A stretch of 34,391 bases of DNA, taken from positions 1 to 34,391 of the forward strand of contig NZ_AOIO01000026.1 in the NCBI RefSeq assembly GCF_000337555.1. Reading direction: 5' to 3'. How positions within the stretch are numbered: position 1 is the first letter of the stretch; each line of letters begins with the position of its first letter. Below the pieces are notes generated by a model. The model searched no databases. It was not told where the DNA came from and was given only the letters and a program-made list of their open reading frames with translations. This document shows positions 1-34,391 of this stretch, in pieces. Source of the stretch: Natrialba asiatica DSM 12278. Lineage in GTDB: Archaea > Halobacteriota > Halobacteria > Halobacteriales > Natrialbaceae. A program made the position numbers and the translations under genes.

Positions 1-1144
1 CTGAACTCGACTCGTCGGTGAGTCGCCGAGCGGCCTCCCCCGTAGCATCGCCGGGCGTGATGGGGCCGACGGAGAGATCGAGTTCGGCGGCGGCGAGCCG
101 AGAGAGGACGCCGGCGGCGGCCGTGCCGGTACCGATGAGGTGGACGCGAGCGGGCTTCGAGCGGGAGTTGTCGCGAGCCTCGCTAGTGCGATTCCCGGTC
201 CCGAGGGCAACCGAGTCTCGTGCGGAAGCGTCGGGAAGCGCCGTTACCGTTTCCGTCCCCGTGATCGGGTTCGTCGTCACCGTCGCCGTCGCGTCGAAGG
301 CCTCGGCGAGGGTCTCGGCCGTGAGCACGCTGGAGGGGGTGCCAACGTCGTGTACCGCGCCGTCCGCCAGCAACACGAGGCGGTCGCAGTACCGCGCCGC
401 CAGGTCTAGGTCGTGGATCGCCGCGACGGCCGTCCGCCCCGAATCGACGAGTTCGCGGACGAGTTCGAGCGTTTCGACCTGGTGGTTTACGTCGAGGCTG
501 GCCGTGGGTTCGTCGAGCAACAGCGCGGGCGTCTCCTGGGCGATGGCACGCGCGAGGACGACGCGCTGGCGCTGGCCGCCGCTGATTTCGTCGATAGGTC
601 TGTCCGCCAGTTTCGCCGTTCGCGTCCGCTCGAGCGCTCGTTCGACTGCGGCGCGATCGGCGGGCGTCGGCGACGAGAACCGGGAGCGGTGGGGATGTCG
701 CCCCATTTCGACCACGTCCCGAACCGGGAACGCAAACGACAGCGAGGTGTCCTGCGGGACGACAGCGACGAGCCGACTGGACGCCCGAGAAGAGACGCCG
801 TGAACGTCGACCTCGTCCACGGAGACCGTTCCCGCGCCGGGTTCGAGCGCGCCGCTGATCGCTCGCAGGAGCGTCGTCTTGCCGGCTCCGTTCGGCCCGA
901 CGACGCCGACGAACTCTCCCGGCTCGACCGAGAGGGAGACGTTCTCGAGCACGGGCACGTCGCCGAACGACAGCGAGAGACCGTCGATGGTGATCGGTGC
1001 GGGTTCGAGTGGCGTTGTCGCCATCTCTGTCTCTGTTTCCGTCGCTGTCTCCGTCTCTGCCTCTGTCTTCGTCGCCGACTCGACTCCGTTCTCGCGTGCG
1101 CTCTCACCCGCGTTAGCGTCCCTTGGCGTCGGCGATTCGGTCAC
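1..1144 (-). CDS. btuD: Cobalamin-type ABC transporter ATP-binding protein, 3' end outside window
   Basis: This is the ATPase subunit that would energise import through the adjacent FecCD-type permease. Translating the minus strand from the GTG at 1144 gives an open frame to the window edge (381 codons). Walker A (GPNGAGKTT) is at residues 83-91, the Q-loop near 131, the ABC signature SGGQRQR at 188-194, Walker B (ALLLDEPT) at 206-213 and the H-loop His at 244. After about residue 290 there is a C-terminal extension beyond the normal ATPase, with a glycine-rich stretch ([12 protein letters not shown]). Residues 20-44 are low-complexity Thr/Glu. The GTG overlaps the permease stop as GTGA, which suggests translational coupling. 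An internal ATG at 1024 (residue 41) would remove the low-complexity leader and is an alternative start. The family is certain; the cobalamin substrate is inferred from the btuCDF layout, and haem or siderophore iron is possible. Confidence 0.85.
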
Positions 1145-2238
1145 AGCGAGTTCACCTCCCGGCGAACGAGCAAGAAGAGGAAAAACGGCGCGCCAACGAA
1201 CGCGGTGACGATGCCGACGGGGACCTCGGCCGGGCCGATGCGAGCGACCGTGTCCGTCGCGACGAGGAACGACGCCCCGGCGAGCGCGCTCGTCGGGAGC
1301 AAAATCCGGTGGTCCGGGCCGACGATCAGCCGCATGATGTGGGGAACGACGAGGCCGACGAAGCCGATGACCCCGGCGACCGCGACGCCCGCCGCGGTGA
1401 TGATACTCGAGAGCGCGAGCAAGAGGAGCTTGGTTCGCTCAACGTCTACGCCGAGGTGATGGGCGTCCTCCTCGCCGAGCAAGAGTACGTTCAACTCGCG
1501 GGCGTAGGCTCCCAGAACGAAGACGCCGAGCAGCGCCACCGGCAGCGCGAAGCGAACGTCGCTCCATGTGGTGTTGCTCAGGTGGCCCATCATCCAGACG
1601 ACGGCCCGTCGTAAGTCGTCGCCGCTGTGGACCAACATGTACGAGATCAGCGCGCCCAAAAAGGCCTGAATCGCGACGCCGGCCAAAAGCAGCGTCGCGA
1701 CCGGCGTTCGCCCACCCTCGGTTGCAATCCCGTAGACGAGAAACGCGGTCCCGAGCGCGCCGACGAACGCCGAGAGGTGAACGCTCGAGAACGGCGCGAG
1801 CACGGGAAACGCGATCGCGGCGACGGCCCCCGCCGCCGCACCCGAGGAGACGCCGATGATAGAGGGGTCCGCGAGCGGATTCCGGAAGAATCCCTGCATG
1901 ACCGTCCCCGCGGCGGCCAGCGAGAAGCCGACCGTCGCGGCCAGCGCGATCCGCGGAAGCCGAATCGTCTCGACGATCAACTGGTGTGTGCCCGCCACCT
2001 CGAAATCGAAGACGCCGGTGAACTCGAGCGTCGGTACCGCCGTCGAGAAACCGAGCACCGGAACGATGGTGGTGCCCGTCGACACGCCGGTGGGAACGGC
2101 GATCGCGTTGAGCGCGGCCATCGCGACCGTTACCGGATCGATCCTGACCGGGCCGAGCGCGGCGCTACCGAGTGCGACGACGACGAGCAGAACCGTCAAT
2201 CCCGCCGACCACGACACCGTCCGGCTCGGTCGGTACAT
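1141..2238 (-). CDS. btuC: FecCD-family ABC transporter permease (BtuC-like)
   Basis: This 365-residue integral membrane protein is the channel subunit of a vitamin B12/iron-type importer. It has an N-terminal helix after [10 protein letters not shown], then a long series of hydrophobic helices. The FecCD hallmarks are visible: [22 protein letters not shown] followed by [19 protein letters not shown], and near the C-terminus [15 protein letters not shown], the region that contacts the ATPase. Length is slightly above the usual 330-350 because of a loop of about 30 residues after the first helix. Its stop overlaps the btuD GTG by four bases, and it diverges from btuF with only 60 bp between the start codons. 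Confidence 0.9.
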
Positions 2239-2264
2239 ACGCTACAACCACGATTGCTTTAGCC

Positions 2265-2272
2265 AAATATTT
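2265..2272. promoter_or_regulatory. Palindromic TATA element shared by btuC and btuF
   Basis: AAATATTT is its own reverse complement. Its centre (2268.5) lies 30.5 nt from the first base of the btuC ATG (2238) and 30.5 nt from that of the btuF ATG (2299). Haloarchaeal TATA boxes sit about 27 nt before the start site and many transcripts are nearly leaderless, so one symmetric box could serve both directions. No cobalamin riboswitch would fit in the 60-bp gap. Confidence 0.6.
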
Positions 2273-2298
2273 GTTGAAGTACGCCCCATCACGGTGCA

Positions 2299-3474
2299 AT
2301 GCGACGCCATTTCATCCTCGCACTGACCGTCATCGCCGTGGTCGCTGCAGCCGTGGCAACACCCGCAGCGGCTGCCGGTTCGTTCGCACAGACACAGACG
2401 CAGACGCAGATGCAGACACACCCTCCGTCACAGTCGCAGGCCCAGGCACAGCCACAAACCGCAATCCAAACGCAGAACGACACGCCAACCTGTGACTACC
2501 CGATCGAGGTGACCGACGCGACGGGCGAGACGATCACGATCGACGAGGCACCCGCCTCCGTCGTCGCGCTCCAGGCCAGCGACGCCCAGACGATGTTCGA
2601 AATCGGCGCGGCGGACCGCCTCGACGGCCTCCCGTACAGCCCCGCGACCAGCGAACTCGACCGCGGCGACCGAACGGACGTCGGCGACGGCTGGGATGTC
2701 GACCACGAACAGGTCATCGCCGCCGAACCCGATCTCGTCCTGGCCGCGAACGCGACAAACGAGGACGACATCGAAACCCTGCGCGAGGAGGCCGGACTCA
2801 CCGTCTACCACTTCTCCGAAGCCGAATCCATCGACGACGTTCGCCAGAACGTCTTCCGGACCGGCGAACTCGTCGGCGAGTGCGAGGGTGCCCAGGACAC
2901 CGTCGACTGGATGGACGACCAACTCGCAGTCGTCGACGCCGCGCTCGAAGACGCCGACCGGCCGCTCGCGTACTACGCGATGCCCGATGGCTGGACCGCC
3001 GGTTCGAATACGTTCGTCCACGACGTGCTGACGACTGCAGGACTCGAGAACGTCGCCGAGGAGGCCGGCATCGAGGGCTACCGAGACATCAACTCGGAGA
3101 CGGTGGTCGACGAGGATCCCGAATGGATCATCTACCCCGACGACGCAAACGATGAGCCACCGATCCCAGACGCACTCCAGGCGACCACCGCCGCCGAACA
3201 GGACAACGTCGTCGCCGTCAACGCGAACCAGTTGAACCAGCCCGCACCCCACGTCGTCTCCGCAGTCGTCTCCATCGTCGAAGAAATCCACCCCGAGGCC
3301 TACGAGGAGGCCAGCGCCGAACTCGAGAGTTCACCCGCCGCGAACGAGAGCGGGACAGACGGGGGCGACGACGCCGATGGCGGCGACTCGATCCCCGGAT
3401 TCGGCGTGCCAGCGGCTATCGGTGCCGCTCTCGTCACGCTTACCGCACTCGGCGCTCGAGCGCGGCGTCGCTAG
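2299..3474 (+). CDS. btuF: ABC transporter substrate-binding protein with PGF-CTERM anchor (BtuF-like)
   Basis: This 391-residue secreted binding protein delivers ligand to BtuCD. It has a Sec signal peptide ([20 protein letters not shown], cleavage near AAAAGS), then a Gln-alternating linker (about residues 31-60), then a class III periplasmic-binding fold that starts at [18 protein letters not shown] and includes the [21 protein letters not shown] and [19 protein letters not shown] segments of the BtuF/FhuD family. The C-terminus has [10 protein letters not shown], a hydrophobic helix and a basic end (RARRR), the PGF-CTERM signal processed by archaeosortase A and linked to a lipid. It is therefore expected to sit on the outer face of the membrane. 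Cobalamin specificity is inferred from arrangement and family; iron-siderophore or haem remain possible. Confidence 0.85.
2389..2477 (+). repeat. Gln-rich tandem codon repeat in btuF linker
   Basis: Tandem CAGACR units (2389-2421) followed by more CAG-containing codons place Gln at almost every second residue ([10 protein letters not shown], then [10 protein letters not shown]). This forms a flexible spacer between the signal peptide and the binding domain. Such short-unit repeats are prone to length change by slippage. Confidence 0.8.
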
Positions 3475-3538
3475 CGCTCTCGGCTGGCGACGACCGAAGT
3501 TGAAAAAGGTTTACTCACCCCCCGACACACGAACGAGC

Positions 3539-3820
3539 ATGGTCGAGAACGTTATCTGGCCCGCCTATCTCGATGTTGCCCTCTCGCGGGCCGACGGACG
3601 GCGCGTGTCGGAGGACTTGGCAGTCGAGGAGCCATCGGTCGACGAAATCGCAAAGGCCGTCCAACAGATCGGCTACGACGCGACGATCGAGCGGGACAAG
3701 GCCTACTCGCGAGAGCCGTGGGCCGACCGCGGCCGAGTCGTCGTCCGCGGTGCGGACGATTCGTCGAAGAACGACCTCGTCCAGGCCGTGGCGGCGTACG
3801 TCGTCGCGATGCGCGAGTAA
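3539..3820 (+). CDS. srp19: Signal recognition particle 19 kDa protein
   Basis: This 93-residue protein binds SRP RNA and promotes SRP54 loading for co-translational targeting. It begins [24 protein letters not shown], the characteristic SRP19 N-terminus with the YLD and GRR(V) RNA-contact motifs, and continues with [26 protein letters not shown] and a C-terminal RGRVVVRG strand. The ATG at 3539 is preferred over upstream in-frame starts because the family begins here, and an AT-rich element (3503-3513) lies about 30 nt before it. It is followed 44 nt later by gar1. Confidence 0.93.
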
Positions 3821-3864
3821 CCGAGACGCAACGCCCATACTCACCGGCCCCGACTGAACTCCTA

Positions 3865-4128
3865 ATGAAACGAATCGGAACGGTCGTTCGCACGTCCCAG
3901 GGATTGGCGGTCCTGCGAGCAGATGCCACCGAGAACAGCACCGACGATGGCGCGGTTGAAGACGAACGCAGCCACCGGATCGGCACGACTGCGCTCGACG
4001 ACTCCCTCGCGGAAGTCGGCCGCGTCGTCGATGTCTTCGGTCCCGTCGACCAGCCCTATCTGGCCGTCACACCGAACGACGACGTACACCTGCCGTCGCT
4101 CGTCGGTTCGACGCTGTACGCCAGATAA
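3865..4128 (+). CDS. gar1: H/ACA ribonucleoprotein subunit Gar1
   Basis: This 87-residue protein would be the Gar1 subunit of H/ACA RNPs, which guide pseudouridylation with Cbf5, Nop10 and L7Ae. It begins MKRIGTVVRTSQGLAVLRAD; the core reads VGRVVDVFGPVDQPYLAVTP, the GxVxDVFGPVxxPY signature of the Gar1/Naf1 beta-barrel. The acidic loop between strands (residues 20-40) is a halophilic feature. In-frame starts upstream are rejected because the family starts at this ATG and the others overlap srp19. It probably shares a transcript with srp19. Confidence 0.9.
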   Translation: MKRIGTVVRTSQGLAVLRADATENSTDDGAVEDERSHRIGTTALDDSLAEVGRVVDVFGPVDQPYLAVTPNDDVHLPSLVGSTLYAR

Positions 4129-4134
4129 CGCCGA

Positions 4135-4147
4135 GGCGCAACGCGCC
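4135..4147. terminator. Hairpin after gar1
   Basis: GGCGC, AAC, GCGCC form a perfect 5-bp stem with a 3-nt loop that starts six bases after the gar1 stop codon, between the convergent gar1 and trkA. No poly-T tract follows, so a role in termination is only suggested. Confidence 0.35.
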
Positions 4148-4241
4148 CAGCCACCGTCTTGCTCTCGATCCGTTGCAACTTCGGGCGCCGTTCATCCCGC
4201 GAAACCGGATGCACTCACCGCGGAATGGGAAGAACTGACCG

Positions 4242-5576
4242 TCAGAGTTGCGCAGAAATCTCGTCGGCCACCGCAGTGGCCATGAACGCAATCACGCGGT
4301 CCCCGGTTTGAATGACGGTTCCGCCGCGAGGCGTTCGGAGCGTTCCGCCGCGGATCACCGCGCCGACGACGAACTCTTGTGGCAGTTCGGTATCCGCGCC
4401 CTGGATCGTACTGCCGGCCAAGATACTCTCCTCGTCGACTTCGATCTCGAGAACTTCCGCCTCGTCGTGCTCCAGGACAGCGACCTTCTCCGGACCGCCC
4501 TCGTAGATCGTCTGAAGTATCTCTCCGGCTACGATATCCTGCGGGTGAACCACCACGTCGAGCCCCGTCGATTCGAACAGGTCGATGACGTCGCGATCGT
4601 CGACAACTTCGACGGTTTGCTCCACACCCAGTTCACGAGCCAGTTTTGCAAGCAGGTAGTTCGTGTCGTCGTCGACCGTGCCGACGAGCAGGTCCGCCTC
4701 GGCGAGGTGGTCTCGCGCGAATCCGTCGACATCCGTCGCGTCGGCTTCGACGACGGTCGAGGTGCCCAACTGATTGGCAAGCCGGGCAACTCGTTCCGGA
4801 TCGTGCTCGATGACCTCCGGAGCGAACCCGCGGTCTTCGAACAGTCGAGCGACGTTGTATCCGAGGGTGTCGCCGCCGGCGATAACGATGTCGTCATCCG
4901 GTTGCAACGTCGGCCGGTTGGACACGTCCTTGGCAAACCTGCTCACGCCGTGCGTACTGCCGATGACGACGAGACAATCGTCCGCTTCGATCGTCGTCTC
5001 GCCGTTCGGGATGAGCAACTTCCCATCGCGGACGATCGCAGCGAACGTCACCGACGGATACTGATCGGCCTCGGCGACGGACTGTCCGGCGACGGCCGTC
5101 TCCGCCCCGATGTCGAACTCGGCAACTTCCGCCGTTCCATCGGCGAATGTATCGACGGCCTTTGCCCCCGGTAATGCAACGGATCGAACGAGCGACTGCG
5201 CGGAGAGCAAGTCAATACACAGCATCGCATCTACCCCGAGTCCCTCGTCGAACGATTGCCAGGCTCGATAGAGACCGACATCCTTGACTCGGGCGATCGT
5301 ATGCGGATCGGTGGCTTCTTTCGCCGCATTACAGACCATCACGTTGGTCGCATCGCTATCGGTACTTGCCACGACGATATCCGCTTCGGACAGGCCCGCC
5401 TCGTCGAGCGTCCCGACGGATCGACCGTCACCGACAACGCCTGCAAGCGCCGCGTCAGCGGTGAGTGCATCGACTCGTTCCGAATCGCGGTCGATGACCG
5501 TAACAGCGTGCGAATCGGCGAGGTCGCGTGCAATGTTGGTCCCAACGTCTCCTGCACCGACGATGAGGATGCGCAT
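4242..5576 (-). CDS. trkA: Trk potassium uptake regulatory subunit TrkA
   Basis: This 444-residue cytoplasmic protein gates Trk/Ktr-type K+ channels in response to NAD(H) or nucleotides, a central function in a salt-in halophile. It begins MRILIVGAGDVGTNIARDLA, with the Rossmann GxGxxG at residues 7-12. The architecture is RCK_N, RCK_C, RCK_N, RCK_C: the second Rossmann core is at IVIAGGDTLGYNVARLFEDRG, and TrkA_C segments end in VIRGGTLRTPRGGTVIQTGDRVIAF. The start at 5576 (M30 of the longest frame) is chosen because the preceding 29 codons have no family similarity and cover the promoter. No TrkH is nearby, so the partner channel must be elsewhere. Confidence 0.92.
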   Translation of the reverse strand: MRILIVGAGDVGTNIARDLADSHAVTVIDRDSERVDALTADAALAGVVGDGRSVGTLDEAGLSEADIVVASTDSDATNVMVCNAAKEATDPHTIARVKDVGLYRAWQSFDEGLGVDAMLCIDLLSAQSLVRSVALPGAKAVDTFADGTAEVAEFDIGAETAVAGQSVAEADQYPSVTFAAIVRDGKLLIPNGETTIEADDCLVVIGSTHGVSRFAKDVSNRPTLQPDDDIVIAGGDTLGYNVARLFEDRGFAPEVIEHDPERVARLANQLGTSTVVEADATDVDGFARDHLAEADLLVGTVDDDTNYLLAKLARELGVEQTVEVVDDRDVIDLFESTGLDVVVHPQDIVAGEILQTIYEGGPEKVAVLEHDEAEVLEIEVDEESILAGSTIQGADTELPQEFVVGAVIRGGTLRTPRGGTVIQTGDRVIAFMATAVADEISAQL

Positions 5577-5615
5577 AGTTTTAGTTCGCGTACCAGAGGA
5601 AAGAACCTTGTGGGG

Positions 5616-5634
5616 TGTGTGTCTGTCACACACA
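5616..5634. promoter_or_regulatory. Inverted repeat upstream of trkA
   Basis: TGTGTGT and ACACACA are separated by CTGTC. The dyad is 40-58 nt before the trkA ATG, just upstream of where the TATA box should be (near 5603), a normal place for a dimeric regulator. No TATA box is obvious. The alternating TG/CA content also favours altered DNA structure. Confidence 0.4.
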
Positions 5635-5804
5635 TCTACCTTACTCCCCCCTCCTGACGACACACCGAGTTCGGTCGTCGACCGTACGTCCTCAACCGTC
5701 CACCGGACATCCCAAACGGGGAGCCGTTCACAGTGCGACCACGAACGGCGACGACCGGGCCGGAGACGAAAACACCCATACCATCACGCGCCAAACCTCG
5801 CGCC

Positions 5805-6842
5805 ATGAACGACCGGATGCGAGTCGGTGCTGCCGTCGGCGTAACCGTCTTGCTGTTTCTCGGCGTCCAACTCGGCGCCCTGGCCCTTACGGAACCGTTC
5901 TACGAATCCGGCCACCAGGCCGTCGAGAATCCCGAGGACCCCACCAATAGTATCGCCTACATCGCGGTCATCCTCGTCGCAACCGCGCTCATGCTCGCCG
6001 CCTTCAAGTACGACCTCCAGGGGCTCATCCGCGCGCTCATCATCGGCGTCAGCATCATGATCGCCTGGTACGTCTTCGCCGAACTCGTGCCGCCGGTGGT
6101 CACCGCCGGTGCGGCGGGCGTGAACGTCCTCGCCGTCCTCGCCGCGGTCGGCGTCGGGGCCGCGCTCCTGTTCTATCCCGAGTGGTACGTCATCGACACC
6201 GCGGGCGTGGTGATGGGTGCCGGAGCGGCCGCCCTCTTCGGGATCAGTTTCGGTCTCCTTCCTGCACTCTTGCTCCTCTCGGTGCTCGCCGTTTACGATG
6301 CGATCAGCGTCTACGGCACCGAGCACATGCTCGATCTCGCCGAGGGCGTCATGGACCTCAAAATCCCGGTCGTGCTCGTCATCCCGACGACGCTGTCGTA
6401 CTCGTACCTCTCGTCCGCGGACGAGCGCGAGAACGGATCCGGTGACGGCGACGGCGACGGTCAGGGTGCGGACGCTCCCGACGCCGACACCAGCGCCGAA
6501 ACGACGCCCGAGACCCCCACAGAAGATGCTCCAGATGCGCGGGAGGGCCAGCGCGACGCGCTGTTCATCGGACTCGGCGACGCCGTTATTCCGACGATCC
6601 TCGTCGTCAGCGCGGCCTACTTCGTCGACAAAGGGGCCCTCGACGTCCCCGGACTCACGCTGAACCTGCCGGCACTCGGCGCGCTTTTGGGAACGATGGT
6701 GGGACTCATCGCGCTCATGGCGATGGTCGTCCGCGGCCGGGCACACGCCGGCCTGCCGCTGCTCAACGGCGGTGCCATCGGCGGCTACCTCATCGGTGCA
6801 CTCGCGAGCGGCCTGTCGATCGCGGCCGCACTCGGCCTGTAA
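5805..6842 (+). CDS. Presenilin-family intramembrane aspartyl protease (PSH)
   Basis: This 345-residue polytopic membrane protein belongs to the presenilin/signal-peptide-peptidase family, which cleaves substrates within the membrane. The catalytic aspartates are in YDAISVYG (D165) and GLGDAVIPT (GxGD, D259). A third motif, GLPLLNGG (316-323), is at the position of the family PAL signature but reads PLL. Between the two catalytic helices is a hydrophilic loop (about 203-250) rich in Asp, Gly, Thr and Glu. About nine hydrophobic segments are visible. The ATG at 5805 is chosen because upstream codons are polar and unlike the family; 5817 is possible. Family assignment is secure; substrates are unknown. 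Confidence 0.88.
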   Translation: MNDRMRVGAAVGVTVLLFLGVQLGALALTEPFYESGHQAVENPEDPTNSIAYIAVILVATALMLAAFKYDLQGLIRALIIGVSIMIAWYVFAELVPPVVTAGAAGVNVLAVLAAVGVGAALLFYPEWYVIDTAGVVMGAGAAALFGISFGLLPALLLLSVLAVYDAISVYGTEHMLDLAEGVMDLKIPVVLVIPTTLSYSYLSSADERENGSGDGDGDGQGADAPDADTSAETTPETPTEDAPDAREGQRDALFIGLGDAVIPTILVVSAAYFVDKGALDVPGLTLNLPALGALLGTMVGLIALMAMVVRGRAHAGLPLLNGGAIGGYLIGALASGLSIAAALGL

Positions 6843-6929
6843 CGGTACCCACTTTTCGTCACGGTCGCCCCTAGTCAGTGCGGTTCGATAATCGCTTGCG
6901 ACGTCTCTCCAAGACTCGGACGCCTCTCA

Positions 6930-7631
6930 CTACTCTTCGACGAGTTCAACGTCGCCGTCCTCCCGGTCGAGGTCGTCTCCGTGCTCGACCCCGTCGATGA
7001 GCGTATCGATCCGGTCGACCTCGTCCTCGCGTTGCAGGCGCTGGATATCCGGCGCGACGCCGACGAGGACGAGGTGGTCGCCCTCGCTGGTGAGCTGGGC
7101 AACGTCGACGAAAATCTCGACCTCGCCGATACTGGCGTGCGTCGCCGTCCCCGGAAACGTCTCGACGCTAACCGGCTGACCGAACGGCTCGGCGGTCCGT
7201 CGTTCGACGACGCGATCGTCGATCGTGAACTCGTCGTACTGGTTCTGGACGCGACCGATGAGTTCGGAATTGGACATGTCGCTGATGGGGTTGAGTTGCG
7301 TATCGAGGAATCCGATCTGGGGCGTCGTCGCGACGCCGAAGACGCCGGCGGCCGGCGTCTCGTCGCCGAAGAGACCGGCGAGCGCATCGATCGTCCGCGT
7401 GTACTCACTTGCGTAGTTCGTCGCCTCGATCGGCTGACCGGCAACCGTCTCGGTTTCGATCACTTCTCGCGTGCCTTGATACTCGTAGTCGGCCGTTTCG
7501 AGGGCTGTCGACGAGACGATCGCCGGCGTCGCAGAAACCGAGGTTACGTCTTCGAGCGTGCCGCCGAGACAGCCGGCTGACAGTCCCAGCCCGCTCACTG
7601 CGGCGGCTGCGACGAACGCCCGGCGATCCAT
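6930..7631 (-). CDS. Tat-exported lipoprotein of a haloarchaeal family (DUF6517-like)
   Basis: This 233-residue protein has a Tat signal with paired arginines (MDRRAF), a hydrophobic stretch and a lipobox LSAGC (lipid Cys at 21), so it should be a surface lipoprotein. The mature part starts with a Thr/Ser/Ala-rich spacer and carries a soluble domain with a SNSELIGRVQNQYDEFTIDD segment and a long VEIFVDVAQLTSEGDHLVLVG strand pair. The DUF6517 assignment is from memory of similar haloarchaeal lipoproteins and is moderate. No enzymatic motif is seen. It lies 90 nt downstream of cysS on the same strand but has its own TATA (7656-7661) 27.5 nt before the ATG. Confidence 0.75.
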   Translation of the reverse strand: MDRRAFVAAAAVSGLGLSAGCLGGTLEDVTSVSATPAIVSSTALETADYEYQGTREVIETETVAGQPIEATNYASEYTRTIDALAGLFGDETPAAGVFGVATTPQIGFLDTQLNPISDMSNSELIGRVQNQYDEFTIDDRVVERRTAEPFGQPVSVETFPGTATHASIGEVEIFVDVAQLTSEGDHLVLVGVAPDIQRLQREDEVDRIDTLIDGVEHGDDLDREDGDVELVEE

Positions 7632-7655
7632 ACGCGCTCGACGACGAGCGGCGGC

Positions 7656-7661
7656 AAAATA
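7656..7661 (-). promoter_or_regulatory. TATA element of the lipoprotein gene
   Basis: On the minus strand this reads TATTTT, centred about 27.5 nt before the ATG at 7631, which fits a leaderless transcript independent of cysS. Confidence 0.55.
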
Positions 7662-7672
7662 GCCGCGCCTGC

Positions 7673-7687
7673 CATCACCCGGTGATG
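7673..7687. promoter_or_regulatory. 15-bp palindrome between cysS and the lipoprotein gene
   Basis: CATCACC, one central base, GGTGATG. It starts 12 nt upstream of the lipoprotein TATA element, and lies 35 nt downstream of the cysS stop. It could be an activator or operator site, or a cysS terminator hairpin. Confidence 0.45.
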
Positions 7688-7721
7688 ACCCGATACTGCG
7701 CTGTCGAACCTGCCCGCAGCG

Positions 7722-9278
7722 TTACTCCTTCTCGCCCGACGGCAACCGATGCGTCGGTCCCTCGTCCGTATCCTGTACCTCGATTCCGAGCGCCTCGAGT
7801 TCGTCGCGCAGGTCGTCGGCGCGCTCGTAGTTGCCGCTGTCGCGCTCGCGTTCGCGCACGTCGAGCACGAGGTCGACGACCTCGCCGGCGAGGGCGGCGC
7901 TGCCGGTCGTGTCGCCCGCGAAGGAGAGTCCGAGGATGCTGCCCAGTTCTTCGAGGGCGTCGACGGCCTGGCAGAGACCACGGTAGTCGTAGCCCTTGTC
8001 CTCGTCCGCTTTCTCACTCTCACTTTCACTCTCGCTGTCGCCGACCGCCGGCTCGTCCGCTTCGAGGTGCCGATTCGCCGCCGAGGCGATCGACAGCAGC
8101 GCCGACTGCGCCTCGCGCGTGTTGAAGTCGTCGTTCATCGCAGCCCTGAACTCGTCTCGGGCCGTCGAGACGGCCCTCCGAAGCTGCTCGTCCTCGATTT
8201 TCGTCCGCGCGTCCGGCGAGTCGACGGCCTCGGCGGCCGCCTCGTGGGCGCGCTCGAGTTGGTCCCAGCGTTCCTCGGCCTCGGTGATAGTCTCGTCCGA
8301 ATACAGCTGCGTGCTGTTGTACGAGCCCGCCGTCAGGAACGTCCGCAGGACGTTCGTCCCCCACCGGTCGACCGCCTCGTCGACGGTGACGAAATTGCCC
8401 AGGCTCGAGGACATCTTCTCGTCGGCCATCTGGAAGAGTTCGCAGTGGAGCCAGTAGTTGGCAAAGCGCTCGCCGGTCGCGGCTTCGGACTGGGCGATTT
8501 CGTTTTCGTGGTGGGGGAAGACGAGGTCGCGGCCGCCGACGTGGATGTCGAGCGTCTCGTCCAGGTGGGTCATGCTCATCGCGGAGCACTCGATGTGCCA
8601 GCCGGGACGGCCCTCGCCCCAGGGGGAGTCCCAGGTTTGCCCCGCGGGCGGGTCGCCGCCGTGGTCGACGCCCTCGTGGCGGTGTTCGGCCACCGCGTCC
8701 GCGTCGACGCCGTCGGCCTTCCAGAGCGCGAAGTCGGCGGGATGGCGCTTCTCCGAGCGCTCGTCGGGATCGCCCTGAGACTCGATCTCGTCTATGTCCT
8801 GGTTCGAAAGCGTGCCGTAGTCCTCGAAACTGGTCACGTCGAAGTAGACCGAGCCGTTCGATTCGTAGGCGTAGCCTTTCTCGACCAGCGTCTCGACGAG
8901 GTCGATAATTTCGGGGACGTGCTCCGAAACGCGCGGGTAGACCTCCGCACGCAGGAGGTTGAGCGAGCGCATGTCCGCGAGCGTCCGCCCGATGTACGTC
9001 TCGGCCACGTCGGCCTCGTCCTCGCCCAGGTCGTCTTCGCCGACGCGGGCGACGATCTTCTCGTTTACGTCCGTAAAGTTCTCGACGTGGCGCACGTCGT
9101 AGCCGATGAACTCGAGCCAGCGGTGCATGACGTCGACGTGGACCCACGAGCGAGCGTGGCCCAGATGGGGTGGGTCGGAGACCGTCAGGCCACAGTAGTA
9201 GAGCAAGACGTGCTCGGGGTCCTGTGGCTCGAACGGCTCCGTTTCACCCGTCAACGTGTTCGTCACGTGTAGGGTCAT
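7722..9278 (-). CDS. cysS: Cysteinyl-tRNA synthetase
   Basis: This 518-residue class I synthetase charges tRNA-Cys. The HIGH motif is HLGH (38-41), the KMSKS motif is KMSSS (288-292), and the zinc ligands of the family correspond to Cys29, Cys231, His256 and Glu260. LWK at 185-187 and [12 protein letters not shown] are also typical. An insertion of about 20 residues (190-215, rich in His, Asp and Gly) precedes the [12 protein letters not shown] block. Near residue 420 is an acidic Ser/Glu tract (SESESESE), probably a halophilic surface loop. The C-terminal anticodon-binding part ([18 protein letters not shown]) is intact. A TATA-like sequence (9303-9310) sits about 29 nt before the ATG. Confidence 0.95.
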
Positions 9279-9302
9279 TACGAAGGTGTACCCGTGGCCC
9301 GT

Positions 9303-9310
9303 AGTTAAAC
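9303..9310 (-). promoter_or_regulatory. TATA element of cysS
   Basis: Minus-strand GTTTAACT is centred about 29 nt upstream of the cysS ATG at 9278. Confidence 0.5.
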
Positions 9311-9357
9311 GCTGCCAATGCCGTACTGCGGGCCGACAGTGTATCGAGATCGGCAGA

Positions 9358-9852
9358 CTACGTCGCAGGAACGTATTCGAGTGCGCCCTCGACCGTCCGG
9401 ACCGCGTTCGCGCCGTCGAGGCGATCGACGATCACGATAAGCGTCTCGTCTCCGACGGCGGCCGCCACCGTGTCGATCTCAGCCAGTTCGAGCCGTTCGA
9501 GTGTTGTCGCCAGTGCCATCGCGTCGACCGCACCCGTCCCGTAGATCGCCGTCAGGTCACCGCCGGTCGACCCGAACGGCGTGCCGCCGACGGTGACGAG
9601 TTCACTGGCGGGATCGTCGCCGTCGACGATTCCGATACCGCTTTCCATTCTGACGGTGACCTCGCACGAGTCGGGGTCGTACGCCGGCAGTTCTTCGGCG
9701 TACCGACGCAGTGCCGTGGCAATCGCGTCTACGTCGCCCTCGACGTCGAGGAATCTCGCGGCGGCGGTGTAGTTGAGGACACCCGCTCGAAGAGCGGTGA
9801 CGAGAAACGGGTGAACCTCGACTGCACGGCGCGTCTCGGCTGCCAGTGACAT
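9358..9852 (-). CDS. Conserved haloarchaeal protein of unknown function (divergent from bolA-like gene)
   Basis: This 164-residue protein starts MSLAAETRRAVEVHPFLVTALRAGVLNYTAAARFLD, a helical, possibly HTH-like segment. The second half alternates beta strands and helices (CEVTVRMESGIGIV, then ETLIVIVDRLDGANAVRTVEGALEYVPAT), suggesting an ACT- or regulatory-type domain. I do not know a function; it resembles haloarchaeal hypothetical proteins usually given only a DUF number. The ATG at 9852 is preferred over longer frames because a clear TATA (9880-9885) is 30 nt before it and the upstream codons overlap that promoter and the bolA-like gene. Confidence 0.75.
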   Translation of the reverse strand: MSLAAETRRAVEVHPFLVTALRAGVLNYTAAARFLDVEGDVDAIATALRRYAEELPAYDPDSCEVTVRMESGIGIVDGDDPASELVTVGGTPFGSTGGDLTAIYGTGAVDAMALATTLERLELAEIDTVAAAVGDETLIVIVDRLDGANAVRTVEGALEYVPAT

Positions 9853-9879
9853 TCCGTCCGGGTGCTCGAACCCGGCACG

Positions 9880-9885
9880 TATAAA
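9880..9885 (-). promoter_or_regulatory. TATA box of the 9358-9852 gene
   Basis: TATAAA on the plus strand (TTTATA in the gene's direction) is centred 30 nt before the ATG at 9852 and decides that start. Confidence 0.65.
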
Positions 9886-9929
9886 GACGCCGACTGTGCT
9901 CGGACGCCGAGCGGTCGCGCGACGACGAC

Positions 9930-9947
9930 CGGGGCGCTTTTGCCCCG
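9930..9947. promoter_or_regulatory. Palindrome enclosing the TATA-like box of the bolA-like gene
   Basis: CGGGGC and GCCCCG flank a 6-nt GCTTTT core, the best TATA candidate (centred about 28 nt before the ATG at 9967). A GC dyad around the TATA box is unusual and would suit a repressor that competes with TBP. Confidence 0.45.
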
Positions 9948-9966
9948 AGCGCACAAGTTTCCCGGT

Positions 9967-10212
9967 ATGGATCCAGCGGATGTCGCAGCCATCATCGAAT
10001 CGGAACTCGCAGACGCCGAGGCGACGGTTTCGCGCGCCCGCGGCGAACACGACGACGACCATCTGACGGCCACCGTCGTCTCCCCCGCGTTCGAGGGCCA
10101 GTCGCTGGTCCAGCAACACCAGCAGGTCTACGACGCCCTCGACGACCACATGACGACCGATATTCACGCGCTCGAACTCTCGACGTACACGCCCGACGAG
10201 TACGAGGAGTGA
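9967..10212 (+). CDS. BolA-family protein
   Basis: This 81-residue protein has the BolA core VVSPAFEGQSLVQQHQQVYDAL and the C-terminal HALELSTYTPDEY, which match the class II KH-like fold with its conserved FxGxSxVxRHxxVY motif and IHALSIxTxTPxE ending. The usual R of the VxRH motif is Q here. BolA proteins act with monothiol glutaredoxins in Fe-S trafficking or as transcription modulators; which applies in haloarchaea is not settled. It diverges from the 9358-9852 gene. Confidence 0.85.
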   Translation: MDPADVAAIIESELADAEATVSRARGEHDDDHLTATVVSPAFEGQSLVQQHQQVYDALDDHMTTDIHALELSTYTPDEYEE

Positions 10213-10354
10213 CTGGCTGGAAGCGGAAGCCGGAGGTACTGACGAGTTCAGTCGAGGCTGCCGAAACCGTCGGGAGTCGTCGGTAGTCAGCATGCGACGC
10301 CGGACGGAACTCCGACTCTCGAATCCGGAACCGCAGGTTTCTCCTGCTCTCCTG

Positions 10355-10369
10355 ATACGATAATCGTAT
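10355..10369. promoter_or_regulatory. Perfect 15-bp palindrome running into the ydbS-like start codon
   Basis: ATACGAT, one central A, ATCGTAT. The last two bases are the A and T of the ATG at 10368. Its position at the transcript and translation start would allow a bound dimer to block initiation. No strong TATA is visible around 10341. Confidence 0.5.
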
Positions 10370-10829
10370 GGAATCGCTTCACACCCGGATCAGACTGCTC
10401 TGGATCGTCGAGGTGACGATCGGTGCAGTCGTCCTCGGAATCGTCCTCGCCGCCGTCAATTCGCTGTTCATCAGCGTGCCGGTCGCCGCGCAGGCCGGGG
10501 TCGTCGTCGTGGGCATCGTCCTCGGGAGCGCATACGCCGTTCGGCGCTACCAGGTCTGGCAGTTCGACCTCCAACCCGACGCGCTCTACCTCGAACGCGG
10601 CGTCGTGACGTTCGTCGAAACCGCCGTCCCCTTCGTCCGCGTCCAGCACGTCGACACCCAGTTCGGACCGATCGAACGCATCCTCGGCCTCTCGAGCGTC
10701 GTCGTCTACACCGCCGGCACGCGAAACGCCGACGTTCGCATTCCCGGACTCACACCTGACCGCGCGCGCGAACTACAGGATACGCTTCGCGACCTCGCCG
10801 TCGAGAGCGAGGCCGACGACGCCGTCTGA
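10368..10829 (+). CDS. Bacterial-PH-domain membrane protein (YdbS-like, DUF304)
   Basis: This 153-residue protein has two N-terminal transmembrane helices (about 9-32 and 38-58) followed by one bPH2 (DUF304) domain: YQVWQFDLQPDALYLERGVVTFVETAVPFVRVQHVDTQFGP-type text with the family's xRIQxVDxxxGxxxRxxGLxxxxxxTAG pattern, here VQHVDTQFG and RILGLSSVVVYTAG. Bacterial YdbS and YdbT are encoded together and in Bacillus are linked to resistance to a circular bacteriocin; the role in archaea is unknown. The next gene starts 10 nt downstream, so the two are surely co-transcribed. Confidence 0.8.
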   Translation: MESLHTRIRLLWIVEVTIGAVVLGIVLAAVNSLFISVPVAAQAGVVVVGIVLGSAYAVRRYQVWQFDLQPDALYLERGVVTFVETAVPFVRVQHVDTQFGPIERILGLSSVVVYTAGTRNADVRIPGLTPDRARELQDTLRDLAVESEADDAV

Positions 10830-10839
10830 ACTCGATAGT

Positions 10840-12564
10840 ATGAGTGACTCAATGAATCGACTGCATCCGCTCAGTGCGGTGACGTACGCCCTGCAGCACG
10901 GGTTCGTCTGGCTCTGGATTCCGGTGACGCTGCTGCTCGTTCTGGCGGGCGTGTTCGACCCGATTCGCGCGGGGTGGATTCCCTTCGTCGCACCGATTGG
11001 CTTTCTCGCGGGGGTCGCCTACGGCGTCGTCTATTACTACCGATTCGGGTACGCCGTGACGTCGGACACCGTCGATGTCTCTTCGGGTGTCGTCGCCCGT
11101 CGGTCACGCGAAATCCCCTACAGGCGCATCCAGAACGTCGACATCAAACAGGGCGTTATTCAGCGAGTGCTCGGTCTCGCCGTCGTCTCGATCGAAACCG
11201 CCGGCGGCGGCGACAGCGAAGCGACGCTAAACTTCGTCGGCGAGGCCGAGGCGACGCGGCTACAGCGGGAGATCCGCCGCCGGACTGCGGACAGCCGGGA
11301 GCGGCGGCGGTCTCGGGACGAGCAGACGACGGAATCGGAAGCGACGACCGACGCGAGTGAACTCGCCGATACCGGACCGTCTGGCGAGTCGCCTTCGTCT
11401 CCAGTTCGAACGCCCGACCCCGAGTCATCCTCGCCGTCTGCGGGGCCCGAACCGGGCGAACCGGGCGAACCGGGTGAACCGGATGAGCCGAGTGACACGG
11501 GTACGGACGAGTTCAGTGAGCAGCGACGACACCCGCTGTTCGCCCTGCAGTCGCGCGAACTGTTGTTGTACTCGTTTACGTCCGTCCGGGCCGCGGCGGT
11601 TGCAGGGGTGATGTTCGTCTTCTTTCTCGCGACGGACTCGATTTTCGACTACCTGTTGACCGTGGCCGAACCGGTCGGCGGGCCGGCGGATCTCGGCAGC
11701 GGGACGGTGGGGAGTTACGGCGTCTTGACACTGGTATCGTTACTGAACGCGATCGGCGTCACGTACCTGTTGAGCGTCGCCTACACGTTCGGAACGTACT
11801 ACGACTTCCAGCTCGGTCGGGTCGGCGAGGATTTCGTTTACGAGCGCGGCCTGTTACAGCGCTATAGCGGCTCCATTCCGTCGGAGAAGGTCCAGTCGGT
11901 GACGATTACGGATAATCCGCTCCAGCGGCTGATCGGCTACGCCGGGCTGTGGGTCGAGACCGCCGGGTACGGCCCGGACAGCAACGGCGGCAGTCAGTCG
12001 GCCGTTCCGCTCGCCAGACGAGAACGCGTCCACACGTTTACGGAGAACCTGACCGGCGTCGAGACGCCGACGTTTCAGCGACCGCCACCGCTCGCCCGGC
12101 GGCGCTATCTCGCCCGCTACTCGCTGCTTGCCGGTCTGATCGTTCTGGTCGCGTTCGGAATTACGCAGGTGACGATCTTCGATCGCTGGTACCTCGCCGC
12201 CGTCGTCTTCCTCGCGGTCCCGCCGGCGGCGCACCTGCGCTACGTCCACCTCGGCTACTACGTCGGCGACGATCACATCGTGATTCGCCGCGGCTTCTGG
12301 AAACGACAGACGACCGTGATCCCCTACTACCGAATCCAGACGGTCTCGACGCGCCGATCGGTCTTCCAGCGTCGACTCGGCCTGGCCTCGCTCGTCATCG
12401 ACACCGCGAGTTCGCGGACGATGACTCGATCCGCGCCCCGGATCTACGATATCGAACTTGCGGATGCGCGGGAGACCCATCAGACCAGCCGCAAGCGATT
12501 ACAAACGGCGCTTCGAGAGCGCGCGGCCGCGGACGATCCGGGTGTTTCGGTGGATTTTACCTGA
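10840..12564 (+). CDS. Three-bPH2-domain membrane protein (YdbT-like, DUF304)
   Basis: This 574-residue protein has three DUF304 units, each followed or preceded by transmembrane pairs. Unit 1 is about residues 67-145 (IPYRRIQNVDIKQG, VLGLAVVSIETAGG), unit 2 about 330-405 (IPSEKVQSVTITDNP, LIGYAGLWVETAG) and unit 3 about 475-560 (IPYYRIQTVSTRRS, RLGLASLVIDTAS). Hydrophobic pairs are at about 25-65, 245-325 and 428-470. An acidic and proline-rich linker (150-230) with EPG repeats separates unit 1 from the rest. This is the standard YdbT architecture, with a halophilic linker. It acts with the ydbS-like product, most likely as a membrane complex. Confidence 0.8.
   Translation: MSDSMNRLHPLSAVTYALQHGFVWLWIPVTLLLVLAGVFDPIRAGWIPFVAPIGFLAGVAYGVVYYYRFGYAVTSDTVDVSSGVVARRSREIPYRRIQNVDIKQGVIQRVLGLAVVSIETAGGGDSEATLNFVGEAEATRLQREIRRRTADSRERRRSRDEQTTESEATTDASELADTGPSGESPSSPVRTPDPESSSPSAGPEPGEPGEPGEPDEPSDTGTDEFSEQRRHPLFALQSRELLLYSFTSVRAAAVAGVMFVFFLATDSIFDYLLTVAEPVGGPADLGSGTVGSYGVLTLVSLLNAIGVTYLLSVAYTFGTYYDFQLGRVGEDFVYERGLLQRYSGSIPSEKVQSVTITDNPLQRLIGYAGLWVETAGYGPDSNGGSQSAVPLARRERVHTFTENLTGVETPTFQRPPPLARRRYLARYSLLAGLIVLVAFGITQVTIFDRWYLAAVVFLAVPPAAHLRYVHLGYYVGDDHIVIRRGFWKRQTTVIPYYRIQTVSTRRSVFQRRLGLASLVIDTASSRTMTRSAPRIYDIELADARETHQTSRKRLQTALRERAAADDPGVSVDFT
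11449..11493 (+). repeat. 9-bp tandem repeat in the ydbT-like linker
   Basis: Five consecutive 9-bp units (GAACCGGGC twice, then GAACCGGGT, GAACCGGAT, GAGCCGAGT) encode EPG EPG EPG EPD EPS. The first two are identical and later copies drift, as expected for slippage-driven expansion. Confidence 0.85.
12553..12561 (+). promoter_or_regulatory. TATA element of fumC
   Basis: GATTTTACC is centred about 28 nt before the ATG at 12585. It overlaps the last codons of the ydbT-like gene and supports a separate fumC promoter. Confidence 0.5.
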
Positions 12565-12584
12565 CTGACCGAGTGGCCCCGCGT

Positions 12585-14033
12585 ATGGGATCTACAGACG
12601 GTACCGACGGCGGCGAACCCGGAGACAACGGCGAGTTCCGCATCGAGGAGGACAGCCTCGGCGAGATGGAGGTTCCGACGGACGCCTACTGGGGCGCACA
12701 GACCCAGCGGGCGATCGAGAACTTTCCGATCTCGGGCATCTCGTTCAGTCGCCGCTTCGTCCGCGGACTCGGCGTCGTCAAGAAGGCCGCCGCACAGGCA
12801 AACCGCGACCTCGGCCTGATCGAAGACGACGTCGCGCAGGCGATCATCGAGGCCGCAGACGAGGTCATCGCCGGCGAACACGACGACCAGTTCCCGGTCG
12901 ACATCTTCCAGACCGGCTCCGGTACCTCGTCGAACATGAACGCCAACGAGGTCATCGCCAACCGCGCCGCCGAGCTCATGGGCGCGGAGATCGGCGACCG
13001 CGTCGTGCACCCGAACGACCACGTCAACTACGGCCAGTCTTCCAACGACGTGATCCCGACCGCGATGCACGTCGCTTCCCTCGAAGCCGTCGAAAAGGAC
13101 GTTATCCCCGCTCTCGACACGCTGCGCGAGGCGCTCGATGAGAAAGCAGACGAGTTCGACGACGTCGTCAAAACCGGCCGCACGCACCTACAGGACGCAA
13201 CTCCGGTCACGCTCGGCCAGGAGTTCTCCGGCTATCGGACGCAGGTCGAAAAGGGACTCTCCCGCGTCGACAAGGCTCGCGAGCACCTCGCCGAACTCGC
13301 ACTCGGCGGCACCGCGACGGGAACCGGCCTCAACACCCACGAAGAGTTCCCCGGCCGCGCGGCCGAGTACATCACCAAGGAAACCGGCGTCCAGTTCCGC
13401 GAGGCCGACAACCACTTCGAAGCTCAGGCGGCCCACGACGCGATGAGCGAGGCTCACGGCGCGCTTCGAGTGATTGCGGGTTCGTTGAACAAGATCGCCA
13501 ACGACCTGCGCCTGCTCGCCTCCGGGCCGCGCAACGGTCTCGGCGAGATCGAACAGCCCGAGAACCAACCCGGCTCCTCGATCATGCCCGGCAAGATCAA
13601 CCCGGTCGTCGCCGAAGCCGTCAACCAGGTCCACAAACAGGTCGTCGGCAACGACGCCGCCGTCTCCGCCGGCGCTGCGGAGGGCCAGATCGATCTCAAC
13701 CTCTACAAGCCCGTCCTGGCGCACAACTTCCTCGAGTCCGCCGAACTCATCTCGAACGCGAGCCAGGTCTTCGCCACCCGGTTCGTCGATCCGCTCGAGG
13801 CGAACGAGGAGTACTGCGCGGACCGCGTCGAACAGTCGATGGCGATGGCCACCTCGCTGAACGTCCACATCGGCTACGACAAGGCCAGCGAGGTCGCGAA
13901 GACGGCCCTCAAGGAGGGCAAGACCGTCCGCGAAGTCGTCCTCGAAAAGGGCTACCTCGACGAGGACGAGGCCGACGAAGTGCTCGACCCTGCGAAGATG
14001 ACCGAACGCGGCATCCTCGGTCAAGACGACTAA
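12585..14033 (+). CDS. fumC: Fumarate hydratase, class II
   Basis: This 482-residue enzyme hydrates fumarate to L-malate in the TCA cycle. It is the iron-independent class II type: the text includes GEMEVPTDAYWGAQTQRAIENFPIS near the N-terminus, FQTGSGTSSNMNANEVIANRA, GRTHLQDATPVTLGQEFSGY and the family signature GSSIMPGKINP, with the catalytic loop Ser. An acidic tail of 25 residues precedes the family start. The ATG at 12585 is preferred to the much longer open frame upstream, which runs through ydbT in another frame. Start and length agree with the family, and the TATA-like element is 28 nt upstream. Confidence 0.95.
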   Translation: MGSTDGTDGGEPGDNGEFRIEEDSLGEMEVPTDAYWGAQTQRAIENFPISGISFSRRFVRGLGVVKKAAAQANRDLGLIEDDVAQAIIEAADEVIAGEHDDQFPVDIFQTGSGTSSNMNANEVIANRAAELMGAEIGDRVVHPNDHVNYGQSSNDVIPTAMHVASLEAVEKDVIPALDTLREALDEKADEFDDVVKTGRTHLQDATPVTLGQEFSGYRTQVEKGLSRVDKAREHLAELALGGTATGTGLNTHEEFPGRAAEYITKETGVQFREADNHFEAQAAHDAMSEAHGALRVIAGSLNKIANDLRLLASGPRNGLGEIEQPENQPGSSIMPGKINPVVAEAVNQVHKQVVGNDAAVSAGAAEGQIDLNLYKPVLAHNFLESAELISNASQVFATRFVDPLEANEEYCADRVEQSMAMATSLNVHIGYDKASEVAKTALKEGKTVREVVLEKGYLDEDEADEVLDPAKMTERGILGQDD

Positions 14034-14042
14034 CCTGAGCCT

Positions 14043-14066
14043 GCCCGATTCTCTTTCCGCTCGGGC
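14043..14066. terminator. Hairpin after fumC
   Basis: GCCCGA and TCGGGC form a 6-bp stem with a 12-nt pyrimidine-rich loop, starting 10 nt after the fumC stop. It is a plausible terminator or 3'-end stabiliser. Confidence 0.4.
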
Positions 14067-14300
14067 GCTTCTCTAACGCCACCTTTCCAACGCCGTCCTC
14101 TGAAAGTCGCTCTCCTTTCTGGCCCCTGATGCGAATTTTTGCGTTCTTGCTAGTCTCGTGTGCTCCGCTCTCTGTGCTTGCACGTACCAACAATCGATGT
14201 ACTCGCTTCTGCGTAGTATCAGCACCTGATCAGTATTTATTTCAGAACGACAGAAAACGAATCAGCCTAATGGAGCCGTATCACCGATGATTTCTGCGGA

Positions 14301-14309
14301 ATAAAAATA
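14301..14309 (+). promoter_or_regulatory. TATA element of the small zinc-finger gene
   Basis: ATAAAAATA is centred about 43 nt before the ATG at 14348. A start site near 14332 would leave a leader of about 16 nt. It excludes the TTG at 14321 as start, being too close to it. Confidence 0.4.
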
Positions 14310-14347
14310 CCCAAGCAGTTTTGGGGGATGCTCGCGTCAGACATAAT

Positions 14348-14581
14348 ATGCACACCTGTCGTAACTGCAACCAGTCGTTTCAGACTGAACTCGAACTCGA
14401 ACTTCACCGCGACACTTGTCAGGATGACCAATTGTTCTGTCAGGTCTGTGGCGACCGTTTTCGAGAAGGCGACGCCACACAGGATGGGTGGCACTACGAG
14501 TGCCCGAACGAAAACTGCGACGGCGACGGTCTCCAGCAGGATCTCTACCGCGTCGAAGACGTCCGCGCTGCGACGCACTGA
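14348..14581 (+). CDS. Small C2H2/treble-clef-like zinc-finger protein
   Basis: This 77-residue protein begins MHTCRNCNQSFQTELELELHRDTC, a classical C-x2-C...H-x3-C finger. A second cluster follows: CQVCGDRF with Cys-x2-Cys, then YECPNENCDGDG with Cys-x5-Cys. So two zinc sites are likely. Small zinc-finger proteins of this kind are common in haloarchaea and their roles are mostly unknown; nucleic-acid or protein binding is possible. It stands alone, at the edge of a long gene-poor stretch. Confidence 0.75.
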   Translation: MHTCRNCNQSFQTELELELHRDTCQDDQLFCQVCGDRFREGDATQDGWHYECPNENCDGDGLQQDLYRVEDVRAATH

Positions 14582-15011
14582 ACTCGGTTTCGTCTAGCAC
14601 AGGTACCCCGTTCTCTTCCTGTAGTCCTCGAGTGCTACCCCATTGACTCTTTCCTGTTTCAGTTCTCTACACTTCCTCGCACGCGGTGATGGTGGGCACC
14701 GTATTGATATATCGATATTGAATTTATTAGCTCGAAACCACACGCCATAAATATAATATAATCAATATGAAGCGCCGGTTCACTACGTACTAGCGCCCGA
14801 TTGCGACCGTCGCTTACCGTCGCCGACTGTCCGACATCTCCTCGCCGATCCGGTATTCACCCTCGAATCTGCGGGTCGGAAGACAGCACCCCAATAGATA
14901 CCGAAAGATGCGTCTCGGTTTCCGAGTTCACCTACCGCCCCCGTCACGTTCGAGCCGTTCTTGAGGCAAGTACCAGTAGCTCGAGCGGTACATCAGTCGC
15001 CCTCGCCGTAG

Positions 15012-15419
15012 TCGCCGTTCGAATTTGACTACGTCCGTACTGACGATGTGGGTCTGCCAACTGAACTCCTCGCGAGGTATCGGTCTTTAATCCGGCTGTC
15101 GACCGAGGACGATCTCCCGCCTTCGGCAACGGCCCGCAACGGTCTGTGTCCGGTCCCTGTATCGAATTCGGACTGTCCGTTCTCGCCATTGCTGTAACAG
15201 TATTCCGAGGAGCTACTGCTTGCCGCACCGATCCGGTTCGAATGCGGCACCGTCAGCGTTATCGCTCCGTCTCCCCTAGCGGGATTACTACCTCAACTGG
15301 CTACCGCTGTCGATCGCGGGGAATTCGAACTCGAACTGAACTCGGGGACGAGTGTCTCGACACTGCCGTCCGGCGGCTATCGTACCCTGTTGGTCTACCG
15401 CCGCACGAACGGACTGTAA
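15012..15419 (+). pseudogene. Possible decayed gene with internal stop
   Basis: Reading plus-strand codons from 15012 gives protein-like text that is interrupted by a single TAA at 15195 and ends at TAA 15417. The second half reads YSEELLLAAPIRFECGTVSV, later LLPQLATAVDRGEFELELNS and GYRTLLVYRRTNGL, which has hydrophobic alternation and haloarchaeal composition. There is no start codon context and another stop lies just upstream (15009). I do not recognise the family. It could be chance. Confidence 0.25.
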
Positions 15420-15834
15420 GCGCCCTAATCAGCCGCCTCGTTCGATCTTCGTTTCTATCGTTCGGGCACTTCGCCGGTTCACAGACGACTCTCACAGGTC
15501 CGCCTTCCGCTCTTTCTCACCGCTGAATTACTGGTCGTTCGTTGGCCACACGCTGTCGTATCTCCCGACCTTGTTCTCGATTCGAGAGTATCGCAATCCG
15601 AACCGGTCTGGGGCACTACTCGCACCGGCAGCACCGCCAAAAGAACCGATGCCAGTCGAAACGCTCTCTCCAAATTTACCCCATTCCCTCTCGATAGTGT
15701 TGTCCCGACAAACTCTAACAGAGCCAGTCGTCTCCGGTTGATCCACATTCGTCCCTTGCGTTCCACTCGGATGGATCGACCCTCAATTCCATACCGTCCA
15801 AACAGTGTGTATCGATCTGCTCGCTGTCGTTCGG

Positions 15835-15858
15835 CGTGATTCTCGATCGAGAATTACG
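15835..15858. terminator. 24-bp near-perfect palindrome
   Basis: The core 15839-15854 is a perfect 16-bp palindrome (ATTCTCGA then TCGAGAAT). It extends to CGT and ACG on the outside, with one G-T mismatch between. It lies seven bases after the stop of the possible minus-strand 33-codon gene, so it may be its terminator; it could instead be a protein-binding site. Confidence 0.45.
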
Positions 15859-15864
15859 AGTACA

Positions 15865-15966
15865 TTCAACCGAACAATTCTGACTCTGCCATCGGGTTCG
15901 TCGTTTCTCCGATTGCCGACACCGGGCCGTTCTCTTCGCTCTCGAGAAGATCAATATCCGAACTCA
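15865..15966 (-). CDS. Possible 33-residue acidic microprotein
   Basis: The minus-strand frame from ATG 15966 encodes 33 residues beginning MSSDIDLLESEENGPVSAIG and ends with ELFG and TGA. The acidic, halophile-like composition in a region where other frames look random is the only coding evidence. A weak AT-rich element lies about 26 nt upstream (around 15992) and a long palindrome follows the stop. It could equally be the N-terminal remnant of a larger, broken gene. Confidence 0.25.
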
Positions 15967-16008
15967 TAGAACTACTATTGAATTCACTGTATCTTGACTC
16001 ATGTACCG

Positions 16009-16042
16009 TTATAGATTCTAATCTCGATCTGAATCACTATAA
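16009..16042. promoter_or_regulatory. 34-bp dyad upstream of the DUF5805-recombinase genes
   Basis: TTATAGATTC on the left and GAATCACTATAA on the right are inverted copies apart from two extra bases, with 12 bases between. CACTA-G-TAGTG, another small dyad, follows at 16049-16059. The site is about 90 nt before the DUF5805-like ATG. It may be an operator for that protein or a recombination site. Confidence 0.35.
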
Positions 16043-16132
16043 TCGCGACACTAGTAGTGACAATAGATGAGATAAACTCACTTAGCTCGAATAATGGGAA
16101 TGTTGAATATCACGGCGTGTAATGACTATCGT

Positions 16133-16531
16133 ATGAGCGATTCGGCTGATACAACTAGAAAATCTGTGAAGACGTACGTCCCAGCATATCAGAAAGACGA
16201 ATGGCAATCTCACGCTAACGAACTCGATATGAGTCAGAGCGAGTTCGTTCGGACGATGGTCCAAGCCGGTCGAAAGGGACTCGAACCCGCAACAGCGGAA
16301 CCCGAATCTACGGGGTCAAACCCCGGGGGTGACGGCCTCGAAACACAGGTCCTCGAATTGTTGTCGGCTGACTCGTATTCGTGGGACGAACTCCTCGAGG
16401 GGGTCAGCGACGACATCGAGTCGCGACTCGACGAGACGCTCGAGCAACTGCAGGCGGACAACCGCATTCGATACAGCGGCCGCCACGGCGGCTACACAAC
16501 GACCGGTGATGGTGATAGTGATGGCAACTGA
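16133..16531 (+). CDS. DUF5805-like DNA-binding protein
   Basis: This 132-residue protein has an N-terminal part (10-50: KSVKTYVPAYQKDEWQSHAN, then SQSEFVRTMVQAG) that looks like a ribbon-helix-helix domain, with a strand followed by two helices. A Gly/Pro/Ser linker (53-68) follows, then a winged-helix-like C-terminal part (70-121: LETQVLELLSADSYSWDELL, then LEQLQADNRIRYSG). It matches, from memory, proteins annotated as DUF5805 that often precede a recombinase gene. Its stop overlaps the recombinase start by 11 nt. The ATG at 16133 is favoured because the earlier in-frame ATG at 16094 adds 13 codons without likeness to the family. It probably regulates or assists the recombinase. Confidence 0.75.
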   Translation: MSDSADTTRKSVKTYVPAYQKDEWQSHANELDMSQSEFVRTMVQAGRKGLEPATAEPESTGSNPGGDGLETQVLELLSADSYSWDELLEGVSDDIESRLDETLEQLQADNRIRYSGRHGGYTTTGDGDSDGN

Positions 16532-17558
16532 GGGGACCCAGGAAGTGGATTCCCCGATCGCGTACTTCCTCGACGATCAGCGCTACCACGGGAAGAGCGA
16601 ACGGACGCTCGAGGCCTACGAGCGCGTCCTTCGGCAATTCGAGTTCTTCGTCGAACGGGAGTTCGAGGCGATCGAGACCGTTGAAGACGCGGATCGGCGA
16701 GCCTGTATGGCCTGGATCCACTCCCTTCGCGGCCAGTTCGAATCGAGTACGATCGCGACGTATGCGTCCTATCTCAACCGCTTTTACGACTATATGACCC
16801 GCATCGGTGCGTTTGACGAGAATCCGATGGCACTCGTCATGGAAGAACTGTCCGAATCTATCGATACGAACCCGACCAGACGGGAACTCTCCATCAGCGA
16901 CATGCAGGCGTTCGTCGCCTCGATCGTCCATCCACTCGAGCGGGCTGTCGTTGTCATGTTACTAAAGACGGGGATGCGCGTCGGCGAACTCTGTAACCTC
17001 GATTTGCGAGATTTACACGATGAGTTCACCTCACTCGAACTCGAGTGGACGCCTCGCGTTGAACTCGATCAACGGCCCTCGTCAGTATATGTGTCTGCAG
17101 AGCCGGCACGCGGGACCGTGGTGAACGGCGAGGAGCGGACGGCCTCGAACAAGCGAAAACGAGAGACCGTTGTTCCAGTCGATACTGAGTTACAGTCGGT
17201 CTTACGCGAGTGGTTGGCTATCCGCCCCGATCCGGTCTCACCGGCGAGGGCGCTGTTTCTCGATACCGGTGAGACGTGGGGCGAGCGCTTGACGCCGTCC
17301 GATGTGCGCTATATCGTCGAGAAACACGCTCGCGAACAGGGGTGGTACCGAACTGGCGGCGGAACAACTGAAAACGTCACGCCGCATTACTTCCGACACT
17401 TCTTCACGACTCACTTACGTGACCGGACGGGGGATCGCGGTATCGTTCAGTATCTCCGCGGTGACGTTGCCGGCGACGTGATCGATACGTACACCCACAA
17501 CTGGGGTAATCGTGTTCGAGAGACCTATCTCGATCATATTTACCGGGTAACAGTCTAG
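16521..17558 (+). CDS. Tyrosine-type site-specific recombinase (XerC/D-like)
   Basis: This 345-residue protein has an N-terminal core-binding SAM-like domain (about 10-110) and a C-terminal catalytic domain. The catalytic residues I can place are Arg153 (GMRVGELCNL), Lys211 or Lys213 (beta-hairpin KRKR), His289 and Arg292 (HYFRHFFTTHL) and the nucleophile Tyr324 (DTYTH). The LGH motif before the tyrosine reads LRGD, so the second histidine is replaced by Asp315. Such proteins resolve dimers or integrate DNA. It is translated with the DUF5805-like gene (11-nt overlap). No phage or plasmid genes are nearby, and I see no flanking att repeats. Confidence 0.88.
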   Translation: MATEGTQEVDSPIAYFLDDQRYHGKSERTLEAYERVLRQFEFFVEREFEAIETVEDADRRACMAWIHSLRGQFESSTIATYASYLNRFYDYMTRIGAFDENPMALVMEELSESIDTNPTRRELSISDMQAFVASIVHPLERAVVVMLLKTGMRVGELCNLDLRDLHDEFTSLELEWTPRVELDQRPSSVYVSAEPARGTVVNGEERTASNKRKRETVVPVDTELQSVLREWLAIRPDPVSPARALFLDTGETWGERLTPSDVRYIVEKHAREQGWYRTGGGTTENVTPHYFRHFFTTHLRDRTGDRGIVQYLRGDVAGDVIDTYTHNWGNRVRETYLDHIYRVTV

Positions 17559-17648
17559 TTTCTTCCCATATGCGGATGAGATGTCATTTAGTCGCGTGAT
17601 GACGTTGTCTGTTCTCAATCGGATAAACCGTATTCAGATATATGGAAT

Positions 17649-17669
17649 TCGGGGATTCCGACCCCCCGA
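17649..17669. terminator. Hairpin after the recombinase gene
   Basis: TCGGGG and CCCCGA form a 6-bp stem with a 9-nt loop, about 90 nt after the recombinase stop. GGAAT and ATTCC (17644-17659) could form an alternative stem. Function in termination is a guess. Confidence 0.3.
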
Positions 17670-17901
17670 CTTTGAAGGATGGTTTTGTAAACGACTTTTC
17701 ACGTGTGTTGTGACGTAATTTGTAAAGTAGCGCCGAGAGACGAGTTCACTGGTATGCTACTAAATCCATAAAACGGAGCTAAGATGTCCTGAGAACGGAA
17801 GGGGTGCCCGCGATCAACATTCTGTGATTCCTTTCCGGACGAATGCGCGGTGAGCTATCAATACCGACTCCGAGACGGTTAGGAAGGAACGAATACAGTT
17901 G

Positions 17902-17915
17902 TCTCGAATTCGAGA
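17902..17915. terminator. 14-bp perfect palindrome after pgsB
   Basis: TCTCGAATTCGAGA lies about 20 nt downstream of the pgsB stop codon. It shares the TCTCGA/TCGAGA arms with the palindrome at 15839-15854 on the other side of the recombinase module. Confidence 0.35.
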
Positions 17916-17933
17916 GTCTCGGTCGATCGCCGG

Positions 17934-19235
17934 TTAGTTGCTGTCGGGGATTTCTACGGTCTTCGTCTGTTTAGGTGGTTGAGAGGTGACGTCGGATGAA
18001 GCTGATTCTTTCGGAGTCTGCTGGGGTTCGTCGCTCCGGTCTGCACTGTGCCACGTCTCGGTGGGGAGTTCACGCTCTTCGATGGCGTTCTCGAGGTCGC
18101 GCATGAACGTCGCGACGGTGTTGCCCATGATATAGACAGGGCGTTCGTTCTCCAACAGCGATTGGAGCACGTCGCCAGCCGGTGTCTCCGTCTCGTGAAC
18201 CGTGACGGGGAACGCCGCCTTCCGAGCGAACGCACTCGTCGTTCCGCCCGCGACGTGGACGCGGTCAAAGACCGGTTCATCCTGGTCGTACAGGTCATTG
18301 AGGTAGTGCAGGAACGAAACTGATCGCCCCCGTCGGTCGCCGCGGAGGTAGAGGAACGGTTCGATACGGTCTATGGCCGGGTCTTTTGCGAAGAGTGCCT
18401 GGCGTATCATCTCCGTGCTCTGGACGTCGTTGACTTCCGCTGCGTTGTAGACGCGTCCGTCGGCGAGCTGTCGCCATTCGACATCCATTCGGTCGCGGTA
18501 CACTGCGAGTTCATCGTCCGTCAGCGGAACCTCGTCGATAGCCCGCAGGATTTCGTTGAGCGCGTAGATCGACTCGATGCCGGGAATGTGTTCGTATTCT
18601 TCGGGGACCGTGACGTGGCTCACGGTTGCGTTTCGGCGGTTGATTTCGGTTTCGAGAAACTCCCGTATGTGTGGATCCTGTTCGGCGTTAATGACGTGGG
18701 TGCCTTCCGGAATCGCTCGAACCAATCCGCGGGCGACCTTGTACCGGTCGCTACCGAGGGTCGACAGGTGGTCCTCGCGAACGTTGCTCAACACGACGAC
18801 GTCCGGATCGACGAACCGAGCGTTTACCATTCGGGTAGTGTACGAGGTAATCGCCTGGTTTTCGACGATTAGGGCATCGTCCGGCGTGTGCGAACGGATC
18901 TCTCGTTCGTTCTCGTAGAGCGTGACCCGGTGTCTGCGAGAAATCGGATGGGTCTCTCCCGAATGGATCGAGACCGGACGGTTGCCGGTTACCTTTGCAA
19001 GCACGTCGTACTCCCTGTCGTAAAGGATGTCGTATACCCATCGGGTGAGACTCGATTTGCCGCGAGTTCCCGAGATCACGATCTGCGTATCGATGTCGTC
19101 GAATCGACGCGTGTGGCGTAGCCCGCGAAGACACGCGTGTTTCACGCCGTTGATGGTTTTTCCGATCGTGCTTACGATGTTCGTTTCGCGAGCCATGTCG
19201 AGGGGAGAGTTTGCGTTTTCCTGTTTGTCGCTCAT
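17934..19235 (-). CDS. pgsB: Poly-gamma-glutamate synthase subunit PgsB/CapB (Mur ligase family)
   Basis: This 433-residue protein is the amide ligase subunit that polymerises glutamate at the cytoplasmic face. It carries the Mur-ligase P-loop as SGTRGKSS (55-62) after QIVI, the VLSNVREDHLSTLG segment (the conserved N-x-x-xDH of Mur ligases) and HVINAEQD. The C-terminal 45 residues are polar and low-complexity (QQTPKESASSDVTSQPPKQTKTVE). PgsB homologues are known from poly-gamma-glutamate-producing haloarchaea such as Natrialba and Natronococcus. It overlaps pgsC by four bases (ATGA). No pgsA/capA or pgsE gene lies next to it in the window. Confidence 0.85.
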   Translation of the reverse strand: MSDKQENANSPLDMARETNIVSTIGKTINGVKHACLRGLRHTRRFDDIDTQIVISGTRGKSSLTRWVYDILYDREYDVLAKVTGNRPVSIHSGETHPISRRHRVTLYENEREIRSHTPDDALIVENQAITSYTTRMVNARFVDPDVVVLSNVREDHLSTLGSDRYKVARGLVRAIPEGTHVINAEQDPHIREFLETEINRRNATVSHVTVPEEYEHIPGIESIYALNEILRAIDEVPLTDDELAVYRDRMDVEWRQLADGRVYNAAEVNDVQSTEMIRQALFAKDPAIDRIEPFLYLRGDRRGRSVSFLHYLNDLYDQDEPVFDRVHVAGGTTSAFARKAAFPVTVHETETPAGDVLQSLLENERPVYIMGNTVATFMRDLENAIEERELPTETWHSADRSDEPQQTPKESASSDVTSQPPKQTKTVEIPDSN

Positions 19236-20392
19236 GCGAGCACCTGCCTGGAGTGGTAGTTGGCAACCGCTTGTCGACGCGTTTCGAGACGGTGCACACA
19301 GTAAATGCCGAACAGAACCGCGCCGAGAAGGACGGCGAATTCGGCGGCGGACACCGTGGTCAGTATGCCGGTCTCCCGCGGTTCAACGAACGTTCTCGTC
19401 CCGGCGAGAAGCAGGGCGTAAAGCGCCGCTGCGAGGGCAACCGATTCGAGGCGTTCGGCGGGCGCGACGCGGTGGTAGTTGTACGCACTGATTCCCGCGA
19501 GCAGGACCGTGAAGTAAAGCGAGAAGCCGACGGTGGCGGGGGCAACGGACGCGACGAGAACGCCGTATCCCATCGCCGTGATGACGCTGAGGCTTAACAA
19601 GACGCGTCCGTAGATCAGGGTGATCGCGTTGATCGCCGTAATGGACGCGTAGACCACGACCACGCCGGCGATGAACACGCCGAGCGTCCACGCGTTCACG
19701 ATCGAAAGGGCGACGAGAAGCGGAATCGCGATCAGCCCGCCCAGTCGGACGCCCCATCGAGCGTGTGCCATCTCGGAGAAGACGAGTCCGACGAGGAACA
19801 GACCGAGCATCCAGATCCGATCTAGAGTCGTCGTCATCGGGACCGAACCGGCGACTGCGTTTCGATACTGAGCGATGTCGGAGGCCGGTGTAAAGAGGAT
19901 TGACGTGAGGCTCGAGCGGAGTTGCGTGGCGAGCGTCGGCGAAACGAGCGCAGCCGCGATAGCCACTAATCCGACGAAAAGTCCGGCGCTCACGAGGAGA
20001 TCGAGACGGCGATCCTCCGGATCGAGTTTGTGATAGTTGTAGGCGGCAATACCGGGTAAGATCGTCCCGGTGAACGCGAGTTCGACCGTGGAGCCGAGGA
20101 TCGCCCACCGATTGAAAACGAGCGCGAGAGTCACCGGACCGAGCGCGCCGGCGGCGAGACTCACGAGCAGTAGTTGGCGGCCGTAAATCAGCGTGTGCCG
20201 TCGAATAAGACCGACCAGGCAGTACGCGAGAGTCGCCGTGACGAGGAAAAGCGGCAGTGCTTCGAACGAATACAGCGTGTACACGGCAAGAAGCGGGACG
20301 ACGATCACACCGCCCATTCGAAGCCCTCGGTACTGTGTGACGCCGATACCGATCGCAATTCCGAGAATTGTAATTGCTGCTGCAACGATCAT
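19232..20392 (-). CDS. pgsC: PgsC/CapC-like membrane protein, internally duplicated
   Basis: This 386-residue polytopic membrane protein is more than twice the length of bacterial PgsC (about 150). It consists of two related halves: residues 1-165 and about 190-370. TLIYGR occurs at 67-72 and again at 258-263, and AYNYH at 117-121 and 303-307 (LPGIAAYNYHKLDPEDR versus LAGISAYNYHRVAPAER). Each half has several transmembrane helices in the PgsC order. PgsC partners PgsB in polymer synthesis and export. The ATG at 20392 gives a start directly at the first helix. The gene is upstream of pgsB and overlaps it by four bases. Confidence 0.82.
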   Translation of the reverse strand: MIVAAAITILGIAIGIGVTQYRGLRMGGVIVVPLLAVYTLYSFEALPLFLVTATLAYCLVGLIRRHTLIYGRQLLLVSLAAGALGPVTLALVFNRWAILGSTVELAFTGTILPGIAAYNYHKLDPEDRRLDLLVSAGLFVGLVAIAAALVSPTLATQLRSSLTSILFTPASDIAQYRNAVAGSVPMTTTLDRIWMLGLFLVGLVFSEMAHARWGVRLGGLIAIPLLVALSIVNAWTLGVFIAGVVVVYASITAINAITLIYGRVLLSLSVITAMGYGVLVASVAPATVGFSLYFTVLLAGISAYNYHRVAPAERLESVALAAALYALLLAGTRTFVEPRETGILTTVSAAEFAVLLGAVLFGIYCVHRLETRRQAVANYHSRQVLA

Positions 20393-20472
20393 GTACTACG
20401 CTCCGTTCGGCTGTTCGCAGATTTCTGTTCCGCAGTGTGGCTGTAGCGAAGTTCGTAACCGGTACGAATCGC

Positions 20473-20492
20473 CGTATATTTTGTCATATACG
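20473..20492. promoter_or_regulatory. Inverted repeat at a TATA-like site upstream of pgsC
   Basis: CGTATAT and ATATACG flank TTTGTC. The element is 80-100 nt upstream of the pgsC ATG and contains TATA-like strings on both strands. It may be both promoter and operator. Confidence 0.4.
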
Positions 20493-20591
20493 CAGTTGGA
20501 AAGTTGTGATGAGAACGACTTAATACTTTATACCATGTTCTTTAATTTTGTATTTTCAAATTAGTTACTCCATTAACACTAATGGCTATAA

Positions 20592-20611
20592 GCAATAGTG
20601 ATATCTATTGC
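20592..20611. promoter_or_regulatory. Inverted repeat in the pgsC upstream region
   Basis: GCAATAG and CTATTGC flank TGATAT. ATGGC occurs just left of the left arm and GCCAT overlaps the right end, so partial dyad symmetry continues outward. It lies about 200 nt upstream of pgsC and 220 nt after the HisG-like stop. Confidence 0.35.
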
Positions 20612-20832
20612 CATGCAGTCTGGGATGGACTTACGGAGACATCTATATTTCTATGGAATTGTGGTATAAACTCTTTCCAACGGGTATATCGTTCTATTTA
20701 GTCTCTCTACGAAAACGTGTCAGGTAGAAGATCCTAAACGCATATGGTATTTTAACTGTCTGCCGCCCCGGTCCCTGCCGCTCGTCGATTCCGCGCCGTG
20801 GTCGGGCGCAGCGAGCCCGTTCCCGACGACTA

Positions 20833-21765
20833 CTATTCGACGCCGAGTTCCGTGTCGAGATCGCCACCGTTCAATAACGCGCGAACGTCCCGTACTGCGG
20901 TAGTTACTTCGGGAGTGCTCTCTAGCAGGACGGTTTCACTCGGGAACAACTGTTCGCCAAGAAGCAGTCCGTGCTCGCGGGCGGTCGAACCCGTTACCGT
21001 CAGGTAGACGCCGATTCCGGTATCGGCGATCGCCGCCTCCTCTTCGCGACCGTCGGCCGGATACTTGAACTCGATATCTTCGAGCGCGCTCGTCCCAAGG
21101 ACGGCCCGGACGAGTCGTTCGTATCGCGGTTCGATGCAGAGCGGGCCGTCGTACTCGGCGAGAAAGTCCCGGTCGAGCGACGTCGCAGATGGGACCGCCT
21201 CGGGACTGCCCATCAGCGTGTGATAGACGGTATCCCCGAGTCCGGTGACGACCTGCACGTCAGTATCTGCGGGATCGATTCGGGCGTTTACGTCGGCGAT
21301 TCGGTCGAGCGGGTCGGGTCGGAGTTCGACGACTTCCTCCAGCACGAGGTCGGCACTGTCGAACCCGAGTGCGAACTCGTGGGTTCGAAGCGATCGAAAC
21401 GGTTCCTCGCGTCCGACGAGTTGAATTTCGGTATCGTCGGTGGGTACGTCGAGACCGGTGGCGTCGTCGAGCGGGATCGTCACGCTGTCGAAGACGATTC
21501 GACGGGGCTTTCCGGCGCGGGTGTCCCGAACGAGGGTGTATTCGGGTTCGGTCGGGTCGTCGACGGCGCTGTAGTCGGCGAGACGATGGTAGACGTTTTC
21601 CTCCGAAGCATCGAGCGTTCCCTTGGTCAGGGCCTTTTCGTGGCGAAGCGTCGACGAAATCTCGTCTGCGAGGTCGGCGATATCGAGTCGACTTGCCAGG
21701 CGGTCGAGGACCGACTCGAGCGGTCGTCCTTTTCGAGGAACAGCGATCGGGATCGTCTCGCCCAT
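20833..21765 (-). CDS. HisG-like protein (divergent ATP phosphoribosyltransferase fold)
   Basis: This 310-residue protein begins MGETIPIAVPRKGRPLESVL, which resembles the IAVPNKGRL start of HisG. Later text, IEPRYERLVRAVLG then EEEAAIADTGIGVYLTVTGSTAREHGL, resembles HisG's IATxYPxLxxxYL and EVAPxxGLADAIxDLVxTGxTLxxNGL, including the phosphate-loop-like TGST. The middle differs and is longer (about 90-200). It may be a paralogue with a different substrate or a binding protein. No histidine genes are nearby. A TATA-like element (21788-21796) is about 27 nt before the ATG. The similarity is by eye; a related but inactive enzyme is possible. Confidence 0.6.
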   Translation of the reverse strand: MGETIPIAVPRKGRPLESVLDRLASRLDIADLADEISSTLRHEKALTKGTLDASEENVYHRLADYSAVDDPTEPEYTLVRDTRAGKPRRIVFDSVTIPLDDATGLDVPTDDTEIQLVGREEPFRSLRTHEFALGFDSADLVLEEVVELRPDPLDRIADVNARIDPADTDVQVVTGLGDTVYHTLMGSPEAVPSATSLDRDFLAEYDGPLCIEPRYERLVRAVLGTSALEDIEFKYPADGREEEAAIADTGIGVYLTVTGSTAREHGLLLGEQLFPSETVLLESTPEVTTAVRDVRALLNGGDLDTELGVE

Positions 21766-21787
21766 CGACGAATTCTCACCCGGCGAG

Positions 21788-21796
21788 AGATAAACG
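21788..21796 (-). promoter_or_regulatory. TATA element of the HisG-like gene
   Basis: Minus-strand CGTTTATCT is centred about 27 nt before the ATG at 21765. Confidence 0.5.
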
Positions 21797-21897
21797 AGTT
21801 GCGTTTCGTGCGGTAGTTCCGTGGGTCCGTTTCTCAGGACGTTCGCCGCTGTCTCCCGTCGCCCGGGCGATTGGCGAGATACTACGGCAATAGAGAC

Positions 21898-23997
21898 TTA
21901 CGAATCCGAGAACATCGACCCCAGCTGGTCGCGCCACTCCTGAATGTCGGTGACCTCCGAACGAACGTCGTCGAGTTCGTCTTCGACGGTTTCGAGGTCA
22001 TCTTCTACCGTTTCGACGTCTGATTCGACGGTCGACACGTCGGATTTGACGGCGTCGATCTCCGTCGAGAGATCGTCGATGGACGCGGACAGGTCGCTCT
22101 CGAGGCTGTCGACAGTTTCGGCGAGATCGTCGACGCGCGAATCGACGCTGGAAACGTCGTCGTCGACGCCGTCGAGGTCGGCTTCCAGTTGCTCGACATC
22201 GGAATCGACAGTATCGAGATCGGTCGCGACATCGTCCACGTCGGTTTCGATGCGATCAGTCCGAGAGTCGAGTTCGTCGACGGTGTCCGCGGTAGTCGCG
22301 AGGTCGTCCTCGATGTCGGTGGTCCACTCGGTCAGCGTTTCGACTTCGGTTTCGAGGGTCGTGACCTGCGAGTGGGTTCCCGAGAGGCGGTCATCCATCG
22401 ATGCAAGATCGTCCTCGAAGGCGGCGAGTTCACTTCTGAACTCGTCGATGATCTGCTCGTCGGTGCCGTTCTCGCCGAGGAACGTTTCGAGGGCGTCCGT
22501 GTAGGCGGCGACCTCCTCGACTCGGGACTGGAGGTGGTCGATTCTGGCGAGATCGGCGCTCGTCGGCGTGGTCGTGTCGGGTTCGGTGGCTTCGTCGTCC
22601 GCGTCCGCGCTGTCGAGTTCGGTTCGGAGGACCGCGAGGTCGTCCTCGTCGAGATCGTCGTTGCGGATCTCGGCTGCGAGTTGCGCGCCGAGCGGGCGGG
22701 CGGTGTCTGCGTCTGTCTCTGCTCCCGCGTCCGGGGCCGCGTCAGATTCAGGCACTGCGTCGGTATCGGACGAATCGGTTGCAGCGCCAGCAGCGTCCGT
22801 CTCCGTTTCCATCCCCGTCGGTGGGGCGTCAGTGTCGTCGGTGTCAGCCGGGGCGGTCTCGGGCTCGGGTTCCGCTTTCTCGGCCGACTCACCTGTCACC
22901 GGCGTCTCGTCGTCTTCGTCCGCGTCGGTCGACGCAGCCGCGTCGTCCGCGCCCTCGAGTTCGTCGGCGGTGTCGGTCTCGTCTTCCTCGGGTGCGGTGT
23001 CAGCCGGGTCGCCGCCGTCGTCCGTCTCGTCATCCAGATCGAGTTCGAGTTCCGGGCCGTCATCGTCCGGTTCGAGTTCGAGCGCTTCGGCGTCGGATTC
23101 GTCCGCGTCCGCGTCCGTGTCGGCTGTCGACTCGTCGCTGAGTGCACTCGAGATCGTTTCGTCCTCGTCGAGATCGGTGAGGTCGTCGTCCTCGAACCCG
23201 AGGTCGATGTCCGGCGTCTCGTCGGATCCGTCATCGGACGGTTCCGAGTCGGGTTCCGTGTCGATACTGCCGAGGTCCAGGTCCAGATCGCCGGACTCTT
23301 CGAGCGCGTCGGCCTCGTCGTCGGGCGTCAGATCGAGCGATTCGGTCTCGTCTTCGAGTTCAAGATCGAGGTCGCCATCGGAAGGCGTCTCGGCTGCGTC
23401 GTCGTCCATTTCGGTAGCTGTCGTGTCTGCAGTCGGCTCGTCGGTCGCTTCGTCGTGATCGGGATTGGGGTCAGGATTAGGATCGGCGTCCGTCGACTCT
23501 TCGTCGAGCCCCGGCACGGAGCCGGACTCACCGGCGATCATATCTTTGACTGCCTGCGTGCGTTCGTCGGAGACGATGCTGTCGATGATGGCGTCGTCGA
23601 CCTCGTCACCACCGGTGCTGGCGTCGGCCTCGGAACTGACCTCGACGATTTCCGGTTCGGTGAGGAATTCGGGGACCGTCTCCTCGTCGTCGATTCGAAT
23701 GCCGTACACCGTCACGAGTTCGTCGCCCGGGTCGAGCGTGTGGGTGAACTCGACGCGGTTGTCCTGGAAGGCGGTCCAGTCCTCGCTGTAGTGGTCGGGG
23801 TGGAACCCGACCTTGTCCATCGGGAACGATTCGGGGATGTCTTCGGAGAGTCGGAATGCGACCTGCTCGTCGTGCTCCGATTCGATCTCGAACCGGAGGG
23901 CAGGTACGGGAAACTCGTCCGCCGCGAACGTCTTTTGGACGGTCAACCCGTCGGCACTGACCTCGATCACGTCGTCCGTGTCGGCGGTGCTACTCAT
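21898..23997 (-). CDS. Acidic coiled-coil protein with N-terminal beta domain, function unknown
   Basis: This 699-residue protein has three parts. Residues 1-115 look like a compact beta-sandwich domain (VQKTFAADEFPVPALRFEIE, FPMDKVGFHPDHYSEDW, ELVTVYGIRIDDEE). Residues 120-460 are low-complexity Asp/Glu/Ser/Thr/Ala. Residues 470-690 are a long coiled coil with regular heptads (DDDVSSVDSRVDDLAETVDS, then DAVKSDVSTVESDVETVEDD), with no predicted membrane segment or signal peptide. The ending EWRDQLGSMFSDS closes the helix. A TATA box (24023-24029) is 29 nt before the ATG. I do not recognise the family; a cytoskeletal, chromosome-organising or scaffolding role is inferred only from shape. Confidence 0.8.
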   Translation of the reverse strand: MSSTADTDDVIEVSADGLTVQKTFAADEFPVPALRFEIESEHDEQVAFRLSEDIPESFPMDKVGFHPDHYSEDWTAFQDNRVEFTHTLDPGDELVTVYGIRIDDEETVPEFLTEPEIVEVSSEADASTGGDEVDDAIIDSIVSDERTQAVKDMIAGESGSVPGLDEESTDADPNPDPNPDHDEATDEPTADTTATEMDDDAAETPSDGDLDLELEDETESLDLTPDDEADALEESGDLDLDLGSIDTEPDSEPSDDGSDETPDIDLGFEDDDLTDLDEDETISSALSDESTADTDADADESDAEALELEPDDDGPELELDLDDETDDGGDPADTAPEEDETDTADELEGADDAAASTDADEDDETPVTGESAEKAEPEPETAPADTDDTDAPPTGMETETDAAGAATDSSDTDAVPESDAAPDAGAETDADTARPLGAQLAAEIRNDDLDEDDLAVLRTELDSADADDEATEPDTTTPTSADLARIDHLQSRVEEVAAYTDALETFLGENGTDEQIIDEFRSELAAFEDDLASMDDRLSGTHSQVTTLETEVETLTEWTTDIEDDLATTADTVDELDSRTDRIETDVDDVATDLDTVDSDVEQLEADLDGVDDDVSSVDSRVDDLAETVDSLESDLSASIDDLSTEIDAVKSDVSTVESDVETVEDDLETVEDELDDVRSEVTDIQEWRDQLGSMFSDS

Positions 23998-24022
23998 GGG
24001 ACCAACGTTACTAGACCATTAC

Positions 24023-24029
24023 TATAAAT
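24023..24029 (-). promoter_or_regulatory. TATA box of the coiled-coil gene
   Basis: TATAAAT on the plus strand (ATTTATA in the gene's direction) is centred 29 nt before the ATG at 23997. Confidence 0.6.
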
Positions 24030-24127
24030 GATACGGACGGTACCAGCTGCAATCGCCGGCTGGCGTTTGCCACCGGCGGCTTCGATGTCGTGGTGTCAGA
24101 TCGAGATACTGCGAGCGGACCGACGAC

Positions 24128-24967
24128 TTACGCGGGGAGGTCGACCCGGTCGCCGATCTCGATGATCTCGAGTTCCCGCGGATAGTCGAAGCTCTTCGCG
24201 TGGTGGTGGAGCACTTTCGGGTCCGCGGTCAGTCCTTTCCACATGTCCCAGTGGGTCGGTACCACGCGGTCGAGTTCGAGCGCGGCGGCCGTTTCGACGA
24301 GCTGGTTTTCGTCGTTGTACCAGCGCGTTCGCTTGGGTTCGCGGGTCTCCTTGTCCGGGATCTGTCCGACGGTACCGAACGCGAGCACGCCGAGGTCGAT
24401 ATCGTACGCCTCGCCGATGCGGTCGAACGTCTCGCCCGGTTTCGTGTCGCCGCCGTGAAAGAACGTGCCGGCGTCGTGTTCGAGGACGTAGCTCACGGGG
24501 TGGGTCGCGTCCGGGTCGTGGGCCGGCTCGACGTGCAGCGTGAACTCGCCGATTTCGATGGTGTCGCCCTCCGTCACTTCAGTGAGCTGGTCGTCGCTTA
24601 CGTCCCACTCGTCGGTCCAGTTTTCGTCTTCGCGCGCGACCGCGAGGCTGTCGTCGGGCGCGTAGAACGTTGCGCCCGTACTTTCGAGGATCGGTGCCTG
24701 ACTCGGGCCGTGAACGTGGTCTGTATGCTCGTGGGTCGCGAGGACGGCGTCGGCCTCGGTCACGTCCGCGGGGGAGAACGGAACGGGGATCATGCGGACC
24801 GTCCGCGGCGGGTCGCCGAGCCCGACGTAGGGATCGATGAAGATCGTCGTTCCATTGCGGCCCTTCACGATGAAGCCGTTACAGCCGAGGTACCAGATCG
24901 AAACGCCGTCCGGCGAGGCGTCTTCGACGTCGCGTACGAGCCAGTCGTTCCAGTCGCTGTGAATCAC
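24128..24967 (-). CDS. MBL-fold metallo-hydrolase, UlaG-like
   Basis: This 279-residue protein is of the metallo-beta-lactamase superfamily: THEHTDHVHG is the HxHxDH metal site, HDPDATHPVSY and HGGDT supply further ligands, and VVPTHWDMWKGLTADP corresponds to the VVPFHHDIWANFQNDP end of UlaG. The start WYLGCNGFIVK also matches UlaG's WWLGCTGIWLK. UlaG is L-ascorbate-6-phosphate lactonase, but archaeal members may act on other phosphoesters or lactones. The GTG at 24967 is chosen: upstream in-frame starts run into a promoter-like AATAACACTTA (around 25000-25010). It diverges from the SOD gene. Confidence 0.82.
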   Translation of the reverse strand: MIHSDWNDWLVRDVEDASPDGVSIWYLGCNGFIVKGRNGTTIFIDPYVGLGDPPRTVRMIPVPFSPADVTEADAVLATHEHTDHVHGPSQAPILESTGATFYAPDDSLAVAREDENWTDEWDVSDDQLTEVTEGDTIEIGEFTLHVEPAHDPDATHPVSYVLEHDAGTFFHGGDTKPGETFDRIGEAYDIDLGVLAFGTVGQIPDKETREPKRTRWYNDENQLVETAAALELDRVVPTHWDMWKGLTADPKVLHHHAKSFDYPRELEIIEIGDRVDLPA

Positions 24968-25126
24968 GGTTACCTGACTGCTGTGTGGACTGACTGGGTA
25001 AGTGTTATTGTCTCCGTGGACCGATCGCCGGCACGACATCGATACGCGGTAGTCTCGCGCTACAGAGCCGCTGCTTTCGCTCGCCGGGATAACGCTAACG
25101 GCAATCTCTCTTGGTGTCTCTCGGTG

Positions 25127-26008
25127 ATGTCGGATCAACTACTCGGGTCGGAGCCACAGCGACGGAGCATCCTACAGACAATCGGCGGTGTCGGCGGCCT
25201 CGCATTGTTCAGTTCGGTGGCGGCGGGAGCGACGGCCGAATCCGACGACTGCACCACCGGCGCATCCGGGCGTCCCGACTATCGACTTCCCGAATTGCCC
25301 TACGCGTACGACGCCCTCGAACCACACATCGACGCGCGAATCATGGAACTTCACCACGGCAAACACCACCAGTCGTACGTCGACAGCGCCAACGCAGCAG
25401 TCGAAGAACTCGACGAAATGCGAGCGAACGAGGATTTCGAGGGAATTCGATCGACGAAGCGGGACCTCTCGTTCAACCTTTCCGGCCACGTCAATCACTC
25501 GGTCTTCTGGGCGAGCATGAGTCCCGACGGCGGCGGGAGGCCAGACGGCGCCCTTGCGACGGCGATCGAGAACCAATTCGGCTCGTTCGAGGCGTTTCAG
25601 GCCGAGTTCACCGCAACCGCGACCGCGGTCGAAGGCGCCGGCTGGGCGATGTTATTCTACGAACCGCTCGCGGACGCCCTGGTGATCGGCCAGGTCGAGG
25701 ACCAAAACGAACTCGCCCATCAAGGCGCGACCCCGCTTTTGCCGCTCGATGTCTGGGAACACGCCTACTATCTGCAGTACGAGAACGACCGCGGGGCCTA
25801 CGTCGATGCGTGGTGGAACGTCGTCGACTGGACCGCCGTCGGGCAGCGATACGAGATCCTCGCCGAACTGCGGTGCGGGCTGAACTCGGAGACCGGTGAT
25901 ACCGGCAGTACGGCCACTGGTACTGACGCTCATACTGAGACGGACACTACCACCGATACCGATACCGATACCACCACTCCCACCAAAGACTCCGACCGCT
26001 CGAACTGA
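25127..26008 (+). CDS. Exported Mn/Fe superoxide dismutase
   Basis: This 293-residue protein is a superoxide dismutase with an added signal and tail. Residues 1-37 carry a Tat-like signal (EPQRRSILQTIGGVGGLALF, twin Arg at 12-13). The SOD domain runs from about 52 to 250. Metal ligands are visible as His in ELHHGKHHQSYV, His in SGHVNHSVFW, Asp and His in LDVWEHAYYL; GAGWAMLFYEPL matches the usual GSGWAWL loop. The last 40 residues are Thr/Asp/Ser repeats (TDTDTDTTTPT), probably a surface-exposed spacer. SODs of this family are mostly cytoplasmic, so an exported form is noteworthy. The start at 25127 places the signal correctly; longer frames are antisense to the MBL gene. Confidence 0.87.
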   Translation: MSDQLLGSEPQRRSILQTIGGVGGLALFSSVAAGATAESDDCTTGASGRPDYRLPELPYAYDALEPHIDARIMELHHGKHHQSYVDSANAAVEELDEMRANEDFEGIRSTKRDLSFNLSGHVNHSVFWASMSPDGGGRPDGALATAIENQFGSFEAFQAEFTATATAVEGAGWAMLFYEPLADALVIGQVEDQNELAHQGATPLLPLDVWEHAYYLQYENDRGAYVDAWWNVVDWTAVGQRYEILAELRCGLNSETGDTGSTATGTDAHTETDTTTDTDTDTTTPTKDSDRSN

Positions 26009-26078
26009 ACTCGAGACCTCGGCTGGCGTCGGGTGAACTCGATGGTCGTTGGCCGTCGGTTGGCAGTCAATAATCGAT

Positions 26079-26103
26079 GGCCAGTAGTCGGTCGCTACTG
26101 GCC
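26079..26103. terminator. Strong hairpin between SOD and dph2
   Basis: GGCCAGTAG and CTACTGGCC form a perfect 9-bp stem around the 7-nt loop TCGGTCG. It sits in the 116-bp gap between the convergent stop codons, so it could terminate both genes. No poly-T run is adjacent. Confidence 0.5.
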
Positions 26104-26124
26104 GGTACTCGTCGCCGACCGAGT

Positions 26125-27174
26125 TCACCAGGTGCCGTGGAACGTATCGAAGGAGAGTTCGTCGAGCGGTTTGTTGCCGACGGCGATTTCGTACTCGCCG
26201 GGGGTGAGCATCGGTTTGTGGAACTGCGGACCGTCGTCGGTCGTGATCCGTGGACAGCCGGTGTTGACGAAGGCGTCCATGTCGAAGTTGCGGAGTCGGT
26301 CGGGGGTGACTTCGTCCATCGTGATGAGATAGGCGTCGTCGTTGTCTTCGAGGATTTCCTGCGCCTGATCCCAGCGTCCCTGGCCGATTTTGGTGCAGAA
26401 GATGACGCCCCACTTCTGGGCATCCATGGCCTTGTGGACGGAGGCGTAGCGTTGTTTCATGAACTTCTCCGTATCTGCTGGGGTGACGACGTTGTTGACG
26501 GGGTCGGCGATGACGACGTGTTTGTCGGGGTGTTCCATCGCCAGCCCGAGGGGGTGGAACTTGCCGCCGCCGACGTAGAGGACTTGATCCGCGGGCACGT
26601 CCGCGCTCGCGTAGTTGCAGCCGAGCACCTGGCCCTCGTGGGTGAGTCGCTCGTCGCCGCGGCGGCTGTGGACCTCGTAGCCGTGTTCTTCGAGGAACGC
26701 GGTCATCTCCTCGTAGCGATTCATGTGCTGGGCCGTCGTCACGAGGCCGACGTCTTCGGTGTCGTCCGGATCGTCGAGGGTCTCTAGGGCTTCCTCCATG
26801 ATCGGGAGAACTTCGACGTTCGAGAACAGCGGCACGTAGATGACCTTGTCCGTGTTCTTCATCGGCGAGTGGCCGAAGTGGGCGAACACGTCGGTGCGTT
26901 TCATCAGGTAGGTGTCCAGGTCGCAGGCACCGTAACAGGGCTGGCCCGAGAGCATGAACGTCACGTCGTCGTCCGCGAGTTCACGCAGGTCGTCGGCGAC
27001 GGAGGGACCGCGGCGTTTGAGACCCTCCGGGAACTGGAGCCCGACTTTTTCGGCGTCTCGTTCCTCGATGGCGTCGATGATTCGCTCGAGTTCGTAGTCC
27101 CACTCGCGGTCGTGCTTGAGTTGCATTCCGGTGTTCCGAAGGTCCCCCTCGGTGTACTCCGACTCCTGACTCAT
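26125..27174 (-). CDS. dph2: Diphthamide biosynthesis enzyme Dph2
   Basis: This 349-residue [4Fe-4S] enzyme transfers a 3-amino-3-carboxypropyl group from S-adenosylmethionine to a histidine of translation factor aEF2, the first step of diphthamide synthesis. The three cluster cysteines correspond to Cys84 (YGACD), Cys186 (LGCNYAS) and Cys306 (TGCPRI), spaced through three similar domains. GLQFPEGLKRR and FAHFGHSPM are also typical. The start ATG at 27174 has a TATA-like CGTATAAC (27197-27204) about 27 nt upstream. Confidence 0.93.
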   Translation of the reverse strand: MSQESEYTEGDLRNTGMQLKHDREWDYELERIIDAIEERDAEKVGLQFPEGLKRRGPSVADDLRELADDDVTFMLSGQPCYGACDLDTYLMKRTDVFAHFGHSPMKNTDKVIYVPLFSNVEVLPIMEEALETLDDPDDTEDVGLVTTAQHMNRYEEMTAFLEEHGYEVHSRRGDERLTHEGQVLGCNYASADVPADQVLYVGGGKFHPLGLAMEHPDKHVVIADPVNNVVTPADTEKFMKQRYASVHKAMDAQKWGVIFCTKIGQGRWDQAQEILEDNDDAYLITMDEVTPDRLRNFDMDAFVNTGCPRITTDDGPQFHKPMLTPGEYEIAVGNKPLDELSFDTFHGTW

Positions 27175-27196
27175 TGACCGTCCTAACGGCCACGAA

Positions 27197-27204
27197 CGTA
27201 TAAC
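27197..27204 (-). promoter_or_regulatory. TATA element of dph2
   Basis: Minus-strand GTTATACG is centred about 26.5 nt before the dph2 ATG, consistent with a leaderless transcript. Confidence 0.55.
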
Positions 27205-27374
27205 GGCGGCGCTTCTGGGTATTGGGGGATAGCGGGTGATAGCCAGTGATTTGGGGGTCGTATTCGCGGTTCACGGGAGGCGTGCTCTTGGTCACTGCTG
27301 GTCGCTGGTGGCCCCGAGAGGGAACGGGCGGAGGTGAACGGACGGGCGGTGAACTGCCGGCTAACAATTGGATT

Positions 27375-27396
27375 TATGAAGTTTACTTTCTTCATA
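27375..27396. promoter_or_regulatory. Inverted repeat upstream of the DUF7139-like gene
   Basis: TATGAAG and CTTCATA flank TTTACTTT, ending about 44 nt before the ATG at 27440. The AT-rich spacer could serve as a TATA box for a transcript with a short leader, making this a promoter-operator candidate. Confidence 0.4.
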
Positions 27397-27439
27397 CCCG
27401 TCCCAACAGTCATAGTACTGGAGTCTAAACGGGGTGGTA

Positions 27440-28399
27440 ATGGCAGCGGAACGGCCCACAGATGGCTATCTCTTCGACCTCTACCGCCGATATATCGGCG
27501 AACCCGAGAGCAGGACGGACGTCTATCTCGGGTTCGGCCTGTTCCTCGGCGGCATCGGTCTGGCGGTCGTCGCACTGATCCTCTTTCTCTGGAGTAGTAC
27601 GTTCAGTAGATCGAACCCGGCGTACTTCACGTGGGTACGACCGGCCTACGCGCTCGGAATGCTGTCGCTTCCAGCGATGATTCTGGGCGTCGTCGTCCTC
27701 TTGCCGTCGGACCGGAAGGTCATCGGCATCTCGGGAGCCGGCGCGCTTGTGACCCTCGCGGCGACGATCGGCTTCCTGTTCGCGTACCCGGACAACTGGA
27801 ACTTCATGGCCGAACGCGACTACACCGTCGAGGTAACGGCGACCTACGCGGTCGGACTCGCGGGGATCACCGCCTCGACGGGCGCGGCGCTCGTCGCCCA
27901 CTACCTCGAACTGGCGCGCCAGACCGAGGCCGTCGACGCCGGCGACGAAGACGAGACGGAAACCGAGGACGACCCCGAGTTCACCGACGCGGACATCGAG
28001 CGCGATATCGACGCGGCCATGGAGGACGTTGAACTCTCCTGGGGCGGCGTCAAGAAGACGGAACACAAGCGGCTGAACTTTTCGAAGAACGAGTTCGATG
28101 GCGTCTCCGTCGACACGAATGTAGGGACGAAGACGACCCGATCGAGCGGCGTTGACGACCAGGTTGCGGGTCTCAAGGGGCTGAAAGGCGGCGAGACGAA
28201 GACGACGACCTCGCAGTCGACGGTCGACGATCAGACGGCGAAGTTGAAGGAACTGCGCGAGCAACAGCGCGAAGACGAGCAGTCGGCTGAGAGCGGCCAG
28301 CATGGTGGCATCGGTACCGGTGCCGGCGCCGGCGATGGCCTGTTTTCCCCACTCACTGCCCTTCTTGAACGGGTTCGGTCAGCCGTTCGACGAGAGTAG
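27440..28399 (+). CDS. Four-helix membrane protein with charged tail (DUF7139-like)
   Basis: This 319-residue protein has four transmembrane helices: about 27-51, 65-90, 96-118 and 128-155. The C-terminal half is cytoplasmic-like and polar, with an acidic stretch (165-195), ELSWGGVKKTEHKRLNF, and two copies of a VDDQ motif (VDDQVAGLKGLKGG, VDDQTAKLKELREQ). It ends in an amphipathic basic helix (LTALLERVRSAVRRE). The DUF7139 label is from memory of haloarchaeal annotation. It lies 96 nt upstream of salactin, same strand. ATG 27440 is preferred to the GTG at 27434, two codons upstream. Confidence 0.78.
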   Translation: MAAERPTDGYLFDLYRRYIGEPESRTDVYLGFGLFLGGIGLAVVALILFLWSSTFSRSNPAYFTWVRPAYALGMLSLPAMILGVVVLLPSDRKVIGISGAGALVTLAATIGFLFAYPDNWNFMAERDYTVEVTATYAVGLAGITASTGAALVAHYLELARQTEAVDAGDEDETETEDDPEFTDADIERDIDAAMEDVELSWGGVKKTEHKRLNFSKNEFDGVSVDTNVGTKTTRSSGVDDQVAGLKGLKGGETKTTTSQSTVDDQTAKLKELREQQREDEQSAESGQHGGIGTGAGAGDGLFSPLTALLERVRSAVRRE

Positions 28400-28463
28400 C
28401 GCGTGTAGCCTATTCAAACAGTAAATTCTTTGTGAATTACCGCAGATAGGATTTAGGTACATA

Positions 28464-28473
28464 GTTTTATAAT
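28464..28473 (+). promoter_or_regulatory. TATA box of the salactin gene
   Basis: GTTTTATAAT is centred about 27 nt before the ATG at 28496. It would give salactin a leaderless transcript of its own, besides any read-through from the upstream membrane-protein gene. Confidence 0.65.
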
Positions 28474-28495
28474 CTATCGGCCGCCTTGCCCAACC

Positions 28496-29518
28496 ATGGC
28501 GAAAGGCCTAGACGTCGGAACCATGAACATCCTGTCTGCACAACAGGATGGGAACGACACGGTGTTCGTGCAACAGCGCAACTCCTTCGTAGAGATCGAG
28601 TACTCGGATATGGCCGAGCAGATGCTCTCGCGAAGCGAAGTACTCCACATTCGCAAGGATGACAAGGTGTACGTCGTCGGCGACGACGCCCTGAACTTTG
28701 CGAATATTTTCAACAAGGAGACGCGGCGGCCGATGAAACACGGGATCCTCTCGAACGACGAGCAGAGCGCGATCCCGATGATGAAGCTCATCATCGAGCA
28801 GGTCGTCGGCGAACCCGCCTATCCGGACGAGAAACTGTACTTCTCGTCCCCCGCGGATCCGATCGACTCGGATCTGTCGACGCTGTACCACCAGAAGACG
28901 ATCGAGTCGTTCCTCGACGACATGGGGTACGACTCCGAACCGATCAACGAGGGCATGTCCGTCATCTACAGCGAACTCGCGGATAACAACTTCACCGGCC
29001 TCGGCATCAGCTTCGGTGCCGGGATGACGAACGTCTGTCTCTCCTACTACGCGGTGCCCGTCATGAAGTTCTCCGTCGCCCGCGGTGGCGACTGGGTCGA
29101 CGAGCAGGCCGCCCGCGCGACGGGTACCCCTGTCGACAAGGTCACCTCCATCAAGGAGGACGACTTCGAACTCGACTTCACGACGGATGTCGGCGGCGTC
29201 GAGGGTGCACTCTCGATTTACTACGAGAACCTGCTCGACTACGTTATCGACAACATCGTCTCGGAAGTCGACGAGGAAGACGTCGAGGAAGGCCTCGACG
29301 TGCCGGTCGTCGTCACCGGCGGGACCTCGAGCCCCAGCGGCTTCGAGGCCCTGTTCCGCGACCACCTAGAGGACGCGAGCATTCCGTTCTCGATTAGCGG
29401 CGTCACGCACGCGAACGAACCGCTTTACAGTGTGGCTCGCGGCGGTCTCGTTGCCGCACGCTCGGACGAGGACGTCGACCACGACGAGGAAGAGGCAGAA
29501 GCAGCTGCGAGCGAGTAA
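28496..29518 (+). CDS. Salactin, haloarchaeal actin homologue
   Basis: This 340-residue protein is an actin/ParM-fold ATPase. The phosphate-1 loop is GLDVGTMN (4-11), the phosphate-2 region [13 protein letters not shown] and the adenosine motif [13 protein letters not shown]. The N-terminal [20 protein letters not shown] and overall length match salactin of Halobacterium salinarum, known to form dynamically unstable filaments that grow from the cell poles. The C-terminus is an acidic tail ([17 protein letters not shown]). No MreB or crenactin genes are near. A four-helix membrane protein precedes it. Confidence 0.85.
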
Positions 29519-29626
29519 CGACTCGATTCACAGCCGCAGACTCAGACTCGGACTCGAACCCAGATTCGGATTCCTTTCGGTCACACCGTTTCAGCGACGG
29601 CTCACGTTTTCGCGGTGCACCGCTTA

Positions 29627-29791
29627 CTACTCGTAGAACCGGTTGAACGCGTCTCGCCAGGATTCACGCTCTTCGGGCGGTCGGTCGTGCTCGACCGGAA
29701 TGTCTGCGTACGCACAGTGTGGACACGAGACGGTCGACGCCTCACCCAGCGAGAGTTCTTCGAGCGAGCCCTGACACCGTGGACACTCCAT
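29627..29791 (-). CDS. 54-residue zinc-ribbon microprotein
   Basis: Translating the minus strand from ATG 29791 gives MECPRCQGSLEELSLGEAST, then VSCPHCAYADIPV and a C-terminal helix (ESWRDAFNRFYE). The two CPxC pairs (Cys3/Cys6 and Cys23/Cys26) form a standard zinc ribbon. Similar small zinc ribbons are frequent in haloarchaea and of unknown role. A TTAA-containing element lies about 27 nt upstream (29818). It converges with salactin, with 108 bp of intergenic sequence between. Confidence 0.75.
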   Translation of the reverse strand: MECPRCQGSLEELSLGEASTVSCPHCAYADIPVEHDRPPEERESWRDAFNRFYE

Positions 29792-29905
29792 ACCTGACTC
29801 TCTCACGGACTCTCCTTAACTCTATTCGATACTCTCGTGAAACTGTCATCTGTGCGGGTCCTCCGTGCGCGAAGACGAATCTCGCACGAGATATTATTAC
29901 TGAGC

Positions 29906-29915
29906 ATTTGCAAAT
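29906..29915. promoter_or_regulatory. Palindrome and TATA-like site before the 133-residue gene
   Basis: ATTTGCAAAT is a perfect 10-bp palindrome. It is followed at once by CTTTTT; together these make an AT-rich element centred about 31 nt before the ATG at 29947. A regulator bound here would interfere with TFB/TBP. Confidence 0.4.
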
Positions 29916-29946
29916 CTTTTTGTATGCAACTCATGTATGGTGTTGT

Positions 29947-30348
29947 ATGAGCACCACTACGTCCGCCGATCGAGAAGTGACGCTCGACCACTGCCGCCCT
30001 GCCGACGTAACGCCCGTCTCCGTCGAGGCTGCGGCACTCGAGTCGACGGCACCCGGCCACCTCCGCGATCTGAACCGCGAGTTCGCCGAGGAGAACCTCT
30101 CGCCGGTCGAGTTGACCGTCGAGGCCTGCTTCGACGAGGATTGCTCGCTCGCGACGCAGGAGCAGGCCGATCAGCTTCGAGAGTACGTCCGTGCGGCGTC
30201 GTTCCTCGGCGTTGGAACGCTCACCGTCGCCGTCGACGACGTTGCCAACGCGGAGAAGGTCCGTCCCGCACTCGCGGCCTGTGCCGAGCGCGCCGAGCGC
30301 GAGGGCCTCGTCTTCGATCTCGAGGGACCCATCACGCTCGAGCACTGA
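29947..30348 (+). CDS. Conserved protein of unknown function upstream of METTL5-like gene
   Basis: This 133-residue soluble, acidic protein has helical text (APGHLRDLNREFAEENLSPV, QEQADQLREYVRAASFLGVG) and a strand (TLTVAVDDVAN) followed by a helix (VRPALAACAERAEREGL). I do not recognise the family and see no zinc or nucleotide motif. The methyltransferase gene starts 9 nt after its stop, so the two are likely one transcription unit. An accessory role for the methyltransferase is possible but not shown. The ATG at 29947 is chosen because the TATA-like site is about 31 nt before it. Confidence 0.7.
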   Translation: MSTTTSADREVTLDHCRPADVTPVSVEAAALESTAPGHLRDLNREFAEENLSPVELTVEACFDEDCSLATQEQADQLREYVRAASFLGVGTLTVAVDDVANAEKVRPALAACAERAEREGLVFDLEGPITLEH

Positions 30349-30357
30349 GTCGGCGTC

Positions 30358-31023
30358 ATGACAGGCCGGTCCCGGCGCGCCCTGGCTCGCGAACTCGAGT
30401 CGCTCGCTGACTTCACCGATCCCTCGCCCGCGTTAGAGCAGTATCTTACGCCGCCGGAAATCGCCGCTCACCTCGTTCATCTCGCCGATTTACAGGCCGA
30501 TCTCGAGGGACCGATTGTCGACCTCGGTTCCGGGACGGGGATGCTCGCTATCGCAGCAGCCCTCGCCGGTGCCGATCGAGTCGTCGGCGTCGATCTCGAT
30601 CGCGACGCGCTCGAACTCGCACGCGAAAACGCCGCCCGCGTCGACCGGGCTGCCGCCGTCGACTGGGTACAAGGCACCGTCACGCCACAGTCACTCCCGC
30701 TCTCTTTCTCCGGGACCGGCGTCGCACCCCGAATCGAGGACGGCGACGGTGTCACCGTGCTCTCGAACCCGCCGTTCGGCGCGCAACGCGGCAATCGCCA
30801 CGCCGACCGCACCTTTCTCGAAACCGCTCGCTCGCTCGCCGCCGTCTCCTATACGATCCACAACGAGGGCAGCCAGGAGTTCGTCGAGTCCTTCGCCGCC
30901 GACGAGGGCGGTACCGTTACGCACGCCTTCCGGGCGGCGTTTCCGATCGACCGCCGCTTCGAGTTCCACACCGAGGCGAGTACCGAACTCGCGGCGGAGG
31001 TCTTTCGGATCGAGTGGTCCTGA
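30358..31023 (+). CDS. METTL5-like RNA methyltransferase
   Basis: This 221-residue class I SAM-dependent methyltransferase has LEQYLTPPEIAAHLV near the N-terminus, motif I DLGSGTG (55-61), an acidic D79 at the end of beta-2 (VGVDLD) and the catalytic NPPF (137-140) followed by GAQRGN, as in METTL5 (NPPFGT). NPPF marks adenine-N6 methyltransferases; eukaryotic METTL5 modifies an 18S rRNA adenine. The archaeal target is presumably rRNA. Eukaryotic and archaeal relatives can need a Trm112 partner, which is not encoded nearby. It ends four bases from the convergent permease gene. Confidence 0.87.
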   Translation: MTGRSRRALARELESLADFTDPSPALEQYLTPPEIAAHLVHLADLQADLEGPIVDLGSGTGMLAIAAALAGADRVVGVDLDRDALELARENAARVDRAAAVDWVQGTVTPQSLPLSFSGTGVAPRIEDGDGVTVLSNPPFGAQRGNRHADRTFLETARSLAAVSYTIHNEGSQEFVESFAADEGGTVTHAFRAAFPIDRRFEFHTEASTELAAEVFRIEWS

Positions 31024-31027
31024 GCCG

Positions 31028-32260
31028 CTACAGCTCGAGATGCTGGAGTTTGAGCGTCCGTCCGACGCGCCAGCCGGTGATTCCTGCGACGACCGTTCCG
31101 ACGCCGACCGCGAGTGCGAAGCCGGCGAGATAGACCTCGGGCGGCGTTTGCAGGAGGTTCTCGAAGCCGACGAGTTCGTGCGCGAGTCGATTGAGGGCGT
31201 GCGTGAGCGGCGGGGTAGCGACGATGCCGACGATGCCGCCCAGGAAGCCAATGACGAGGCCCTGGACGGCGATCATCCCCGCGAGGACGTGCCGCGAGAG
31301 TCCGATCGCTCGTAGCGCGGCGAGTTCGCGTCGTTGCTGGGTGACCACGAGCGCGAACAGATTGGTGGTGAGGACGACGCCGCCGATGACGGCGAGGCCG
31401 ACCAGCGTCGTTCCGCTCGCAAGCACGAGGGGGCGGTCCGCGACCATGGCCTCGACCTGCTCGTCGCTCGTCCGAACTTCGTAGTCCGGATACTCGGCTG
31501 CGAGGTCGTCCCGGACAGCCGCCGGGTCGGAACCGGCGGCCGCATCGGCGGTGATGAACGTCGCCCGATCGGTCCCCGTCGTTCCGGCGACGACCTGCAG
31601 GTCGGGCAGCGGAACCGTTACTGCTGGCGTGCCGAGGAACTGCGAGTAGTAGGACGCGGTCCCGACGACGGTGAACTCGTAGTCGGGGGCGGTCTCGCGG
31701 CTGGTGCCGACGTAAACGGTGTCGCCGACGGTGGCACCGACCGCGTCCGCAACCTGCGGGTCGAGGACGATTTCGGCCGTCTGTGGCTCGGTTGGGCGCT
31801 CGCCGTCGCTCGGCGGTTCGACGCGATCGAAGCCGCGCCCACTCTGGAAGTCGAAGCCGTCGTGAGTCTCCTGAACGCCGACCGCGGAGGTACGTTCGAG
31901 GTCGTCCGGTTCGGTACCGATGTATACCTCGTGCATTGCAAGCGGTGCGGCGGAACTCACGTCGTCGCGAGCGGTGAGTTCGGCGGCCGTCCCGTGGGAG
32001 TCGGCGATCGGATTCTCGGTGCCGCTCGCCGACGGATCGACGGGGTCGCTCGAGATCCAGATGTCCCGGTTGGCGTTGTCGAGTCCGGTCTCACCCACTT
32101 CGACGACGCCGGCACCGAGGCTCGCGAGGAGCGTCACCGCCAGGACCGAGAGGCTGACGGCGAAGACGGCGAGGACGGTCCGCCCGGGTGAGCGCCGGAG
32201 CTGAGCGAACGCGAGGCCGATCACGGCCCGAGTTCGGACGACCGGGTAACGGAGACTCAT
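31028..32260 (-). CDS. FtsX/MacB-type ABC transporter permease, second of two
   Basis: This 410-residue permease has one N-terminal helix (RTVLAVFAVSLSVLAVTLLA, about 29-48), a large extracytoplasmic domain (about 50-280, rich in Asp, Thr, Gly) and three C-terminal helices with QQRRELAALRAIGLSRHVLAG-type coupling text, the FtsX family signature. It ends with WRVGRTLKLQHLEL. The ATG at 32260 (M72 of the longest frame) is chosen because it overlaps the upstream permease stop by four bases (ATGA), while upstream codons overlap that gene in another frame. Substrates of MacB/LolCE-like systems include lipoproteins or peptides; here it is unknown. Confidence 0.87.
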   Translation of the reverse strand: MSLRYPVVRTRAVIGLAFAQLRRSPGRTVLAVFAVSLSVLAVTLLASLGAGVVEVGETGLDNANRDIWISSDPVDPSASGTENPIADSHGTAAELTARDDVSSAAPLAMHEVYIGTEPDDLERTSAVGVQETHDGFDFQSGRGFDRVEPPSDGERPTEPQTAEIVLDPQVADAVGATVGDTVYVGTSRETAPDYEFTVVGTASYYSQFLGTPAVTVPLPDLQVVAGTTGTDRATFITADAAAGSDPAAVRDDLAAEYPDYEVRTSDEQVEAMVADRPLVLASGTTLVGLAVIGGVVLTTNLFALVVTQQRRELAALRAIGLSRHVLAGMIAVQGLVIGFLGGIVGIVATPPLTHALNRLAHELVGFENLLQTPPEVYLAGFALAVGVGTVVAGITGWRVGRTLKLQHLEL

Positions 32261-33678
32261 CGGCTCACCTCCGCGAGCACGGACGTTCGGGCGGCGATGA
32301 CGAGCGGGTACGGAATCGCGATCAGCCCGGCGACGCACGCGATGACGAGCGCGTACGGGAGGAACAGCGGATGGGTCTCTGCAATCGCTCCCGGTGCGAT
32401 GGTCCCGCTCGCGACGGCGTTGAGCGCGTGGATGCCGACGAATCCGAGCACACCGCCGAGCAGCGCGCCACACAGCGTCAGCGCCTGCGTCGAAATCGCA
32501 ACGATCGCGAGCCTGCTGTGCGTCGGGAACCCGACGGACTCGAGAACGGCGAGCATCCGCCGATCCTCGTTGACGGTCATCCCCGCCGTCGTCGCGACGA
32601 ACGCCGCGCAGATCGCGACGCCGACGACGAGCGCGAGCACGCTGGTCACGAACGCCAACCCGTCGTCGAACAACAGCGAGGGATCGGTGCGATCGGGCGT
32701 CTCGACGGTCGCATCCGGATAGGCCGCTGCAGCCTCGTCCGCGGCCGCGTCGGATTCGCCCCAGACCAGCACTCGATCCGCGAGTTCACCCTCGCTCGCA
32801 CCCGAAAGCGTCTGGAGGGCGCGCAAGTGGCCGAGCGCGACGGGCGTTTCGTCGTCACCGCTCGTCTCCGCGACGGCCGTGACGGTCACCGTCGGCGGTG
32901 GCGTGTCCGTCGCTTCGAACTGTGAACTCGAGACGGCGAGTTCGTCGCCCGCGGTGACACCGAGACGCTCCGCGGCGGTCGTCGAGAGGACGAGTTCACG
33001 CTGACCCGGGGCTGCGGTGGCGTTGGTACCGGTTGTGACAGTGTCGTCAGCGGCGGCGTTCGACTCGGCGGCGAGTTCGTTCGTCGGGAGTCCGGCGACG
33101 GTTCGGGGTTCCTCGTCCGGGGTGACGCCGACGAGGAGGATGGTCTGCGGGTCGGTTGCGGTGCGGTTGTCGGTCGCGTTCGCATCCGTTTCGTTCGATT
33201 CGGTTACGGTCGTTCCACCCTCTCCCGCCCGTTCGAGTCGCATCGGTTCGGTGAGCACCGGCGTCGCGTGGTCGACGCCCTCGCCCGCCCGGATCGACGC
33301 CGCGCGCTCGTTGGCCTCGCCGAGCCGCGCCCCCTCGACGCCGTTGATGGACGAGAGCAGGTCCGTCGATTCCGGCGTCACCTGCACGTCGGCGTCGTTC
33401 TCGGTCGTCGTTCCGCCGTCCGCGAGCGCGAGCGCGACCCCGGTCACCACCACGAGCAGCGCGATCGTCAACGCAACGGCGCTGATCGTCGCGATAACCC
33501 GACGCGAGGTCGTCTTCGTCGTCCGCTTCCACAGCCGCGTCACTGCCAGTCGGCCCAATCCAACCCAGCGAGTTCGATTCGTTCCCCGCCCGCTGAACTC
33601 GTCGGTCCTTCGTTCGTCGCGGCTCTGACCCCGACGTTCGTTGCCCGCGTTCGGCGGCTGCTCGTCGTCAGTGTCCAT
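32257..33678 (-). CDS. FtsX/MacB-type ABC transporter permease, first of two
   Basis: This 473-residue permease has a polar N-terminal tail (1-45), the first helix at about 60-85 (VIATISAVALTIALLVVVTG), a large outer domain (90-325) with Thr/Ala/Asp-rich text, and three C-terminal helices. NEDRRMLAVLESVGFPTHSRLAI is the FtsX-type coupling region. The two permeases differ in sequence, pointing to a heterodimer like LolCE. The ATG at 33678 overlaps the ATPase stop by 11 nt; a start at 33696 is also possible. Confidence 0.85.
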   Translation of the reverse strand: MDTDDEQPPNAGNERRGQSRDERRTDEFSGRGTNRTRWVGLGRLAVTRLWKRTTKTTSRRVIATISAVALTIALLVVVTGVALALADGGTTTENDADVQVTPESTDLLSSINGVEGARLGEANERAASIRAGEGVDHATPVLTEPMRLERAGEGGTTVTESNETDANATDNRTATDPQTILLVGVTPDEEPRTVAGLPTNELAAESNAAADDTVTTGTNATAAPGQRELVLSTTAAERLGVTAGDELAVSSSQFEATDTPPPTVTVTAVAETSGDDETPVALGHLRALQTLSGASEGELADRVLVWGESDAAADEAAAAYPDATVETPDRTDPSLLFDDGLAFVTSVLALVVGVAICAAFVATTAGMTVNEDRRMLAVLESVGFPTHSRLAIVAISTQALTLCGALLGGVLGFVGIHALNAVASGTIAPGAIAETHPLFLPYALVIACVAGLIAIPYPLVIAARTSVLAEVSR

Positions 33679-34391
33679 CGGCGACCACCCGTCCATCGCG
33701 CAGTGTGATCACGCGGTCGGCGACGGCGAGCGTGCTCTCGTCGTGCGAAGCGAGCAGGACCGCGCGTTCGCGTCCGACGTCGGTCAACAGGTCGAGAACG
33801 GCGTCGCCGGTCGCCGTATCGAGTTCACCGGTCGGTTCGTCGGCGATGACGACGGTGGGGTCGGTCGCGAGGGCGCGGGCGATGGCGACGCGCTGGCGTT
33901 CGCCGCCGCTGAGTTCGGTCGGCAGGTGGGTGGTTCGATCTTCGAGGCCGACCTGTGTGAGGAGTTCGGTCGCTCGCTTTCGCCGGGCGCGCTTTGGCAC
34001 GCCGGTCTGGACGAGCGGGAGGGCAACGTTTGCTCGTGCGGAGAGCGAGGGGAGGAGATGGAAGTGCTGGAAGACGATACCGACGTGCTGTCGGCGCACG
34101 TGGGTTCGCTTCCGGGTCGAGAGCGGCGTCAGGTCGGTCCCGACGAGTTCGACGCTGCCCGAAGTCGGAACCAACAGGCCGGCGACGGCGTGGAGGATGG
34201 TCGACTTGCCGCTGCCACTGGGGCCTTCGAGTCCGATCGTTTCGCCGGGCTGAACGTCGATCGAGACGTCCCGAAGGGCGGTTACGGTTCGTTGCTCACC
34301 GGCTCGGAGGCGGCCACCCGTCGCACCGTACTCGTGGGTGACGCCGTCGAGTCGGACGGCAGGTGTCGGCTGCCGCTCGTCCGATGGCTGT
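33668..34391 (-). CDS. MacB/LolD-type ABC transporter ATP-binding protein, 5' end outside window
   Basis: The minus-strand frame is open from the window edge to the stop at 33668 (240 codons). It reads VRLDGVTHEYG at the start, Walker A GPSGSGKST, VGIVFQHFHLLPSLSARANVALP with the Q-loop, signature LSGGERQRVAIARAL, Walker B VVIADEPTGELD and H-loop ASHDE. No ATG or GTG start is present in the visible part, so the start is to the right of the window. It is the first visible gene of a three-gene unit with the two FtsX-type permeases (11-nt and 4-nt overlaps). Confidence 0.92.
   Translation of the reverse strand, partial: QPSDERQPTPAVRLDGVTHEYGATGGRLRAGEQRTVTALRDVSIDVQPGETIGLEGPSGSGKSTILHAVAGLLVPTSGSVELVGTDLTPLSTRKRTHVRRQHVGIVFQHFHLLPSLSARANVALPLVQTGVPKRARRKRATELLTQVGLEDRTTHLPTELSGGERQRVAIARALATDPTVVIADEPTGELDTATGDAVLDLLTDVGRERAVLLASHDESTLAVADRVITLRDGRVVADGH

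Follow-up and report, generated by a model that had tools for sequence, protein, structure and literature searches.

PgsC is described by the TIGR04011 model as a single domain of about 130–160 residues; the PgsC encoded at this locus of Natrialba asiatica DSM 12278 departs from that size, with 386 residues and two domains. The gene lies in a 34,391-nt stretch of DNA (the window; Table 1). A sequence-only reading had taken the protein for a tandem duplication, based on two motifs recurring in the same order within halves the size of bacterial PgsC, and had suggested that, if PgsC works as a dimer, the fusion would fix that dimer and allow the halves to specialise. The repeat spacings were borne out (TLIYGR at residues 67–72 and 258–263, 191 apart; AYNYH at residues 117–121 and 303–307, 186 apart), as was the size of the halves, at about 152 and 156 residues compared with mostly 142–160 for single-domain bacterial proteins.

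Table 1. Positions of pgsC, its parts, and pgsB in the window.
Feature	Coordinates	Strand	Description
pgsC, tandem two-domain PgsC/CapC	19232..20392	-	386 aa, ATG start, 13 membrane helices predicted
PgsC N half	19937..20392	-	residues 1-152, PF14102 at residues 10-127
PgsC linker	19838..19936	-	residues 153-185, predicted outside
PgsC C half	19370..19837	-	residues 186-341, PF14102
PgsC C-terminal tail	19235..19369	-	residues 342-386, extra hydrophobic helix TM7', basic end
pgsB/capB, Mur-ligase-type amide ligase	17934..19235	-	433 aa, PF08245 2.8e-7, above cut-off

Profile searches recognized each half separately. The full-length protein contained two PF14102 stretches (109 bits; cut-off 27). 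Scanned alone, the N half scored 85.4 bits (5e-24) and the C half 41.9 bits (1.6e-10), both above the Pfam cut-off of 27. TIGR04011 also found both halves (8.8e-7 for N, 4.5e-4 for C), each under the NCBI equivalog cut-off of 96.45, as was the whole protein at 37.1 bits. Both YGR and PG..A were present in the N half, where the latter reads LPGIAAYNYH (residues 112–121); the C half shares YGR, with AG in place of PG (LAGISAYNYH, residues 298–307). Across the whole N. asiatica genome, PF14102 matched the two halves of pgsC and nothing else.

The similarity of the halves did not vanish when they were aligned with each other. Their local score (BLOSUM62) was 166, which is 14–17 SD above those of shuffled sequences, whether plain (n = 1000; mean 42, SD 7.3, maximum 78) or keeping the hydrophobic/polar pattern (n = 1000; mean 46, SD 8.4, maximum 89). 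Half-profiles built from 77 haloarchaeal sequences aligned over 143 columns with 99.7% probability (E = 4e-26), the two N. asiatica halves being 28% identical in this alignment. Chance or mere hydrophobic likeness is ruled out by the shuffles and the profile-profile E value. A MAFFT alignment of the tandem protein (P0001) with Bacillus PgsC was uninformative, with single-domain sequences smeared across both halves. PF14102 matches, profile comparison, shuffle scores, and the trees described below all agree: the 386-residue ORF is two PgsC/CapC domains fused head to tail.

The fusion is ancient and common to haloarchaea, not private to N. asiatica. Members of the PgsC family were found in 79 of 391 genomes of the class Halobacteria, nearly always as one frame of about 390 codons. 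With half-specific profiles, 88 of the 96 haloarchaeal ORF entries that matched were seen to contain both domains (a count that includes repeat loci), and the remaining 8 look cut, frameshifted, or decayed; the haloarchaeal set comprised 77 distinct ORFs of at least 350 aa. Candidate unfused pairs were considered and rejected. In L012 and L083 the frame changes at a point inside the C half and distant from the boundary between the domains, and in the related genomes of L080 (4612–5621) and L081 (4549–5558) a shortened N-half ORF lacks YGR and the C half looks intact, with no PgsB found nearby. The position of the break in the former pair, and the damage and missing PgsB in the latter, make these loci look like decay and not like an unfused state. 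Separately, two genomes of family f10 carry very divergent tandem PgsC (L078, 4353–5495; L079, 4920–6035 and 6153–7247). The PgsB-like neighbor in L079 has GTVGTAA in place of the P-loop GTRGKS, so the divergent copy there may be a non-catalytic paralogue.

Single-domain PgsC was found in seven archaea outside the haloarchaea. Within the same phylum, PgsC of families f30 and f38 is single-domain, and family f13 (presumably methanogens) has the tandem form too. Among Bacillota, the family occurred in 28 of 299 genomes (27 over the cut-off) with one copy each, and all 26 ORFs recovered were single-domain. Bacterial phyla beyond Bacillota were sampled through plasmids only, and the copies from Streptomyces and Cetobacterium were likewise single-domain. 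No relatives were found in the viral contigs searched. The B. subtilis PgsC sequence that served as a query and in alignments A1 and A2 was confirmed as PgsC by the PgsC loci that it retrieved from Bacillus genomes, and our conclusions rest on those loci.

A phylogeny of the N and C halves points to one old duplication, after which both halves descended jointly. All C halves formed one clade (100/99), and the tandem halves together split off from all single-domain sequences (99/97); the N halves lay on one side with weak support (68/32). Recent or repeated lineage-specific duplication was rejected for the clade of N. asiatica by an AU test (p = 3.4e-5), in which a tree constrained to group its own two halves with the N and C halves of its three nearest relatives was worse by 73 log units. 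Monophyly of the N halves was not recovered in the AU-test tree, yet was not rejected, with the constraint costing 0.5 log units (p = 0.47). Distances between N halves and between C halves were correlated (Mantel r = 0.78, a value reached in none of 2000 permutations). As the N half was hardly nearer to its own C half (26% identity) than to other C halves (25%), there was no sign of exchange between halves. The representative of the f13 loci (L099–L105, L250) nested among the haloarchaeal sequences in the N part of the tree and again in the C part, and its PgsB was nested in haloarchaeal clades too. Together, these placements suggest transfer, and the tandem PgsC of f13 was likely acquired from haloarchaea.

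The partner gene pgsB lies directly downstream and shares 4 bases (ATGA) at its start with the end of pgsC. Its product has the P-loop GTRGKS at residue 56 and matched TIGR04012 at 4.1e-30 (105 bits, under the equivalog cut-off of 223). Of 96 haloarchaeal tandem loci, 95 had the order C-then-B, with a median overlap of 4 bases; C-B order was also found in 16 of 16 f13 tandem loci, in the f30 singles, and in L246. The order was B-then-C in every one of the 108 bacterial loci and in two f38 singles (these counts include repeat loci). PgsB of N. asiatica has no N-terminal membrane helix (peak hydropathy 0.44), and the N-termini of archaeal C-B-type PgsB are not hydrophobic (peak about −0.7 to 1.25), unlike those of nearly all bacterial PgsB (about 1.5–3.3). 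C-B order and an anchorless PgsB mark an archaeal type of synthase.

Bacterial PgsC/CapC (PF14102, TIGR04011; e.g. Bacillus subtilis) shares with it the domain, YGR and PG..A, the helix pattern, and a PgsB partner, but differs in having one domain, B-C order, and a PgsB with an N-terminal membrane helix. Single-domain archaeal PgsC from the same phylum (L106, L242, L243, and L244; also L246) shares the C-B order, and in the first four loci PgsB lacks a membrane anchor as in N. asiatica. In the PgsB tree, tandem-linked PgsB grouped together (SH-aLRT 99) beside PgsB of the archaeal C-B singles, making the latter the closest unfused relatives. They differ in having one domain of 152–160 aa, and their genomes yielded no second copy. 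CapC/CapB of Haloquadratum walsbyi and Haloarcula hispanica are the same genes as those of N. asiatica. Several haloarchaeal tandem loci adjoin CapA, including one of Haloarcula (L110) with the same tandem and order followed by CapA. CapA/PgsA was absent from the N. asiatica pgsC-pgsB operon, and the sole match in the genome was on another contig (C3).

Other genes in the window were also noted. Downstream of pgsB is a convergent recombinase-like gene (16329–17558, + strand). Upstream of pgsC, a 310-aa ORF (20833–21765, − strand), whose start (MGETIPIAVPRKGR) resembles ATP phosphoribosyltransferase, had no match in Pfam or NCBIfam; elsewhere it was seen adjoining pgsC in just the two nearest loci (L032, L033). 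A 699-aa acidic protein (21898–23997, − strand) has low-complexity D/E/T stretches and a long coiled-coil C-terminus with a FlaC_arch match. An actin-like protein (28496–29518, + strand) with weak similarity to MamK/FtsA is possibly a haloarchaeal shape-determining actin homologue.

Loop charges show that both halves have the same membrane orientation. Basic residues in loops 1, 3, and 5 came to 1.3, 3.2, and 2.8 in the N half and 2.9, 1.9, and 2.2 in the C half, compared with 0.6 and 0.4 (N) and 0.5 and 0.5 (C) in loops 2 and 4. This identical alternation excludes an antiparallel (inverted) repeat. The C-terminus is basic and the linker is poor in basic residues for its length. The simplest reading of these features is a predicted topology in which the N-terminus and the linker are outside, each half crosses the membrane six times, and a 13th helix leaves the C-terminus inside. 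In all but one of the 76 tandem sequences, the hydropathy of that helix, TM7', peaked at 1.2 or more. The linker is 33 residues long in 66 of 76 sequences and contains a conserved motif, LF.P.SD.A (L166, D172, A174); length and motif indicate that it is more than a tether.

A full-length AF2 model, produced from no alignment, was of low confidence (pLDDT 43) and was used for helix positions only; its helices lay at matching places, and TM7' was among them. A model of Bacillus PgsC (pLDDT 83.5) had six helices, the second of them short (residues 33–39), such that this helix may be re-entrant instead of a full crossing. Searching this model by fold against the PDB gave nothing below E = 4.9, and no PgsC relative was found among solved structures. 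A fixed parallel dimer would require its halves to be oriented alike, as they are here, but this is no proof of one.

The two halves have retained different residues. YGR is kept in both, at 100% in the C half and at 97–100% in the N half apart from its Y (67%), and (A)YN too is kept in both, with AYN at 83–100% in the C half. The G of PG is likewise retained in both halves. Its P (P113) is invariant in the N half, and every archaeal single has it, as do 97% of bacteria; at the equivalent site of the C half, half of the sequences have A and the rest have other residues. Within the conservation set (haloarchaea and one presumed methanogen sequence), Y38, D131, and L142 are invariant in the N half and not in the C half, Y38 also being found in archaeal singles. 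In turn, E207, G289, F294, H307, and R314 are present at 93% or more in the C half, and E207, G289, H307, and R314 are conserved mainly there. The C half evolves faster, with a lower mean identity among C halves than among N halves (35% vs 42%), yet is under clear selection; its stem branch is long (1.3 changes per column). At the sequence level, the consistent divergence supports a fused pair with specialised halves. The specialisation proposed by the sequence-only reading thus gained support from the distinct invariant residues and the parallel descent; the fixed dimer is its interpretive part.

We consider it probable, at roughly 0.6, that the fused double PgsC and the soluble PgsB form the core of an archaeal synthase of the capsule polymer poly-γ-glutamate (PGA), with the fusion fixing a homodimer whose halves have since diverged. 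The pair fits a two-component synthase as in Bacillus, where PgsB and PgsC are both needed and, when overexpressed, are sufficient for PGA, which is L-rich without PgsA (PMC6029982). A haloarchaeon, Natrialba aegyptiaca, produces all-L PGA (PMC5751247). In the proposed mechanism, two PgsC domains derived from one old duplication would lie in the same orientation with an extracellular linker between them, and TM7' would return the C-terminus to the cytoplasm. Soluble PgsB would dock on the basic cytoplasmic loops of PgsC, including YGR of both halves, and use ATP to add glutamates on the cytoplasmic side. The PgsC pair would hold PgsB to the membrane and export the polyanion as it grows. The N half retains the ancestral PG turn near the domain end, and the C half the fold and YGR with an altered PG site. 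Most likely, the fusion fixes in a single chain the homodimer that single-domain organisms assemble.

A parallel tandem is most simply read as the counterpart of a single-domain PgsC homodimer, and on balance we favor this reading; no PgsC stoichiometry turned up in the literature searched. More tentatively, at somewhat under even odds, PgsC would be dimeric and haloarchaea would have frozen an asymmetric pseudo-heterodimer, in which one half serves transport or priming, the other positions the anchorless PgsB, and PG is kept in one half. Both PGA synthesis in N. asiatica and the assignment of tasks to each half are what we infer.

These readings compete with one in which the N half alone does the work of PgsC, the C half has diverged into a scaffold or a regulatory domain in the membrane, no functional pair exists, and single-domain PgsC is monomeric. 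The P of PG, invariant in N halves and mostly lost in C halves, would agree with this, as would the long stem branch and lower identity of the latter. We nevertheless judge it unlikely, since the C half keeps YGR and AYN and was never lost alone among the intact loci seen. Its own nearly invariant residues indicate that it is not simply drifting, and in the two decayed loci it is the N half that is damaged, with no PgsB found nearby. A compensatory role, with the extra copy and TM7' replacing the missing membrane anchor of PgsB or the missing PgsA, appears improbable. It would suit the non-hydrophobic N-terminus of archaeal C-B-type PgsB and the lack of CapA in the N. asiatica operon, but single-domain archaeal PgsC (L106, L242–L244) also adjoins such a PgsB, so that anchor loss came without fusion, and several tandem loci do have CapA adjoining.

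The product itself must also be considered. PgsC and PgsB both fall under their NCBI equivalog cut-offs (37 vs 96 and 105 vs 223 bits), leaving the exact polymer uncertain, and identity to bacterial PgsC is just 16–19%. A related amide polymer or a short γ-glutamyl chain in place of classical PGA would be in keeping with these values. We give this the least credence, as C and B are conserved together as a pair, a haloarchaeon makes γ-L-PGA (PMC5751247), and an earlier report assigned capB/capC of Haloquadratum to PGA (PMC1544339).

Haloarchaeal capB/capC were noted in 2006 as bacterial-type CapBCA, with the duplication unmentioned in the passages found (PMC1544339). Domain databases would display two PF14102 matches, so anyone looking there would see the bare fact; none of the papers and passages searched mentions the fused architecture. 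A 2015 survey by BLAST reported PgsC to be absent from archaea (PMC4497714), and the fused, diverged form of the protein may help explain why it was missed. For the family as a whole, a covalent double PgsC with consistently diverged halves points to a working unit of two. The double copy also shows which residues each PgsC copy needs and, being a natural pair with diverged halves, makes PgsC pairing testable by mutating one half at a time.
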